The notes under the pieces were generated by a model. The model saw only the letters and a list, made by a program, of their open reading frames with translations. It was not told the DNA's origin and did not search any database. A stretch of DNA of 64,000 bases from Aliarcobacter lanthieri (GTDB lineage Bacteria; Campylobacterota; Campylobacteria; Campylobacterales; Arcobacteraceae), in contig NZ_CP053839.1 in assembly GCF_013201625.1 (NCBI RefSeq), positions 186,001 through 250,000 on the forward strand, given 5' to 3'. Below are positions 1 through 64,000 of this stretch, piece after piece. The position numbers and the translations under genes were made by a program. Position 1 is the first letter of the stretch; each line of letters begins with the position of its first letter.

Positions 1-1232
1 AATATTCAACTACAAATAAAATTTTAGTTGGAAAAGATACTAGAAGAAGTGGATATATGATAGAAAATGCACTTGTTAGTGGACTTACATCAGTTGGATA
101 TGATGTAATTCAAATAGGTCCTATGCCAACTCCTGCAATAGCATACTTAACAGAAAGTATGAGATGTGATGCTGGTATCATGATAAGTGCTTCACATAAC
201 CCTTTTGAAGATAATGGAATCAAGTTTTTTGATAATCATGGGAATAAATTGAGTGTCGAAGATGAAAAAGAGATTGAAAAGATTTTTTTTGATAATGATT
301 TATTGCAAAGTGAACAAGTAACTGGTATGGATATTGGGGCATCAAAAAGGATTGATGATGTTATTGGAAGATACATAGTAGTTATAAAAAGTTCATTTCC
401 AAAAGATTTAACTTTAAAAGGTTTACGAATAATACTTGATTGTGCAAATGGTGCAGCATATAAAGTTGCTCCTACAGTTTTAGAAGAACTTGGAGCAGAT
501 GTTATTACTATAAACAATAAGCCAAATGGTTTTAATATTAATGATAATTGTGGTGCAATGCATCCAGAAAATGTATCAAAACTTGTACGTGAGTATAGAG
601 CGGATATTGGTTTAGCTCTTGATGGTGATGCTGATAGATTGGTTGTTGTTGATGAAAAAGGTGAAATCGTTGATGGAGATAAACTTCTTGGAGCTTTAAC
701 AATATACTTAAAACAAGAAAATTTACTAAGAGGTGATACTTGTGTCGCTACAGTGATGTCAAATAAAGCTTTAGAAGATTATTTGTCAAAAAGTAAGATA
801 AAACTTTTAAGAAGTAATGTTGGAGATAAATATGTTCTTGAACTAATGAAAGAAAAAGATATTAATTTTGGTGGAGAACAAAGTGGACATATTATATTCT
901 CTGATGTAGCAAAAACGGGAGATGGTTTGGCTTCAGCCTTACAAGTTCTAGCTATGATTATTAGAAGTAAGAAAAAAGCAAGTGAAGTACTAAACCCGTT
1001 TGTTCTTTATCCTCAAATTCTACATAATATGAAAGTAAATGAGAAAATACCACTAGAAGAAATAAAAGGTTTAGATGAAGTATTAAAACCTCTAAGGGAT
1101 AAAGGGATGAGAGATTTGATAAGATATTCTGGAACAGAGAATAAAATAAGACTTTTACTCGAAGGAAAGAATAGAAAAGATGTTGAATCTGGTATAGAAA
1201 CTTTAATCTCGTTTTTTAAAAAAGCTTTATGA
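1..1232 (+). CDS. glmM: Phosphoglucosamine mutase, 5' end cut by window
   Basis: Interconverts glucosamine-6-phosphate and glucosamine-1-phosphate in the cytosol, on the way to UDP-GlcNAc for peptidoglycan and lipid A. The reading frame is open from base 3, before the first ATG at 57, and encodes the conserved [11 protein letters not shown] segment, so the real start lies outside the window and roughly 35-40 N-terminal residues are missing. Visible motifs are the phosphoserine loop ASHNP (Ser codon 192-194), the metal-binding loop DGDADR (about 621-640) and the C-terminal phosphate-binding RYSGTEN. lspA overlaps its last 4 bases, so the two are translationally coupled. The family is certain. 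Confidence 0.96.
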
Positions 1233-1714
1233 AAAAAGAGTTTAAATTAGCAGTTACTATTTTTGTAACTATTTTTATCATTGATCAAGTTGTAAAATAT
1301 GGTTTTGCAAATTTGGATTGGGACGTAGATGGTCCAGTGATGAGTCTAAAACTTGCATATAATTATGGAGTTGCTTTTTCAATGTTCTCTTTTTTTAATG
1401 AATATTTAAAATATATTCAGCTTTTTATAGTAGTTTTAGGAACACTTTATTTATTTAAGAATAAGTATTTATTTAAAGAATATTATATAGCAATAGGTTT
1501 TTTGTATGCAGGTGGATTGTCAAATATTTTAGATAGATTTACTTATGGAGCTGTTGTTGATTATTTTTATTGGCATTATGGATTTGAATTTGCAATTTTC
1601 AATTTTGCAGATGTTATGATAAATTTTGCGGTAGCTATTATAATCTTTATTCAAATACGAGATAATAGAAGAGAAAAAAAAGCAAAAGAGGCAGAGGAAA
1701 AAATTTCTTTGTAG
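1229..1714 (+). CDS. lspA: Lipoprotein signal peptidase II
   Basis: Aspartic protease of the inner membrane that removes the signal peptide from prolipoproteins before the lipidated cysteine. The 161-residue length is normal. Four hydrophobic segments are visible, and the two catalytic aspartates are Asp111 (in GAVVDYF) and Asp128 (in NFADVMIN). The NYGVAF motif of the family is at about 45-50. The start ATG overlaps the glmM stop (ATGA). Likely clients in this window are TraT, FlgH, the META-domain protein and the 41-residue lipoprotein at 20118-20243. Confidence 0.96.
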
Positions 1715-1733
1715 CTTAAAAGAGTTTTTTGGC

Positions 1734-1739
1734 TATAAT
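1734..1739 (+). promoter_or_regulatory. Likely -10 box upstream of leuC
   Basis: TATAAT preceded by a T-rich tract, about 42 bases before the leuC ATG. The T-rich run with an extended -10 and no obvious -35 is the usual housekeeping promoter look in Campylobacterota. Predicted from sequence only. Confidence 0.55.
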
Positions 1740-1780
1740 CTTGACAAAATTCTCAAAATTAATTTAGTTTAGGAAAAAAT

Positions 1781-3061
1781 ATGGGTCAAACAATTACAGA
1801 AAAAATATTTAGTGAACATGTTGGAAAAAAAGTTTATGCTGGAGAGATTGTAAGAAGTCCAATTGATATGGTTATTGGAAATGATATTACAACACCTATC
1901 TCAATTAGAGCATTTGAAGAAGGCGGTTTTGAAAAATTAGCAAATCCAGATGGTTTTGCAATTGTTTTAGATCACTTTATTCCTGCAAAAGATATAGCTT
2001 CAGCAAATCAAGCAAAAATATCAAGAGATTTTGCTATGAAACATAACTTAAAAAACTTTTTTGATGAAAAAGATATGGGAATAGAGCATGCACTTTTACC
2101 TGAGAAAGGTTTAGTTATTCCTGGAGATGTAATTATTGGTGCAGATTCTCATACATGTACACACGGAGCTTTAGGAGCATTTTCAACTGGTATGGGAAGT
2201 ACAGATATCTCTTTTGGGATGATTACTGGTGGAAATTGGTTTAAAGTTCCAGAATCAATTAAAGTTATATTTAAAGGTAAGCCTTCAGCTTATGTGACTG
2301 GAAAAGATTTAATATTAGAAATTATTAGAATCCTAGGAGTTGATGGAGCTTTATATAAAGCTTTAGAATTTACTGGAGATACAATAAAATATTTATCAAT
2401 GGATGATAGATTTAGTTTATGTAATATGGCTATTGAGGCTGGAGCTAAAAATGGAATTGTAGCTTATGATGAAATTACAAAAGAATTTTTAGAAAGAGTA
2501 TCAAAAGATAATGGTGGATTAAGAGATGAACCAAAAATTCACTATTCTGATGAAGATGCTACATATTGTCAAATAATAGAAATTGATGTAGAAAAACTTG
2601 AACCAGTTATTGCTTATCCATATTTACCTTCAAATGGTCATAGTGTTTCACAAGCCGTTAGTGATAATATTAAAGTAGATCAAGTTTTTATAGGAAGTTG
2701 TACTAATGGAAGATTAAGCGATTTTAAAGTTGCAGCTGAAATTTTAAAAGATAAAAAAGTAGCTCGACATGTAAGACTTATCTTAACTCCTGGAACTCAA
2801 AAGATATTAAGAGAAGCTACAAAACTTGGATATATTGATACTTTAGTAGATGCAGGGGCAGTTGTATCAAATCCTACATGTGGGGCCTGTTTAGGTGGCT
2901 ATATGGGAATATTAGGTGATGATGAAGTTTGTATCTCTACAACAAATAGAAACTTTGTTGGAAGAATGGGAAGCAGAAGTTCAAAAATTTATTTAGCAAA
3001 TAGTGCTGTTGCAGCAGCTTCAGCAATTTCTGGATATATAACTGATCCTAGAAGTCTATAA
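1781..3061 (+). CDS. leuC: 3-isopropylmalate dehydratase large subunit
   Basis: Aconitase-family 4Fe-4S enzyme that isomerises 2-isopropylmalate to 3-isopropylmalate in leucine synthesis, working with LeuD. At 426 residues it is the shorter LeuC/homoaconitase type rather than the 466-residue E. coli type. The three cluster ligands are visible as Cys307 (GSCTNGR), Cys367 and Cys370 (TCGAC). Substrate-loop motifs GADSHTCTHGALGAF and MGSTD are intact. leuD, leuA and leuB are not next to it; the following gene is mobA. A homoaconitase-like activity cannot be excluded from sequence alone. Confidence 0.92.
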   Translation: MGQTITEKIFSEHVGKKVYAGEIVRSPIDMVIGNDITTPISIRAFEEGGFEKLANPDGFAIVLDHFIPAKDIASANQAKISRDFAMKHNLKNFFDEKDMGIEHALLPEKGLVIPGDVIIGADSHTCTHGALGAFSTGMGSTDISFGMITGGNWFKVPESIKVIFKGKPSAYVTGKDLILEIIRILGVDGALYKALEFTGDTIKYLSMDDRFSLCNMAIEAGAKNGIVAYDEITKEFLERVSKDNGGLRDEPKIHYSDEDATYCQIIEIDVEKLEPVIAYPYLPSNGHSVSQAVSDNIKVDQVFIGSCTNGRLSDFKVAAEILKDKKVARHVRLILTPGTQKILREATKLGYIDTLVDAGAVVSNPTCGACLGGYMGILGDDEVCISTTNRNFVGRMGSRSSKIYLANSAVAAASAISGYITDPRSL

Positions 3062-3642
3062 TGAATTTTAAGCCATTTAAAATACCTTGTATTATTTTAA
3101 GTGGTGGTAAAAGCTCACGAATGAAAGAAGATAAATCTCTTCTTCCATTTGGTTTTGAAAATTCTTTAATAGAGTATCAATATAAAAGATTGAAACCATA
3201 TTTTAAGAATATTTATATCTCAAGCAAAACTGACAAATTTAATTTTTTAAATACTAATAATTTAATATTAGATGATAACCAAGAAATCTACTCACCAATT
3301 TTAGCTTTACAAACAATTTTAGAGACACTAGAAAATAAAAAAGTTTTTATTATAACAGTCGATACACCTTTTATAAAAATTGAAACAATAAGCAAGTTGA
3401 TAAATGAAAGCCAAGAGTTTGATATAACTATTGCACAAACTTCAAGAATTCATAATCTTTGTGGAGTTTTCTCAAAAGATATATTAAATGTTATAAAAGC
3501 TATGATAAAAGATGATATTCATAGAATAAATCATCTTATAAAATCAACAAATTATAAGATATTAGAGTTTCAAAATGAAGATGAGTTCTTGAACTTAAAT
3601 TCAAAAGATGATTACTGTAAAGCATTGAAATTAATAACTTAA
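3061..3642 (+). CDS. mobA: Molybdenum cofactor guanylyltransferase
   Basis: Transfers GMP from GTP to molybdopterin-Mo to make the guanine dinucleotide cofactor needed by enzymes such as nitrate and formate reductases. The glycosyltransferase-like nucleotide-binding N-terminus IILSGGKSSRMKEDKSLLPF (about residues 11-30) is typical of MobA; 193 residues is normal. A VDTPF motif lies near residue 101. The ATG shares one base with the leuC stop (TAATG), so it is coupled to leuC although the pathways are unrelated. Confidence 0.88.
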   Translation: MNFKPFKIPCIILSGGKSSRMKEDKSLLPFGFENSLIEYQYKRLKPYFKNIYISSKTDKFNFLNTNNLILDDNQEIYSPILALQTILETLENKKVFIITVDTPFIKIETISKLINESQEFDITIAQTSRIHNLCGVFSKDILNVIKAMIKDDIHRINHLIKSTNYKILEFQNEDEFLNLNSKDDYCKALKLIT

Positions 3643-3690
3643 ACTAATAATTAATTAAAAACATAAGCTTATAAAGATTAAGTATATTAT

Positions 3691-3696
3691 TATAAT
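3691..3696 (+). promoter_or_regulatory. Likely -10 box for the SQR-rhodanese operon
   Basis: TATAAT in an AT-rich gap, 40 bases before the SQR start. A strong Shine-Dalgarno (AAAAAGGGG) follows at about 3723-3731. No clear -35 or regulator site was found. Confidence 0.5.
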
Positions 3697-3735
3697 ATTT
3701 TTTATAAGATACTTCATATTAAAAAAGGGGCAAAG

Positions 3736-5205
3736 ATGAATAAAGATGAGTTAAAAAAAGCACTTGAAATTGTTGATTCTGAACTAAAGAAGGCTGGAAT
3801 TTCAAGAAGAGATGCTTTTAAATTAGCAGGTCTTGGAAGTGCAGCATTTTTAGCAGGTGGAACTCAAGCAGAAGCTGCAACAGTAGCAAAAGCTAGTGAA
3901 GCAAAAGGGAAAATTCTTATTATTGGTGGAGGTTTAGCTGGTATCTCAACGGCAGCTAAATTGGTAAATACATTGTCTGATCCTGATATTACAATAGTTG
4001 AACCAAATCCAAAATCTGTATCTTATCAGCCAGGAACTACACTTGTAGCATCTGGAGTTTATAAATCAAAAGATGAATTGATTTTCGATACAAAAGATTA
4101 TTTACCAAAAGGTGTAACTTTAATAAAAGATAAAGCTGTTGATTTTAATCCTGAAGAAAATAAAGTAACACTAGAATCAGGGGATGTTTTAGCATATGAT
4201 TTTCTAATAGTAGCTGCTGGTATAACTCTAGATTTCGGTGCTATTAAAGGCTTAGAAGAAATTGGAGATGCATATAGTGCTGGTGATGCTTCAAAAATAT
4301 TAAAAGTTTTTGGAAATACAGGTTTAACTTCTGTTTATAATATTGATAGTTCCGCTCATATGTGGGAGCAAACTCAGAAATTTATTCAAAAAGCAAAAGA
4401 TGGAAATAAGGTTAAAGGAATATTTACTTCTCCAAATACAGCAATAAAATGTGGAGGAGCACCAAAAAAAGTAATGTACTTAGTTAATGCTAGATTAAAT
4501 GAAGCAAAAGCAAGAGAACATGCTAACCTTACTTTATATGACAACTCAGATAAACTTTTTGGAGTTAAAGAATATGCAGATGCTATTGAAAAACAATTCC
4601 TTGCAAGAGATATGAAATGGAACTTTAATCATAATTTAGTTGAGGTTGATATAGCAAATAAAATCGCAATTTTTAATAAATTTTGGGAAGAACAAGGAGA
4701 ATATGATAAAGATTTAGAAGAGTATGATATTATCAAAAAGAATGAAAAGATTTCAATTCCATTTGATCTTTTACATATTACTCCTCCTCAAAAAGCCCCT
4801 GATGAAATAGGAAAATCTGAAATTGGATCAGATAAAGGATGGGTTCCTGTACATAAAGAAACTCTACAACATGTAAAATATAAAAATATATTTGCTTTAG
4901 GTGATATTGCAGCAGTACCATTAGGAAAAACAGGTGGAACTGTTAGAAAACAATATAAAGTATTAGTTGAAAATTTAGTAGCTGTTATGGAAGGTAGAGA
5001 GCCAACAGCTAAATTTGGTGGATATACAGTTTGTCCTCTTATAACTGATATTGGAAAAGTTATGCTTGCAGAATTTGATTGGACTACAAAACCAACTCCT
5101 ATGATACCTCTTGATCCAACAAAAGAGAGATGGATTTGGTGGATATTAAAAGTTTACTTGTTAAAACCTATGACAATGTATGGAATGTTAAGCGGTAGAG
5201 CTTAA
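3736..5205 (+). CDS. sqr: Sulfide:quinone oxidoreductase, Tat-exported
   Basis: FAD protein that oxidises sulfide and passes electrons to the quinone pool. The N-terminus carries a twin-arginine signal (SRRDAFKLAG, Arg24-Arg25) followed by a hydrophobic stretch and an AEA cleavage region, so it probably works on the periplasmic face. The FAD dinucleotide-binding glycines GGGLAG are at 64-69. Two cysteines in the contexts of the SQOR-type (type II) enzymes are visible: Cys239 in KCGGAPKK and Cys433 in YTVCPL. The C-terminus is aromatic and hydrophobic (RWIWWILKVYLLKP), fitting membrane attachment. It is 15 bases upstream of the triple rhodanese. A flavocytochrome c subunit is less likely because no cytochrome gene is adjacent. 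Confidence 0.85.
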   Translation: MNKDELKKALEIVDSELKKAGISRRDAFKLAGLGSAAFLAGGTQAEAATVAKASEAKGKILIIGGGLAGISTAAKLVNTLSDPDITIVEPNPKSVSYQPGTTLVASGVYKSKDELIFDTKDYLPKGVTLIKDKAVDFNPEENKVTLESGDVLAYDFLIVAAGITLDFGAIKGLEEIGDAYSAGDASKILKVFGNTGLTSVYNIDSSAHMWEQTQKFIQKAKDGNKVKGIFTSPNTAIKCGGAPKKVMYLVNARLNEAKAREHANLTLYDNSDKLFGVKEYADAIEKQFLARDMKWNFNHNLVEVDIANKIAIFNKFWEEQGEYDKDLEEYDIIKKNEKISIPFDLLHITPPQKAPDEIGKSEIGSDKGWVPVHKETLQHVKYKNIFALGDIAAVPLGKTGGTVRKQYKVLVENLVAVMEGREPTAKFGGYTVCPLITDIGKVMLAEFDWTTKPTPMIPLDPTKERWIWWILKVYLLKPMTMYGMLSGRA

Positions 5206-5220
5206 AATAAAGGAGATAAA

Positions 5221-6408
5221 ATGAAAAAGATAGTTAGTAGTTTAATTGTAGCATCAGTTTTAAGTTTAGGTGTGACTTATGCAAATGAGTTACCTAATTT
5301 AACAAAACCTACACAGTCTGTTTTAGAGTTAATAAATAAATATAAATTAGAACAAGTTAATTTTGAATATGTTAAGAAAAAAGTTGGAATTGGAAATAGA
5401 GGTTCAACAGAAGCAATACTAATTGATGCAAGACCAGAAGGGAAATATATAAAAGGTACTATTCCTTCAAGTTTAAATATAACAGATAGTGCTTTTGAAG
5501 AAGGATACAAACAAATTGAAGATTTAGCAAAAGATAAAGAGTTAATTGTTTTTTGTGGTGGATATGGTTGTGAGAAAAGTCCAATAGTTGCTGAACTTTT
5601 AAAGAAAAAAGGGCATAAAAATGTAAAAGTTTATAGTGCAGGAGAACCTGAATGGGCAACAAAAAGTTATCTAGAAGTAGGAACAGTAGTTATTAAAACA
5701 TATCAAGAAAACAATAGTGCTTTACTTATAGATGCAAGACCTAATGCTAAATATATGCAAGAGACTATATTAGGTAGTATATCTATTCCAGATACTGAAA
5801 TTGACAAATTAGGTGGAAGATTTCCTATAAATAAAAATGAAAGAATAGTAACTTTTTGTTCTGGTTATTCTTGTGAGAAATCAAATATTGTAGCAAATAA
5901 ACTTATAGAATTAGGATATACAAATGTATCAGTTTATGCAGGAGGAGTTCCTGAATGGAAAAAAGCTGGACTTCCTACAACAATAGGTGGTAAAAAAACT
6001 GATGATAAATCTAAAGAACTTAAAAAAGAATTTAGTGAAAATGGTGCAAAATTAGGAAGTGATGAAGGTACTATTGATGGAGAATGGTTAAAAAAATTGA
6101 TATTAGATGAGAAAGTTCCAGAATATGTTCAAATTGTAAATGTACTTCCTAAAAAAGATTTTGATAAAGGTAATATTAAAGGTAGTATAAATATTGAAGC
6201 AGATAAATTAAGTGCAAAAGATATATTTGAGAAATTACCAAAAAATAAGACTATAATCTTTCATTGTAGTGCAGGGGCAAGATCTTTAGAAACTTATATG
6301 AAATTACAAAAAGAGAAATATGATTTATCAGAAATATTTTACTTCGATGCAAATATTATTTGTGAAGGTAATAAATGTAAAATTGATGTAAACGAGCCTT
6401 TGGAATAG
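5221..6408 (+). CDS. Periplasmic triple-rhodanese sulfurtransferase
   Basis: A Sec signal peptide (about residues 1-21) is followed by three rhodanese domains at roughly 45-150, 155-255 and 285-385. Domains 1 and 2 have the extended active loop CGGYGCEKS / CSGYSCEKS (Cys112/Cys117 and Cys213/Cys218); domain 3 has the classical loop CSAGARS (Cys349). Each of the first two starts with an IDARP motif and ends in a GG/AGEPEW-type segment. Directly downstream of SQR, it probably accepts sulfane sulfur or polysulfide from SQR and moves it to thiol acceptors in the periplasm. Substrate is inferred from context. The two dithiol loops could form intradomain disulfides. Confidence 0.85.
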   Translation: MKKIVSSLIVASVLSLGVTYANELPNLTKPTQSVLELINKYKLEQVNFEYVKKKVGIGNRGSTEAILIDARPEGKYIKGTIPSSLNITDSAFEEGYKQIEDLAKDKELIVFCGGYGCEKSPIVAELLKKKGHKNVKVYSAGEPEWATKSYLEVGTVVIKTYQENNSALLIDARPNAKYMQETILGSISIPDTEIDKLGGRFPINKNERIVTFCSGYSCEKSNIVANKLIELGYTNVSVYAGGVPEWKKAGLPTTIGGKKTDDKSKELKKEFSENGAKLGSDEGTIDGEWLKKLILDEKVPEYVQIVNVLPKKDFDKGNIKGSINIEADKLSAKDIFEKLPKNKTIIFHCSAGARSLETYMKLQKEKYDLSEIFYFDANIICEGNKCKIDVNEPLE

Positions 6409-6428
6409 ATACTTATTTTAATATAATA

Positions 6429-6464
6429 AAAAAAGGGGAAGGTTTAAAACCTTCCCCTTTTTTA
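6429..6464. terminator. Bidirectional terminator
   Basis: Near-perfect inverted repeat with core GGGGAAGG / CCTTCCCC (6435-6442 and 6450-6457), flanked by A-run and T-run, between the convergent rhodanese and rplT genes. It serves both strands. Confidence 0.9.
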
Positions 6465-6479
6465 TTGTTTGCAAATTTA

Positions 6480-6836
6480 TTATTTAAGTGCTGCTTTAGC
6501 AGTAGCTACTAAAGATGCAAATGCAGCAGAATCATTCATAGCAAAATCAGCTAAAATTTTTCTGTCTAATTCAATATTAGCTAATCTTAATCCATTTATA
6601 AATCTTGAATAGTTAATATCATTTAGTCTACAAGCTGCATTGATTCTTATAATCCATAGTTTTCTGATATCTCTTTTTTTCTGTCTTCTATCTCTATAAG
6701 CATAAACAAGGCTTCTTTCTAATTGTTCTTTAGCTTTTCTGAAGTGTTTTCTTCTTCCGCTATAAAAACCTCTTGCTAATTTTAATAGTTTTTTGTGTCT
6801 TCTTCTTCTTACAACACCAGTTTTTACTCTAGGCAT
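6480..6836 (-). CDS. rplT: 50S ribosomal protein L20
   Basis: Basic 118-residue protein needed for early 50S assembly through 23S rRNA binding. The N-terminus [19 protein letters not shown] and the RRQKKRDIR and [10 protein letters not shown] segments are characteristic. It is the last gene of thrS-infC-rpmI-rplT, 98 bases after rpmI. In other bacteria L20 represses its own operon; no L20-binding mimic could be identified by eye here. Confidence 0.98.
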
Positions 6837-6934
6837 ATTTTTCCTTTCTTTACCGTTATTTTTAATAAGGTGTCAGCTTAGCTGAACTTGTCCATTTAAA
6901 ATGGAGGGACAAAATTACTTGATATTTTAAGTAA

Positions 6935-7132
6935 TTACGCTTTACACAATGATGAAAGAATACCATTTACATTTGTACTATGTACAGTTTGTGGTCCTCT
7001 TAAGTTTCTTTTTCTTTTTTGCGTTTTTTTAGTTAAGATGTGGCTTCTAAAAGCAGAACCTCTTTTGATAGTTCCATTTTTCTTTACTTTAAATCTTTTA
7101 ACCGCACCTTTGATGCTTTTCATTTTTGGCAT
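6935..7132 (-). CDS. rpmI: 50S ribosomal protein L35
   Basis: Small basic 65-residue ribosomal protein beginning [20 protein letters not shown], the usual L35 opening, with the conserved [16 protein letters not shown] segment. Located between infC and rplT in the standard order. The 143-base gap to infC contains no other gene and could hold a leader or internal promoter. Confidence 0.98.
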
Positions 7133-7275
7133 AAAGAAATCCTTTCAAATAAATTTGCATTTTCATTAATTTCATGAAAAAGTTTTGGATTATACTGAAA
7201 AAAAGTTTAGTAATAAATTAAATTGTTTTATTCATTGGTAAAAGAAGAGATATTATTTCTCTTCTTTTGAGTAGA

Positions 7276-7803
7276 TTAATCTTTTTTAGGTGTTACAAGA
7301 AGATTAACATATCTTCCTTCTAATTTTGGTTCTTTATCCATAACAGCTATATCTTCAACCATAGTCCAAATTTTATTTAAAACTTCAACTCCAGCTTCTG
7401 GATTTGCCATTTCTCTTCCCTTCAAGAATACTCTAAATTTAACATGATTTCCTTCTTCAAGAAATTCTCTTGCATGTTTAACTTTATAGCTAACATCATT
7501 TTCAGCAATTTTAACAGATAGTTTTATTTCTTTTATAACAATAACTTTTTGATTTTTCTTTGCTTCTTTTTTCTTTTTTTCTTGTTGATATCTAAATTTA
7601 CCATAATCCATAATTTTAGCAACAGGAGGTTTCCCATCTGGAGCTATTAAAACTAAATCAAGTCCAGCATCTTCAGCTAAAGCTAAAGCTTCGCTTGTTG
7701 GAATTATTCCATGATTTGTTCCATCATCACTTGTACACCGAACTTCTTTTGCTGTAATCATTTCATTCATGATTACATCATCTTTTCTTTTGTCTTTACT
7801 CAA
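7276..7803 (-). CDS. infC: Translation initiation factor IF-3, TTG start
   Basis: IF-3 binds the 30S subunit, keeps 50S off and proofreads start codon and initiator tRNA. The 175-residue protein has the N-domain (about 1-85, including [21 protein letters not shown]) and C-domain ([15 protein letters not shown]). The start is TTG at 7801-7803, overlapping the thrS stop. It has a strong Shine-Dalgarno (AAGGGGAG) six bases upstream inside thrS; the next in-frame ATG is 11 codons later and lacks one. A non-ATG infC start is the known basis of IF-3 autoregulation (AUU in E. coli), so the same control is likely here. Confidence 0.95.
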
Positions 7804-9608
7804 ATTCTACTCCCCTTCATTATTTCATTTAAAAGTTTTATAAACTCAACTTTACTTAGGTTAGATTGTTCTCTTTTTCTTCTATCTCTTAAAGCAATAG
7901 TTTGGTTTGCTACTTCATCATCACCAATTACAACTATCATTGGAACTCTTTGTTTTTCTGCCATTCTAATTCTTTTGTTTAGACTTTCATTCATATCAAA
8001 AATTTCAGAATCTATACTATTTTCTAAAAGTTCTTTTTGTAACTCTTTTGCATAAGCCACATGAGGTTCAGCAATTGGAACAAAAATAACTTGTGTGGGA
8101 GCAATAGCAAATGGAAACTCACCAGCACAGTGTTCTGTTAAAATACCTATAAATCTTTCAAAAGAACCAAGAATAGCTCTATGTATCATAACTGGCTGTT
8201 CTTTTTCCCCTTTATCATTTATAAATTCAACATTAAATCTTGAAGGTAAATTCATATCGACTTGAACAGTTCCACATTGCCATTTTCTTCCAATAGCATC
8301 AAGAATTTTGATATCTATTTTTGGTCCATAGAAAGCTCCACCACCTTCGTCAATACCATATTTTATATTTTTTTCATCAAGTGCATTCATGATACCTTTT
8401 GTAGATTTTTCCCAGAAAGTATCATCTCCTATAGCTTTTTCAGGTTTTGTAGAAACTTCTATTTCATATTTGAAATCAAATAATTTTAGTAAGCTATCAA
8501 CAAATTCTAAAACTTCAAAAATTACTTCTTTAATTTGATTTTGTGTACAGAAAATATGTGAATCATCTTGAGTGAATTCTCTTACTCTAAATAATCCATG
8601 CATTGCTCCACTCATTTCATGTCTATGAACAACACCATATTCAAAAAGTTTTTTTGGTAACTCTTTGTATGAAACAAGACTATTTTTAAATATTTGAATA
8701 TGACCAACACAGTTCATAGGTTTGATACCATATTCTTGTTCATCAATAGTTGTGAAATACATATTCTCTTTGTAGTTTGCATAGTGTCCAGATATTTTCC
8801 ACATTTCTGATTTTAAAATTTCAGGACCACGAACTGGTTCATAGCCTCTTATTCTATGGGCTTTATATAAAATATGTTCTAGTTTACTTCTAAGTCTTGC
8901 TCCATTTGGTAGCCACATAGGAAGTCCAGCTCCTACATCATCATTAAATGTAAATAGTTCTAGTTCAGTTCCTAATTTTCTATGGTCTCTTTTTTTTGCT
9001 TCTTCAATCATTGTTACATAGTCATTTAAAGCTTTCTTATCAAAAAATGAGATACCATAAATTCTCGTTATCATTTCATTTTTTTCATCACCACCAAGAT
9101 ATGCTCCTGCAACTCTTGTAAGTTTAAAACTTCTAATCATTCTAGTATTTGGTAAGTGTGGACCTCTACATAAGTCTTTAAAATCACCTTGTTTATAAAC
9201 AGTTATAACTTCATCTTTAATATTTTTTAAAACAGCTTGTTTTAGCTCATCATTTTTAAACTCTTCATAAAATTCTTCTCTAGTTGTTTCATGTCTAGTT
9301 ATAGGAAGTTTTCTATCTGCAAGTTCTTTCATCTTTTTTTCAATTTTTGTTAAGTCTTCATCTGAAATCTTATTATCTACTTTAAAATCGTAATAAAATC
9401 CTTCATTTACAACTGGACCAACAAAAAATTTTGCTTCTGGATAAAGTTCTTTTATAGCTTGTGCCATTAAGTGAGCTGTTGAGTGTCTTAATATTTCTAA
9501 AGATTCTTTCGAATCATCGGCTTTAATTGTATCTCCACTAATATTTAAAGCCTCTGCAGTCTGAAGGTCATATATTTGACCATCTTTTAATACTCCAATA
9601 GGTTCCAA
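7800..9608 (-). CDS. thrS: Threonyl-tRNA synthetase
   Basis: Class II synthetase charging tRNA-Thr. The 602 residues contain the editing domain (about 40-200, with [10 protein letters not shown] and the DLCRGPHLP metal-site motif), the catalytic core ([32 protein letters not shown]) and the anticodon-binding domain from about 500. Compared with the 642-residue E. coli enzyme the N-terminal TGS domain is reduced to a stub of about 30 residues, as in Helicobacter. The stop overlaps the infC start. It begins the operon thrS-infC-rpmI-rplT. Confidence 0.98.
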
Positions 9609-9714
9609 TAATTTCCTTTTCTAATTTTGTTTAAAGTTGCGAATATTCTATCTCAAAATCACTTAATTTATTTAAAATATACTCTAATTTAGTAAAAATA
9701 AGTTACAATTTGGA

Positions 9715-10221
9715 ATGATTTTAAATATTTCAAAAATAAAAACAGAAGCCTTATTACTGTTTTGTAAAGATTTGATAAACTCTTATAAAGATATTGAACC
9801 AGCTTCAAATACTGATAAAATATTACATGAAGAGTTTAAAAAAATAAATAATGAGATATTAGTACAGCTTTCGTTTCTCACAAATGATTCAAAATATTAT
9901 TTGAATAATCAAAAGAATTTTAAAATTAAAGCTATTTTAAAATGTTATAGTTTTTTAAGTAATGAATTGAGTAAAAATTTAAAAGAAAATGAAGAGTTTA
10001 ATCCTTCAATGTTATATTTTTCTTTCCTTGCTCTTTGGTTTAAAGAATTAAATAAAGAGAGTAATAGTAAAGAATTTATATATTTTACTTTATATCCATA
10101 TTCAAATATATATGATAAATTCTTAGTAAAAGTTAAAGATATTCAATATAAAAGTATAAATATAAAAATGATAGATTTAGCAGAAAAAATAGTGTATAAA
10201 TATGATAGTGTATCTTTATAA
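9715..10221 (+). CDS. Unknown 168-residue protein
   Basis: Family not recognised. It is a soluble, predominantly helical, lysine- and asparagine-rich protein with no signal peptide, membrane segment or cysteine-rich motif apart from two scattered cysteines. It stands alone on the plus strand between divergent thrS and the convergent small periplasmic protein, and a hairpin follows its stop. Codon use looks like the neighbours. The ATG overlaps no strong Shine-Dalgarno, so the start is uncertain by a few codons. Confidence 0.7.
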   Translation: MILNISKIKTEALLLFCKDLINSYKDIEPASNTDKILHEEFKKINNEILVQLSFLTNDSKYYLNNQKNFKIKAILKCYSFLSNELSKNLKENEEFNPSMLYFSFLALWFKELNKESNSKEFIYFTLYPYSNIYDKFLVKVKDIQYKSINIKMIDLAEKIVYKYDSVSL

Positions 10222-10243
10222 AAGGTTTTAAACCTTTTATAAA
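10215..10243. terminator. Bidirectional hairpin terminator
   Basis: Palindrome ATAAAAGGTTT / AAACCTTTTAT centred at about 10230 between two convergent genes, with flanking A and T runs. Confidence 0.75.
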
Positions 10244-10564
10244 TTAGCAAGAAGGTACATTTCCTGAATCTTTAGCAAACTCTATAGAAAAATCCATAAT
10301 ATGCTCAATTAAGCTTTCTTTTACATCACCAGCTTTTACATTTGGACAAATTTTAATAATCTCAGCTTCACCTTTTCCATCAGCTTTGATTTCTCTCCAC
10401 TCTTCTTGCGTATGTTTTAATGCAAATTTTGCTCCATCCATTCCACAAGGTTCTTTTAAAAATTTAATAAAAGCCTTTTGTCCTTTTGCAGAGTCTGCAA
10501 ATAGAGAAGTTGAAGATAGACCTAATATCAAACTACTTGCTGCTAATATTTTTAATAATTTCAT
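10244..10564 (-). CDS. Small periplasmic protein, cytochrome c-like without heme motif
   Basis: A clean signal peptide (residues 1 to about 23, ending LFA-D) precedes an 80-residue mature protein that begins DSAKGQKAF, the opening often seen in small c-type cytochromes. The KHTQEEWREI segment also recalls proteins annotated as cytochrome c in Campylobacterota. There is no CXXCH, so no covalent heme is expected. Three cysteines (CGMDG, KICPN and the terminal Cys) could form disulfides. Function unknown. It is divergent from the RqcH gene, about 95 bases apart. Confidence 0.75.
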   Translation of the reverse strand: MKLLKILAASSLILGLSSTSLFADSAKGQKAFIKFLKEPCGMDGAKFALKHTQEEWREIKADGKGEAEIIKICPNVKAGDVKESLIEHIMDFSIEFAKDSGNVPSC

Positions 10565-10659
10565 ATGACACTCCTAAATTTATTTCAGGTACAATTATAA
10601 CTACTAGATATAAAAATCATCTGAAATATATAGTTAAAATTAAAAATAAAGAGAAAAAT

Positions 10660-11988
10660 ATGAAGTATTTTATACTAAAAGAAATAGTCAATTATTTAAA
10701 AGATAAAGCCGAAATTATCAAAGTTATAAGGCGAATTGATAATAATATAATTATAATAGAATTTAATAATAAAAATATTATATATTTTGATTTATCTAAA
10801 ACAAATGCTACCATTTTTAAATCAAAAGATATAATATCATCTAAAAGAGATTTTAATGCTCCTTTTGATGTAGTTCTACAAAAAAGATTTTATAATGCAA
10901 AAATAGAAGATATTGAACTTTATAATGAGGATAAAATCATAAATATCAAAGTATCTTCTTCCTCTTCATATAAAAAACAGAATACTATCTTACAATTAGA
11001 ATTTACAGGAAAATATACAAATATTATTATTTTAGATGAAGATAGGGTTATTTTAGAGGCTTTAAGGCATATTGATGAATATTCATCTTTTAGGGTTGTA
11101 AAAGTTGGAGTTAAGTTACAAGAAATACCTAAAAAAGAGTTTATTCCTAAAATTGAAAAGATAGATAATATTGAAGATTATTTATATAGAGTTTATGAAG
11201 AAAAAGAGAAAGAGAATTTAGAACTTGTTAAAAAACAAAAAATTCAAATAATAGATAAAAATATAAATAAATTAGAAAATATATTAAAATCTTTACCTAA
11301 AAAAGAAGATTTAGAAAGAGAATCAAATGAACTTTATACTAAATCAAATCTTATTCTAGCAAATTTACATAATATATCTGCATACCAAAAATCATTGGAA
11401 ATTGAAGATTATGATGGGAATTTTATAAAAATAGATTTAGATAATATGCAAAATCCATCAAGATACACAAATGAACTTTTTAAAAAAGCAAAGAGAATAA
11501 AACAAAAGGCTCAAAATATTTGTATTGAAGAAGATAATTTAAAAGAAAAATTAGAGTATCTAAAAAGATTAAATATAAATTTAAAAAATTCAAATTCAAT
11601 TGAAGAGTGTGAATTCTTATATCCTAAAAAAGAAAAAAATCAGATCAAAACAAAAAAAGAGAAAAATTATGAGAGTTTCTTTTTTGAAGGGTATAAAATA
11701 ATGATGGGAAGCAATGAAAGAGAAAATATATATTTACTTGAGAATTCAAAAGCTAGTGATTTTTGGTTTCATTTAAAAGATAGGCCATCTTGCCATGTTA
11801 TAGTACAAAATAGTAAAAAAGAGTTACCAAAGTCTATTATAGAAAAAGCTGCAATATTATGTGCTAAGTTTAGCGTAGATTTTGGAGGCAATTATGAGGT
11901 TGATTATACACAAAGAAGGAATATAAAAATACAATTTGGTGCAAATGTTTTATACAATCCTTATGAAACAATATCAATAAAAATATAG
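10660..11988 (+). CDS. rqcH: NFACT-family ribosome rescue protein (RqcH-like)
   Basis: Homologue of RqcH/Rqc2, which binds the 50S-peptidyl-tRNA complex after stalling and adds alanine tails. The NFACT-N domain covers about 1-190, a coiled-coil middle about 190-340, and the NFACT-R domain with ASDFWFHLKDRPSCHVIV about 360-420. At 442 residues it is shorter than the Bacillus protein (about 570) but similar to that of Helicobacter. The open frame extends upstream to 10486, but that part overlaps the divergent gene; the ATG at 10660 with purine-rich GAGAAAAAT before it is preferred. The tailing Asp-Arg pair appears as Asp91-Lys92. Confidence 0.85.
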   Translation: MKYFILKEIVNYLKDKAEIIKVIRRIDNNIIIIEFNNKNIIYFDLSKTNATIFKSKDIISSKRDFNAPFDVVLQKRFYNAKIEDIELYNEDKIINIKVSSSSSYKKQNTILQLEFTGKYTNIIILDEDRVILEALRHIDEYSSFRVVKVGVKLQEIPKKEFIPKIEKIDNIEDYLYRVYEEKEKENLELVKKQKIQIIDKNINKLENILKSLPKKEDLERESNELYTKSNLILANLHNISAYQKSLEIEDYDGNFIKIDLDNMQNPSRYTNELFKKAKRIKQKAQNICIEEDNLKEKLEYLKRLNINLKNSNSIEECEFLYPKKEKNQIKTKKEKNYESFFFEGYKIMMGSNERENIYLLENSKASDFWFHLKDRPSCHVIVQNSKKELPKSIIEKAAILCAKFSVDFGGNYEVDYTQRRNIKIQFGANVLYNPYETISIKI

Positions 11989-12048
11989 AAATTATTGATT
12001 TTTAGTTTCATTAAGATAGAATAACGTTTTATTAAAAAAGGAGATAAA

Positions 12049-12825
12049 ATGATTAAATTTAAAGGTTTAGGTTTAAGCATTGTTGCAGCAACTATATTAT
12101 TTACAGGTTGTGCTACAACAGAACTTCAAACTAATGCAAAAATGACACAAAGTGTTTTTATAAATCCAGTTAAGAAAGAGTTAAGAACTGTATTTATATC
12201 TACAAAAAATACAAGTGGGCAAAAAATAAATCTTGAAAATACTATTATATCTGAGCTTCAAGCAAAAGGATATAAAGTTGTTGATGATCCAGATGCAGCA
12301 ACTTATGTTTTATTAACAAATGTTTTATATTGTGATAAAAAGCAAGAGAATAATGCTGGTGCTGGTGCTTTAGGTGCTGGTGCAGTTGGTGCTGGAGTTG
12401 CAGGATATAACAATAGTGGTGCAGGTGGTACGATAGCTGCTGGTTTAGGTGCCGCATTAATAGGTGGTTTACTTGCAAAAGCAACAGAAGATACAATTTA
12501 TCAAATGCAAGTTGATATTGTAATTAGAGAAAAAGCTAAAGGCCCTGTTTATGCTTCAAATTCAAATGTTGCTGGACAATCAAGTGTTAAAGATGGTAAT
12601 AAATCAGGTTTTATTAATAGCTTTGGTGGAAAAGCAAAAGATGTAAATGCTACGGGTCAATTGAATTCAAATATGGCAAATGCACAAACACAAAGTTTTG
12701 AAGCTGACTATATTGAACACAAAACAATGATGTTTGCTGAAGCTACAAAAATGAATTTAACTTTAGACGAAGCAACTCCAATTTTAGAAAAACAAATTTC
12801 AAATCAAATTTCTGGATTATTTTAA
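12049..12825 (+). CDS. traT: TraT-like outer membrane lipoprotein
   Basis: A lipoprotein signal with lipobox LFTGC (Cys at about residue 21) precedes a protein of the TraT/complement-resistance family. Diagnostic parts are KTVFI-like RTVFISTKNTSG, the VVDDPDAATYVLLTNVLYC segment, a glycine/alanine-rich stretch at about 100-150 and the C-terminal ISNQISGLF. TraT of F plasmids blocks mating-pair formation and gives serum resistance; here it is chromosomal with no conjugation genes nearby, so its role is probably envelope-related. It is a single gene with an AAGGAG Shine-Dalgarno and its own terminator. Confidence 0.88.
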   Translation: MIKFKGLGLSIVAATILFTGCATTELQTNAKMTQSVFINPVKKELRTVFISTKNTSGQKINLENTIISELQAKGYKVVDDPDAATYVLLTNVLYCDKKQENNAGAGALGAGAVGAGVAGYNNSGAGGTIAAGLGAALIGGLLAKATEDTIYQMQVDIVIREKAKGPVYASNSNVAGQSSVKDGNKSGFINSFGGKAKDVNATGQLNSNMANAQTQSFEADYIEHKTMMFAEATKMNLTLDEATPILEKQISNQISGLF

Positions 12826-12827
12826 TA

Positions 12828-12860
12828 AATTATACTCAAAATTTTATTTTGAGTGTAATT
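12828..12860 (+). terminator. Terminator after traT-like gene
   Basis: Inverted repeat AATTATACTCAAAA / TTTTGAGTGTAATT with a 5-base loop, starting 3 bases after the stop and followed by TT. One G-T pair. Confidence 0.75.
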
Positions 12861-12910
12861 TTCCCCCTCTTAAAAATTAATAATAAATATAATTAAAAGC
12901 CAAATTTTAG

Positions 12911-12916
12911 TAGAAT
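12911..12916 (+). promoter_or_regulatory. Possible -10 box for the cdsA-thiG operon
   Basis: TAGAAT, 32 bases before the cdsA start, in an AT-rich gap following the traT terminator. This would be the only promoter seen for nine tightly packed genes to 19430. Confidence 0.4.
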
Positions 12917-12947
12917 AATGTAATTTTCAATTTAAGGTTTATTAGAT

Positions 12948-13706
12948 ATGCTAGAAATTTTGGGTGGATTATCAACACGAGTTAAAACAGGTATTGTTTT
13001 AATAATAGTAATGTTATTAATTGGTTACATAGATTCATATTTTATCTTTTGGTTAGTATTTGGAATCATACTTATGATTTCAGTTTCAGAAGCAAAGAAT
13101 TTATATAAATTAGAAGGAAATAGTATATATATTTACATTTCTTTACTTTGGTTAGCTGTATACTTTTATCCAATGCCAGTAGATTTAATATTCATTGTAG
13201 CATTAGGATATGCTTCACAACTTGCATATAAGAGAAAACTTGATAAAAAAATGTTCCTACCTCTATTTTATCCAACAGCATCATTTGTATTTTTGATGGC
13301 ACTTTATAGTGAATTTGGAGTTATGGTATTATTTTGGTTATTAATTATTGTTGCAGCTACTGATATTGGGGCCTACTTTGTAGGAAGAACTTTTGGTAAA
13401 ACTCAATTTTGTGAAACAAGTCCAAATAAAACTTTAGAGGGTGTTATTGGTGGAATGATATTTGCAGTTATTTTAGGAACTTTAACTTCTATAAATGATA
13501 TAGGAATATTAGGTGCTATTATAGTTTCAGCTATTGTATCTTTATCTTCAATTTTTGGAGATTTATATGAGAGTTATTTAAAAAGAGAAGCTGGAGTAAA
13601 AGATAGTGGGAATATTTTACCAGGACATGGTGGAGTTTTAGATAGAGTTGATGGATATTTATTTGGTGCAATAGTAATGCTTGTATTATTAAGGATAATT
13701 ATTTGA
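12948..13706 (+). CDS. cdsA: Phosphatidate cytidylyltransferase
   Basis: Makes CDP-diacylglycerol from phosphatidate and CTP in the inner membrane, the branch point for phospholipids. The 252-residue protein has about 6-8 membrane segments and the CDP-DAG synthase signature LKREAGVKDSGNILPGHGG near residues 215-233 with DRVDGY after it. It is the housekeeping copy; a second, YnbB-like enzyme is at 33806-34738. First gene of the operon to thiG, and its stop overlaps the TTG start of dxr. Confidence 0.96.
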   Translation: MLEILGGLSTRVKTGIVLIIVMLLIGYIDSYFIFWLVFGIILMISVSEAKNLYKLEGNSIYIYISLLWLAVYFYPMPVDLIFIVALGYASQLAYKRKLDKKMFLPLFYPTASFVFLMALYSEFGVMVLFWLLIIVAATDIGAYFVGRTFGKTQFCETSPNKTLEGVIGGMIFAVILGTLTSINDIGILGAIIVSAIVSLSSIFGDLYESYLKREAGVKDSGNILPGHGGVLDRVDGYLFGAIVMLVLLRIII

Positions 13707-14770
13707 TACTTCTTGGAAGTACAGGCTCAATAGGAGTTAATACTTTAGCAATAGCAAAAAAATATAGTTTGAATATTGAAGTTTTAGTAGCTGGAAAAAA
13801 TATAGAGCTATTAAATAAACAAATAAAAGAGTTTAAGCCTAAGAAAGTTGTAGTTGGTTTTGAAAGTGATATAAAACTTGTAAATCATAAAAATGTAACA
13901 TTTGGAGAAGAAGCTATTTTAGAAGTAATTGAAAATAGTTCTTCAAAAACTGTTGTAAATGCTTTAGTTGGGTTTTTAGGATTAAAGCCAACTTTAAAAG
14001 CTATAGAATGTGGGAAAAAAGTAGCTTTAGCAAATAAAGAATCATTAGTTGTTGCAGGAAAGTTTATAGACCAGTCTAATTTAAGTCCAATTGATAGTGA
14101 ACATTTTGGGCTTTGGTATCTGCTTCAAGATAAAAAAATTGAATCAATGACAATAACTGCAAGTGGAGGTTCTTTTAGAGATTATCCTCTTGAATCTTTA
14201 AAAAATGTATCAATAAAAGAAGCCCTAAATCATCCAAACTGGAAAATGGGGAATAAAATAACAATAGATAGTGCAACAATGACAAATAAAATATTTGAAT
14301 TAATAGAAGCAGCTTGGCTTTTTAGTACAAAAAGACTTGATGCAATAATAGAGAGAAAATCATTAATTCATGCATTAGTAAATTTTAAAGATGGAAGTAC
14401 AACAGCTCATATTGCAAATGCTTCTATGCAACTTCCTATTGCTTATGCAATTTTAGGTAAAGTAGAAGAAGAGATTTTAAAACCAGTTGATTTATTAGAA
14501 GTTGGTATATTAGAATTCCAAAAAATAGAAAAAGATAGATATCCAATTTGGCAATATAAAGATGAAATTATAAATAATCTTGATTTGGGTGTTGTTTTAA
14601 ATGCTTCTAATGAAGTAGCTGTTGGAAAGTTTTTAAGTGGACAAATAGGATTTCTAGATGTTTCAGAAATATCAATGAAAGCTTTAGAAAAATTCAATAA
14701 TATAAAAATAAATTCAATAGATGATATTTTTCAAATTGATAAAGAAGTGAGAAATTATTGTGGAGGTTGA
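13703..14770 (+). CDS. dxr: 1-deoxy-D-xylulose 5-phosphate reductoisomerase
   Basis: Second step of the MEP isoprenoid pathway: NADPH-dependent conversion of DXP to MEP. The N-terminal NADPH-binding loop LGSTGSIG opens the protein. NKESLVVAG, SEHFGLW (the metal-ligand region with Glu) and ASGGSFRD follow; 355 residues is slightly short but complete. The start is TTG, overlapping the cdsA stop by four bases (TTGA); no better start exists without losing the nucleotide loop. The cdsA-dxr order is conserved in many bacteria. Confidence 0.96.
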   Translation: MILLGSTGSIGVNTLAIAKKYSLNIEVLVAGKNIELLNKQIKEFKPKKVVVGFESDIKLVNHKNVTFGEEAILEVIENSSSKTVVNALVGFLGLKPTLKAIECGKKVALANKESLVVAGKFIDQSNLSPIDSEHFGLWYLLQDKKIESMTITASGGSFRDYPLESLKNVSIKEALNHPNWKMGNKITIDSATMTNKIFELIEAAWLFSTKRLDAIIERKSLIHALVNFKDGSTTAHIANASMQLPIAYAILGKVEEEILKPVDLLEVGILEFQKIEKDRYPIWQYKDEIINNLDLGVVLNASNEVAVGKFLSGQIGFLDVSEISMKALEKFNNIKINSIDDIFQIDKEVRNYCGG

Positions 14771-15038
14771 TTTACTTATACCTTTTGGAATTTTAATAGT
14801 TTTAGTAATATATTTAATTTATACTAGAACAAAATTTGAAAAAGATATTGTAAATCTATATGATAAAAAATTTGAAGAGTGGAAAGAACAAAATCCAACA
14901 ACAAATGAAGTTAAATCTCATAAAGAGTTTGTTGGATTAGTTTTTAAAGAAGATTACAAAATAAGTATTGAATTAATTGATAAAAGTATAGAAGATAGAC
15001 TAAGAAGAGGAAAATTTGATATTATTTGTAAGGAATAG
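14760..15038 (+). CDS. Small single-span membrane protein, unknown
   Basis: 92-residue protein with one N-terminal membrane helix (about 5-22) and a charged cytoplasmic-type tail. Family not recognised. The chosen start is GTG at 14760, overlapping dxr by 11 bases; a GGAGG lies just inside this start, so a later start is possible. It is co-transcribed between dxr and the hydrolase gene (3-base gap after it). Confidence 0.65.
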   Translation: MEVDLLIPFGILIVLVIYLIYTRTKFEKDIVNLYDKKFEEWKEQNPTTNEVKSHKEFVGLVFKEDYKISIELIDKSIEDRLRRGKFDIICKE

Positions 15039-15041
15039 AAA

Positions 15042-15593
15042 ATGAGTAAAAAAGTATTAATTCTTCATGGGCTTAGTGGAAGTGCATATCCACATTGGCA
15101 AGCTCATCTAGCACAAGATTTGATGAAAGAAAATTATATTGTATCTTTTCCTGAACTTCCAAATAAAAATAGTCCAGATTTACAAGAATGGAAAGATTTT
15201 GTAAAGAATGAGATAAAACATTTTAGTCCAGATATTGTAGTTTGTCATTCTTTAGCAAATATTTTATGGTTTCATATTTGTGATGAACTTGATATAGAAC
15301 TTGATAAACTTATGTTAGTTGCTCCTGTAAGAAATGAAGAGTTAAAAGAAGCAAAAACTTTTTTCCCTTATCCTGAGTCAAAGAATTTAAGAGCAAAAGA
15401 GATTATAATGGCTTGTTCTACAAATGATCCATATATGAGTTTAGAAGAAGCAATAACTTTACAAAGTAAGTTAAATATAGGTATGAAAATTATGGAAAAT
15501 GCTGGACATATTAATCCATCTGCTGGATTTGGAAAACTTGATTGTGCACTAGATTGGATAAAAAGAGAAGATATTTGTGAAAAACAAGGATAA
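15042..15593 (+). CDS. RBBP9/YdeN-type alpha/beta hydrolase
   Basis: 183-residue serine hydrolase of the RBBP9/YdeN (DUF1057-like) family. The opening VLILHGLSGSAYPHWQ is typical (HG oxyanion region, PHW). Likely triad members are Ser in VCHSLAN (about residue 69), Asp in STNDPY and His in NAGHIN. Natural substrate unknown for the family. Sits in the cdsA-thiG operon, 3 bases before tsaD. Confidence 0.85.
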   Translation: MSKKVLILHGLSGSAYPHWQAHLAQDLMKENYIVSFPELPNKNSPDLQEWKDFVKNEIKHFSPDIVVCHSLANILWFHICDELDIELDKLMLVAPVRNEELKEAKTFFPYPESKNLRAKEIIMACSTNDPYMSLEEAITLQSKLNIGMKIMENAGHINPSAGFGKLDCALDWIKREDICEKQG

Positions 15594-15596
15594 TTT

Positions 15597-16592
15597 ATGA
15601 TATTAGCGATTGAAAGTTCATGTGATGATAGTTCTATTTCTATTACAAAAATAGATACTTTAGAACTGATTTTTCATAAAAAAATATCACAAGAACTACA
15701 ACATAGTATTTATGGAGGTGTTGTTCCTGAACTTGCAGCAAGATTGCATATTGAAGCACTACCTAAAATCCTTGAAGAGTGTAAAGATTATTTTTCACAA
15801 TTAAAAGCTATTGCAGTTACAAATTCTCCTGGTCTTAGTGTAACTTTAACAGAAGGTGTTGCTATGGCAAAGGCTTTGAGTATTTCTTTAAACCTTCCAT
15901 TAATTGCTGTAAATCATTTAAAAGGGCACATTTATTCACTTTTTATAGAAAAGGAAGAAATTTTACCAATAACAGTTTTGCTAGTATCTGGTGGACACAC
16001 ACAGATAATAGAAGCAAATAGCTTAAATGATATGAAAGTAATAGCAACTACAATAGATGATAGTTTTGGAGAGAGTTTTGATAAAGTTTCGAAAATGCTA
16101 AATCTTGGTTATCCAGGTGGACCAGTAGTAGAAAAATATGCACAAAAAGGAAATAGTGATAGATTTGATTTACCAGTACCACTATCTCAAAGTCCAAAAA
16201 TAGAGTTTAGTTATTCTGGGCTTAAAAATGCAGTAAGATTAAAAATCGAAGATCTTGAACGCACCAATTTAATTGAGCAAGATAAATATGATATTTGTGC
16301 AAGTTTTCAAAAAACAGCTTCAAATCATATCTTGCAAAAATTAAAAAAACTATTTAAACAAAGAGCTCCTAAAAATTTTGCAATAGTTGGTGGAGCAAGT
16401 GCAAATATATATTTAAGAAGTCAAATTGAAAAGCTTTGTTTAGATTTTGGTGTAAAATTATATTTAAGTGAATTAAAATATTGTTCAGATAATGCAGCTA
16501 TGATTGGAAGAGTTGCTGTTGAACAATATAAAGAAAAAGATTTTATAAAAATAAATGAAATAGATATAAAAACAAGAGTAAAGGAGCTATAA
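15597..16592 (+). CDS. tsaD: tRNA N6-adenosine threonylcarbamoyltransferase
   Basis: Transfers the threonylcarbamoyl group to A37 of ANN-decoding tRNAs (t6A). 331 residues, ASKHA fold, with ESSCDDSS near the start, the metal histidines His107 and His111 in NHLKGH, and the phosphate loop [20 protein letters not shown] and the C-terminal CSDNAAMIG are intact. The start follows the hydrolase gene by 3 bases and the stop abuts the SUI1-domain gene. The partners tsaB, tsaC and tsaE are not in the window. Confidence 0.97.
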
Positions 16593-16940
16593 ATGAGTTT
16601 ATCAAGTAAATTAGCTTTGGGGCTTGGTGCAAAGCTTGATGGTAATAATTTTGATACAAAAAAAGAAGATAAAAAAAATCCTAAAAAAGAAGAGAAAATT
16701 CTTTTATCGAAAAATCAACATCAATTAGTTTTTTCTTTTGAAAAAAGAAATGGAAAACCAGTTACAATAGTTGGAAGATTTCAAATTGAAGATGAAAAAA
16801 GAAAAGATATTTTAAAATTACTTAGAACTCAACTTGCATGTGGTGGTTCAATAAAAGGCGAGAATATAGAAATTCAAGGTGAATTAAAAGATAAAATTAG
16901 AATAATTTTAGTTGATAATGGTTGGAAATTTAAAAACTAA
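16593..16940 (+). CDS. yciH: SUI1/eIF1-like translation factor (YciH family)
   Basis: 115-residue protein with a charged, probably flexible N-terminus (1-45) and a C-terminal SUI1 domain. The domain shows KPVTIVGRF and the family signature LACGGSIKGENIEIQGE. Archaeal and eukaryal eIF1 act in start-site fidelity; the bacterial YciH group has a debated role in suppressing non-canonical initiation. Its ATG directly follows the tsaD stop. Given several TTG starts in this window and an autoregulated-looking infC, its presence is noteworthy. Confidence 0.87.
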   Translation: MSLSSKLALGLGAKLDGNNFDTKKEDKKNPKKEEKILLSKNQHQLVFSFEKRNGKPVTIVGRFQIEDEKRKDILKLLRTQLACGGSIKGENIEIQGELKDKIRIILVDNGWKFKN

Positions 16941-16960
16941 AAATTAAAAGGAGAAAGCTC

Positions 16961-18346
16961 ATGCAAAAAATATTTGATGAGGTAAATAGCCTAGATAAAA
17001 GAGCTTACGAAAAGTTTCTTTTAAGTGAGGATATTTTGATGGAACATGCAGCTTTCTCTATTTATACTTATATAAGAGATAACTTTAAAGAAAATAGTAC
17101 AGTTTTAATCATTTGTGGAAGTGGAAACAATGGAGCAGATGGTTTGGCTCTAGCAAGACTTTTATACAAAAAATATAATGTAAAAATATATTTAGCAAAT
17201 AATCCAAAATCTTCTATGGCAAAAATTCAATACCAAAGAGTAAAAAGTTTAGATATTACTATAATTGATGAACTATTTGAAGCAGATATTTTAGTTGATT
17301 GTATATTTGGGACTGGATTAAATAAAGTTTTAGATGATAATAATAAATCTTTAATATCAAAACTAAATAGTTTTAACTCTTTTAAAATAGCTTGTGATAT
17401 CCCAAGTGGTATAAATAATTTAGGACAAATTGAAAGTGTTGTATTCAAAGCTGATTTAACTTTAACTATGGGGGCTTTAAAACTTTCACTTTTTGGTGAT
17501 ATGGTAAAAGATTTTGTAGGTCAAATAAAAGTTTGTGATTTAGGAATACAAAGAGAAGTTTATGAAGTAGAAGCAGATAAATTTTTACTTGAAGAAAGTG
17601 ATATGAAACTTCCATTTAGAGATAAAAACAATTCACATAAAGGAACTTTTGGCCATACAAATATTATAGTTGGTTCAAAAAAAGGTGCAGGAATTATTTC
17701 TAGTAGCTCAGCTTTTGCATTTGGATCTGGATTGGTAACGGCTATTTCAAAAGAAGAGTTAAATTTACCATATCATATTATGCAAGATAAAAAAATTAGT
17801 CAAAATTGTACAGCTATTGCTATTGGAATGGGGTTATTTGATTATAAAAAAGATGATATTGAAGATATTTTAAGAACAGATATTTTAAAAGTAATAGATG
17901 CAGATTTGTTTTACGAAAAATTAATTTTAAAATATTTAGATGAAAAAGTTGTATTAACTCCACATCCAAAAGAGTTTATTTCTCTTTTAAATCTTTCAAA
18001 AATTGCTGATGTCTCTATTGAAGAGTTACAAAAGAATAGATTTTTATATGTAGAAAAGTTTTGTAAAAAATATCCTAAAATAGTACTTTTATTAAAAGGT
18101 ACAAATGTAATAATTGCACAAAAAGATAAAATATATATCAATAGTTTTGGGAATTCAGTTTTAAGTAAAGGTGGAAGTGGAGATGTATTAAGTGGTTTAA
18201 TAGCTTCTCTTTTATCACAAGGTTATAATAGATTAGAAGCTTGCATAACTGCTAGTTTAGCACATACAAAGGCATCAAATAATTACTCTAAAAACAATTA
18301 TTCTTTAAGTCCAGAAGATTTAATAGAAGAGATAAGAGATTTATGA
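16961..18346 (+). CDS. nnr: Bifunctional NAD(P)HX epimerase/dehydratase
   Basis: Repairs hydrated NADH/NADPH. The N-terminal YjeF epimerase domain (about 1-205) has GSGNNGADGLALAR and DCIFGTGL; the C-terminal ribokinase-like ADP-dependent dehydratase (about 215-461) has HKGTFGH, LTPHPKEF and the GGSGDVLSG loop. Length (461) is slightly short of the E. coli fusion (515). Preceded by a good AAAGGAGAAAG Shine-Dalgarno, and its end overlaps cutA by 4 bases. Confidence 0.95.
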   Translation: MQKIFDEVNSLDKRAYEKFLLSEDILMEHAAFSIYTYIRDNFKENSTVLIICGSGNNGADGLALARLLYKKYNVKIYLANNPKSSMAKIQYQRVKSLDITIIDELFEADILVDCIFGTGLNKVLDDNNKSLISKLNSFNSFKIACDIPSGINNLGQIESVVFKADLTLTMGALKLSLFGDMVKDFVGQIKVCDLGIQREVYEVEADKFLLEESDMKLPFRDKNNSHKGTFGHTNIIVGSKKGAGIISSSSAFAFGSGLVTAISKEELNLPYHIMQDKKISQNCTAIAIGMGLFDYKKDDIEDILRTDILKVIDADLFYEKLILKYLDEKVVLTPHPKEFISLLNLSKIADVSIEELQKNRFLYVEKFCKKYPKIVLLLKGTNVIIAQKDKIYINSFGNSVLSKGGSGDVLSGLIASLLSQGYNRLEACITASLAHTKASNNYSKNNYSLSPEDLIEEIRDL

Positions 18347-18654
18347 ATTGTGTACTTATCCAAACAACTTGTTCTTCAAAAAATGAAGCGAAGAACATAG
18401 CTAAAGTTTTAGTAGAAGAGAAATTAGCAGCTTGTATTCAACTAATGGAAATTGAGTCAATATATAGTTGGGATTATAAACTATGTTGTGATAATGAAAC
18501 ACTTTTAAATATAAAAACCAAAAAAGAGCTTTTTTCTAAAGTCAAAAGCAAAATCTTAGAGCTTCATAGTTATGATGTACCAGAAATTATTGAGTTAGAT
18601 ATTTCAAATATTAATGAAGATTATTTAAAATTTATAAAGGAAAATACAATATGA
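18343..18654 (+). CDS. cutA: CutA-family protein
   Basis: 103-residue trimeric ferredoxin-like-fold protein, linked to divalent-cation tolerance in E. coli but of uncertain function. Conserved [17 protein letters not shown] and VPEIIELDI are present. Start overlaps nnr (ATGA) and stop overlaps thiG (ATGA), so translation of the three is coupled. Confidence 0.95.
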
Positions 18655-19430
18655 ATGATATATTAAAAATTGGGAAATATGAGTTAAATAGTAGATTAAT
18701 TGTTGGAAGTGGAAAATATAAAGATTTTACCACAACAAGAGAAGCAACACTTGCAAGTGGAAGTGAGCTTATAACTGTTGCCATAAGAAGAGTAAATATT
18801 ACAAATCCAAATGAAGAGAATTTATTAGATTATTTTAAAGATACAAATATTAAATTTTTACCAAATAGTGCAGGGTGTAAAAATTCAGATGAAGCTGTTA
18901 CAACTTTTAGGCTTATGAGAGAAGCAACAGGAATAGATTTGATAAAACTTGAGATTATTGGTGATTTTAGTAAAACTTTATATCCTGATGTAATTGAAAC
19001 TTTAAAAGCTTGTGAAATACTTAAAAAAGATGGTTTTACAGTTATGGCATATACAAGTGATGATTTAATTGTTGCTAAAAGACTAGAAGATGCTGGAGCA
19101 GATGCTATTATGCCTTTGGCAGCACCTATTGGAAGTGGCTTAGGAGTTCAAAATAGATATAATGTAGCTTTTATAAAAGATGCAGTAAAGGTTCCAGTTA
19201 TTGTTGATGCTGGAGTTGGTTGTGCAAGTGATGCAACTATTTGTATGGAACTTGGAGCTGATGGAGTTTTAACAAATACAGCAATTGCTTGTGCGAATGA
19301 CCCAATTTTAATGGCACAAGCTATGAAACATGCAGTAGTTGCAGGAAGAATAGGGTATAAAGCAGGAAGAATAGCTAAAAAGCCTTATGCTAGTGCTAGT
19401 TCTCCACTTGATGGATTAATTCAATTTTAG
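18651..19430 (+). CDS. thiG: Thiazole synthase
   Basis: TIM-barrel enzyme making the thiamine thiazole phosphate from DXP, dehydroglycine and ThiS thiocarboxylate. 259 residues with [12 protein letters not shown], the Schiff-base lysine region IKLEIIGD, and the phosphate-binding VDAGVG and [10 protein letters not shown] loops. The usual partners thiS, thiF and thiH are not adjacent, so the pathway is split. Its substrate DXP is also that of Dxr, encoded in the same operon. Last gene of the operon, followed by a terminator. Confidence 0.97.
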
Positions 19431-19438
19431 TGATTATT

Positions 19439-19479
19439 AGAGAAATTAAGAGAAATTCATAATTTTCTTTAATTTCTCT
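19439..19479 (+). terminator. Terminator of the cdsA-thiG operon
   Basis: Inverted repeat beginning AGAGAAATTAAG and ending TTTAATTTCTCT around a CAT loop (19458-19460), with two mismatches, eight bases after thiG. Its last base is the first T of the tRNA promoter -35 box. Confidence 0.75.
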
Positions 19480-19507
19480 TGACAAATCTTAAAATATATA
19501 ATATAAT
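19479..19507 (+). promoter_or_regulatory. Consensus promoter of the tRNA operon
   Basis: TTGACA at 19479-19484, a 17-base spacer and TATAAT at 19502-19507: a perfect sigma-70 consensus. The start of transcription should be near 19514, about 27 bases before tRNA-Pro. A perfect -35 is rare in Campylobacterota and fits a stable-RNA promoter. Confidence 0.88.
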
Positions 19508-19540
19508 TCCGTCCACTTTTTGTAATAGAAAGTTGTTTGT

Positions 19541-19618
19541 CGGGGCGTAGCGCAGTCTGGTTAGCGCACCTGGTTTGGGACCAGGGGGCCGGAGGTTCGA
19601 ATCCTCTCGCCCCGACCA
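19541..19618 (+). tRNA. tRNA-Pro(TGG)
   Basis: Acceptor stem CGGGGCG pairs with CGCCCCG, the anticodon loop reads TTTGGGA with anticodon TGG, the T arm has GGTTCGAATCC, and CCA is encoded. First gene of the tRNA operon. Confidence 0.96.
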
Positions 19619-19630
19619 TTTATATTTTAT

Positions 19631-19708
19631 GGTAGATATAGCTCAGTTGGTTAGAGCATCGGGTTGTGGTTCCGAGGGTCGTGGGTTCGAGCCCCATTAT
19701 CTACCCCA
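19631..19708 (+). tRNA. tRNA-His(GTG)
   Basis: Anticodon loop TTGTGGT (anticodon GTG). The acceptor stem GTAGATA pairs with TATCTAC, leaving an extra 5' G opposite C73: the G-1:C73 identity pair of tRNA-His, encoded in the gene. CCA encoded. Confidence 0.96.
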
Positions 19709-19719
19709 TTTATTTTTAT

Positions 19720-19796
<77 letters not shown>

Positions 19797-19800
19797 CTTT

Positions 19801-19885
19801 GCGGATGTGGTGAAATTGGTATACACGCCAGACTTAGGATCTGGTGCCTCACGGTGTGAGAGTTCGAGTCTCTCCATCCGCACCA
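19801..19885 (+). tRNA. tRNA-Leu(TAG)
   Basis: 85 bases with a long variable arm typical of tRNA-Leu, acceptor GCGGATG / CATCCGC, anticodon loop CTTAGGA (TAG), CCA encoded. Four bases after tRNA-Arg. Confidence 0.96.
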
Positions 19886-19891
19886 CTTTAA

Positions 19892-19968
19892 GCGGGAGTA
19901 GCTCAGTTGGCTAGAGCTTCTGCCTTCCAAGCAGACTGTCGCGAGTTCGAGTCTCGTCTCCCGCTCCA
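19892..19968 (+). tRNA. tRNA-Gly(TCC)
   Basis: Acceptor GCGGGAG / CTCCCGC, anticodon loop CTTCCAA (TCC), GTTCGAGTC T loop, CCA encoded. Last tRNA before the terminator. Confidence 0.96.
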
Positions 19969-19970
19969 CT

Positions 19971-20017
19971 AAAGCCTTATGTAAAGAGTAAACAACTTTT
20001 TATATAAGGCTTTTTTT
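19971..20017 (+). terminator. Terminator of the tRNA operon
   Basis: Stem AAAGCCTTAT / ATAAGGCTTT with a 23-base loop, followed by a T run. It lies between tRNA-Gly and the second tRNA-Arg. Confidence 0.8.
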
Positions 20018-20029
20018 ATTTCTCTTTGT

Positions 20030-20106
<77 letters not shown>

Positions 20107-20117
20107 TTTTAAATAAG

Positions 20118-20243
20118 TTAAAAAACTTTTCCTCCAACATTCATTCCAACTTGTCCACTACTATTTATATGTGCACCAGCAAAACAACCATTAAAAAGAA
20201 ACAAGATTGTAGTTAATAAAATTATATATATTATGTTCTTCAT
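20118..20243 (-). CDS. Small lipoprotein, 41 residues
   Basis: Short reading frame between tRNA-Arg and oadA. It encodes a basic start (MKN), a hydrophobic core and lipobox LFNGC (Cys20), then a 21-residue mature peptide rich in glycine and asparagine ending GMNVGGKVF. AAAGAGAA upstream can serve as Shine-Dalgarno. The lipobox at the right place argues for a real gene. Function unknown; small tails like this occur in short lipoproteins of Proteobacteria. Confidence 0.62.
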   Translation of the reverse strand: MKNIIYIILLTTILFLFNGCFAGAHINSSGQVGMNVGGKVF

Positions 20244-20333
20244 ATATTCTCTTTAGATTTAATTATGATAGTTTAGTGAAGATTTGATTTAAAAAGTATT
20301 AGATAGAGAATATTACTCTATCTAATTTAGGCA

Positions 20334-22163
20334 TTAAGCAATAACAGCTAGAGTTTGACCTTCTTCAACTGCTTTAGAAGGTTCAACAAGAATTTTAGTT
20401 ATTGTTCCTGAAACTGGTGCTGTAATATCTATCTCCATTTTCATAGCTTCTAAGATCATTATTTGTTGGTCTTTTTCTACTTTATCCCCTTCTTTTACAA
20501 GTATTTTCCATACATTACCATTTACTGCTGCTGGTACTTCTGTCCCATTATATACTGGTTTTGTAGGTACTTGTTGAACTGGCGTTGCTTGAACTGCTTG
20601 TTGTACAACCTGAGGTTGCACTACTGGCTGTGCTACTTGAATATTGTCTACTATTCCATCTGCTACTGTTACATTAAATCTTTGTCCATCTACTATTACT
20701 GTGTAATTCCCATTTGCCATTTTCTTTTCTCCTTTTTTATTAGTACAATTTTTAGTTTCATTTTTTCTTACATTTAAAGGGGCTTCACCTTTTAAAAATG
20801 CAATACCTTTTTCATCACAAGCAGCAGCTATAAAAATATTTTCTTCTGTTGCTTCTATTCCCTCTAGTTCTAATCTTTGTTTCCAAACATCAATTTTTTT
20901 CTTTGGATCAGCATCTGCTAAATCTAAAGGATTCTTTGTAGTTGGTTCAAGTTTTAACTTCTCACTTGCTAATTTTATAATATCTTTATCCGCTGGAACT
21001 GGTGTTTTACCAAAGTAACCTAAAACCATTCTTCCATACCCAGGTGCTATTTGTTTCCATGGGCCAAACATAACATTTGCATAAGCTTGTTGCCAATAAA
21101 ATTGTGAAACAGGTGTAACACTTGTTCCAAATCCACCTTTTATAACTACTTCTTGCATAGCTTTTATTACATCTGGGAATTTATCTAAAGTTCCATTATC
21201 TCTCATCATCTGCGTATTTGCAGTTAAAGCACCACCAGGCATTGGAGAGAATGGAATAAGTGGAGATACTTGAGTAGCTTCTGGTGGTAAGAAGTAATCT
21301 TTTAAACAATCAGCTAAAACTTCTTCATATTGAAGGATTTTATCTATTTGTAAACCACCTAAATCATAATTCATCCCTTTTGTTGCATGAAGAAGTGTTA
21401 GAATATCAGGTTGAGATGTCCCTCCACTAACTGGGCTTGCTGCTAAATCAATACCATCTGCACCTGCATCTAAAGCTGCCAAATAACAAGCAACTGAAAC
21501 TCCAGCAGTTTCATGAGTGTGTAATCTAATATGTATTTTATCACCTAAAAGCTTTCTAGCCATTTTTATAGTATCATAAACTTTTTGAGGACTTGAAGTA
21601 CCACTTGCATCTTTAAAACAAATAGAATCAAAAGGTAATCCACTATTTAGTATATCTCTTAGAGTTTTTTCATAAAATGGTACATCATGAGCACCAGTAC
21701 AGTTTGGTGGTAAGTCCATCAAAGTCACAACAACTTCATGTTTTAAACCATGATTTTTGATACATTGTGCAGAATATTCTAAATTTTGAACATCATTTAA
21801 AGCATCAAAATTTCTAATAGTAGTAGTTCCATGTTTTGCAAAAAGTTTTGCATGTAAGTCTATCAATTCTCTGCTTCCTGTATCTAGCATAACAGTATTG
21901 ATTCCACGAGCTAGAGTTTGTAAATTTGCATCTGGACCAACAATTTGCCTAAATCTATCCATCATATCAAATGCATTTTCTTGTAAATAGAAGAATAAAC
22001 TTTGGAATCTTGCTCCTCCACCAAATTCAAAGTGAGTTATTCCTGCCTCTTTTGCAGCTTCAACAGCTGGAAAAAAGTCATTCATTAATACTCTTCCTCC
22101 AAAGACTGATTGGAAACCATCTCTAAAAGTTGTATCCATAATATCAATATATTTTTTAGCCAT
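20334..22163 (-). CDS. oadA: Oxaloacetate decarboxylase/pyruvate carboxylase biotin subunit
   Basis: Carboxyltransferase of the OadA/PycB type fused to a biotin carrier. The TIM barrel (about 1-300) shows IMDTTFRDGFQS, TTTIRNFDALND, FKDASGT and the metal HTHETAG motif; the biotinyl domain ends the protein with ILEAMKMEI (biotin on that Lys). The start at 22163 has AAAGGAT seven bases upstream; the frame extends 11 codons further without such a site. oadG precedes it; oadB and biotin carboxylase are absent here, so decarboxylase pump versus pyruvate carboxylase subunit remains open. Residues just before Met482 are KKGEKK, encoded by a Shine-Dalgarno-like stretch. Confidence 0.92.
   Translation of the reverse strand: MAKKYIDIMDTTFRDGFQSVFGGRVLMNDFFPAVEAAKEAGITHFEFGGGARFQSLFFYLQENAFDMMDRFRQIVGPDANLQTLARGINTVMLDTGSRELIDLHAKLFAKHGTTTIRNFDALNDVQNLEYSAQCIKNHGLKHEVVVTLMDLPPNCTGAHDVPFYEKTLRDILNSGLPFDSICFKDASGTSSPQKVYDTIKMARKLLGDKIHIRLHTHETAGVSVACYLAALDAGADGIDLAASPVSGGTSQPDILTLLHATKGMNYDLGGLQIDKILQYEEVLADCLKDYFLPPEATQVSPLIPFSPMPGGALTANTQMMRDNGTLDKFPDVIKAMQEVVIKGGFGTSVTPVSQFYWQQAYANVMFGPWKQIAPGYGRMVLGYFGKTPVPADKDIIKLASEKLKLEPTTKNPLDLADADPKKKIDVWKQRLELEGIEATEENIFIAAACDEKGIAFLKGEAPLNVRKNETKNCTNKKGEKKMANGNYTVIVDGQRFNVTVADGIVDNIQVAQPVVQPQVVQQAVQATPVQQVPTKPVYNGTEVPAAVNGNVWKILVKEGDKVEKDQQIMILEAMKMEIDITAPVSGTITKILVEPSKAVEEGQTLAVIA
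20718..20734 (-). promoter_or_regulatory. Internal ribosome binding site and ATG in oadA
   Basis: AAGGAG at 20734-20729 is followed after 8 bases by an in-frame ATG at 20720. This ATG opens MANGNYTVIVDGQRFNV, the natural start of a biotin carrier protein. Translation from here would give a free 128-residue carrier from 20720 to 20334. It could also be the relic of a recent gene fusion. Confidence 0.6.
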
Positions 22164-22167
22164 ACTT

Positions 22168-22434
22168 CTATCCTTTAACTTTGTTATGATGCTCAATTGC
22201 TGCCATTATAGCAGCTACTTTTTTTGCATCTATTGAACTATTTGAAATACTAGGGTTTGTAATAGTATTATATATGATATTAGGAGCAGGTATCTCTAGT
22301 TTTTCTTTCTCAGGGAAAAACTCAACAAAAGATACCCCTTTTGCTTTCAGAATAAATCCAACAATTAGTAAAATTGTAGAAACTACACCCATTACTATAA
22401 AAAAGCTAGTAATAGCTTGAATTAGACTTTCCAC
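22168..22434 (-). CDS. oadG: Oxaloacetate decarboxylase gamma subunit
   Basis: 88-residue protein with one N-terminal membrane helix (about 8-30) followed by a proline- and asparagine-containing linker and a C-terminal IAAIMAAIEHH-type segment, as in OadG, which anchors the alpha subunit and coordinates zinc in Na+-pumping decarboxylases. It ends 5 bases before the preferred oadA start. The membrane beta subunit that pumps sodium is not in the window. Confidence 0.85.
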   Translation of the reverse strand: MESLIQAITSFFIVMGVVSTILLIVGFILKAKGVSFVEFFPEKEKLEIPAPNIIYNTITNPSISNSSIDAKKVAAIMAAIEHHNKVKG

Positions 22435-22545
22435 TTATATCCTTTTGTTTGTTAAGTTGTAACAATTTATTTAAAGGCTTATTCTATGAAAATTTTATAA
22501 ATTCTTCTTCTTTTTAAGTGCTTTATAAATTGTTAGATATTGCTA

Positions 22546-22569
22546 ATTTTAGCTAGAATTAGCTAAAAT
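22546..22569 (+). promoter_or_regulatory. Palindromic operator candidate
   Basis: Perfect 10-base inverted repeat ATTTTAGCTA / TAGCTAAAAT with a GAAT spacer, ending 6 bases before the AraC-family start. Two further TAGC-type half-motifs flank it. The position suggests autoregulation. No Shine-Dalgarno fits between the repeat and the ATG. Confidence 0.6.
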
Positions 22570-22575
22570 AGCTTT

Positions 22576-23451
22576 ATGAAAAAAGAGACCTTAGAAAAAA
22601 GAACAAAAATTGCAAATGATATAATGTATTATATTTATACACATATCGATACAAACATTGATATAGAAGAATTAAGTATAGATTTGGGTGTTAGTAAATT
22701 TCATATGCATAGGATATTTAAAGAAATTTTTGGAAGAAATATTTATGAAAGTATAAAATCAATAAGGCTACAAAAAGCTTCAAATTTACTTTTAACAAAT
22801 AAATATTCAACTATCTCAAATATTGTAAATTCTTGTGGTTACTCTTCACAGTCATCATTTATAAAAATATTTAAAGATAGATTTGGAATGAGTCCAAAAG
22901 AGTGGAAAAATGGTGGATATAAGGATTACTCAAATAAAATTATTAGCACATCAAGATTTGCTATGCAATCAACAGCAGATTTTCATAATATTGTACCAAC
23001 AATAGTAAAACGACCTTTTATAGAGAGTTATTATATTAGGAATCAAGGATATAATAGAAATATAGAAGCAACATGGCAAAAATTACAAACTTGGGTTTTG
23101 ACAAATAATATAACTTCTTATAAAAGAGCTGCACTTTTTCATGATAATCCTACTATTACACCACTTAGTGATTGTCAATATATTGCTTGTATTATTGTAG
23201 ATGATGATGAAAATGTTCAAAGTGATAGGTTACCAAAATTTAAGATAGCTGAAGGTGTATATGCAAAGTTTGATTTGAAAGGAAGATCTGAAGATTTATT
23301 ACCTTTTATTCAATGGGTTTATCATGAGTGGTTACCTCAAAGTGAATATGAAACAACTACAAAACCATCTTATGCTATATATGATAAACTAGATTTTAGT
23401 GATGGACATAATGAATTTGAATTTAGTTTTTATGTATCAATAAATTTTTAG
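22576..23451 (+). CDS. AraC-family regulator with GyrI-like domain
   Basis: N-terminal double helix-turn-helix (about 10-110) with LGVSKFHMHRIFKEIFG and the second-helix signature CGYSSQSSFIKIFKDRFGMSPKEW. A C-terminal GyrI-like effector domain (about 130-291) follows, the SbmC/Rob layout that binds small hydrophobic or cationic compounds. It stands alone, divergent from oadG, and its stop overlaps the convergent Aat-like gene by 4 bases. Targets unknown; the palindrome upstream suggests self-control. Confidence 0.9.
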   Translation: MKKETLEKRTKIANDIMYYIYTHIDTNIDIEELSIDLGVSKFHMHRIFKEIFGRNIYESIKSIRLQKASNLLLTNKYSTISNIVNSCGYSSQSSFIKIFKDRFGMSPKEWKNGGYKDYSNKIISTSRFAMQSTADFHNIVPTIVKRPFIESYYIRNQGYNRNIEATWQKLQTWVLTNNITSYKRAALFHDNPTITPLSDCQYIACIIVDDDENVQSDRLPKFKIAEGVYAKFDLKGRSEDLLPFIQWVYHEWLPQSEYETTTKPSYAIYDKLDFSDGHNEFEFSFYVSINF

Positions 23452-24152
23452 AGAACAGCTTTTAACCATCTATTTAAAAACTCTTCTCTTGAGTATAATT
23501 TTGCTCCTAGATCAAACTTATATTGCATATATGGATGTCCTAAATTCCAAAAAATGAAATTTTCATTTTTTAGATATAATCCTAGTAAAACCATTTGAAG
23601 CTTACCCCAATCTTTATAGCTTTTATTCTTTGATGAAAATCCTGTAAGAGAAGTATATGTTTTGTTTATTTTATATCCTATTTCTCCTGCTATTAAGTTG
23701 CCTTCAAGATCATATAATTCTACACAAAAAAGTTCAAAATTAAAATTAGTTTTTTTATGATTTTTTAAGCTTAAAAGTAAATTCTCATAATTTTCTTCAA
23801 TCCATGAATCTTTATGATAACTTTTAATTTTTGATATGACAGCTTCTATATTATTATTTATAAAGAATTTAAAGTTATTTTTATTTATAAGTTTTTTTAC
23901 TTTTTTACTAATGTGAAGATTATGAAAATCTAAAACTGCGTATTCAAACTGAATTTCAGGGAGTAAATATATTTGTTCTTCTATATTTACAGATGTTGAA
24001 ATAAATCCAAAAAAACAAAGCTGTATATAAAATTCTTCTGAAAAATCATCACTCAAATAGTAGTTTATAGTTTTATTTGGATATATACTTTCAAAAAGAT
24101 TTTCATGTGTTAAATCTTCTTTGTTTATAAGGTATAAAAAATCTTGACTCAT
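23448..24152 (-). CDS. Divergent leucyl/phenylalanyl-tRNA transferase-like protein
   Basis: 234 residues resembling Aat, which attaches Leu/Phe to proteins with N-terminal Lys/Arg for ClpS-ClpP degradation. Similar parts are FELFCVELYDLEGNLIAGEIGY (first strand pair), the GF segment and the C-terminal LGAKLYSREEFLNRW. However, canonical WSP/GxW motifs near the N-terminus and the GESMFS loop are not seen. The call is therefore a GNAT-fold Aat relative, activity unproven. It lies downstream of nothing on its strand and next to the MCP gene. Confidence 0.6.
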   Translation of the reverse strand: MSQDFLYLINKEDLTHENLFESIYPNKTINYYLSDDFSEEFYIQLCFFGFISTSVNIEEQIYLLPEIQFEYAVLDFHNLHISKKVKKLINKNNFKFFINNNIEAVISKIKSYHKDSWIEENYENLLLSLKNHKKTNFNFELFCVELYDLEGNLIAGEIGYKINKTYTSLTGFSSKNKSYKDWGKLQMVLLGLYLKNENFIFWNLGHPYMQYKFDLGAKLYSREEFLNRWLKAVL

Positions 24153-24180
24153 ATTTTTTTAAAATAGGAAAAATCCTATT

Positions 24181-26208
24181 TTAAAAATTCTCCCATTCTT
24201 CATCTTCTTTTGATGATTGTTTTATTTCTTTATTAGGCTTTGAAACAACTTCTTTAATTGTTTTTTTTATTTCTACTTTTTTTTGAACTGAAGAGCTTTT
24301 ATAAATATTTTCAACTTCTTCTTTCCCTATAAATTCTTGAGAAGAAGACTCTTCAACTATTTTTCTAGCAATTTCATCAGCTTTTATTGCTATATCTTTT
24401 GTATCCGCTGCAATACTAGCATTTTTTTGTGTTTGTTGATCAAGTCCAGTTACAGCATCATTTATTTGAGTTATTCCAGCTTCTTGCTCTTTTGAAGCTG
24501 TTGCTATTTCATTGATTGTTTGAGTTTGCTTTTCAATATTTTCTAAGAGTTCTGTATATCCTTTTATCATTTCAAAACTGATATCTTTTCCTTCATTCGC
24601 TTTTGAAGTAGCACTTTCAACAATATCTTTTATTTGTTTTGCTGCTTCTGCACTTCTTGCTGCTAGATTTCTTACTTCTTGTGCTACAACTGCGAAACCT
24701 TTTCCTGCTTCTCCTGCTGTTGCTGCTTCTACAGCTGCATTTAATGAAAGTATATTTGTTTGGAATGCTATATTATCTATTACAGATATTGCTTCATTTA
24801 TTAGATTTACTTGATTATTTATTTCATCCATTGCAGTCGTTGTTTGATTTGCCAAATTTTGACCTTTTTTAGCTGAATCACTAACTTCTTTTGAGTATCT
24901 TGCCATTTGTGATACATTGTTTGAATTACTTACAACAGTTGAAGTGATTTCTTCTAAAGCAGCAGCTGTTTCTTCTAAACTAGCTGCAGCTGCATTTGAA
25001 CTTTGGTTTAAAGTATTTACATTATCTAATAACTCATTTGAACTATTTTGAAGCATTAATCCAGTTGAATATGATTGTTTTAAAAGCTCTGAAATAATAT
25101 TTCCTAATTCATTCATAGCAACAGATACCTTTGCATATGGATTTGGAAATCTATCTGTAAAATTATGTTGTTTAAAGCTATCAATAACTCTTAAAAGTAC
25201 GTTTATATCTCTTGCTATTGTATGTTCTAAATAGTTTTGAAGATTTACTAATAAAACTTTTAATGTTTTTAAATTTGTAGTATCAGGTTCTTTTTCAATT
25301 TTAGCTATCATATTCCCATTTGATAACTCTTTTATAAACTCTTCAACATTTTGAATAAATTCATCATCTTTTAAAATTGAAATTTGAGTTTTTTCTATAT
25401 TAGTATTAATAACTTTAGCAATTTCACCAAATTCATCATTACTATTTAAATTAATTAAAGTTGCTGATTTTGTATCTTCATTTACAAATGAAAAGAAACC
25501 AAGAACTCCATCTCTTACTTTTTTTAAAGAGTTATTTATCATATTTATAGTTAAAATTGTAAAAATCATCCCCACAATAGTTACAATTATAAATATAATA
25601 GCAATTTGTATAACTGAGCTATTAGCTTTTTTAGTAGAGTCAGAAACCATTTCTAATGAAAAGTTAAATGTTCTATTCTTTTGTTCTGACATAAGTTTTC
25701 CAAAATTATTTGATATAGGAATCATTTTTTCTACAACAGCTTCATACTCTTTATATAATTCTAGTTGAGTCTCTAAATTTGTATTTGAAGTTAATTTTGC
25801 AATTATACCATCTAGCGTAATATAGATTGTTCTCCAATCTTCATAAGCTTTTTGAAGTGAAGCTGCAGCTTTTTTACCTGCTTCAGTATTTCTAGGGATA
25901 CTTTGAAAAACAGCCCAATTTTTGTCTATTGTTTCCCAACTATTCTTTCTTTGATTTGCTATTTCAATCAGTCTATCTTTATTGTTACTATTATAATCCA
26001 ATGTTAAAACATCTAATGTTTGTGATCTAATAGACATTCTTTCTGTATTTAAATCTGATAAACTTAATAAAGCAGGGATCCTTTCACTTGCTATACTATC
26101 TAAATCATTTGATATGCTTCTTGCACTATTAAATGATACTAATCCAATAACTATTAATCCTAATATAAAAACTAATGATAAAATTTGTAATCTTCTTTTA
26201 ACAGACAT
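24181..26208 (-). CDS. Methyl-accepting chemotaxis protein
   Basis: 675-residue chemoreceptor. TM1 is about 9-30, a helical four-helix-bundle-type periplasmic domain of about 160 residues follows, TM2 is about 197-220, then HAMP-like segments and a long signalling coiled coil with tip sequence GKGFAVVAQEVRNLAARSAEA. The last five residues EWENF match the xWxxF CheR/CheB-tethering tail (NWETF in E. coli), attached by a flexible charged linker. Ligand unknown. Single gene with its own promoter and an AAAGGGA Shine-Dalgarno. Confidence 0.95.
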   Translation of the reverse strand: MSVKRRLQILSLVFILGLIVIGLVSFNSARSISNDLDSIASERIPALLSLSDLNTERMSIRSQTLDVLTLDYNSNNKDRLIEIANQRKNSWETIDKNWAVFQSIPRNTEAGKKAAASLQKAYEDWRTIYITLDGIIAKLTSNTNLETQLELYKEYEAVVEKMIPISNNFGKLMSEQKNRTFNFSLEMVSDSTKKANSSVIQIAIIFIIVTIVGMIFTILTINMINNSLKKVRDGVLGFFSFVNEDTKSATLINLNSNDEFGEIAKVINTNIEKTQISILKDDEFIQNVEEFIKELSNGNMIAKIEKEPDTTNLKTLKVLLVNLQNYLEHTIARDINVLLRVIDSFKQHNFTDRFPNPYAKVSVAMNELGNIISELLKQSYSTGLMLQNSSNELLDNVNTLNQSSNAAAASLEETAAALEEITSTVVSNSNNVSQMARYSKEVSDSAKKGQNLANQTTTAMDEINNQVNLINEAISVIDNIAFQTNILSLNAAVEAATAGEAGKGFAVVAQEVRNLAARSAEAAKQIKDIVESATSKANEGKDISFEMIKGYTELLENIEKQTQTINEIATASKEQEAGITQINDAVTGLDQQTQKNASIAADTKDIAIKADEIARKIVEESSSQEFIGKEEVENIYKSSSVQKKVEIKKTIKEVVSKPNKEIKQSSKEDEEWENF

Positions 26209-26235
26209 CTTTTCCCTTTGTGTATAAAATGCATT

Positions 26236-26241
26236 ATTATA
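26236..26241 (-). promoter_or_regulatory. Likely -10 box of the chemoreceptor gene
   Basis: TATAAT on the minus strand, 27 bases upstream of the MCP ATG, with an A/T-rich tract before it. No sigma-28-type motif was recognised. Confidence 0.45.
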
Positions 26242-26330
26242 ATAAAAAATTATTAATAAGGTATTAATTTTACTATTTTAGAAGCTTTAAAGTGGTAATT
26301 GCTTATGATAATGTTCCTTTTTGTAGTTAA

Positions 26331-26379
26331 ATATAAAAATTATATTATTTTATAAAATAATAATTTTATATTTTTATAT
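26331..26379 (-). terminator. Possible AT-only terminator after MFS gene
   Basis: Long imperfect inverted repeat of A/T only (core TAAAATAATAATTTTATA on one arm) overlapping the end of the MFS gene. In a genome this AT-rich such repeats arise by chance, so confidence is low. Confidence 0.35.
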
Positions 26380-27568
26380 ACTTTTCTTTTATAGGTAAAT
26401 TAATAAGTCCAGCAAATAATGCTAAAGCTATATCTAAGTACCACATAAAAGTAAAATTACCATAATTGTTTATAAATAATCCACCTAAATATGCACCAAA
26501 AAATCCACCAATTTGATGAGATAATAAAGTTAATCCAAAAAGAGTTGCTAAATATTTTGTACCAAAAAGTTTTCCTACAATTCCAGCTGTTGGTGGAACA
26601 GTTGCAAGCCAAGTAAAACCAATAGCAATAGAAAAAATATAAAAGGTTAGTTCAGTTTTAGGTGAGAGCAAATATGTAATAATCATCAAAGCTCTACTTG
26701 TATATATAAAGAATAAAATATATTTCATTTTATATTTTGTACCTAAATAGCCAGCATATAAACTTCCAAATATATTAAAAAGTCCAATTAAAGCTAACGA
26801 GTAAGCTGAAACATTCGCACTATGTCCACAAAGAGCTACTTCATGTGGTAGATGAGTAACCAAAAAAGCAACATGAAAACCACAAGTAAAAAAACCTAAA
26901 TGCAAATAGATATAACTTCTATCTTTTAAAGCTACTATTAACTGCTGTTTAAGTCTTGTATCATTTTCTTGTACAGTGTTTACTTTCTTTTTTTTTTCTT
27001 GATTTGTCAAAAATTTTGCCAAAGGAATTGTTAATAGTGTAGAAAAAGCAAGAGCTAACATAGAGTAAATCCAACCAAAACCATTTATAATAGCTTGGGT
27101 AATAGGAGCAAAAATAAATTGTCCAAATGAACCTCCTGCATTTATAAAACCTCCTGCAAAAGAGCGTTTATCGCTTGGGAGATTTTTTGCTGTTGCTCCT
27201 ATAAGTATTGAGAAACTTCCTGCACCAGCACCTGCTGCTACCAAAAATCCTAAAGTAAGAATTAGTGAAAATTCTGAAGATATAAAAGGAGTTAGAACTA
27301 AACCAAAAAACATTAGTAATGCACCAAAAACTAAAACTCCAAAAGAGCCTTTTTTATCTGCAACTGCTCCAAAAACTGGTTGAACTACTCCCCAAATAAG
27401 TTGCCCAATAGCAAGAGCTAAACTTATAGATACAATATCAAGCGAAGTTGAAGAGTTAATTGGTGCAATAAAAAGCCCTAAGCTTTGTCTAACTCCCATA
27501 GTAATTGCTAAAATAAGTGATGAAGATATAATTAAAATCCAAATTGTTTTATTTTGAGAGTTTGTCAT
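26366..27568 (-). CDS. MFS transporter
   Basis: 400 residues with about 12 membrane helices and a central charged loop (about 190-215). The N-terminal half has GVRQSLGLF and the loop-2 motif GAVADKKGS, and LGLTLLSHQIGGFFGAYLGG is in the second half. These recall the oxalate/formate and monocarboxylate (OFA-like) branch of the major facilitator family. Substrate cannot be set from sequence. Divergent from tkt, 119 bases apart. Confidence 0.88.
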   Translation of the reverse strand: MTNSQNKTIWILIISSSLILAITMGVRQSLGLFIAPINSSTSLDIVSISLALAIGQLIWGVVQPVFGAVADKKGSFGVLVFGALLMFFGLVLTPFISSEFSLILTLGFLVAAGAGAGSFSILIGATAKNLPSDKRSFAGGFINAGGSFGQFIFAPITQAIINGFGWIYSMLALAFSTLLTIPLAKFLTNQEKKKKVNTVQENDTRLKQQLIVALKDRSYIYLHLGFFTCGFHVAFLVTHLPHEVALCGHSANVSAYSLALIGLFNIFGSLYAGYLGTKYKMKYILFFIYTSRALMIITYLLSPKTELTFYIFSIAIGFTWLATVPPTAGIVGKLFGTKYLATLFGLTLLSHQIGGFFGAYLGGLFINNYGNFTFMWYLDIALALFAGLINLPIKEKYIKI

Positions 27569-27687
27569 TTTGATTCTTTTTTAGCAATTATAAAATTAAA
27601 ATTCTTATTTGAAACTAAAAAATATTAAACATAGTTTGGATATAATCATTGTAAAATTTCAAAAAACACTCACGAATTAGGATAATC

Positions 27688-29610
27688 ATGTCAAAACAAC
27701 TACTACAAAAACAAGCAGATACAATTAGATTTTTAGCTGCAGATATGGTACAAAGAGCAAATTCTGGACATCCTGGTGCTCCCATGGGATTAGCAGATAT
27801 TGCAACAGTTTTAAGTAAACATTTAAATATAAATCCAGCAGATGAAAAATGGCTAAATAGAGATAGATTAGTTTTTTCAGGAGGACATGCTACTGGGTTG
27901 GTTTATTCTTTATTACATTTATGGGGATTTGATGTATCTATAAATGATATGAAAAATTTTAGACAATCTGGTTCAAAAACACCAGGTCATCCAGAATACG
28001 GACATACTCATGGAATAGAGATAACAACTGGTCCTTTAGGACAAGGTATAGCGAATGCTGTTGGTTTTGCAATGGCTGGAGTTTATGCACAAAATATTTT
28101 AAGTAAAGATGTAATAAATCATAAAGTTTATTGCCTTTGTGGAGATGGAGACTTACAAGAAGGTATATCTTATGAAGCATGTGCAACTGCTGGACATTTA
28201 AAATTGGATAACCTTGTTATTATTTATGATTCAAATTCTATAACTATTGAAGGTGATACTAGTATCGCTTGGAGTGAAAATGTAAAGAAAAGATTTCAAG
28301 CTATTGATTTTGAAGTGATAGAAATAGATGGACATAATTTTGATCAAATTGATAAAGCTTTAACTCAAGCAAAAACTGCAAAAACTCCGGTTTTAATTAT
28401 TGCAAAAACTGTTATAGCAAAAGGTGCAGTTACATTAGAAGGAAGTCATCATTCTCATGGTGCTCCATTAGGAGTTGAAGAGATAAAACAAGCAAAAATT
28501 AAAGCTGGATTTAATCCTGATGAAGAATTTGCAGTAAGTGCAGATGTAAAAGGAGCTTTTGATAAATTAATTGTTGGTTCAACTTTACAAAATAGTTGGA
28601 ATGAAAGTTTATCTAAAGAGACAAGATCAAAAATAGATGAATTACAAAATCCACAATTTGATAGTATTGTTTATCCAACTTTTGAAGAAGGAAGTAGTGT
28701 AGCTACAAGAGATTCAAACCATAAAATTTTAAATGCAATAGCTGCATCTATTCCTAGTTTTTTAGGTGGAAGTGCAGATTTAGCACCATCAAATAAAACA
28801 GAATTAAAAGATCTAGGTGATTTTCCAAATGGAAGAAATATACATTTTGGTATCAAAGAACATGCAATGGCAGCTATTACAAATGCTATGAATTTATATG
28901 GTTTATTTAGAGTTTATAGTGCTACATTTTTTGTATTCAGTGATTATTTAAAACCAAGTGCTAGAATTGCAGCGCTTGCAGGTATTCCTCAACATTTTAT
29001 TTGGACACATGATAGTATTGGAGTTGGAGAAGATGGACCAACTCACCAACCAATAGAGCATTTAAGTCAATTTAGGGCGTTACCAAATTTTTATACATTT
29101 AGACCAGCAGATGCAACAGAGAATATTGAATCTTGGAAAATAGCTTTAAAAATGAGAGCTCCTACGGCATTTGTTTGTTCAAGACAAGGTTTAAAAGTTT
29201 TAAAAGATGAAAAAGCTTATGGAAATGTAGTAAATGGTGGATATCTTTTAAAACAAAGAGATAATGCAAATATTACAATTATGGCAAGTGGTAGTGAAGT
29301 AACCTTAGCTTTACAAACTGCTTGTAATCTTGAAGAAGAAGGAATAATTGCAAATGTCGTATCTGTTCCTTGCTTTGATTTACTTTTAGAACAAGATAAA
29401 GAATATATAGAAAAAATCATATGTAAAAATACAAGAGTTTATGCAGTTGAAGCAGCGCGTGCACTTGAATATTACAAATATGCTGATGTTGTATTTGGAA
29501 TGGATACATTTGGAGCTAGTGGACCAGCTTCTGAACTTTTTGAAGAGTTTGGATTTACAGTTGATAAACTAAAAGAAAAAATTGTAACTGATTTTAAAAA
29601 CTCAAAATAA
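27688..29610 (+). CDS. tkt: Transketolase
   Basis: Thiamine-diphosphate enzyme of the pentose phosphate pathway. 640 residues: N-terminal ThDP-binding domain with NSGHPGAPMG, HGIEITTGPLGQG and the GDGDLQEG...NSITIEG metal/ThDP motif; middle domain with FGIKEHAM (catalytic Glu) and THDSIGVGEDGPTHQPIEHL; C-terminal domain with ASGSEV. Complete. Stand-alone gene with its own terminator. In this group it supplies pentoses rather than a full glycolytic shunt (general knowledge). Confidence 0.98.
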   Translation: MSKQLLQKQADTIRFLAADMVQRANSGHPGAPMGLADIATVLSKHLNINPADEKWLNRDRLVFSGGHATGLVYSLLHLWGFDVSINDMKNFRQSGSKTPGHPEYGHTHGIEITTGPLGQGIANAVGFAMAGVYAQNILSKDVINHKVYCLCGDGDLQEGISYEACATAGHLKLDNLVIIYDSNSITIEGDTSIAWSENVKKRFQAIDFEVIEIDGHNFDQIDKALTQAKTAKTPVLIIAKTVIAKGAVTLEGSHHSHGAPLGVEEIKQAKIKAGFNPDEEFAVSADVKGAFDKLIVGSTLQNSWNESLSKETRSKIDELQNPQFDSIVYPTFEEGSSVATRDSNHKILNAIAASIPSFLGGSADLAPSNKTELKDLGDFPNGRNIHFGIKEHAMAAITNAMNLYGLFRVYSATFFVFSDYLKPSARIAALAGIPQHFIWTHDSIGVGEDGPTHQPIEHLSQFRALPNFYTFRPADATENIESWKIALKMRAPTAFVCSRQGLKVLKDEKAYGNVVNGGYLLKQRDNANITIMASGSEVTLALQTACNLEEEGIIANVVSVPCFDLLLEQDKEYIEKIICKNTRVYAVEAARALEYYKYADVVFGMDTFGASGPASELFEEFGFTVDKLKEKIVTDFKNSK

Positions 29611-29639
29611 AGATAAAATGAGAAAATCTCATTTTATCT
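29611..29639 (+). terminator. Terminator of tkt
   Basis: Perfect 13-base stem AGATAAAATGAGA / TCTCATTTTATCT with an AAA loop, starting right after the stop codon and followed by a C/T-rich run. Confidence 0.85.
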
Positions 29640-29662
29640 CTTCTTATCCTTAAGGAAAATTC

Positions 29663-30022
29663 TTGAAAGAATCACTTTTTGTTTATGGGACACTTATGCC
29701 AAACTGTCCAAATGCTTATGTTTTAGAAAATATTGTAGGAAAATTTGTTCCTGCCACTGTCAAAGGGAAGTTGATAGATGCTGGTTGGAGTGCTAGTATG
29801 GGTTATCCAGGTATTAGGCTTGAAATGGGAGATGATACTATTCATGGGTTTTTATTTTATTCTGATAATTTGATAAATAATTGGGAGAATCTTGATATTT
29901 TTGAAGGAGAAGAGTTTATTAGAACTCCTATAATTGTAGAAAGATATGATGAAGTAGAGATAGAAACATATATTTATACATTAAAAGATGAAATAATGGA
30001 AATGTATGAAGATAAAATATGA
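29663..30022 (+). CDS. Gamma-glutamylcyclotransferase-like protein
   Basis: 119-residue GGCT/AIG2-like fold: the FVYGTLM substrate-loop motif at about 6-12 and a conserved acidic DIFEGEEF (Glu as the likely catalytic base) are visible. The start is TTG with AAGGAAAA upstream; the first ATG would delete the YGTL loop. The stop overlaps arsB by 4 bases. Members act on gamma-glutamyl peptides or amines; the exact substrate is unknown. Confidence 0.85.
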   Translation: MKESLFVYGTLMPNCPNAYVLENIVGKFVPATVKGKLIDAGWSASMGYPGIRLEMGDDTIHGFLFYSDNLINNWENLDIFEGEEFIRTPIIVERYDEVEIETYIYTLKDEIMEMYEDKI

Positions 30023-31269
30023 TTTTATCAATCTCTATATTCATAATAACTCTTTTATTTATAATAATCCAACCAAAAAATATTCAAATAGGAACAAGTG
30101 CGATTATTGGAGCAATTGTTGCTTTAGTCTTTGGGGTTGTAAATTTCAATGATGTTCTAGATGTTACAAATATAGTTTGGGATGCAACTTTAGCTTTCAT
30201 TGGAATAGTTATACTATCTTTGGTTTTAGATGAGATAGGATTTTTTGAGTGGTGTGCTTTGAAAATGGCAAAGTTTTCAAATGGAAGTGGACTAAAAATG
30301 TTCATCTACTCTATTTTACTTGGTGCTTTGGTTTCAGCTCTTTTTGCAAATGATGGAGCAGCACTTATTTTAACTCCAATTTTACTAGCAAAAATGCAAA
30401 TTTTACAATTAAGCAACAAAACTATAATAGCTTTTTTACTTGCAGGTGGGTTTATAAGTGATAGTGCATCGCTTCTTTTTGTATTTTCAAATCTTACAAA
30501 TATAGTAACTGCAAACTACTTTAATATAGGCTTTGTTGAGTATTTTTTTAATATGATTATTCCATTTATTGTAAGTGTTTTTATTTCAATTTTAGTTTTA
30601 TGGTTAGTTTTAAGAAAAGATATTCCGAAAAAAGTTGACATTAGACTTTTAAAAGAGCCAAAAAGTGTAATAAAAAATATAAAACTTTTCTATTTTTCAT
30701 GGATCTTTTTACTATTTTTACTAAGTTCCTATGTTTTAAGTGATAGTTATAATATTCCTATCTCATTTTTTGCTTTAGGTGGAGCAATAATATTTTTAAT
30801 AATAGCAAGTTTTTCAAAATCTGTAGAGCCAAAAAAGATAATAAAAGAAGCACCTTGGCAAATTGTTTGGTTTAGTATAGGGCTTTATATTGTTGTTTAT
30901 GGACTAAAAAATGCTGGATTAACAGATGAACTAGCAAAAATATTGCACTATTTAGCACTAAAAGGTGATACTATTGCAGTTGTAGGAACAGGATTTATAG
31001 CAGCATTTTTAAGTGCTTTTATGAATAATTTACCAACTATTATGATTATGGATATAGCATTAAAAGATATTGGAAATAGTGCTATGATTTATGCAAATAT
31101 TATTGGTTGTAATCTAGGACCAAAAATGACACCATTTGGAAGTTTAGCGACACTTCTTTGGCTTTATGTTTTAACTAAAAAAGGGGTGAAAATAAGTTTC
31201 TTACAATATAGTAAATTTGGATTCTTAGTTACAATTCCAGTATTATTTATTGTATTACTTAGTTTATAA
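30019..31269 (+). CDS. arsB: ArsB-type arsenite/anion efflux permease
   Basis: 416 residues, about 11-12 membrane helices, of the ArsB/ion-transporter superfamily. Diagnostic stretches are DEIGFFEWCALKMAKFSNG and FANDGAALILTP in the first half and FLSAFMNNLPTIMIMD with NLGPKMTPFGSLATLLW in the second. ArsB extrudes arsenite and antimonite. No arsR, arsC or arsA is adjacent; the overlapping partner is a GGCT-fold gene, so thiol/glutathione-linked roles are a possibility, unproven. Confidence 0.9.
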   Translation: MILSISIFIITLLFIIIQPKNIQIGTSAIIGAIVALVFGVVNFNDVLDVTNIVWDATLAFIGIVILSLVLDEIGFFEWCALKMAKFSNGSGLKMFIYSILLGALVSALFANDGAALILTPILLAKMQILQLSNKTIIAFLLAGGFISDSASLLFVFSNLTNIVTANYFNIGFVEYFFNMIIPFIVSVFISILVLWLVLRKDIPKKVDIRLLKEPKSVIKNIKLFYFSWIFLLFLLSSYVLSDSYNIPISFFALGGAIIFLIIASFSKSVEPKKIIKEAPWQIVWFSIGLYIVVYGLKNAGLTDELAKILHYLALKGDTIAVVGTGFIAAFLSAFMNNLPTIMIMDIALKDIGNSAMIYANIIGCNLGPKMTPFGSLATLLWLYVLTKKGVKISFLQYSKFGFLVTIPVLFIVLLSL

Positions 31270-31274
31270 ATAAA

Positions 31275-31303
31275 AAATAGATAAGACTTTGTCTTACCTA
31301 TTT
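31275..31303. terminator. Bidirectional terminator
   Basis: Stem AAATAGATAAGAC / GTCTTACCTATTT with a TTT loop and one mismatch, flanked by A and T runs, between the convergent arsB and dctA-like genes. Confidence 0.85.
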
Positions 31304-31310
31304 AATTATA

Positions 31311-32633
31311 TCAAATAGTACTTTCTATTTTATCTGGATTATCTAAAGCATATTTGAATTGTTTCATATCTATCTTTTTATCCCATGCTCCAACTACAAC
31401 TGAAGCAACAGCATTTCCACATAGATTTCCAACAGCTCTCATTTCAGACATAAATTTATCAACACCAAGTAACACTGCAACAGTAACCATAGGAATAGCT
31501 CCTCCCATAGCACCAAGTGTACCTGCAAGTACAATAAATCCAGAACCTGTAACTCCAACTGCTCCTTTTGATGTAACCATCAAAATAATAATTATAAATA
31601 GTTGTTGTTCTAATGTTAGAGGAATATTAAATGCTTGTGATAAGAAAATGATTGATAAAGCAAGGTATATATTTGTACAATCAAGATTAAATGAATATCC
31701 TGTAGGTAAAATCAATCCTGTAACAGATTTATTTACTCCAGCAGCTTCTAATCTTCTCATAAGTGGAGCAAGTGCTGATTCACTTGAACTTGTAGCAAAT
31801 ACTATAAGTACTTCTTTTTGTATATATCTCATAAATTTAAAGATATTAACTTTAAAGAAAGCCATAATAATACCTAAAACAATAAAAATAAATGCAAGAA
31901 CAGAAATAAGCATAACACCTAAAAGACTAGCCATATTTATTAAAGTATCAATACCAAATTTACCAATTAAAAATGCCATAGCACTAAAACTAGCAATTGG
32001 AGAAAACCACATAATAATAACTAAAATTTTAAAGAAAAAGTTTTGAGCAACTTCAACAGGTTTTAAAATTTTAGGTTTGTGTTTTCCTCCAAAAAGAGAA
32101 ATTAATATAGCTAAACTTAAAGCCATAACTAAAACTTGAAGTGTTTGACCTGTTAAAAATGGAGTTATTGGATCTGTTGGAATGGCATTCTTAAGTATTT
32201 CCCAAATATCTCCAACTTTGTCTGGATCTACACTAGTATATTGCTCTACACCTTTTGTATCAAGATGTGAAACATCAAGATCCATTCCATCTCCTGGTTT
32301 TAATAAATTACCAAAAAGAACACCAATTGCTAAAGCAAATGTACTAACTATTTCAAAATAAATGAAAGCTTTAAATCCTAAAGAACCAAGTTCTTTTAAA
32401 TTTTCAAGGCTAACTATTCCATAAATAATAGTTAAGAAAATAATTGGTCCAACAAGCCATTTTAAAATTCTTATAAACCAATCAATACCAGGCTTTGCTT
32501 CTACTCCTAACGCAGGATTAACATACCCTACAACAATACCAGCAATAATACCAACGATAACCCAAAAGGCTAAACTTTTTATTGTATAATAAGTCCAGTC
32601 TCTTTTTTTGACACTACTTTCCAAAATTTGCAA
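31311..32633 (-). CDS. dctA: C4-dicarboxylate/amino acid:cation symporter
   Basis: 440-residue DAACS-family carrier with about 8 helices and two re-entrant loops. The family serine-rich loop reads FATSSSESALAPLMRRLE, and the second motif TGYSFNLDCTNIYLALS differs from the common NLDGT by a Cys. The set favours a DctA-like dicarboxylate carrier over glutamate, but the substrate is not settled. An FNR-type box sits near -41 of the proposed promoter, so expression may respond to oxygen or NO. Single gene. Confidence 0.88.
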   Translation of the reverse strand: MQILESSVKKRDWTYYTIKSLAFWVIVGIIAGIVVGYVNPALGVEAKPGIDWFIRILKWLVGPIIFLTIIYGIVSLENLKELGSLGFKAFIYFEIVSTFALAIGVLFGNLLKPGDGMDLDVSHLDTKGVEQYTSVDPDKVGDIWEILKNAIPTDPITPFLTGQTLQVLVMALSLAILISLFGGKHKPKILKPVEVAQNFFFKILVIIMWFSPIASFSAMAFLIGKFGIDTLINMASLLGVMLISVLAFIFIVLGIIMAFFKVNIFKFMRYIQKEVLIVFATSSSESALAPLMRRLEAAGVNKSVTGLILPTGYSFNLDCTNIYLALSIIFLSQAFNIPLTLEQQLFIIIILMVTSKGAVGVTGSGFIVLAGTLGAMGGAIPMVTVAVLLGVDKFMSEMRAVGNLCGNAVASVVVGAWDKKIDMKQFKYALDNPDKIESTI

Positions 32634-32657
32634 CCTTATAATAAAAATTAGATATCA

Positions 32658-32663
32658 ATTGTA
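32658..32663 (-). promoter_or_regulatory. Possible -10 box of dctA
   Basis: TACAAT on the minus strand, 25 bases upstream of the start. It would place transcription start near 32651. Confidence 0.45.
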
Positions 32664-32684
32664 TCAAAAAGTAGTTAAAAAAAT

Positions 32685-32698
32685 TTGACTTTAATCAA
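32685..32698 (-). promoter_or_regulatory. FNR/CRP-type box upstream of dctA
   Basis: TTGAC-TTTA-ATCAA as read on the plus strand, one mismatch from the FNR consensus TTGAT-N4-ATCAA. Its centre is about 40 bases upstream of the proposed start of transcription, the usual class II activator position. Stronger match at 62469-62482. Confidence 0.6.
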
Positions 32699-32791
32699 CA
32701 TAATTTGAACTTAACTATAACTAAATATTTTTTATGTAAGTAAATATATTTAATTATTTATAAAAACTTATCAAATTTATAAAGGAAGAGA

Positions 32792-33169
32792 GTGATAAAA
32801 AAAGAGAAATATTTATCAGCAATTTTGGCTTTTATTTTATGGAGTAGTTGGACATATTTTGTAAATTATGAATATGATAATAGGTATATATCATCATTTT
32901 TCCAAGGATTAGCAAGCTTTTTAATAACAATTTTTATGGTACAATTAATAATTGTTTTCAATAAAATATTTGAGAATAGTTCAATTTATACAATAGCAAC
33001 TTTAACAGTTATGGTAACATCAAGTATAGTTTATATTGGGCATTTAATAATAAATACTCAAAATATATTTTATACTATTTCCCCTACTATTATTGTAGCT
33101 TTTATATTCTCTATTTTTATTGCAAAAAGATATAAAGAATCACAAATAAAGGAAAATAATGGAAGATAA
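32792..33169 (+). CDS. Four-helix membrane protein of the lipid operon
   Basis: 125 residues with about four membrane helices (roughly 8-24, 35-55, 65-85 and 92-112) and charged ends. Family not recognised. The start is GTG with a strong AAAGGAAGAG before it. It overlaps the YnbA-like gene by 11 bases and so belongs to the operon to 38845. A role as a small accessory subunit or flippase-like partner in lipid traffic is only a guess. Confidence 0.75.
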   Translation: MIKKEKYLSAILAFILWSSWTYFVNYEYDNRYISSFFQGLASFLITIFMVQLIIVFNKIFENSSIYTIATLTVMVTSSIVYIGHLIINTQNIFYTISPTIIVAFIFSIFIAKRYKESQIKENNGR

Positions 33170-33806
33170 TAGAAGACCTTTGAAAGTAAGAGGAAATATT
33201 TTAAGTCAAAGATTTGCAAGTTATTTAAGTAAAAAAGATATTACACCAAATCAAATTTCTATTGCTAGTATAGTTGCTTCTTTAATAGCGTCTATATTAA
33301 TATTATTTATTTCAAATGATAATTTTTTTACTATTTGGATATTTCCTATTTTGGGTGCATTATTTATTCAAATTCGATTATTATGTAACTTATTTGATGG
33401 AATGGTTGCTCTTGAAGGTGGAAAAAGTACAAAGTCAGGAGAATTATTTAATGATATTCCAGATAGGATTTCTGATAGTTTACTTTTTATAGCTTTGGGA
33501 TATAGTGTTTCTAGTATATCTTTTGCAATCGAACTTGGATATATAGCAGCATTATTTGCAGCATTAACAGCTTATGTAAGAGTTTTAGGAACTAGTATAA
33601 ATGCTGGAAGTTGTTTTAAAGGTCCTATGGCAAAACAACATAGAATGGCTGTATTAACAATATCTCTTATTTGTACCCCATTTGAATTTAAGTTTTTTGG
33701 AACAGATTATATTTTAACATTTACTTTATTTATAATTGTAATTGGTTCTTTTTTGACAATAATTAATAGGATAAAAACTATTTATAATACATTAGAAGGA
33801 AAATAA
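33159..33806 (+). CDS. ynbA: YnbA-like CDP-alcohol phosphatidyltransferase
   Basis: 215 residues, about six membrane helices. The CDP-alcohol motif reads D80-G81-x2-A84-L85-x8-G94-x3-N98-x3-D102. Against the usual DGxxAR-x8-GxxxDxxxD, Arg is Leu and the third Asp is Asn. The Asn also occurs in E. coli YnbA as I recall it, while the Leu looks particular. The later GPMAKQHR segment also fits YnbA. It should transfer a phosphatidyl group from CDP-DAG to an unidentified alcohol. The stop shares a base with the start of the YnbB-like gene. Confidence 0.85.
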   Translation: MEDNRRPLKVRGNILSQRFASYLSKKDITPNQISIASIVASLIASILILFISNDNFFTIWIFPILGALFIQIRLLCNLFDGMVALEGGKSTKSGELFNDIPDRISDSLLFIALGYSVSSISFAIELGYIAALFAALTAYVRVLGTSINAGSCFKGPMAKQHRMAVLTISLICTPFEFKFFGTDYILTFTLFIIVIGSFLTIINRIKTIYNTLEGK

Positions 33807-34738
33807 TGTTTAATATTGCTCAACATTCATTATATGCTATGATTTGTACAATTATTATTTTAGTTATAGCTACATTAATATATAAGTATAAAAAAGTAAA
33901 TAATCCAAATAGAGATTTTAATGAATTGGGATTAAGAATAAAATCTTGGTGGTGGATGATTGCTATTGTTTTTTTAGCATTAAGTATTAGTTTAAAATCT
34001 GCTTTAGTATTTTTTGCATTTTTATCTTTTTTAGCACTAAAAGAGTTTTTATCAATAGTTTCAGTTAGATATGTAGATAGAAGAGCTATCTTTTGGGCTT
34101 ATTTATCAATTCCTCTACAATATTATTGGATTAGTATTGGTTGGTATGGAATGTTTATTATATTTATTCCGGTTTACTTATTCTTATTTATACCTATAAG
34201 GTTAGTTTTGATTGGAGAAACAAGTGGTTTTATAAAATCAGCTAGTATTATTCAATGGGCAACTATGTTAACAGTATTTAGTGTAAGTCATATTGCTTAC
34301 TTGATGGCTTTACCTGTACATAATACTTTAGCAGGAAGTATAGGACCAGTACTATTTTTATTAATAATGACACAATTTAATGATGTTTCACAATATGTAT
34401 TTGGAAAACTTTTTGGAAAGCATAAAATAATTCCAAAAGTTAGTCCTAATAAAACTTGGGAAGGATTTTTAGGAGGAGTTTTTACAGTAACTTTAATTTC
34501 AGGGATAGTAGCTCCATATTTAACACCTTTAGATATGTCCTATGGTTTTATGGCAGGATTTATTATATCTTTTATAGGATTTTTTGGTGATGTTGTAATC
34601 TCAAGTGTTAAAAGAGATATTGGTATAAAAGATACTGGAACATTTATACCTGGTCATGGTGGTATTTTAGATAGAATTGATAGTTTGATGTATACTGCGC
34701 CTGTATTCTTTCATTTTTTATATTATGTGAGTTACTAA
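33806..34738 (+). CDS. ynbB: YnbB-like CDP-diacylglycerol synthase
   Basis: Second CdsA-type enzyme in the window, 310 residues, clearly different from the 252-residue housekeeping copy at 12948. The long N-terminal part (LRIKSWWW, FLALKEFLSIVSVRY) and the segment KIIPKVSPNKTWEGFLGG match E. coli YnbB as recalled. The CDP-DAG synthase signature VKRDIGIKDTGTFIPGHGG is followed by DRID. It would supply CDP-DAG to the YnbA-like enzyme directly upstream. About eight membrane helices. Starts on the last base of the ynbA-like stop. Confidence 0.92.
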   Translation: MFNIAQHSLYAMICTIIILVIATLIYKYKKVNNPNRDFNELGLRIKSWWWMIAIVFLALSISLKSALVFFAFLSFLALKEFLSIVSVRYVDRRAIFWAYLSIPLQYYWISIGWYGMFIIFIPVYLFLFIPIRLVLIGETSGFIKSASIIQWATMLTVFSVSHIAYLMALPVHNTLAGSIGPVLFLLIMTQFNDVSQYVFGKLFGKHKIIPKVSPNKTWEGFLGGVFTVTLISGIVAPYLTPLDMSYGFMAGFIISFIGFFGDVVISSVKRDIGIKDTGTFIPGHGGILDRIDSLMYTAPVFFHFLYYVSY

Positions 34739-34739
34739 A

Positions 34740-35366
34740 ATGAAAAGAATTGTTAAAATTTTATTCTTTGCTCTAATTATAAAACCAGTAGTTTTTGTAG
34801 TTTTAGGATTAAATATTAGAGGTAGAGAAAATCTACCAAAAATCGGTGGAGCAGTTATCGCTCCTAATCATAATAGTCATTTAGATACTTTAGTAATCAT
34901 GAGTTTATATCCATTAAATATAATAGAAAAAGTTCGTCCTATTGCAGCATCTGATTATTTTATGAAAAATAGATTTATGTCATGGATTTCTACTTATTGT
35001 ATAGGGATTATTCCTTTGGATAGAAGTGGTTCTAGTTTGCAAGAAGATTTATTTAAAGAACCTCATAAAGCATTGGATAATGGAGAAATTTTAATTCTAT
35101 TTCCTGAAGGGAGTAGAGGAAAACCAGAACAGATGGCAAGATTGAAAAAAGGATTATATTATTTATTAAAGGATAAACAAGATATTACCATTACTCCTAT
35201 TGCTATGCAAGGTTTAGGAAATGCTTTACCAAAAGGAGAAGCTTTATTTGTCCCTTTTAATTGTCAAGTTATAATAGGTAATCCTATGGATATTCCTGAA
35301 AACTCTCAAATATTAAATGAAACATTAAAAGAATTTTTTGAAATAAATTTAAAACAAATTGCTTAA
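34740..35366 (+). CDS. plsC: 1-acyl-glycerol-3-phosphate acyltransferase (PlsC family)
   Basis: 208 residues. Acyltransferase motif I NHNSHLD has the catalytic His44 and Asp49 (HX4D), motif II is PLDRSG, motif III FPEGSRG, and motif IV ITPIAMQG. One N-terminal membrane segment. It starts 2 bases after the YnbB-like gene. It should acylate lysophosphatidate or a related lysolipid, feeding phosphatidate to the YnbB-like enzyme. A second PlsC domain is inside the next gene, so the two may have different acceptors. Confidence 0.92.
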   Translation: MKRIVKILFFALIIKPVVFVVLGLNIRGRENLPKIGGAVIAPNHNSHLDTLVIMSLYPLNIIEKVRPIAASDYFMKNRFMSWISTYCIGIIPLDRSGSSLQEDLFKEPHKALDNGEILILFPEGSRGKPEQMARLKKGLYYLLKDKQDITITPIAMQGLGNALPKGEALFVPFNCQVIIGNPMDIPENSQILNETLKEFFEINLKQIA

Positions 35367-35377
35367 AAAGGTATATA

Positions 35378-38300
35378 ATGAAGGAAATAAAAAGTTTAAT
35401 AATGATAAAAACGGCATTTTTATTTGTAGTTTTTTGTAATGCTGTTGTTGACGTATCACATAAAGTTCTTCTTCAAAATATAGCTTTTAAAATTTTTGAT
35501 GGTTCAACTCAAGTTATTTGGGTATCTATAATAAATGCATTATTGATTATTCCTTTTTTATTATTGTTTACATTTAGTGGATATTTATCTGATAAATATA
35601 ATAAAAAAGATATCTTAGTATATGGAGCATTATCTTCTTTTTTATTATCAATTTTAATGATAGTTGCATATATAAGTGGTAATTTCTACTTTGCAATGTT
35701 AGGATTATTTTTATTAGCAATTCAAAGTGCTATTTATGGTCCAGCAAAACTAGGAATTATACTTGATATTTATGGTAAAAAAAATCTATCAAGAGGAAAT
35801 GCTGCTATTCAGACTATATCAATAATAGCGATATTATTTGCTATTGGAGTTACTTCTTTTGTATTTGAGGGTTTTTATAATTCTAATAATCTTGGGAGCA
35901 TTAATTCAAAAGATGAATTACTAAATGCTTTATTGCCATTAGCTTATTATATTTTGCCAATAGCATTTCTTGAGATGATTGTATCTTTTTCATTTTTGAG
36001 AAGAGTTAGTACAAATTATGTAAAAAGTGAAACATTAACTTTAGATAAGCAGGATTTTTTTAGAGGTAAGTTATTAATAAAAAATATAAAAAATATATAT
36101 TCACAAAATGTTATATTTTTATCTGTAATTGGATTATCTGTATTTTTCGGAGTTTCTCAAGGTATGATTGCAGTTTTTCCATCTTTTGCAAAAATGTATT
36201 TACATATTACAGATGTTTTTATAATAAATGGAATTATAGCAACTTCAGGAGTAGGGATAGCTATTGGAGCAATAATTTACTCAAGATTATCAAAATTTTA
36301 TATTGAGATTGGAACTATTCCTTTATCTTTTCTAGGAATGGCATTGATGATTTATTTATCAACAATTGTACAAACACCATTTGTATTAGTAATTACTTTT
36401 TTAGTATTTGGTATATTTGGAGGAATGTTAGTTGTTCCTTTAAATTCATTAATACAATTTAATGCAAAGAAAAAGCTTCTAGGAACAATTTTAGCTGGAA
36501 ATAATTGGTTCCAATCTTTATTTATGTTTTTAATGCTGTGTATTACTACAATAGTTTCTTTTTATGAGTTAGATCCACTTAATACTATCTATTTGATTTT
36601 TTTTATTATTGTAATTGGTTCAATTTATACAATATATAAATTGCCACAATCTTTACTTTTATTATTTTTAAAATCTATTGTTGGTTTAAAATATAAACTT
36701 GAAGTAAATGGAATAAAGAATATTCCTTCTCATGGAGGAGTTTTACTTTTAGGAAATCATATCTCTTGGATTGATTGGGCTATTATTTTGATGGCAGTAC
36801 CAAGAGAAGTAAAATTTGTAATGGATAAAACAATATATGAAAAATGGTATATAAATTGGCTTTTAAAAATTTTTAAAGCAATACCAATCTCAAATATATC
36901 TAGTAAATCAGCTATGCAAACTATTGCAAAAGAACTAGATGATGGAAATATGGTAGTACTCTTTCCAGAAGGTGCAATTACTAGAAATGGACATTTAGGA
37001 GAATTCAAAAAAGGTTTTGAAAAAATATTAGAATTTACTACAAATGAAGATATAAAAGTTATCCCTTTTTATATTAGAGGATTGTGGGAATCTATGTTTA
37101 GTAGAGCAAATAAGAAATTTAAAGATTCAAAAAAAATGAATAGAGTAACAGTTTCTTTTTCTAGAATGATGAATAAAAATGATGCTAATACAATAAGTAT
37201 AAAAAATGAAGTGTTTACATTATCAAATCAAGCTTGGAGTGAGCATATAAAATCTATGAAACCTTTAAATGAAGTTGTTTTTGAAAGATTAAAAGAAGTT
37301 TCAAATGATACTATATTTTCTGATAATACAGGAGCTACATTAAGTGGAACTAGATTTCTAACAGCGTCTATCTTATTTAAGAAATTATTAAAGAAACAGA
37401 TAAAATCGCATAATATTGGAATACTTTTACCTACAAGTAGTGCAGGTGCATTTATAAATTATATGGTTTTATTGATGGGTAAAACAGCAGTTAATTTAAA
37501 TTATACATCATCAATTGAAAGTTTAAAAATTTCTATAAAAACAGCAGGAATAAAAAATATAATAAGCTCAAAGAAATTTCTAGATAGACTTGAATCAAAA
37601 GGTATAAGAATATTAGAAATTTTTGAAGATACTGAACTTATATTACTTGAAGAAGAAAGAGAGAAAATCAATAAATTAAAAGCTTTAGCAATATATTTTA
37701 GTATTAATTTATTACCAGTAGCTATTTTAAAAATGCTTTATCTAACAAAAACTAAAAAAGATGATACATCTATAATACTTTTTTCATCAGGAAGTGAAGG
37801 AACTCCAAAAGGTGTTAAATTAAGTGGGGATAATATTTTAGGAAATTCAGAACAAATTGCAAATATTCTAAATGTAAATGAAGATGATGTAATATTAGGC
37901 TCTCTTCCTCTTTTTCATGCTTTCGGAATAGTAGTAACTACGTATTTACCATTAATTGAAGGAATAAAATGTGTTGCAGTTGCTGATCCAACTGATGGTT
38001 TAGGTGTAGCAAAAATGGCTAGTATTCATAAAGCAACTTTTATGTGTGGAACATCAACATTTTTTAGACTTTATACAAGAAATACAAAAATTCATCCTTT
38101 AATGTTTGATAGCTTAAGAATTGTTATTGCAGGTGCAGAAAAATTAAGAGAAGATGTACGTTTTGAATTTAAAAAGAAGTTTGGAAAAGATATTTTAGAA
38201 GGTTATGGTACAACAGAAACTTCTCCTGTTGCTTGTTGTAATCTTCCTGATAAAATTTCAGAAACTTTTGAAGTACAAGTAGGGCAAAAATTAGGTACTG

Positions 38301-38845
38301 TTGGTATGGCAATTCCCGGAACTGATATAAAAATAGTTGATCCTGATAGCTTTGAAGAGTTAAAAGCAAATGAAGAAGGAATGATTTTAATCTCTGGGAT
38401 TCAGGTTATGAAAGGTTATTTAAATGATGAAGAAAAGACAAAAAAAGTTTTAAGAACTATAAAAGGGAGAACTTATTATATCACTGGAGATAAAGGTAAA
38501 CTTGATAATGATGGTTTTTTAACTATTGTTGATAGATATTCAAGATTTGCTAAAATTGGTGGAGAGATGATAAGTTTGGGATTAGTTGAGGAAAAGATTT
38601 CTAAAATAGTAGAAGATAGTAATTTAGATTTTATTGCTCTTTCTACAAGCGATGAAAAAAAAGGAGAAAAAATAATCTTACTTATTTCTAATGTAGATGA
38701 AGATTTTATAATAAATTTAAAAGAAAAAATGATTAAAGAATTTGATAATAAATTAGCAATCCCAGAAAGTATAAAAATAGTATCTGAAATACCAAAGTTA
38801 GGAAGTGGTAAAAAAGATTATGTAAAAGCTAAAGAGTTTTTATAA
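35378..38845 (+). CDS. LplT-PlsC-acyl-ACP synthetase fusion
   Basis: 1155 residues in three parts: an LplT-type MFS lysophospholipid flippase (about 1-415, 12 helices); a PlsC acyltransferase (about 430-640) with NHISWID (His461, Asp466) and FPEGAITRNG; and an AMP-binding acyl-ACP synthetase (about 640-1155) with P-loop SSGSEGTPKG near 803 and EGYGTTET near 940. This is the E. coli LplT plus Aas pair on one chain. It would import lyso-phospholipid across the inner membrane, activate a fatty acid and re-acylate. Last gene of the lipid operon, 11 bases after plsC. Confidence 0.93.
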   Translation: MKEIKSLIMIKTAFLFVVFCNAVVDVSHKVLLQNIAFKIFDGSTQVIWVSIINALLIIPFLLLFTFSGYLSDKYNKKDILVYGALSSFLLSILMIVAYISGNFYFAMLGLFLLAIQSAIYGPAKLGIILDIYGKKNLSRGNAAIQTISIIAILFAIGVTSFVFEGFYNSNNLGSINSKDELLNALLPLAYYILPIAFLEMIVSFSFLRRVSTNYVKSETLTLDKQDFFRGKLLIKNIKNIYSQNVIFLSVIGLSVFFGVSQGMIAVFPSFAKMYLHITDVFIINGIIATSGVGIAIGAIIYSRLSKFYIEIGTIPLSFLGMALMIYLSTIVQTPFVLVITFLVFGIFGGMLVVPLNSLIQFNAKKKLLGTILAGNNWFQSLFMFLMLCITTIVSFYELDPLNTIYLIFFIIVIGSIYTIYKLPQSLLLLFLKSIVGLKYKLEVNGIKNIPSHGGVLLLGNHISWIDWAIILMAVPREVKFVMDKTIYEKWYINWLLKIFKAIPISNISSKSAMQTIAKELDDGNMVVLFPEGAITRNGHLGEFKKGFEKILEFTTNEDIKVIPFYIRGLWESMFSRANKKFKDSKKMNRVTVSFSRMMNKNDANTISIKNEVFTLSNQAWSEHIKSMKPLNEVVFERLKEVSNDTIFSDNTGATLSGTRFLTASILFKKLLKKQIKSHNIGILLPTSSAGAFINYMVLLMGKTAVNLNYTSSIESLKISIKTAGIKNIISSKKFLDRLESKGIRILEIFEDTELILLEEEREKINKLKALAIYFSINLLPVAILKMLYLTKTKKDDTSIILFSSGSEGTPKGVKLSGDNILGNSEQIANILNVNEDDVILGSLPLFHAFGIVVTTYLPLIEGIKCVAVADPTDGLGVAKMASIHKATFMCGTSTFFRLYTRNTKIHPLMFDSLRIVIAGAEKLREDVRFEFKKKFGKDILEGYGTTETSPVACCNLPDKISETFEVQVGQKLGTVGMAIPGTDIKIVDPDSFEELKANEEGMILISGIQVMKGYLNDEEKTKKVLRTIKGRTYYITGDKGKLDNDGFLTIVDRYSRFAKIGGEMISLGLVEEKISKIVEDSNLDFIALSTSDEKKGEKIILLISNVDEDFIINLKEKMIKEFDNKLAIPESIKIVSEIPKLGSGKKDYVKAKEFL

Positions 38846-38847
38846 AA

Positions 38848-38873
38848 TTCAATGAGTTTAATAACTCATTGAA
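38848..38873. terminator. Hairpin between convergent genes
   Basis: Perfect 11-base stem TTCAATGAGTT / AACTCATTGAA with a TAAT loop, overlapping the DUF350 stop. No long T run on either side, so termination strength is uncertain. Confidence 0.6.
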
Positions 38874-39262
38874 CCAGCATTTAGTAATCCAATAGATATT
38901 GATAAAAATGCCATTAAAATACCTACAGAAATTACACCTTTATTTATTTTTTCATTAAAAGACAATTTTCCCCCAATTCTTGTAACAATAAATGCAAATA
39001 CAAGTTGAATAATAATAGCAACAATTCCCCATATAGTAAAATCTATATAAGATACAGAGTGTTCTAATGCACTATAAAGAGGTATTGAAACTCCTATAAT
39101 TGCACCACCAAAACCTAAAGCTGCTGCTATATTATTTTCTTCGAATATTAAATTGTAATCATCATATGGAGTAACAATTGCATATAAATAAAGAAAAGCT
39201 ATTACTAGTAAAACGGCAGTAAAGAAAAATCCTAGAAAATTTAAAAATAGTCCAAATTCCAT
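38858..39262 (-). CDS. DUF350 (YjfL-like) membrane protein
   Basis: 134 residues, four membrane helices. Features of DUF350/YjfL are TPYDDYNLIFEENNIAAALGFGGAIIGVSIPL, the WGIVA helix and the C-terminal SIGLLNAGSM. The biochemical role of the family is unknown. In other bacteria relatives are near phospholipid or phage-shock genes (general knowledge); here it converges on the lipid operon, which may or may not be meaningful. Confidence 0.87.
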   Translation of the reverse strand: MEFGLFLNFLGFFFTAVLLVIAFLYLYAIVTPYDDYNLIFEENNIAAALGFGGAIIGVSIPLYSALEHSVSYIDFTIWGIVAIIIQLVFAFIVTRIGGKLSFNEKINKGVISVGILMAFLSISIGLLNAGSMSY

Positions 39263-39376
39263 TTCTCATCCTTTTTTTATTTTATTTTATCAAAATATTA
39301 TAAAAATATTAGAATTTAAACAAACTTTAAAGATTTATATATTACGATATTCATTATTAATATAAAGGGGTGGGAG

Positions 39377-39841
39377 ATGTGTAGTAATATAATTTTAGGG
39401 AATAGGTTAAATCAGAAAAGTTCACAAGAAATTTTTACAAATCTTATTGAAAGTAATAGTTGGGATATTCTTATTAAGATGTTTTCCTTAAACATTTTAG
39501 ATATAAATAGTAGAGATTTTAATGGTAGAAATGCTTTATATTGGGCAATATTACAGAATAAAACTGATGTAATAAAAGCTTTAGTTGATTTAAGAATAAA
39601 CCTTTATGTAAGTCCAAATTTATTAGCAATGAATTTTGCAGTTTATCTTGATAATGTTAAAGTTTTAAGATGTTTAAAAAATTGTGGTTTAAATATAGAT
39701 ATGATAGATGAAATTAATTCAACTCCACTTATATATGCACTTTTATATAAAAAACAAAATAGTATAAAATTTTTAATAAGCAATGGAGCAAATTTAGAAC
39801 ATGAAGATTTTATGGGAAATTGTGCAAAAAATTTAGTTTGA
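39377..39841 (+). CDS. Ankyrin-repeat protein, 154 residues
   Basis: At least three ankyrin-like repeats: NGRNALYWAILQNKTDVIKALVD, a degenerate NFAVYLDNVKVLRCLKNCGL, and STPLIYALLYKKQNSIKFLISNGANLEHED. No signal peptide, so cytoplasmic. The start has a strong AAAGGGGTGGGAG before it. It converges on glnD with only 3 bases between, and another ankyrin gene lies on the other side of glnD. Binding partner unknown. Confidence 0.85.
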   Translation: MCSNIILGNRLNQKSSQEIFTNLIESNSWDILIKMFSLNILDINSRDFNGRNALYWAILQNKTDVIKALVDLRINLYVSPNLLAMNFAVYLDNVKVLRCLKNCGLNIDMIDEINSTPLIYALLYKKQNSIKFLISNGANLEHEDFMGNCAKNLV

Positions 39842-39844
39842 TTT

Positions 39845-42316
39845 TTATATACAAATTAAATTCAAAATTTTTTCTTGATTTTTGCAAAAATTACCATTTT
39901 TTTCTATTAAAAGTAAATCTCTAGCAACCCCTTTTGAAGTAGTTAGTGTTGAACTTTCTACTTCTATCCCAAAATCATCAAAAACTTTTGCAATATAAGC
40001 AAATAAACCTTGTTGAACTTTTGTTTTTATTTTCATAGAAGCTATACCTTCACTATGATCACAATCTATTTTTATATTTTGTCTATGAATAATCGGTTTT
40101 TTTAGTGTTATAGTTTTACTCATATCAAAAGATTCATTTATAATCTCTTCTATTAAATATAATTCTTCATCTAAGGCTTTTTTTGAAAAAGATATTTCAA
40201 ATATCTTTTTCTCATCATATAACTTGAAGATATTCATACTATTCATATCTAGATATTTAAGTTTTCCTAGTAAATATCCTAAATTTAATGGTATCTTTCT
40301 AGTAATTCTAATTTTTAAATAGCTTTCATTAATAATTTCAAAGGTATAAGTTGATACATCTTTTGCTTTAATTGCTATATCTAAGATATCACTACTTTTA
40401 AGCCTTAAAAATATTTGAGTTGAAGATATTTGTGATATTTTTCTTTTTAAAGTGTTTGGTAGATCTTGATAATTTGTTAAAGTTTTTATACGATTCAATT
40501 TTGATACTCGTGTAATACTTGCACGTATAAGTTCTGGATCTTTAAAAGCTAGAATACTTTTTTTATATAAAACTTTTAGAAGTTCTGATGTTGAATTATT
40601 AAAAAGATATTTATTAACTGCACAAATATCACAATATGTAAGAATATATAAAATCTTTATTTCATTAATATTTTTAAAAAGTCCTATGAAATTTAAAATA
40701 GTTTTTTGAGAGTATATATCTTCATTCATTGATATTCGTGACATTTGATCATGATATCTTATAATATTTGCACCAGTTTTTATAAGTTCTTCTTCAAAGC
40801 CAAAATTTTTCATAATATTTTTAAAAATATTTTCTCCAATAATATGATGATCTTTTCTTCTTCCTTTACCAAAATCATGAAATAATGCTACAAGTCTTGT
40901 TATTATTTTTTCATCTTTATTTAAATTAATATAAATATCTTTGATGAATTCATCTTCTATTTGTGAAACAAATTTTAAAGTTTGTAAGGAATGAATATCA
41001 ACAGGATGTCTATGATATCCATCAAATTGTGCTAAATTTAGGATTCTTTTAAAATTTGGGATTAAAATATTGATAAGTTCACTATTATAAAAAAGTTTTA
41101 ATATAGCATATAAATTTTCATTTGATAGTATATTCTTTATATCTTTTTTAATTGATTGATTAATTTTTTTTGGTATTTTTGTTTGACTAGCAAAGTATAC
41201 ATAGGATCTATCAAATCCATTTACACTTTGTGGAAAACTTAAAATCTCTTTCAATAAACTTGATAGTTTTATAGCCTTTCTATTAAAAGAACAATAAAGT
41301 CTACTTTCTATGATATAGATACCTTTTTTATATCTATTACTTTTTAAATTTTTTAAATTTTCTTTTTCAAAAAAGATAGATTTTACAAATTTTGAACTCA
41401 TATTTGAGTGAAAATTGTGAACTATATGAAGAGATAAAAATATTTTATACATACACTCAAATTCATTTTTAAAATTAAGTTTTTTGCTAAATTCAGGAAG
41501 AATATCAAAAGTTATAGTATCAACCTTCTTTTTATTAATTGTATGTAATGTATTACGTGCTTGAAATATAAAATCCAAGGCTTGTGTAAATTTTTTATAT
41601 TCATTTAAATTAAATTTAATCCCTACTAATTCTTTTGCTTTTTGTACATCATAAACTACATTTAATATCCAAAAAAGCATATTTGCTTCTCTTATCCCAC
41701 CATATCCTTCTTTTAAATTAACTTGCATATCTAAAGGGTATTTTTTTAATCTTTTTGTATGAGTTGTAAGCTGTTCTAGAATAAATTTCTTTTTATCTAT
41801 TTGCCTAAGATTGCTTACAAAAAGTTCAAAATCTTGATAAATTCTTTTTGAGCCAAAAATATGTCTTGATTCTAAAAGAGAAGTTTTGATTGTGATATCA
41901 TCTGCTGCTAAGTCATAAAGTTCTTCTATCTCACTAATATTTACAACTCTTAAACCCAATTTTAAACCACAATCCCATGCAAAAGCAACAAACTTTTCTA
42001 TAATCTGCGCAATATCATAAGAGTTACTATTTTTATATAAAATCATAATATCTATATCGGAATGTAAACATAATTCAACTCTAGCATAAGAGCCTAAAGC
42101 AATAAAACTTACAAAACGATTTATTGTAATATTAGAACTTATATAAGAAAATATTTGAAACAAAAATTTATCAATATTTTTTGTATGTTTTTTAAAAAAT
42201 AGTCTACTATCATCAGTATTTGCACTTTTTAAGTAATCCAGATAAGTTTTTTTAAATATTTTTGAAGTATCGAAGCTATTTTCACTAAAATCATTTAAGT
42301 GAAAATTTTTAATCAT
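39845..42316 (-). CDS. glnD: Bifunctional PII uridylyltransferase/removing enzyme
   Basis: Sensor of glutamine that uridylylates PII when nitrogen is short and removes UMP when it is plentiful. 823 residues: nucleotidyltransferase domain with LGSYARVELCLHSDIDI (Gly-Ser and Asp-x-Asp) near residue 75, HD hydrolase domain with ALFHDFGKGRRKDHHIIG near 480, and two C-terminal ACT domains (about 640-720 and 750-823). Its target, GlnK, is encoded 3.4 kb away next to amtB. The start overlaps the upstream ankyrin gene by 4 bases (ATGA). Confidence 0.93.
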   Translation of the reverse strand: MIKNFHLNDFSENSFDTSKIFKKTYLDYLKSANTDDSRLFFKKHTKNIDKFLFQIFSYISSNITINRFVSFIALGSYARVELCLHSDIDIMILYKNSNSYDIAQIIEKFVAFAWDCGLKLGLRVVNISEIEELYDLAADDITIKTSLLESRHIFGSKRIYQDFELFVSNLRQIDKKKFILEQLTTHTKRLKKYPLDMQVNLKEGYGGIREANMLFWILNVVYDVQKAKELVGIKFNLNEYKKFTQALDFIFQARNTLHTINKKKVDTITFDILPEFSKKLNFKNEFECMYKIFLSLHIVHNFHSNMSSKFVKSIFFEKENLKNLKSNRYKKGIYIIESRLYCSFNRKAIKLSSLLKEILSFPQSVNGFDRSYVYFASQTKIPKKINQSIKKDIKNILSNENLYAILKLFYNSELINILIPNFKRILNLAQFDGYHRHPVDIHSLQTLKFVSQIEDEFIKDIYINLNKDEKIITRLVALFHDFGKGRRKDHHIIGENIFKNIMKNFGFEEELIKTGANIIRYHDQMSRISMNEDIYSQKTILNFIGLFKNINEIKILYILTYCDICAVNKYLFNNSTSELLKVLYKKSILAFKDPELIRASITRVSKLNRIKTLTNYQDLPNTLKRKISQISSTQIFLRLKSSDILDIAIKAKDVSTYTFEIINESYLKIRITRKIPLNLGYLLGKLKYLDMNSMNIFKLYDEKKIFEISFSKKALDEELYLIEEIINESFDMSKTITLKKPIIHRQNIKIDCDHSEGIASMKIKTKVQQGLFAYIAKVFDDFGIEVESSTLTTSKGVARDLLLIEKNGNFCKNQEKILNLICI

Positions 42317-44244
42317 TTTTTTGAAATCTCTATATCAAACTCAGAAATCATATTTTCTGCTAGTCTATCTAAATTTGATTTGTCACTTTTATTTTGTACA
42401 TCAAAAGATATATTTAAAATGTTTTTATGATATCTTTGTAAAAAATTTAAAATATTTGGTGACTTCTTGTATGGGTTATTTATAGAAGCACCTAATTCAA
42501 TCATCTCTAAAACGACACTTCTTTTACCCATAAATGCAGCATAATTTATAGGTTTTACACCAAAAGAATCTGCTTGGTTTAATATTTCACCATTATATGT
42601 AGCAATAAGTTTTATAAACTGTTCTTTATCTTTAAAAATCATTGTATGTATGATATTTCTACCTTTTTCATCTACAAAAGTACAGTCAACTCTAAGATTA
42701 AGAAGAAGTTTTACTATATCTTCTTTATCATTTAATATTGAAAACTCTAGAGTAGTCATCCCTTTATCATTTCGACTATTTACATCCACTCCCGCATTTA
42801 TAAGATTTTTTAAAGTAACTAATAGAACTCTTCTATCCTCATACTTTTTTATTAAATCTTGTTCTAAAAGTCTAAAAACAATATTATCACCACTTATATC
42901 TTTTGAGTTTAAATTTATATTTTTTGTTCTTAAAATTTTAAATAAAGATATATTGAAATTTAATAAAGGTGGAAAAAATAGTGGTTCATCTTTTGAATTC
43001 AAACTATTAATGTTTATAGTATAGTTTTTTATTAATAACTCTAAAATATCTTTATATTGAGCAGTTGATACTAAACTATCTTTATAGATATCTTCTAAAA
43101 ATAAATTGTTGTCAATATGTAAAATTATATCTATTAAAACTTCAATTACTGATTTTCCTTGTTTATTTTTATAATCTAGTTTAGCACCTTTTTCAATATA
43201 TAGCTTAATTAAATCATAGTTTTCTATTCCACTTAAAACTAAAATCGATAATACTGTAAGACCATCGATATTTTGCCTGTTTAAATTTAATTTTTCTAAA
43301 TTATTTAATAGATAATGTATTAAATCTCTATCAAAACTTCTTGTAATATTAAAAAATATAGTTTCATTTTTATTATCTATTGCTTGAACATTTATATTTA
43401 GATGAACTAATTCTTTTATAAGTTCAGCTTGAGAGTCTCTTTTTGAAGTATTGCAAATCTGTAAAAAGTGTTCAACTGCTTTCATTAAAATATTTTTATT
43501 TTCACTATTTTTTATATTTAAATTAAAATTTAGTTCACTTGCTCTTTTGATAAAGTTAATTCCAGAAATACCTCTTGTAATAATATAAAATAGGTAACTT
43601 TGTTGAGACCCATTTACTATAGTTGGATCAGCACCTTGGTTTAATAAATATAAAGCTAAATCAATATTTTTTAAAGAATTTCCTAAATGTAAAATAGTAT
43701 CACCATTGCTATTCTTATGGTTTATATCAATCTTTTTTAAAGAGATTATCTTTTTAATTATATTTATATTTCCATTTATAATTGCATCAAATAAGACATT
43801 GTTCCCATTGTTATCACAATTAGTAAGCATAGTAGATTTTTGTATTAGAAATCTAATAACTGTATTATTTGAGTTATGAATTGATTCTTGGAGAACGGTT
43901 CTATTTTTATTATTTAGATGATTTAGATTAGCTCCAAAGTCTATTAGTGTTTCTAAAATCTTAGTATCTCTTGAATAGATTGCATAAAAAATTGCACTTT
44001 CTTTTAAGTTATTTTCAAGTTCCAAATTAATTTTATTTTCTAACAACCATAAACAAGAATTATATAAGTCTTTTTTACAGCAAGAAATTAGTATTGGTTC
44101 ATTATTATAAGTTAAAGAGTTTAAATCTATATTAGATTTTGTATAGATTTTATTTATATATTCTATATTAAATTGAGGATTTATTAGCTCTTTTATTAGG
44201 TCTTCATTTGAATATTTATTGAAACTAGTTAACAATCCTAACAT
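42313..44244 (-). CDS. Ankyrin-repeat protein, 643 residues
   Basis: Cytoplasmic protein built almost wholly of ankyrin repeats from about residue 40 to 600. Clear units include NGDTILHLGNSLKNIDLALYLLNQGADP, GMTTLEFSILNDKEDIVKLLLN and GVKPINYAAFMGKRSVVLEMIELGA. No signal peptide or enzyme domain seen. Its stop overlaps the glnD start, so the two are translated together, and amtB is divergent. A partner role in PII/GlnD signalling is inferred only from coupling. Start ATG has a weak Shine-Dalgarno (AAGTAAAG). Confidence 0.88.
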   Translation of the reverse strand: MLGLLTSFNKYSNEDLIKELINPQFNIEYINKIYTKSNIDLNSLTYNNEPILISCCKKDLYNSCLWLLENKINLELENNLKESAIFYAIYSRDTKILETLIDFGANLNHLNNKNRTVLQESIHNSNNTVIRFLIQKSTMLTNCDNNGNNVLFDAIINGNINIIKKIISLKKIDINHKNSNGDTILHLGNSLKNIDLALYLLNQGADPTIVNGSQQSYLFYIITRGISGINFIKRASELNFNLNIKNSENKNILMKAVEHFLQICNTSKRDSQAELIKELVHLNINVQAIDNKNETIFFNITRSFDRDLIHYLLNNLEKLNLNRQNIDGLTVLSILVLSGIENYDLIKLYIEKGAKLDYKNKQGKSVIEVLIDIILHIDNNLFLEDIYKDSLVSTAQYKDILELLIKNYTININSLNSKDEPLFFPPLLNFNISLFKILRTKNINLNSKDISGDNIVFRLLEQDLIKKYEDRRVLLVTLKNLINAGVDVNSRNDKGMTTLEFSILNDKEDIVKLLLNLRVDCTFVDEKGRNIIHTMIFKDKEQFIKLIATYNGEILNQADSFGVKPINYAAFMGKRSVVLEMIELGASINNPYKKSPNILNFLQRYHKNILNISFDVQNKSDKSNLDRLAENMISEFDIEISKK

Positions 44245-44427
44245 CTTTACTTCTACTTTAAATTAAATTATAAAATATTATATAATAAACTAAATAATTT
44301 TTATGTTAATTAAAAGATACAATCAATTAATGTTACTTATTTACTCAATAAAATATCATAAAATATTAAATTTAACAATTTAAGCATAAGATAAGAATAA
44401 TTTTAACTTTATTTAATTTTTTTTTGA

Positions 44428-44433
44428 TATAAT
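44428..44433 (+). promoter_or_regulatory. Extended -10 box of amtB
   Basis: TGATATAAT (TG-N-TATAAT) after a long T run, 46 bases before the amtB ATG. Typical of Campylobacterota housekeeping promoters. The 183 bases upstream to the ankyrin gene are AT-rich and show no other clear site. Confidence 0.65.
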
Positions 44434-44439
44434 TTTTGC

Positions 44440-44475
44440 GTCCAGCGCTGGAGACTTTAATCTCTAAAAGGACTA
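44440..44475 (+). promoter_or_regulatory. Structured 5' leader of amtB
   Basis: The leader has a perfect 12-base palindrome TCCAGCGCTGGA (44441-44452), a small GAGA-CTTTAA-TCTC hairpin right after it, and GGAC that includes the Shine-Dalgarno. GTCC at its 5' end could pair with that GGAC. This may control access of the ribosome. Confidence 0.45.
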
Positions 44476-44479
44476 CTTT

Positions 44480-45664
44480 ATGGAAACAATGTCTGATATG
44501 TCATATATTATTGACACACTCTACGTACTGTTTGCAATGACTTTAGTTGTTTTTATGTATCCTGGCTTTGCTATGTTAGAAGCGGGAATTGTTAGAACAA
44601 AAAATGTTACTGCTGTCTTAGTTATAAATATTCTTATTTTTGCAATTGCATCATTGGGTTTTGTATTAGTTGGTTATACAGTAGCTTTTGGCGAAGGTTT
44701 AAATGATCAAACTATAAATTATGCAACTGTTTTATTTCAAATGGCTTTCGTTGGAAAAGCAATGAATGTTATGAGTGGTGGTATTAGTGAAAGAGCTAGG
44801 GTTGTACCTCTAGCAATATTTACACTAATTATGGGGACAATTTTATATCCATTAGTAGTTAATTTAACATGGGGAACAAACTTCTTAAAAGATACTATCT
44901 TAGATATATCATCTATGCATGATTTAGCTGGATCAACAATTATTCATAGTACTGGTGGTTGGGCTTTACTCGCTGCTTTATTAATAATTGGTGCAAGAAC
45001 AGGAAGATATACTAAAGATGGTGGAATTAGAGTAATACCAGCTTCAAATATACCTTTAGTAACTTTAGGTGCTTTATTATTATGGATTGGTTGGTTTGGA
45101 TTTAATGGTGGAAGTGTAGGAACTATGGCAACTAAAGAAGATGCACATTTAGTATCATTAGTAATTTTAAATACAAACACAGCTGGTTTTGCAGGAGCAA
45201 TAGCAGTAGCAATCATGATGTATGTAATGTACAGAAAATTTGATATCACTATGATATTAAATGGTGGATTAGGTGGATTAGTATCTATTACAGCAGGTGC
45301 AGATGTAATGGGTGTTTATTCTCCAATTTTAGTAGGTGCAATTGGTGGGGTGTTAGTTGTACTTGGAGTATTTATGTTTGATAAGTTAAGAATAGATGAT
45401 CCTGTTGGAGCTTTATCTGTACACTTAATAAATGGAATATGGGGAACATTAGCTGTTGGGATTTTTGTTAGTGATATCTCATTTTTAGCTCAATTAAAAG
45501 GTGTTGTATTCGTTGGAGTTTTTGTCTTTGTAATATCTTTTGTACTATTATTTATTTTAAATAAAATTATACCTATAAGAACGAAAAAAGATGATGAATT
45601 ACAAGGCTTAGATGTTGGAGAGTGCGGATTAGAAGCTTATCCAGAGTTTAAACGAGCATTCTAA
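44480..45664 (+). CDS. amtB: Ammonium transporter
   Basis: 394 residues, about 11 membrane helices, Amt/Rh family. Visible are PGFAMLEAGIVRTKN, DLAGSTIIHSTGGWA (first pore His and Asp), WIGWFGFNGGS and the C-terminal part with DPVGALSVHLINGIWGT (second pore His). The cytoplasmic tail ends GLDVGECGLEAYPEF, the conserved region that interacts with GlnK. glnK follows after 58 bases, the classical pair. The N-terminus is not a cleavable signal. Confidence 0.97.
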   Translation: METMSDMSYIIDTLYVLFAMTLVVFMYPGFAMLEAGIVRTKNVTAVLVINILIFAIASLGFVLVGYTVAFGEGLNDQTINYATVLFQMAFVGKAMNVMSGGISERARVVPLAIFTLIMGTILYPLVVNLTWGTNFLKDTILDISSMHDLAGSTIIHSTGGWALLAALLIIGARTGRYTKDGGIRVIPASNIPLVTLGALLLWIGWFGFNGGSVGTMATKEDAHLVSLVILNTNTAGFAGAIAVAIMMYVMYRKFDITMILNGGLGGLVSITAGADVMGVYSPILVGAIGGVLVVLGVFMFDKLRIDDPVGALSVHLINGIWGTLAVGIFVSDISFLAQLKGVVFVGVFVFVISFVLLFILNKIIPIRTKKDDELQGLDVGECGLEAYPEFKRAF

Positions 45665-45683
45665 TATAATATTAGTTTAATAA

Positions 45684-46060
<377 letters not shown>

Positions 46061-46061
<1 letters not shown>

Positions 46062-47080
46062 TGGCGAAAACATTTATTTTAAATGAACCATTAGATATGC
46101 ACTTACATTTAAGAGATAACGACATGCTTAGGCTTGTCGCTCCTCTTACTTCTAAAACTTTTAGTGGTGCTTTAGTTATGCCAAATCTAGTTCCTCCAAT
46201 TACAACTAAAGAAGCTTTGATATCATATAAAAATAGAATACTTGATTCATGTAATGGAGATAATTTTATTCCTTTTATGACTTTATTTTTCCAAAACAAC
46301 TATAGTTTTGAATTTTTAGAAGATATAAAAGATGAGATAATAGGAATAAAATTATATCCAGCAGGAATTACTACAAACTCTGAAACAGGAGTTTCATCTA
46401 TGGATATTGAAGTTTTAAGAACAACATTAGAATCTATGAGTAAATTAGGAATTCCACTATGTATTCATGGTGAAACAAATGGTTTTGTAATGGATAGAGA
46501 AAAAGAGTTTATGCCAATATATGAATCTATTGCTCAAGCTTTCCCAAATTTAAAAATTATTATGGAGCATATTACTACAAAAGATGCAGTTGAACTATTA
46601 GATAAATATGATAATCTTTTTGCAACTGTAACTTTACACCATTTACTAATAACTTTAGATGATGTCGCTGGTGGTATGTTGGCTCCGCATCTATTTTGTA
46701 AACCAATAGCAAAAACACCAGTTGATAGAACTGCACTTTTAAATGCAGCACTAAAAGCACACCCAAAACTTATGTTTGGAAGTGATAGTGCTCCTCACCC
46801 AAAACATAAAAAAGAGTGCTGTGGTTGTGCTGCTGGTGTTTTCACATCTCCTATTGCTCTTCAAGTATTAGTTGAACTTTTTGAAAAACATAATGCTTTA
46901 GAGAATTTGAATAATTTTGTATCAAATAATGCTAAAAAAATCTATAATTTAGATTTAAAATCAAAAACTATAAATCTAGTAAAAAAAGATTTTAATGTTC
47001 CAAATGAGTATAGATACAAAGATGAGGTAGTTGTTCCTATGTATGCAGGAGAAATACTCTCTTGGAGTTTAGAAGACTAA
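46061..47080 (+). CDS. pyrC: Dihydroorotase
   Basis: Zinc amidohydrolase of pyrimidine synthesis, class II (E. coli type), 339 residues. The metal motif DMHLHLRD is at about 12-19, the carboxylated lysine is in [10 protein letters not shown], later ligands are in CIHGE and EHITT, and the catalytic Asp is in FGSDSAPH. The ATG overlaps the glnK stop (TAATG), so pyrimidine and nitrogen genes are coupled. Confidence 0.97.
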
Positions 47081-47086
47081 AAATAA

Positions 47087-47121
47087 AATTTGTTCTCGAT
47101 AAAAAATATTGAGAACAAATT
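47087..47121. terminator. Bidirectional terminator
   Basis: Perfect 11-base stem AATTTGTTCTC / GAGAACAAATT with a 13-base loop between the convergent pyrC and fliM. Confidence 0.8.
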
Positions 47122-47130
47122 GAGTTAAAA

Positions 47131-48246
47131 TTATCCTATAGGAATAGAACTGGATTTTCTTTCACTTAGAAGTTTTTTAATATTTTCAGCATTCTCTTTT
47201 GCTTTTTGTTCTCGTTCTTCTCTCATGATTCTAAGAGATTCAAGTGTCTCTTGTTGCTCTTTATCAAGATTTGATTTTAATTCTATAGCTTTTCTATTGT
47301 TTGATATTCCACAAGCAGCTGAAAATTTTTCTTTTTTATTTACATAAACTATAGCATCATTAGAAGTTGCATTTTTGTTAAATACTATTACATCTCCCTC
47401 TTTTAAATTTAAAATTTCTAGAGTTGTCATCTCAGTTTCAGCCATAATTGGTTCTATTTTCATTCTTGATCCAGAAATTAGAGTTTTAATATCTTGTTTA
47501 CGGCTAAGTTTTTTATTTTTACCTTCACTAAAAATTTTATCAACAATTTTATTTAAAAGAGGTTCTATGTAAGAAATAGGGTAACAAATAGACAAGAATC
47601 CAGAGTCTTCGTCTATAGTTATTTCAAATACAACTAGTAGAACTATATCGTGGTCTGAAACAATTTGAATAGCATTTGCATTTGTATCACTAGATTCTAT
47701 TCTAAAATTTAAACTAGAGACATCACTCCATGTTTTATATAAAATCTTAATAAACATTTTATAAAAATGTTCAAGAACTTTTATCTCAATTTCTGTAAGT
47801 TCTCTATCTAAATTATCCATAGTATTTACTGCCCCACTTCCAAGTAAATCAGCAATAACTTTATGAGAAATTGTAGGGTTACACTCTATTACTATTTTCC
47901 CATCAAGTGGTTTCATAGATAGTGTACTAAGTGAAGTCACTTGTGGAATTGATAAAATAAACTCTCCATAAGTCATCTGCTCAATAGATGTAAGTTTTAC
48001 ATCTACAACTTTTCTAAGCATAGAAGATAAATCATTTGTAAATTCTCTTAACATTTTATCATGCATTGTTGTAAGAGCTTTTAATTGATCAAGAGTTACT
48101 CTATTTGGTTTTTTAAAATCATAAATAGAGTAGTTTTTCTCTTTTGCTGTAAATTTATCAAGAGGATTAGTACCATCAAAATCATCACCTTGTTCAGCAA
48201 TATCTAAAAGAGCATCAATTTCATCTTGACTTAAAAATTCTGCCAT
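47131..48246 (-). CDS. fliM: Flagellar motor switch protein FliM
   Basis: 371 residues: the N-terminal CheY-binding peptide LSQDEIDALLD, the CheC-like middle domain (about 55-240, with MTYGEFILSIPQ) and the C-terminal SPOA domain (about 255-330). A charged C-terminal extension (KEQQETLESLRIMREER onward) goes beyond the usual end. Forms the rotor C ring with FliG and FliN. Sits 1 base downstream of flgI; fliG and fliN are elsewhere. Confidence 0.96.
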   Translation of the reverse strand: MAEFLSQDEIDALLDIAEQGDDFDGTNPLDKFTAKEKNYSIYDFKKPNRVTLDQLKALTTMHDKMLREFTNDLSSMLRKVVDVKLTSIEQMTYGEFILSIPQVTSLSTLSMKPLDGKIVIECNPTISHKVIADLLGSGAVNTMDNLDRELTEIEIKVLEHFYKMFIKILYKTWSDVSSLNFRIESSDTNANAIQIVSDHDIVLLVVFEITIDEDSGFLSICYPISYIEPLLNKIVDKIFSEGKNKKLSRKQDIKTLISGSRMKIEPIMAETEMTTLEILNLKEGDVIVFNKNATSNDAIVYVNKKEKFSAACGISNNRKAIELKSNLDKEQQETLESLRIMREEREQKAKENAENIKKLLSERKSSSIPIG

Positions 48247-48247
48247 A

Positions 48248-49297
48248 TTAACCTCTTAACTCAATATCAACATCAATAGCACCCATTTCTTTTATCATTT
48301 TTATAGTGTCTATTATCTCATTCATTGGAACTTTCATAACTTTCATAGAGCGAACAAGATCTGATATTGTAGGATCTTTTTTTGTATTTATCATCGCATT
48401 ATTTATATCAATTACAGGTTTATTTGCAATTCTTACATCATCACCAATATCTTCACCTTTATTTACAGAAGGATTGTTCCAATTTTCTTCAGATAAATCA
48501 GATTTATTAATCCTGATTGTAAAAGTATCTCTTGCTATAGTAATAGGAGATATCACGACATCTCCTCCTGTTATTATAGATTCTCTATTTACATCTATAA
48601 TTAATTTTTTTCTAAATGTTGAATCAAGTTCAATATTTTCAACCTTAGATATAAAACTAACTATTGACATGTTATTTGGTTTTATAACTTCAATAGTTCT
48701 TGTATCAATTGCAGTTGCTAATCTTTGACCAAAAGTTTCATTTATTTTTTTCTCTATTAAATCTGCATTCTTTGCAGAACTTTTTATTAAACTTAATTGA
48801 ATAGATTTTTCATTTTGTAATTCATACTCTAATTCATTTTCAACAGTAGCACCTTCGTATATAAAACCAGTTGTTTTATTATTTGTATTTGCAGTTACTG
48901 TTCCTTGGGCTACAGCATAAACATTTCCATCAACGCCTTTTAGTTGAGTTAGTAAAAGCTCTCCATAATCTATTGATGTTGAATCTCCAATAGTTGAAAC
49001 TGTAACTTTTATTTTATCCCCTTGTCTTGAAAATGGAGGTAAATCAGCAGTTACCATAACAGCGGCTATATTTTTTGAATTAATAGAACCAGCAGGTATT
49101 TTAATATAAGAGTTTGTAAGTAAGTTCTGTAAACTTTGCATTGTAAATTTAGATTTATCTCCAGTTCCTGCAAGCCCAACAATAAGTCCATAACCAATAA
49201 GTTGATTATCTCTTATTCCTATAACATTTGAAATATCTTTTATAGTTTGAGAAAATAAAGAAGTTATTAATAAAGAAATAATAATAAAAATTTTCAA
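48248..49297 (-). CDS. flgI: Flagellar P-ring protein FlgI
   Basis: Periplasmic bushing of the flagellar rod in the peptidoglycan layer. 349 residues with a Sec signal (about 1-16). The family opening IKDISNVIGIRDNQLIGYGLIVGLAGTGDK is present, with AVMVTADLPPFSRQGDKIKVTVS and the C-terminal MKEMGAIDVDIELRG. First gene of flgI-fliM on the minus strand, divergent from the acidic orf. The L-ring partner flgH is at 52703. Confidence 0.97.
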   Translation of the reverse strand: MKIFIIISLLITSLFSQTIKDISNVIGIRDNQLIGYGLIVGLAGTGDKSKFTMQSLQNLLTNSYIKIPAGSINSKNIAAVMVTADLPPFSRQGDKIKVTVSTIGDSTSIDYGELLLTQLKGVDGNVYAVAQGTVTANTNNKTTGFIYEGATVENELEYELQNEKSIQLSLIKSSAKNADLIEKKINETFGQRLATAIDTRTIEVIKPNNMSIVSFISKVENIELDSTFRKKLIIDVNRESIITGGDVVISPITIARDTFTIRINKSDLSEENWNNPSVNKGEDIGDDVRIANKPVIDINNAMINTKKDPTISDLVRSMKVMKVPMNEIIDTIKMIKEMGAIDVDIELRG

Positions 49298-49353
49298 AAA
49301 AATCCTTCATATATTTTTAACAAATATTTTATCGAAAATTTAATAAAAAAAGG

Positions 49354-49359
49354 TATAAT
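49354..49359 (+). promoter_or_regulatory. Likely -10 box of the plus-strand flagellar operon
   Basis: TATAAT after an A-run, 33 bases before the TTG start at 49392. It looks like a sigma-70 rather than sigma-28 or sigma-54 site; none of the latter was seen. Confidence 0.5.
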
Positions 49360-49391
49360 CTAAGCAATATTTTATTTTATTAAGGAAAATA

Positions 49392-50576
49392 TTGAATATT
49401 TTTATCTATGGAAATCAGAGTTTTAAAAAAGATATACATAAAATTTTACAAGATTCAAAAATAAATGAAGAATTAGATGATTTAAAAATAGTTGAAATAA
49501 ATGAAATTAAAACATTAAAAGAAAATATATCTTCAAATCCAAATGATGTATATTTAATAGATGATGATAAAATAATTAGGAAAAAAAATAAATTTAAATT
49601 TCTAAGACCTAAAGATGGTATTGAAGAAGAATTTTTACTTGAATGTGGAGTAGATGATTTATCAATAGACTCTTTAGATGAACTTCCTCATTATATTGTA
49701 AGGAAATATAATAGACAAAATTTAACTCAAAATGATAATTTAGATTTAAACGAAGATTCTTTAATTTTAGATAGTGAATTATCTGGACTTTTAAATAGTG
49801 AGAATGAACATATTAATGAAGAACCTATAGGACTAAATATAAAAGAACTTGATAATTTGATTGAAGATGAAAGTATTAAAATAGAAGATAAAAAAGATAA
49901 CGAGTTCTCCTTTTTAGAAGATTTTAGTGAAGATTTTGGATTAAATAATGTATCTTATGACTATGATGATGATTCAATTTATAATGATAGTACAAAAAGC
50001 GATGAAGATATTTTAGCAGATATCTTAAATTCAAGTATTTTAGATGAAGAAGATTTAGATTATGTAACTGAAACATTTGAAGATGTAAATTTTTTAGATG
50101 AAATTTTTCCTCAAAAACCTATTTTAGAAGAAAAAGAATTTATAAATGATTTTATTCATGATAGTAAAGTGGAAAATTTAGAAGATGGAATAATCAGTCC
50201 AGATGAAAGTCTAGTTTTTGAAAATAATAATGAGCTTATAATAAATGAAAATAAAGATATAATTAATAACTTAGAAGATTTTAATGATGAAAAAAAAGAA
50301 ATAATTATTAGAGATATTTATGAAGATGATAATATTCAAGGAGATAATAGTATGGGTGATGAGTTTTTAGAACTAGATAGCTTAAATGAGCAAGATTTAA
50401 TAGCTGCATTGGAAGACATTCCAAGTAGTATTAGTGAACCTAAAAATGAAAAAGTTATAGAAAAAAATAGTGGAACTGTTGAACTTAATAGTACAAATGT
50501 TCAAGATATAGCTAATTTGATTTCTAATTTATTAAATAATAAAACTTTAGAGATCACTATTAAAATTAAAGATTAA
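49392..50576 (+). CDS. Highly acidic unknown protein of flagellar operon
   Basis: 394 residues, extremely rich in Asp, Glu and Asn from about 110 to 350, probably disordered, with a folded-looking N-terminus (MNIFIYGNQSFKKDIHKIL, about 1-105, alpha/beta) and a short C-terminal segment TNVQDIANLISNLLNNKTLEITIKIKD. No known family recognised. The start is TTG with AAGGAAAA before it. It is the first gene of the operon and lies 2 bases before fliQ, so a flagellar assembly role is inferred from position only. Confidence 0.75.
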   Translation: MNIFIYGNQSFKKDIHKILQDSKINEELDDLKIVEINEIKTLKENISSNPNDVYLIDDDKIIRKKNKFKFLRPKDGIEEEFLLECGVDDLSIDSLDELPHYIVRKYNRQNLTQNDNLDLNEDSLILDSELSGLLNSENEHINEEPIGLNIKELDNLIEDESIKIEDKKDNEFSFLEDFSEDFGLNNVSYDYDDDSIYNDSTKSDEDILADILNSSILDEEDLDYVTETFEDVNFLDEIFPQKPILEEKEFINDFIHDSKVENLEDGIISPDESLVFENNNELIINENKDIINNLEDFNDEKKEIIIRDIYEDDNIQGDNSMGDEFLELDSLNEQDLIAALEDIPSSISEPKNEKVIEKNSGTVELNSTNVQDIANLISNLLNNKTLEITIKIKD

Positions 50577-50578
50577 AT

Positions 50579-50839
50579 ATGGATTTACTAGCAATCTCAC
50601 AAAATACTGTTAAATTAATATTATTAATAGGGCTTCCCTCTTTGATTGTTAGTATGATTATAGGGTTGATTATATCTATATTTTCAGCAGTTACACAAGT
50701 AAACGATGCTTCATTGTCTTTTGTTCCTAAGATGATAATTGTTTCTATTTTTATTTTGATTACTTTACCTTGGGTTGGTGAACATATGCAAACTTTTGCA
50801 ACTGAACTTTGGAATATAATTCTAGTTTTTGGGAATTAA
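50579..50839 (+). CDS. fliQ: Flagellar export protein FliQ
   Basis: 86-residue type III export-gate subunit with two membrane helices, typical GLPSLIVSMIIGLIISIFSAVTQVNDASLSFVPK and LPWVGEHM. Forms the export pore with FliP and FliR, neither of which is in the window. Its Shine-Dalgarno lies in the preceding gene's end. Confidence 0.95.
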   Translation: MDLLAISQNTVKLILLIGLPSLIVSMIIGLIISIFSAVTQVNDASLSFVPKMIIVSIFILITLPWVGEHMQTFATELWNIILVFGN

Positions 50840-50842
50840 ATT

Positions 50843-51247
50843 TTGATAGATAAATTATATAACTTAAAGAAAAATCAAACTGAACAAAAATTGATTGAGA
50901 AATCAACTTTAGAGCATGAAGTTGATAGAATAAATGAAGAAGTTGATAGTATACAACATAGAATAAATACTGCAACTGTAGATAAATTTGGTTCTATCTC
51001 TGATTTTATGATATTAGCCATGCATAAAGATAGTTTGAGATTTTATATGCAAGAACTTTTAGTAAAGAAAAATACTTTATTAAAAAAAATAGAAGGACTT
51101 TTATATGAAATTATAGAACTTCAAAAAGAGAGTGAGCAGTATAAATATATTTTAGAAGAAGAAAAAAAAGAAAAAAATAAAATTCTTATGGATATGCAGG
51201 CTTTAGAATCAGAAGAGTTTATACAAAGTAAATATATAAGGGCTTAA
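50843..51247 (+). CDS. fliJ: FliJ-like coiled-coil protein
   Basis: 134 residues, almost wholly coiled coil with heptads rich in Glu, Lys and Leu. Length, position between fliQ and the motE-like gene, and layout fit FliJ, the export ATPase stalk that interacts with FliI and FlhA. Sequence similarity is weak, as usual for FliJ. The start is TTG at 50843. Confidence in the name is moderate. Confidence 0.65.
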   Translation: MIDKLYNLKKNQTEQKLIEKSTLEHEVDRINEEVDSIQHRINTATVDKFGSISDFMILAMHKDSLRFYMQELLVKKNTLLKKIEGLLYEIIELQKESEQYKYILEEEKKEKNKILMDMQALESEEFIQSKYIRA

Positions 51248-51249
51248 TT

Positions 51250-51735
51250 TTGATTTATAAATTTTTTATTATACTTTTTTTTGCGATAACTTTAAATGCA
51301 AATATAGAAACAAGTAGTTCTTTAACTAGACAAAAAATGGAAGTGTTAGAGTTAAAAAATGAGTTAAACAATTTTTATACAGAAAAAGAAAAAGAGTATC
51401 AATTAAATAAAAAAGAGTTAGAAGAAATACTTACCAAAATAGAGCAAGAAAAAGCTGAAATAAAAAGATTACATGATAAAAATGAACAAATTTTAAAAGA
51501 TATAAGAGCTGAAATTCAAAAAAAATCGATTAGAGTTTTTGAACTTATGAAAGCAAAAGTAGCAGCAGAAATTTTCGATCAGATGATACTAGAAGGAAAA
51601 CTTGAAGATGTTTTTGATATAATCATTAGATTAAAGGAAGCAAATATTTCTAATATTATGAAATTTTTAAGTTTGGAAAATGCGTCTATTCTAACTCAAA
51701 AACTTGAAAGATATAATAAAGACAAAAGGGACTAA
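51250..51735 (+). CDS. MotE-like periplasmic coiled-coil protein
   Basis: 161 residues: a signal peptide (about 1-18), a long coiled coil (about 30-95) and a C-terminal MgtE-N-like helical domain with MKAKVAAEIFDQMILEGKLEDVFDIIIRLKEANISNIM. This is the layout of the MotE/COG3334 group, a chaperone or stator-linked protein needed for motility in Rhizobiales and Campylobacter relatives. The start is TTG. It precedes fliL by 2 bases. Confidence 0.75.
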   Translation: MIYKFFIILFFAITLNANIETSSSLTRQKMEVLELKNELNNFYTEKEKEYQLNKKELEEILTKIEQEKAEIKRLHDKNEQILKDIRAEIQKKSIRVFELMKAKVAAEIFDQMILEGKLEDVFDIIIRLKEANISNIMKFLSLENASILTQKLERYNKDKRD

Positions 51736-51737
51736 AA

Positions 51738-52271
51738 ATGGCAGATGAGAATGAAGTAGTAAAAAAACCATCAGATGGTAAAGGTATATTAATAGTTTTA
51801 TTAGTACTTGTGATTGTTTTAATAATGGTTGTTGCTGGTGGTACATATTTTTTATTAGATAAAATCTCTAATAGTAGTTCAAATAGTGAGCAAACAAAAG
51901 AAGAATTAGTAACTAACAATAATTCATCATCTGGAGCTGGAGTTGATGCAAAATTCAAAGCAGATGTAAATGAATTAGTTTTAAATCTTACAGATTCAAG
52001 AGGTAGAGAAAAGATTATGAAATTATCTTTTTCTATAAGAAGTAGTGATCCTACTATTGAAAAAATAGTTCAAGATTATTTAGCTGAGATTACTGATGTT
52101 GTAATTACTCAAGTTAGTTCAAGAAGCTCTGAAGAACTTTTGACTGTAGGTGGTAAAAATCAATTAAAAGATGAATTAATAAGTGAAATAAATAATATTA
52201 TAAACTATGTTACAAGAACTAACAGTAATGTAGTAAGTAATATTTTATTTACTACATTTGTAATAAAATAG
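51738..52271 (+). CDS. fliL: Flagellar basal-body protein FliL
   Basis: 177 residues with one membrane helix (about 16-40), a Ser/Asn-rich linker (about 44-70) and the periplasmic FliL domain (VNELVLNLTDSRGREKIMKLSFSI, ISEINNIINY). FliL rings the stator units and stabilises their engagement. Head-to-tail with the motE-like gene upstream and a membrane-anchored unknown downstream. Confidence 0.92.
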   Translation: MADENEVVKKPSDGKGILIVLLVLVIVLIMVVAGGTYFLLDKISNSSSNSEQTKEELVTNNNSSSGAGVDAKFKADVNELVLNLTDSRGREKIMKLSFSIRSSDPTIEKIVQDYLAEITDVVITQVSSRSSEELLTVGGKNQLKDELISEINNIINYVTRTNSNVVSNILFTTFVIK

Positions 52272-52706
52272 ATGATAGTAGCAGTTAAAAAAAGAAAAAA
52301 AAACAATAGTATATTAAAACTATTATTTATTGTCTTACTCTGTTTTGGTATAGTATATTTAATTTATTTAAATGAACAAAAAAATACTATAAAATTAGAA
52401 CTACAAAAAGCTCAAGAAGAAGAATTAAAACTTGTAAAAATTGAAAAAGAAAAAAAAGAAAAAGAACAACAAGATGCTCAAAGAATTATTTTAATTGAGG
52501 CCGAAAAAGTTGTAGATTTAATTGGACAAGAGTATATTGAAGATGTGAAAATAGTAAAAAACAAGATAGTGTATATTTTTAAACCAAATACTAATATTGA
52601 TGCTATTACAATTAGGTATGGTGCTATGGCTTTAGTTAAAAGAACTTTTAATGAAGTAGTAGTAGTTATTGATATAGAACATATTTTGAAAAGTAGGTTG
52701 AAATGA
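52272..52706 (+). CDS. Unknown membrane-anchored protein of flagellar operon
   Basis: 144 residues: basic N-terminus (KKRKKNN), one membrane helix (about 14-33), a charged coiled coil (about 35-75) and a small alpha/beta C-terminal domain with IVYIFKPNTNIDAITIRYG. Family not recognised. It begins one base after fliL and overlaps flgH by 4 bases, so it is flagellar by context. The topology suggests a periplasmic domain near the stator. Confidence 0.75.
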   Translation: MIVAVKKRKKNNSILKLLFIVLLCFGIVYLIYLNEQKNTIKLELQKAQEEELKLVKIEKEKKEKEQQDAQRIILIEAEKVVDLIGQEYIEDVKIVKNKIVYIFKPNTNIDAITIRYGAMALVKRTFNEVVVVIDIEHILKSRLK

Positions 52707-53413
52707 TAAAACAAATTATAACATTAACTAGTTTAACGCTATTATTTACAGCTTGTGGGGCAATATCAGAGCCTGAAATAAATTTTTCAAAACCAGAACA
52801 GCAAGTACCAAAAGAAGTTCCTGTTGCAAAAAAGAATAAAGGATCTTTATATTCTGTTCAGGGAGCATCACTTTTTGCAGATAAAAAAGATTTACAAATT
52901 GGAGATATCATCCAAATTGAGATAAATGAAGGACTTACGCAAAAAAGTGATAATAAAAGAGAACTTACAAGTGATAGAAAAAATGAATTTGGTGGGGGAA
53001 TGTTTGCTTCTATGGGTGGTAATAATTTAAGTGGAGCAGTTGGAAGTGCAACAGATAAATTTAATTCAAATTTAGGAGTTAATTTTAATACAAAAAGTAG
53101 TGATAGTGATAAGGGGAAAGTAAAAACAGAAGTAAAAGAAAATTTTGATACAAAAATTTCTGCTGTAATAGAAGAAACTTACCAAAATGGAAACTATTTT
53201 ATAAAGGGGAATAAAGAAGTTATATTAGATGGTCAAAAACAAGAGATTATTATAACAGGGGTTATACGTCCTTATGATATATCTTCTGATAATTCTATAA
53301 ATTCTTCTCAAATTGCTAATTTAAAATTGTTATATAAAAAAGATGGAGTTGAATCTGATATTTTACAAGTTCCATGGGGAACAAGAATACTTAGAGCAAT
53401 ATGGCCATTTTAA
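52703..53413 (+). CDS. flgH: Flagellar L-ring protein FlgH
   Basis: 236-residue outer-membrane lipoprotein with lipobox LLFTACG (Cys at about 18). GSLYSVQGASLFADKKDLQIGDIIQIEI matches the family opening; GMFASMGG, ISAVIEETYQNGNYFIKG and GVIRPYDIS are also conserved. Pairs with FlgI to form the LP ring. The start overlaps the preceding gene by 4 bases. Confidence 0.97.
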   Translation: MIKQIITLTSLTLLFTACGAISEPEINFSKPEQQVPKEVPVAKKNKGSLYSVQGASLFADKKDLQIGDIIQIEINEGLTQKSDNKRELTSDRKNEFGGGMFASMGGNNLSGAVGSATDKFNSNLGVNFNTKSSDSDKGKVKTEVKENFDTKISAVIEETYQNGNYFIKGNKEVILDGQKQEIIITGVIRPYDISSDNSINSSQIANLKLLYKKDGVESDILQVPWGTRILRAIWPF

Positions 53414-53468
53414 ACTAAATTTAAGAAATGTAATCTTATAATTTTAAAGATTATAAAAAGGAGTTAAT

Positions 53469-55376
53469 ATGTTTTCTACATTAAGCGTTTCCCAAACAGG
53501 GTTAAAAACTGCAAGATATGCAATAGAAAATGTTGGTAATAATCAAGCAAATGCCAATACTCCAGGATATAAAAAAAGAGTTGCTGATTTAAGTGAAATT
53601 TCTCAATATGGGGTTCACATAAATGGACAAGGTGTTAGTTATGATGGTGTATCTAGAATAACTTCACAATATATGTATGATAAATTTATACAGGAAAGTA
53701 CAAAAGCTAACTACTATGATAAATTGACAAATATGTTAGGTGGAGTTGAAACTATTTTTAAGGAGACAGATAGTAGTGGTTTTTCTGTTGACTTAAATAG
53801 ATATTTTCAATCTGTAGAAAATTTAAGAACAAATCCAAGTTCACAAGTATATAGAAGTGCTTTACAAAGTCAAGGTGCAGTTATTGTTGAATCATTACAA
53901 AATCTATATTCAAGTGTACAAAAACAACAACAAACAGAAAGAGTAGAATTAAAAACAGATGTAAATAAAGTAAATTCTATACTTAAAGATATAGCAGATA
54001 CAAATGCAAAAATAGAAAAATATGGTACATCTACAAATGATTTATTAGATAAAAGAGATTTATTAGAACTAGAATTATCAAAATATGTTGATGTTGATAT
54101 TAATAGAGATCAAGGTTTTTATGAAATAAAAATTGGTGGAGTTGTAGCTTTAAGTAATAATACATTTGAAAGAGAAATAGAGATTCATGATGTAAAAACT
54201 AATCAAGTAGATAAATATAATCATATAAGAAGTAATTCTGATGGCTCAACAACTGCCTTTGATTCTTTAAAATACAATTCTGATTTTACAGCAAAAGCAC
54301 CTTATGATACAGATGATATTATAACTTATAAATTAAATAATGAATATTCTGTTAGTGTACAAATAGGAGAAACTATTACAGGTGATTGGAATGGTGATGG
54401 TACTATATCCACAATGGTTGTTGATAATGACAATTTAACAAGAGCATTTATGGTTAAAATAAATTCTGATTCAAATATGAGTAAATTAGTAACTGCTTAC
54501 AATGGTGAATATACAACTGATACCAATGGAAATAAAGTACCAATGTATCCAAATTCAGATAATTATTTAAGAATAGAATCAAATGACCCTGGTAAGGAAA
54601 ATGATTTTATAGGAAACTTTAGTGTTACAAGAAAGACAGGGACAAATGTAGATAGTAGAGAAACTATTTATAAAAATGACAAAGAGAGTAAAGTTGCACA
54701 AAGTGATGTAGTTTTAAAAATTTGGGAAGAGAACTTAGATTTAAAAAGTGGAACTATTAAAGCACAAGTAGAAAATTTATCTACATCAAATCCAAATAAT
54801 AAATTTCAATCATATCTTGATCAGTTAGATAACTTTGCACAAACTTTAGCAGATATTAGTTCTTCATATATTAGAGTTGGACAAAATGATTATATTTATG
54901 GACAAAATGGAGTAGATGCACATAATACCGCACCTTTTCCTCCAAATGGAGGAGATATTGTAGAACTAAATCTATTTAGTGGTTCTAGTATAAAAACGTT
55001 AAAATTTGATAAAAATGCAGTTAATGATTTGAATCAAGAAAATCTTGATTATCTTGCGTCAATTCAATGGAAGAATGATTTGTCTTTCGATGGAAAAGCA
55101 CAAGATCCAAATGCAAAAAATACTACATCTTTGACTGAATATTTTAGAAATTTAAGAGTAAATATATCTACGGATAAAGAAGAATCAAACTATGCTTTTG
55201 AAGTTCAAGATAGTATTGCACAAAATTTAGGAACATCTTATAATGATGTAGTTAAGGTTAAATCAGATGATGAGATGTTAGATTTAATGAAATTTCAAGC
55301 AGCATTTAGTGCAAGTGCTCAAGTTATTACGACAGTTGATCAAATGATTCAAACTCTTCTTGGAATGAAGAGATAA
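53469..55376 (+). CDS. flgK: Flagellar hook-filament junction protein FlgK
   Basis: 635 residues. The N-terminal D0 helix MFSTLSVSQTGLKTARYAIENVGNNQANANTPGYKK is the rod/hook family motif, and the C-terminal DEMLDLMKFQAAFSASAQVITTVDQMIQTLLGM helix pairs with it. The middle (about 200-520) is a variable surface region. Good AAAAGGAG site. FliD, its filament cap partner, is 22 bases downstream. Confidence 0.96.
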   Translation: MFSTLSVSQTGLKTARYAIENVGNNQANANTPGYKKRVADLSEISQYGVHINGQGVSYDGVSRITSQYMYDKFIQESTKANYYDKLTNMLGGVETIFKETDSSGFSVDLNRYFQSVENLRTNPSSQVYRSALQSQGAVIVESLQNLYSSVQKQQQTERVELKTDVNKVNSILKDIADTNAKIEKYGTSTNDLLDKRDLLELELSKYVDVDINRDQGFYEIKIGGVVALSNNTFEREIEIHDVKTNQVDKYNHIRSNSDGSTTAFDSLKYNSDFTAKAPYDTDDIITYKLNNEYSVSVQIGETITGDWNGDGTISTMVVDNDNLTRAFMVKINSDSNMSKLVTAYNGEYTTDTNGNKVPMYPNSDNYLRIESNDPGKENDFIGNFSVTRKTGTNVDSRETIYKNDKESKVAQSDVVLKIWEENLDLKSGTIKAQVENLSTSNPNNKFQSYLDQLDNFAQTLADISSSYIRVGQNDYIYGQNGVDAHNTAPFPPNGGDIVELNLFSGSSIKTLKFDKNAVNDLNQENLDYLASIQWKNDLSFDGKAQDPNAKNTTSLTEYFRNLRVNISTDKEESNYAFEVQDSIAQNLGTSYNDVVKVKSDDEMLDLMKFQAAFSASAQVITTVDQMIQTLLGMKR

Positions 55377-55397
55377 ATTTTATAAAAGGAGTAGCAA

Positions 55398-56741
55398 ATG
55401 GCAGATGGAGTTTTAGGGCTTGGTTCTGGACAAGCAGCGTCACTAAATAATGATTTAATAGACAAATTAAAAGCAGCAGAGAAGAAAGCTACGGTTGATC
55501 CATTAGAAAAAAAATTAGAAAATTTTTCTACAGAAAAAGAGGTTATTTCAAATATTGGTACTAAAGTAGATAATTTTTTAAAAGCAGTTGAGGTATTTTC
55601 TTTAAATCAATCAAGTGGTGTAAATTCATTTAACCAAAAGAGTGCTAATGTTATGGGAGATGGTGTAGTTTTTGATTCAGATGACTTAAGCGCTTTAAAA
55701 ACAGGAAGCTTGAGTGTAAAAGTAGAACAATTAGCACAAAAAGATGCTTGGCAAACAGATGTTGTAAGTGGATCTAAAAGTGATTTAGTAAATAAAGGTG
55801 ATTTAGTAATAAATGGTAAAACTATCAATACTGATGGTATGACATATAGTAAGCTAGCAGAAGAAATAAATAAAATAGATGGAATTCAAGCTTCACTTGT
55901 AGATAGTTCTAGTGGTGGATTTAGATTATCAATTAAAAGTACAGAAACTGGTTCAGCGAATGCATTAAACTTATCAGGTAATGCTGCAAATGAATTATTT
56001 AAAGTAAATGAAACTGATCCTGAAGTTTTAAAGAATTATCATGTACTTGTAGCACAAGATATGAAAATGAAAGTAGATGGAATTGAGTATTCAAATAGCA
56101 CAAATACAGTTACAATAGATGGATTAAAAATAACAGCTACAAAAACTGGTGGTGAATCTACTATTAATATAGAAAATGATACTACAACTTTAGCAAAACA
56201 GATGCAAGACTTTGCTACTGCATATAATGATTTAAGAGCTGAAATAGAGAATGAAATTTATTCTAGTGAATCAACTGTTTATGATAAAAGTGCTTTAAGA
56301 GATATGTTATCTCAAATAAAAGGAAATTTATTTAGTACTGGAAATAGTGATAAATCATTATTCAGTTTTGGATTTTCATTTGATGAAAAGAGTGGAAATC
56401 TAAATTTTAGTACAAAAGATTTCGAAGAATCTATCAAAAATGGTACAAAAGATTTAGAAAATTTATTTGCTGGTGTTCCTGAAAAAAAAGGAATAGCAAC
56501 TTTACTTGATGAAACTATAAGTATTAATGGAGTTAAAAAAGGTTTAATTGATTATGAATTAAATATGCTAAGTAGAGAAGAAGCTATGAAAAAAGAAAAA
56601 GAAACAGCTCAAACTACTTTAGATAATAAATATGCATTAATGGCTCAACAATTTGCTTCTTATGGAGTAATCATTAACCAAATGGAAGCATCATTTTCTG
56701 GATTAAAAATGATGATTCAACAATCAACAGCTTCTAAATAG
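55398..56741 (+). CDS. fliD: Flagellar cap protein FliD
   Basis: 447 residues with an N-terminal FliD domain (SLNNDLIDKLKAAEKKATVDPLEKKLENF), GSLSVKVEQLAQKDAWQ and LVINGKTINTDGMTYSKLAEEINKIDGIQASLVD, and a C-terminal coiled-coil with MAQQFASYGVIINQMEASFSGLKMMI. Caps the filament and guides flagellin folding. Strong AAAAGGAG site, then a hairpin after the stop. Confidence 0.96.
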   Translation: MADGVLGLGSGQAASLNNDLIDKLKAAEKKATVDPLEKKLENFSTEKEVISNIGTKVDNFLKAVEVFSLNQSSGVNSFNQKSANVMGDGVVFDSDDLSALKTGSLSVKVEQLAQKDAWQTDVVSGSKSDLVNKGDLVINGKTINTDGMTYSKLAEEINKIDGIQASLVDSSSGGFRLSIKSTETGSANALNLSGNAANELFKVNETDPEVLKNYHVLVAQDMKMKVDGIEYSNSTNTVTIDGLKITATKTGGESTINIENDTTTLAKQMQDFATAYNDLRAEIENEIYSSESTVYDKSALRDMLSQIKGNLFSTGNSDKSLFSFGFSFDEKSGNLNFSTKDFEESIKNGTKDLENLFAGVPEKKGIATLLDETISINGVKKGLIDYELNMLSREEAMKKEKETAQTTLDNKYALMAQQFASYGVIINQMEASFSGLKMMIQQSTASK

Positions 56742-56763
56742 CAAGGTGATTTAATCACCTTGC
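56741..56763 (+). terminator. Hairpin after fliD
   Basis: Perfect 10-base stem GCAAGGTGAT / ATCACCTTGC with a TTA loop at the stop codon. No T run, so it may be partial termination or mRNA protection. Confidence 0.55.
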
Positions 56764-56818
56764 ATTTAAGCTAATATATTATATACTCAAAAAAATTATA
56801 ATTTGGAGTTAAAGATTT

Positions 56819-57175
56819 ATGGGGATTGAATTATATAATCAACAAAATGCAATATCAGATGATCCTTATGCATTAGTTTTAAAACTTTATGAGGGGATTA
56901 TAAAATATCTATCGTTTGTAAAAAGTGCTATGCAAGATGGAGATGTAGAAAAAAAATTTACATATATAAATAAAGCAATTGCAATTTTTGATGAACTTAG
57001 AAATGTATTAGATTTTGATGGTGGAGAAGTTGCTTATTATTTAGATGGATTGTATTTATATCAAATTGAAACACTTTTTAGTGCAGGAATTGATGATAAT
57101 ATAAATTCTATCAATCAAGTTATGAAAGTTACACAAGGATTAATTGACGCATGGAAAGAAGAAATAAATCTTTAA
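56819..57175 (+). CDS. fliS: Flagellin export chaperone FliS
   Basis: 118-residue four-helix bundle that binds the flagellin C-terminus. Opening ELYNQQNAISDDPYALVLKLYEGIIKYL is characteristic, as is VMKVTQGLIDAWKEEI near the end. It has a GGAG site 8 bases before the ATG. It overlaps the fliT-like gene by 25 bases. Confidence 0.93.
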   Translation: MGIELYNQQNAISDDPYALVLKLYEGIIKYLSFVKSAMQDGDVEKKFTYINKAIAIFDELRNVLDFDGGEVAYYLDGLYLYQIETLFSAGIDDNINSINQVMKVTQGLIDAWKEEINL

Positions 57176-57420
57176 AAATTTTAAATGAATTAAATTATAT
57201 TGATTCATTAGATTCATTCGATAAAGCAGATGCTTTAGTTATCTGGTATAATGATCATTTTACAAATAATAAGATAGAAGATTTAGATTTAGAACTTTCA
57301 GATTTATTAAGATTAGAAGAACTGTTTTTTAGAAATATCCAATTTTTAAAGCAACATCAAGAAACAGTAAGACTTGAATTGAATAAAATAAAGAAAATGA
57401 AAAGTTTTTTAAAGAATTAA
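57151..57420 (+). CDS. FliT-like small helical protein
   Basis: 89 residues, all helical and charged, beginning MERRNKSLKILNEL. Position directly after fliS with a 25-base overlap fits FliT, the FliD chaperone and FlhDC-type modulator, but similarity is weak. Its end overlaps the convergent tilS by 12 bases. Name left open. Confidence 0.6.
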   Translation: MERRNKSLKILNELNYIDSLDSFDKADALVIWYNDHFTNNKIEDLDLELSDLLRLEELFFRNIQFLKQHQETVRLELNKIKKMKSFLKN

Positions 57421-58389
57421 TTCTTTTATACTAATCTTATTAATAAAAATATATTCTCTCATATTTATTGGAATTTTCTTCACTCTACATTCTTCTTTAA
57501 ATTTTTTTGGCATTATACTAATAACTTTTGGTGCAACATAAATAAAATTATTTGTAATAGAAATATTTATTTTATGAGAAATCGTAATTTCTTTTTGTTT
57601 TAATATTTCTTCTCTTTGAAAGAAGCTTAGTAAAATTCCTCTTCTCTTTAAAGATTTATCGATTATTCTAATATTTAAATTATCATCATTTTGATTTTTA
57701 AATATTTCTAACTCTTCTATATTCTTAATTGGATTTAGCTCTAAATTTAAAGAGTTTAAATCATTTTCTAAATAAATAAATGAGTTTATTATTCCATTTT
57801 TAAATTCATTTAGAAATTTATCTGAAAAATTATGTCGAAAATAATTTCTTTTATATTTTTCATCAAAATTTGATTTATCTATAAAATATTTTATATTGTT
57901 TTTTTGTAAAAATTCTTCTAATTCATCTTTTGATATGTTTAGTAAAGGTTTATATGTTTTATAATTATTTGTATATTTTATTTCAGTTAAACCTAATAGT
58001 TCTATAAGTCCTGCACCTTTTGATAATTGCATAAAAAACCACTCTAATTTATCATTTAGCTGATGTGCAGTGATTAAAACTTCATAATAATTATTTTGTA
58101 TGATTTCTTCAAAAAAATCATACCTTATATCTCTTGCTATTTTTTCAAAATTTGATAGATTCTTTATTTCTACATTTTTTATAAATATTTTTTTATTATA
58201 TTCTTTTGCTAAATTTAAAGCATATGAAACCTCATTTTTTGATTGTTCTCTGATATTATAGTTTACTATTGCTATATCAAAAGGTATATTGTTTTCTAAA
58301 AGTAAGAAGAATAGTGCAGTAGAATCAACACCTCCTGAAAATGCTAGAAGATTTTTTGAATTTTTAACTACACTAAAATCTAAGTTCAT
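57409..58389 (-). CDS. tilS: tRNA(Ile)-lysidine synthetase
   Basis: ATP-dependent enzyme converting C34 of tRNA-Ile(CAU) to lysidine. 326 residues; the PP-loop SGGVDSTALFFL is at about 18-29, AHQLNDKLEWFFMQLSKGAGL follows, and the C-terminal domain is short and divergent. It ends inside the end of the FliT-like gene. The start shares one base with the rimO stop. Confidence 0.93.
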   Translation of the reverse strand: MNLDFSVVKNSKNLLAFSGGVDSTALFFLLLENNIPFDIAIVNYNIREQSKNEVSYALNLAKEYNKKIFIKNVEIKNLSNFEKIARDIRYDFFEEIIQNNYYEVLITAHQLNDKLEWFFMQLSKGAGLIELLGLTEIKYTNNYKTYKPLLNISKDELEEFLQKNNIKYFIDKSNFDEKYKRNYFRHNFSDKFLNEFKNGIINSFIYLENDLNSLNLELNPIKNIEELEIFKNQNDDNLNIRIIDKSLKRRGILLSFFQREEILKQKEITISHKINISITNNFIYVAPKVISIMPKKFKEECRVKKIPINMREYIFINKISIKELIL

Positions 58390-59723
58390 TATTTTATAAC
58401 TGTTGCAAGTAGTTTATCTCCAGCAAGTTCAGTTACTTTTACAGTATAAACTTGTCCAAATTTTAACTCTTGCTCACTTTCATTGTCATTGATATAAATT
58501 TCACCATCAATATCTGGTGCCCAAATAGTTTTTCTAGCACTAAGTAGATATTCGTGTTCTTCACTCTCTCCATCAATATAAACTTCAAAAGTTTTTCCTA
58601 CTTCATCTTCTAATGATTTTTGAGTAGTCTCAGCTATTATACTACCCAGAATATCTGCTCTTTCATCTATTAACTCTTGTTTTATTTTATCTTCTCTTAA
58701 AGTTGCAGATGTTCCTTCTTCATCTGAATATGAAAAAACATTTGCTCTATCAAAACTAAATTCTTCTACATAATTACAAAGTTCTTCAAAATCTGCTTCA
58801 CTCTCTCCTGGATGTCCAGCAATAAAAGTAGTTCTTACAAAAGAGTTTGGTTTACTTTTCATATAATTCATAAGTTCATTTAATTGTTCTACTCCTTTTC
58901 CTCTTTTCATGATTTTAAGCATATTTTGTGTTATATGCTGAAGTGGCATATCAAAATAGTTTACAAAAACTTTAGAGTTTGCTATTTTATCTACCAAACC
59001 TAAAGTTGTAGTTGATGGATACAGATATAAGATTCTAGCTGTTTTTATACCATCTATCTTTTCAATCTCGTCTATTAAAAGTTCAAGCCCATTCTTCTCT
59101 CCTAAATCTCTTAAAAAAGAAGAAGAATCTTGAGATACAAATGAAAAATCAATATAACCTTTTGAAACCAAATGCTTTACCTCTTTTACAAGTGAACTTA
59201 AAGTTCTTGAGTGTAGTTTTCCTTTAAATGATGGAATTGCACAAAATGAACAAGTCTGATTACAGCCTTCACTTAGTTTAACATATGCATGATAAGATGA
59301 ACCAGTTATTACTCTTTCATTATTTTCACTTGCTAAAAATACTTCATTTGTAAAGTTACTTCTTTTTTCATTTACAAGTAAATCTATTTTATCATAATCT
59401 CCAACTCCCGTAAAAACATCAATTTCAGGAAGTTCACCTTGAAGTTCTTCTTTATATCTTTCACTTAAACAGCCAGCCATTACTAAAACTGACTCTTTTT
59501 TTCTATCTTCATGAAGGTTTAATATTGTATTTATACTCTCTTGTTTTGCACTATCTATAAATCCACATGTATTCACGATAATAACATCAGCATTTTGTGT
59601 ATCATCTGTTAGTTCATAATCACTTAATTTTCCTAACATAACTTCACTATCTACTAAGTTTTTTGTACAGCCAAGGCTTACCATATGTAGTTTTTTCTTT
59701 GGTTTTTTTGTTGAAAATTTCAT
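58389..59723 (-). CDS. rimO: Ribosomal protein S12 methylthiotransferase
   Basis: Radical-SAM enzyme with two 4Fe-4S clusters that methylthiolates Asp88 of S12. N-terminal UPF0004 domain with VSLGCTKNLVDSE and NTCGFIDSAKQES cysteines, radical-SAM motif GCNQTCSFCAIP, and C-terminal TRAM domain (YTVKVTELAGDKLLATVI). 444 residues. The GCTKNLVDSE signature favours RimO over MiaB. Coupled with tilS. Confidence 0.97.
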   Translation of the reverse strand: MKFSTKKPKKKLHMVSLGCTKNLVDSEVMLGKLSDYELTDDTQNADVIIVNTCGFIDSAKQESINTILNLHEDRKKESVLVMAGCLSERYKEELQGELPEIDVFTGVGDYDKIDLLVNEKRSNFTNEVFLASENNERVITGSSYHAYVKLSEGCNQTCSFCAIPSFKGKLHSRTLSSLVKEVKHLVSKGYIDFSFVSQDSSSFLRDLGEKNGLELLIDEIEKIDGIKTARILYLYPSTTTLGLVDKIANSKVFVNYFDMPLQHITQNMLKIMKRGKGVEQLNELMNYMKSKPNSFVRTTFIAGHPGESEADFEELCNYVEEFSFDRANVFSYSDEEGTSATLREDKIKQELIDERADILGSIIAETTQKSLEDEVGKTFEVYIDGESEEHEYLLSARKTIWAPDIDGEIYINDNESEQELKFGQVYTVKVTELAGDKLLATVIK

Positions 59724-59839
59724 TAATCTACTTTATTTTTATATTTTTTGCGAATTTTAGCATAATAGATGATTTTTGTAAATTAATACAAAATTAGATA
59801 ATATTCTTGTATATTTTTTTAAATTTAAGGAGTATAATT

Positions 59840-60268
59840 ATGATAAAAAAATCATTTTTAAATATATTTTTAATTACAGTTATTTCAACTATATTTTTAA
59901 CTGCTTGTAGTACAAAACAAAATGAATTAGAAGATATGAAAACTTTAAAAAATACAAAATGGAAAGCTTTAGTTTTAAATAATGTAGAAGTAAATAATAA
60001 TATTAAAGTTGCAAATATTAATTTTGAAGAAGATGGAAGAGTATTTGGAAACTTAGGATGTAATAATTTCTTCTCTAGCTTTAAAGAAGATAATGGTAAA
60101 TTAACTTTAGCACAAGCTGGAAGTACAATGATGATGTGTTCTGATATGACAACTGAACATAACTTCTTAAATGTAATTAGTACTGTGAAAAGTTATGAGA
60201 TAAATGGTAAAACTTTAAGACTTTTTGATAAAAATAATAATGAAATAGCTAAATTTGTAAAAGAGTAG
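59840..60268 (+). CDS. META-domain (HslJ-like) lipoprotein
   Basis: 142 residues, lipobox FLTACS near residue 20, then a META/HslJ domain with KNTKWKALVLNNVEV, GRVFGNLGCNNFFSSF and TMMMCSDMTTEHNFLNVIS. The ATG at 59840 with AAGGAG upstream is preferred to the one at 59807, which adds 11 residues before the signal peptide. HslJ proteins are heat-inducible or linked to novobiocin resistance in E. coli; function here unknown. Confidence 0.88.
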   Translation: MIKKSFLNIFLITVISTIFLTACSTKQNELEDMKTLKNTKWKALVLNNVEVNNNIKVANINFEEDGRVFGNLGCNNFFSSFKEDNGKLTLAQAGSTMMMCSDMTTEHNFLNVISTVKSYEINGKTLRLFDKNNNEIAKFVKE

Positions 60269-60287
60269 TTTTTAACTACTCTTTTAC
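60257..60287. terminator. Bidirectional terminator
   Basis: Perfect 12-base stem GTAAAAGAGTAG / CTACTCTTTTAC with a T5AA loop, overlapping the ends of the convergent META-domain and panC genes. Confidence 0.85.
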
Positions 60288-61102
60288 AACCAAATATTAT
60301 CAAGAAGTCTTACATTTCCAAATCTTACAACAACTAAAATTATTGTATTTGATGGTTCTATAATTTCAAGTTGATTAAAATTTCTATCTACAATAGCAAC
60401 ATATTCTATATCTAAAGAGTTCATAATTTTATAGATTTTATCTTTTACTGCTTTTATGTTTCTTTCTCCACTAGCAATTAGTGAACCAGCCATATAAAGT
60501 GATTTTGATATAAGCAAAGCATTTTCTCTTTGAGTTGTATCTAAATATACATTTCTTGAACTAAGAGCTAAACCATCAACTTCTCTTACAATATCGCAAG
60601 GAACAATGTTTATTGGTAAGAATAAATTTTTTACCATTTGTTGAATAAGAACTAGTTGTTGAGCATCTTTTTTTCCAAAGTATGCATTTGTTGGAAGAGT
60701 AAGATTAAATAGTTTTAGTACAATTTGTAAAACTCCATCAAAATGCCCTGGTCTTGTAAAGCCTTCTAAAATATAGCTATTTTGTGGAGCTTTTATTAAA
60801 ACTTCTTCGTCTGTGTACATTGTAGATACTTCAGGCATAAAAAGATAATCAACTTTACACATTTGACAAATTCTTATATCTGCTTCTTCTCGTCTAGGAT
60901 ATTTACTTAAATCTTCATTTGGTAAAAATTGGGTTGGATTTACAAAAACAGATACTATTACTACTTCGTTTTCTTCTTTTGCTTTTTTTATTAAAGATAT
61001 ATGTCCATTGTGTAAAGCACCCATTGTTGGTACAAAACCAACACTTTTATTGATATTCTTTCTAATATTTTGTAACTCTTCGATTGTTTTTATAACTTCC
61101 AA
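60284..61102 (-). CDS. panC: Pantothenate synthetase
   Basis: Condenses pantoate and beta-alanine with ATP. 272 residues with the HIGH-type motif HNGH (His31, His34) in MGALHNGH, VNPTQF, the FGKKDAQQLVLIQQMV loop and the KMSKS-like SSRNVYL. panB and panD are not adjacent. Follows the permease gene by 19 bases on the same strand. Confidence 0.97.
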   Translation of the reverse strand: MEVIKTIEELQNIRKNINKSVGFVPTMGALHNGHISLIKKAKEENEVVIVSVFVNPTQFLPNEDLSKYPRREEADIRICQMCKVDYLFMPEVSTMYTDEEVLIKAPQNSYILEGFTRPGHFDGVLQIVLKLFNLTLPTNAYFGKKDAQQLVLIQQMVKNLFLPINIVPCDIVREVDGLALSSRNVYLDTTQRENALLISKSLYMAGSLIASGERNIKAVKDKIYKIMNSLDIEYVAIVDRNFNQLEIIEPSNTIILVVVRFGNVRLLDNIWL

Positions 61103-61121
61103 TTTTTTTCCTTATTAAAAT

Positions 61122-62081
61122 TTATTTCTCTTCATAATTTGGATTTAATTTTAATAAAATTAAATCTGCAAATATATTCCCTATTAAAGTTAAGAATGCT
61201 CCAATTATTAATATCCCCATAATTACTGGATAGTCATGGCTTAAAGCACTTTGATAAAATAGTAATCCCATACCATCTATTGAAAATATTGTTTCAAGTA
61301 TTACAGAACCACCAATAACTCCAGGTAAAGAAAGACCTAATAGAGTTATAACTGGTGGATATAAATTTGGTAGAATGTAGTATCTTAAAATTGTTTTTTT
61401 GCTTAATCCTCTAGCATGAGCAAAGAATATATAATCACTTTTTAAAATTTCTATTGTTAAAGCTCTGATATATAAAATTAAACTTCCAATTCCAGCAAAA
61501 ACTATTATAAATATTGGTAAACATAAATGCCAAGCAAAATCTAAATAGTAAGTAAAACTTCCATCATTTGGTACAGAATGAAGTCCAGCTATTGGGAAAA
61601 GTTCAAATTTTATAGAGAAAATTAAAACTAAAATAAGAGCCAAATAAAAAGATGGCATTGAAAAACTTAAAAGTGAAAGTTGATTTGTAAATTTGTCAAA
61701 AAAACTATTTTTCTTCATAGCTGATTTTATACCAAAATATAATGAAACGATGAATATTAATACCATTGAAATAATGTTTATAGTTAAAGTTATAGGAATT
61801 CTACTTAATATTTCCTCTTTTACTGTTGATCCACTTGCAAATGATATTCCAAAATCAAGCTGTAAAATATTTATAAGCCATGAAAAGAACTGTACATATA
61901 AAGGTTTATCAAGTCCATATATAGCTTTTAGTTGCTCTATTGCCTCTGGTGTAATATTTGGATTTAGTTCTCCACTTGCAAAAAATGAGTTTGGAGCTAA
62001 ATTTATAGCAAAAAAAGATATTAAGCTAATAATAAATAGCATAACAATAATGTATAATAGTTTTTTTACAAAGATATTCAT
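61122..62081 (-). CDS. OppB-type ABC transporter permease, orphan
   Basis: 319 residues of the DppB/OppB binding-protein-dependent permease family with six membrane helices. The opening FFAINLAPNSFFASGELNPNITPEAIEQLKAIYGLDKPLYVQFFSWL is typical. The EAA loop reads ARGLSKKTILRYYILPNLYPPV, and the final part has GGSVILETIFSIDGMG. No second permease, ATPase or binding protein is nearby; panC is downstream and acpS divergent. The rest of the transporter must be elsewhere. Confidence 0.92.
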   Translation of the reverse strand: MNIFVKKLLYIIVMLFIISLISFFAINLAPNSFFASGELNPNITPEAIEQLKAIYGLDKPLYVQFFSWLINILQLDFGISFASGSTVKEEILSRIPITLTINIISMVLIFIVSLYFGIKSAMKKNSFFDKFTNQLSLLSFSMPSFYLALILVLIFSIKFELFPIAGLHSVPNDGSFTYYLDFAWHLCLPIFIIVFAGIGSLILYIRALTIEILKSDYIFFAHARGLSKKTILRYYILPNLYPPVITLLGLSLPGVIGGSVILETIFSIDGMGLLFYQSALSHDYPVIMGILIIGAFLTLIGNIFADLILLKLNPNYEEK

Positions 62082-62110
62082 AGGCGAAATTATACAAAAG
62101 ATAGGTTTAA

Positions 62111-62467
62111 ATGATAGGTATAGATATAGTAAGTATAGATAGAATAAAAAAGTTATATGAAAAGTTCGGAGATAAGTTCTACGATAGATTTTTAGATAAG
62201 AATGAACAAGATTTTGTAAAATCTACTCAAACAGCAGCAGGATTTTGGGCAGCAAAAGAAGCTGCAAGTAAAGCAATAGGAACAGGAATTGGAGAAGTTT
62301 GCTCTTTTTATGATATAAAAATAAAAAAGGATAAAAACAATGCTCCTAAAATAAAATATAGCAAAAGTTTAAGAAAAAAGTTTAAAGTTAAGAAATCATC
62401 TCTTAGTATTACTCATGATGGTGGATTTGCAATAGCTGTTGTTGTAAATAAACAAAAAAATAGATAA
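62111..62467 (+). CDS. acpS: Holo-[acyl-carrier-protein] synthase
   Basis: 118 residues. Transfers phosphopantetheine to ACP. MIGIDIVSIDRI (Asp5 region), FLDKNEQDFV and WAAKEAASKAIGTGIGE are the family motifs; metal ligands are in those. Divergent from the permease gene with 29 bases between, so the promoters overlap. The pantothenate gene panC is close by and acts earlier in the same cofactor route. Confidence 0.96.
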   Translation: MIGIDIVSIDRIKKLYEKFGDKFYDRFLDKNEQDFVKSTQTAAGFWAAKEAASKAIGTGIGEVCSFYDIKIKKDKNNAPKIKYSKSLRKKFKVKKSSLSITHDGGFAIAVVVNKQKNR

Positions 62468-62468
62468 T

Positions 62469-62482
62469 TTGATATAAATCAA
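62469..62482 (+). promoter_or_regulatory. Perfect FNR/CRP-type box
   Basis: TTGAT-ATAA-ATCAA, an exact match to TTGAT-N4-ATCAA, starting 2 bases after the acpS stop. Its centre is about 56 bases upstream of the predicted start of transcription of the FmdE-like gene. Regulators of the CRP/FNR group here sense oxygen or nitrosative stress. Confidence 0.75.
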
Positions 62483-62519
62483 TGAAAAGTTAAAAAATAT
62501 TTACTAAACTTACTTACTC

Positions 62520-62525
62520 TATAAA
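62520..62525 (+). promoter_or_regulatory. Likely -10 box of the FmdE-like gene
   Basis: TATAAA after a periodic T/A region. It places the start of transcription at about 62531-62533, exactly at the 5' arm of the leader hairpin. Confidence 0.5.
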
Positions 62526-62531
62526 AAGAGA

Positions 62532-62583
62532 TTACCAAGTTGGATAACCCCTGACCTCTCCTAACACATATCCATCTTGGTAA
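62532..62583 (+). promoter_or_regulatory. Leader hairpin with C-rich loop
   Basis: Stem TTACCAAG / CTTGGTAA plus TGGAT / ATCCA separated by one T-T mismatch, with a 24-base loop (62546-62569) rich in C and containing CCTCTCC. It ends 17 bases before the preferred start codon and just before the Shine-Dalgarno (AAAGG). The loop can pair with AGGAG-like sequence. It could be a riboswitch, protein target or small RNA module. Confidence 0.6.
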
Positions 62584-62600
62584 ATTATGAAAGGTTTCTT

Positions 62601-63191
62601 ATGCTAAATACAGATTTTTTTAAAGATGTTGAGAAAATAGTTTTAAAAGATCCTCTTGGAGAGTTTTTAGGTGTTGATAAATCTTATACTTTTAGTTTTG
62701 AAGATGTTGTAAAACTAAGTGGGCACTCTTGTCCTACTGTTGCAGGTGCATATCTTATGACTTTAGCCTCTTTAAAAAAATTATATAAAAATGAAATACC
62801 TATTCGTGGAAATATAAAAGTTGAATTAAGAGATAAAAAATCTTTAGGAACAACTGGAGTTATAGCAAATGTTGCTTCTTTTATAACTGGAGCAAAAGAA
62901 GAAGATGGATTTAAAGGTTTACAAGGTAAATATTTTAGGAATGATTTACTTAAATATGAAGTTCCAATAAAAGGTGATATGCGATTTACTAGGATTGATA
63001 ATGGAAAAAGTATTGAAGTGATTTATGATTTATCAGATATTTACTTAAGTGGATTTGATGGAAGTTTAATGCAAAAAGGACTTCAAGGAATAGCAACAAA
63101 AGATGAACTTGAAACTTTTGGTAGAGCTTGGCAAAAAAGAGTTTCAGAGATTTTACTTATACACAAAGATAAAGTTATAAAGTATTTATAA
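62601..63191 (+). CDS. FmdE-like domain protein
   Basis: 196 residues with an FmdE-like core: the SGHSCPTVAGAYLMTLASLKKLY segment has His42 and Cys44, typical metal ligands in FmdE proteins. Members occur with molybdo- or tungsto-enzymes, though their activity is unknown. The rest is alpha/beta with a C-terminal QKRVSEILL helix. The start at 62601 is chosen for its AAGG site six bases upstream; an in-frame TTG at 62577 would lie inside the hairpin. It precedes a sulfurtransferase gene. Confidence 0.8.
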   Translation: MLNTDFFKDVEKIVLKDPLGEFLGVDKSYTFSFEDVVKLSGHSCPTVAGAYLMTLASLKKLYKNEIPIRGNIKVELRDKKSLGTTGVIANVASFITGAKEEDGFKGLQGKYFRNDLLKYEVPIKGDMRFTRIDNGKSIEVIYDLSDIYLSGFDGSLMQKGLQGIATKDELETFGRAWQKRVSEILLIHKDKVIKYL

Positions 63192-63338
63192 TTAGAGTAT
63201 ATTTTATAAAGATATTCTTAAAGACTTAAATTATATTTTATTATATATTTAACATAAATAAATCTTATAAATATTTATTGAAAGCTTAATTAATATTTAG
63301 CTAGTATCATCATTAATTTAATATTTTAAGGAGTTGAT

Positions 63339-64000
63339 ATGATGAAAAAGCTACTACTTTCGTCTTTATTTATAATATTTGGTTTTGGAGCTGATATTCC
63401 AAAAAATCATATAGTTTCTACCGATTGGCTAGAAAAAAATCAAGATAATAAAAATATAGTTGTTATTGATACAAGAACTGAAGCTGAATATAAAAAAGGG
63501 CATATAAAAAATGCATATAACTATTCAAAAGATGACTGGCAGAGAGGAACAACAATAAAGATACCTAAGCTTTATAATACTCCAGGACAAATTGAAGATA
63601 TGATGAGTAAAGCAGGTGTTACAAAAGATTCAATAATTGTTTTTTATAGCTCTGGTAATACAGAATCAGATTATGAATTTGCAGCAATAGGAGTTTGGAG
63701 TTTATACATATATGGTTTTAACAATAGTGTAATTTTAAATGGTGGTTTTGAAAAATGGATAAGTGAGAAAAAAGAGGTAACACAAAATATCCCTAACTCT
63801 AAAGATTCAAATTTTAAAATATCTAAATTTGTAAATGAAGTTGCTACTATAAATGATGTTGTTGAAGCAATATATGATGAAAATATACAACTAGCAGATG
63901 CAAGAGATTCAAAATTTTATTTAGGAGAAGATGATAGAGAAGATTTAGTAAGACATGGAAGAATTCCTACTGCTAAACTTACACCTATGATGAGACAGGT
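63339..64000 (+). CDS. Two-domain sulfurtransferase, 3' end cut by window
   Basis: Open frame from the ATG at 63339 (AAGGAG five bases upstream) to the window end, 220 codons seen. A signal peptide (about 1-19, ending GFGA) precedes a rhodanese domain (about 25-150) with VVIDTRTEAEYKKGHIKNA and LNGGFEKW. Its active-loop position has FYSSGNTESDYE, with Ser instead of Cys, as in the inactive N-terminal half of two-domain TST/MST enzymes. A second domain begins with DARDSKFYLGEDD. The catalytic cysteine should lie beyond the window. Likely a periplasmic thiosulfate or mercaptopyruvate sulfurtransferase. Confidence 0.88.
   Translation, partial: MMKKLLLSSLFIIFGFGADIPKNHIVSTDWLEKNQDNKNIVVIDTRTEAEYKKGHIKNAYNYSKDDWQRGTTIKIPKLYNTPGQIEDMMSKAGVTKDSIIVFYSSGNTESDYEFAAIGVWSLYIYGFNNSVILNGGFEKWISEKKEVTQNIPNSKDSNFKISKFVNEVATINDVVEAIYDENIQLADARDSKFYLGEDDREDLVRHGRIPTAKLTPMMRQ

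Follow-up and report, generated by a model that had tools for sequence, protein, structure and literature searches.

A probable internal translation start at the biotin carrier border of oadA in Aliarcobacter lanthieri and its relatives

Our analysis indicates that the oadA gene of Aliarcobacter lanthieri probably contains a functional internal start at the border of its biotin carrier domain, such that one mRNA would give rise to both a 66.7-kDa transferase-carrier protein and a free 13.7-kDa carrier. In the proposed mechanism, initiation at the upstream ATG would generate the fused carboxyltransferase-carrier subunit, and ribosomes binding an internal Shine-Dalgarno (SD) sequence on the same mRNA would generate the free carrier, composed of an N-terminal beta-hairpin, a flexible linker and the biotin domain. 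The free carrier would presumably be biotinylated and dock on the transferase, so that each active site would be served by a larger number of carrier arms, as happens where the carrier is a subunit of its own. We infer initiation in the cell from conservation of the site, and a raised carrier-to-transferase ratio is a guess on our part.

An SD sequence and in-frame start codon precede the carrier domain of oadA

We analysed a stretch of 64,000 nucleotides of the 2.28-Mb A. lanthieri genome (contig NZ_CP053839.1), referred to here as the window. A sequence-only reading of this DNA had reported an SD sequence, eight bases and an in-frame ATG inside oadA, with the residues NKKGEKK read through the site and a 128-residue carrier downstream. 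All of these features were confirmed (Table 1). The eight bases between the SD and the ATG are AAAAGAAA, the residues translated across the SD are ...CTNKKGEKK-M, and the internal ATG is in frame with oadA and uses the same TAA stop codon (20336..20334, minus strand). The 3′ end of 16S rRNA is GGATCACCTCCTTTC at both copies examined in this genome, and its 18-base core is present five times in the genome. Because this end reads CCTCCTTTC, the internal SD can pair normally.

Table 1. Features of the oadA region in window coordinates
Feature	Position	Strand	Description
oadA/pycB-like gene	20334..22163	-	609 aa: carboxyltransferase (residues 1-458), linker and biotin carrier
Internal SD AAAAAAGGAG	20729..20738	-	Read in sequence; kept in relatives
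Internal in-frame start codon, ATG (Met482)	20718..20720	-	Read in sequence
Free biotin carrier ORF (candidate)	20334..20720	-	128 aa, 13.7 kDa; stop codon common with oadA
Linker housing the SD, residues 471-481	20721..20753	-	pLDDT < 50, probably disordered
oadG-like ORF	22168..22434	-	88 aa; directly 5′ of oadA, same strand
Terminator-like hairpin 3′ of the common stop codon	20298..20326	-	Motif scan

A promoter close ahead of the internal start was considered and rejected: the minus-strand consensus match closest to this start was at 21096-21067, and the region contained 10 such matches in total compared to 12.9 in shuffled sequences. Three terminator-like hairpins were found in the region, the mean in shuffles being 1.0, and a structured RNA scan of the region identified nothing known except a tRNA at 20030-20103. 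The oadG-like ORF was without an NCBIfam match. The nearest named relative by OadA-type protein is A. vitoriensis (96% identical).

The curated model that best fit the whole oadA protein was pyruvate carboxylase subunit B (PRK09282), followed by OadA (TIGR01108), with both scores under the respective cut-offs (313.1 vs 402 bits and 301.8 vs 756.5 bits). The biotin carrier domain (PF00364) scored above its cut-off at 71.3 bits, and the carrier contains the biotin motif (A/E)MKM in the form EAMKMEID. The closest solved sequence to the whole protein was transcarboxylase 5S and the closest to the carrier part was 1.3S, which are separate entries among the solved-sequence matches, and the closest fold was the two-subunit pyruvate carboxylase of Methylobacillus. 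The genome encodes two biotin carboxylases that are candidate partners for a PycB-like protein. Among the 25 families listed, the second of these (483 aa) scored above the cut-off only for the general acetyl-CoA carboxylase biotin carboxylase model, and its gene does not adjoin oadA.

In the structure model of the oadA protein (mean pLDDT 81), the transferase extends up to residue 458 and the low-confidence linker (471-482), of which Met482 is the final residue, ends three residues ahead of a hairpin (485-500). Residues 506-535 are again of low confidence and lead to the biotin domain (541-608). A product starting at Met482 would be a complete carrier resembling stand-alone MmdC; the MmdC model (NF047903) matched residues 7-127 of the 128-residue carrier with a score of 41.4 bits, under its cut-off of 200 bits. 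In 76 of 93 genes the internal Met is followed by Ala, Ser, Gly or Thr, residues ahead of which initiator Met is usually removed.

We compared the site with other internal in-frame ATGs in the 48 ORFs of the window and found an SD duplex of -8.9 kcal/mol or better at 2 of 259, both of which fall in oadA. The second (22085, minus strand; GGAGGAAGAGTATTAATG) is spelled by the near-invariant FGGRVLM motif, such that it is probably forced by the protein and hence useful as a negative control. From a count of two in 259, the other one being spelled by a protein motif, the site appeared commoner than chance. As one SD-plus-ATG site alone is weak evidence, relatives were examined, and it is conservation that carries the case.

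The internal start is conserved while the linker peptide varies

The oadA protein (query P0001) matched 145 of 150 related genomes and 166 of 200 genomes drawn from the phylum, with all of the matches listed for the latter coming from the same order. The loci that we examined come from part of the matching genomes (97 fused loci, two sets of 20 regions, and further loci). Fused genes were collected as 98 first (including that of the window), then 73 and 20, and collapsing of identical sequences gave 186 distinct proteins. Left out of this set were L191, in which the match ends at residue 531, and five loci in which the linker anchor was not found: L237, which has a Met before the hairpin; L242, L243 and L244, which have none; and L245, a contig end. 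The carrier-only loci L054, L056, L058 and L009 also stand outside the 186.

In 163 of the 186 proteins the linker has a start codon whose SD duplex is -5 kcal/mol or better, and in 149 the duplex reached -6. The start codon of the 163 is ATG in 152 cases and GTG in 11, and the SD occurs in all three codon phases (131, 30 and 2). The linker peptide is variable in both length and letters, with 109 different pentapeptides preceding the 163 starts; examples include GGA GAA AAT AAA ATG, CAG GAG CAA AAT ATG, GGA GGT AAT ATG, GAG GAG GTT TGT AAT ATG and AAG GAG AAA AGT GTG. Information per base was 1.0-1.4 bits at positions -12 to -8, where C and T are rare, with a second rise at the start codon. 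These rows are related by descent, and on a FastTree tree of the transferase part the presence/absence label needs at least seven changes rather than 163. When genes were grouped by genus label, 53 of 63 labels had the site in most members. Of the 186 rows, 165 carry such a label; six of the labels are names, the others are group codes, and the two kinds may overlap.

Several other properties of the site were examined. Glycine codons within the eight codons before the start are GGA in 70 of 91 cases, compared to 1245 of 3336 in the rest of the gene. In 87 of 93 genes the SD at the internal site outscores the one ahead of the oadA start (means of -7.7 and -4.4), and use of a shorter anti-SD reduced the count at -5 from 163 to 144 of 186. 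According to one paper, internal SD-like motifs may be inconsequential, with mRNA structure possibly shielding them (PMC6107199). Predicted folding of the 60 nt around the internal start is weak (-2.7 kcal/mol vs -8.6 kcal/mol for 1460 other in-frame ATGs). Compared to its own dinucleotide shuffles, the fold was weaker in 68 of 97 cases with a mean z of only +0.35, indicating that the weak fold is mostly a matter of base composition. Openness of the start region was dropped as evidence because the effect was nearly gone against shuffles of the same bases.

The sequence-only reading had suggested that one gene might give two products, and had named as a refuting result a linker of conserved sequence that lacks the purine-rich site across relatives, together with a single biotinylated band. 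For the linker we found the opposite, in that its peptide differs among relatives whereas the SD and the start codon persist, and the sequences argue strongly for two products.

Lineages without the site and the possibility of ribosome pausing

The site is absent in 23 of the 186 proteins. These are all 13 members of family f10, four of the seven members of f20 (genus g39), and one each of f4, f8, f9, f14, f17 and f22. Family f10 is probably Campylobacteraceae; five records that carry this label at NCBI, and are probably misplaced metagenome bins, have the site. Judged by eye, the f10 linkers are of similar length, and so the protein seems to need neither the Met nor the SD.

It is unlikely, in our estimate, that the SD-like stretch instead slows ribosomes between the two domains for folding or biotinylation, with no protein starting there. 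Pausing would be consistent with the position of the site at a domain border in the structure model, and with the 6 of 23 relatives lacking a usable start that still have an SD-like stretch (-7 kcal/mol or better). However, a start codon would be unneeded for pausing, yet one is kept at initiation spacing in 163 of 186 proteins, GTG replacing ATG in 11. Moreover, the other 17 of the 23 relatives without a usable start are also without an SD-like stretch of -7 or better.

We also inspected 15 distant OadA-type proteins, one of them Salmonella OadA. Only L326 has an ATG ahead of the carrier whose SD reaches -6 or better, and in L322-L326 GTG or TTG codons with SD values of -6.4 to -7.5 occur inside the carrier region. 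Separately, locus L335 (genome G129), from the same order, encodes an OadA-type transferase of 464 aa with no carrier domain at its end, which from its sequence is a split form of a distant relative.

OadB and the genes downstream of oadA do not account for the site

In the first set, pckA is downstream of oadA in 66 of 97 fused loci, and OadB lies between them in the loci where it was located. OadB (PF03977) gave no match in the A. lanthieri genome or in any of 10 further genomes tested from the genus, and is present in genomes G009 and G017 of the genus. The A. lanthieri genome has oadG and oadA without OadB, that is, a gamma subunit lacking its pump. A cross-table of 85 rows, which includes three f14 genomes added by hand, gave 42 with and 17 without OadB among rows having the internal start and 12 with and 14 without OadB among rows having no start (Fisher p 0.049, with the relatedness of rows ignored). 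Coupling of the internal start to OadB was rejected, as the association was too weak. OadB does not explain the start because Aliarcobacter without OadB keep it and four f14 with OadB have none.

A different kind of coupling is that the internal start adds ribosomes at the oadA stop codon and thereby boosts coupled translation of oadB or pckA. The gene order described above would fit, as would the carrier-only genes L009 and L054, each closely followed by a gene on the same strand. Three observations argue against it: a terminator-like hairpin follows the stop codon in the window, the site is still strong in a genome without an OadB match, and the carrier-only copy of L056 is followed by a gene on the opposite strand. 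We consider this explanation quite improbable.

The site is neither readily explained as a relic nor as chance

Another possibility is that the site is left over from an old fusion, having served as the SD of a carrier gene that formerly stood apart and now being read through without function. In the sister systems, methylmalonyl-CoA and glutaconyl-CoA decarboxylases, the transferase and the carrier are different subunits (PMC7274780). Nonetheless, a functionless SD would be expected to decay in a fast-changing linker, and its retention in 163 of 186 proteins despite a changing peptide makes a relic very unlikely.

We next considered chance occurrence in a linker rich in lysine and glutamate, since single SD-plus-ATG sites do occur by chance. 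Randomization was carried out for 2000 rounds on a first set of 88 non-redundant linkers, 87 of which have a start codon; for each linker the start codon with the strongest SD was picked, which introduces a mild bias. An SD of -6 kcal/mol or better was observed in 81 of the 87. The number expected was 36.3 (maximum 50) with synonymous codon resampling, 9.7 (maximum 21) with codon-order shuffling, and 6.7 (maximum 16) when resampling and shuffling were combined. Because synonymous resampling already yields 36 of 87, the peptide itself carries part of the SD signal, a result that counts in favor of chance. Against this, codon-order shuffles never exceeded 21. When a single row was used for each genus label (63 rows), an SD of -6 or better was present in 45 of the 57 rows with a start codon, compared to 6.9 (maximum 16) in shuffles. 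Of the other in-frame ATGs of the same genes, 110 of 1389 reached -6 in the first set. The full set gave 200 of 3011, with the conserved protein motifs GGRVLM and G(I/V)NTVM accounting for at least 145 of the 200. These results leave chance a highly improbable explanation.

Carrier-only genes begin at the position of the internal start

In several genomes of the genus oadA occupies two loci. Among the matches listed, stand-alone carrier genes were found in 4 of 31 genomes of the genus (A. lanthieri, G019, G023 and G008); four drafts among the 31 have matches cut at contig ends, and the draft genome taken to be that of A. vitoriensis had no such gene. The pckA locus of A. lanthieri consists of an OadG-like ORF, a 118-aa carrier alone (MANYTVIVDG...) and then pckA. 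This carrier is 79% identical to the oadA carrier part over the matched part, and the flanks of the gene are those of the full oadA-pckA loci in G005, G019, G023 and G008. In the latter three genomes it is the other locus that has only a carrier (MANGNYTVVVDG...) after oadG, with the same upstream neighbor as the full oadA in the window, in G005 and in others. The carrier-only genes have their own SD right behind the OadG-like ORF and begin MAN(G)NYTV, which is the N-terminus found at the oadA internal start.

In a tree of carrier DNA, the carrier-only copies of G019, G023 and G008 grouped together (support 96), and the A. lanthieri copy grouped with the copies of the window, A. vitoriensis and G005 (support 86). 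The presence of carrier-only genes in two tree groups indicates that the transferase part was lost at least twice with the internal N-terminus kept. Values of dN/dS were low (0.12-0.24) in the four pairs that include a carrier-only copy. From their sequences, these loci show that a carrier by itself can serve as a gene product there, which does not imply that a fused gene makes one.

Two side observations concern these loci. The OadG-like ORF ahead of one carrier-only gene (L009:9525-9731) appears by eye to carry its C-terminal motif (like AAIMAAIEHHNK) about three times, and its membrane segment seems to be gone. In addition, the paired oadA loci L044/L045, L059/L060, L063/L064, L065/L066, L069/L070 and L076/L077, each pair far apart in one genome, differ little or not at all in their carrier DNA, pointing to gene conversion or a recent duplication.

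The alternative offered by the sequence-only reading, that two genes had recently fused through loss of a stop codon, is hardly credible despite the separate carrier gene in the genome, because the relatives examined in the genus, family and order are fused and the carrier-only copies look like reductions, lying in loci where relatives have the full oadA. All 186 distinct proteins in the split-versus-fused comparison proposed in that reading were fused, although the parsing required a long match that could have passed over a split oadA. Among the matches listed in the 150 related genomes there was no clean split, and seven genomes had partial or broken matches, several at contig ends.

Discussion

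Internal in-frame starts that yield C-terminal products are already known elsewhere. As in the aspartokinase LysC alpha/beta system, an in-frame internal start would yield the C-terminal part of a protein as a separate subunit; LysC-beta is not known to carry a cofactor, whereas the second product of oadA would be the cofactor-bearing carrier. Retapamulin profiling in Campylobacter jejuni identified a putative start for LysC-beta within the gene, which agrees with Bacillus subtilis; the main text of the paper makes no mention of pycB (PMC11955535). Cas11 produced from an internal start in cas8 is likewise a small subunit encoded within a large-subunit gene, and elsewhere Cas11 is a separate gene or fused (PMC13199841, PMC11899642); that system is a defence complex rather than a metabolic one. 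Two-polypeptide phage endolysins also involve two in-frame ORFs with one common stop codon, and both polypeptides were shown to be made (PMC9430671). In contrast to oadA, endolysins are phage cell-wall enzymes. Among titles and the starts of abstracts of open-licence papers, we found no internal start for a biotin carrier or for OadA/PycB.

The transferase and carrier of transcarboxylase, 5S and 1.3S, are separate proteins. The carrier is also a separate subunit in the two decarboxylases discussed above (PMC7274780). Two genes are used in those enzymes, whereas one gene here appears to give both a fused and a free form. The classical oxaloacetate decarboxylase alpha subunit and the B subunit of two-subunit pyruvate carboxylase have the same domain order and are fused; the oadA protein is about 25-29% identical to them.

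A broader reading of our results is that oadA is a two-product gene in most sampled genera of the order, that the free carrier serves as an additional, diffusible arm, which the second biotin carboxylase might use too, and that some lineages kept only the free carrier from a spare copy, making this gene a living intermediate between split and fused forms. We regard this reading as evenly balanced between being correct and not.

Biotin enzymes have carriers that are either fused or separate. With a conserved internal start, a central metabolic enzyme would belong to both classes simultaneously, and many bacteria of the order would have a further protein, of about 13-14 kDa, that has been overlooked. 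Such a start would also provide a case in which carrier stoichiometry is tunable by one ribosome-binding site, for which the lineages without the site and the carrier-only lineages are ready-made comparisons.
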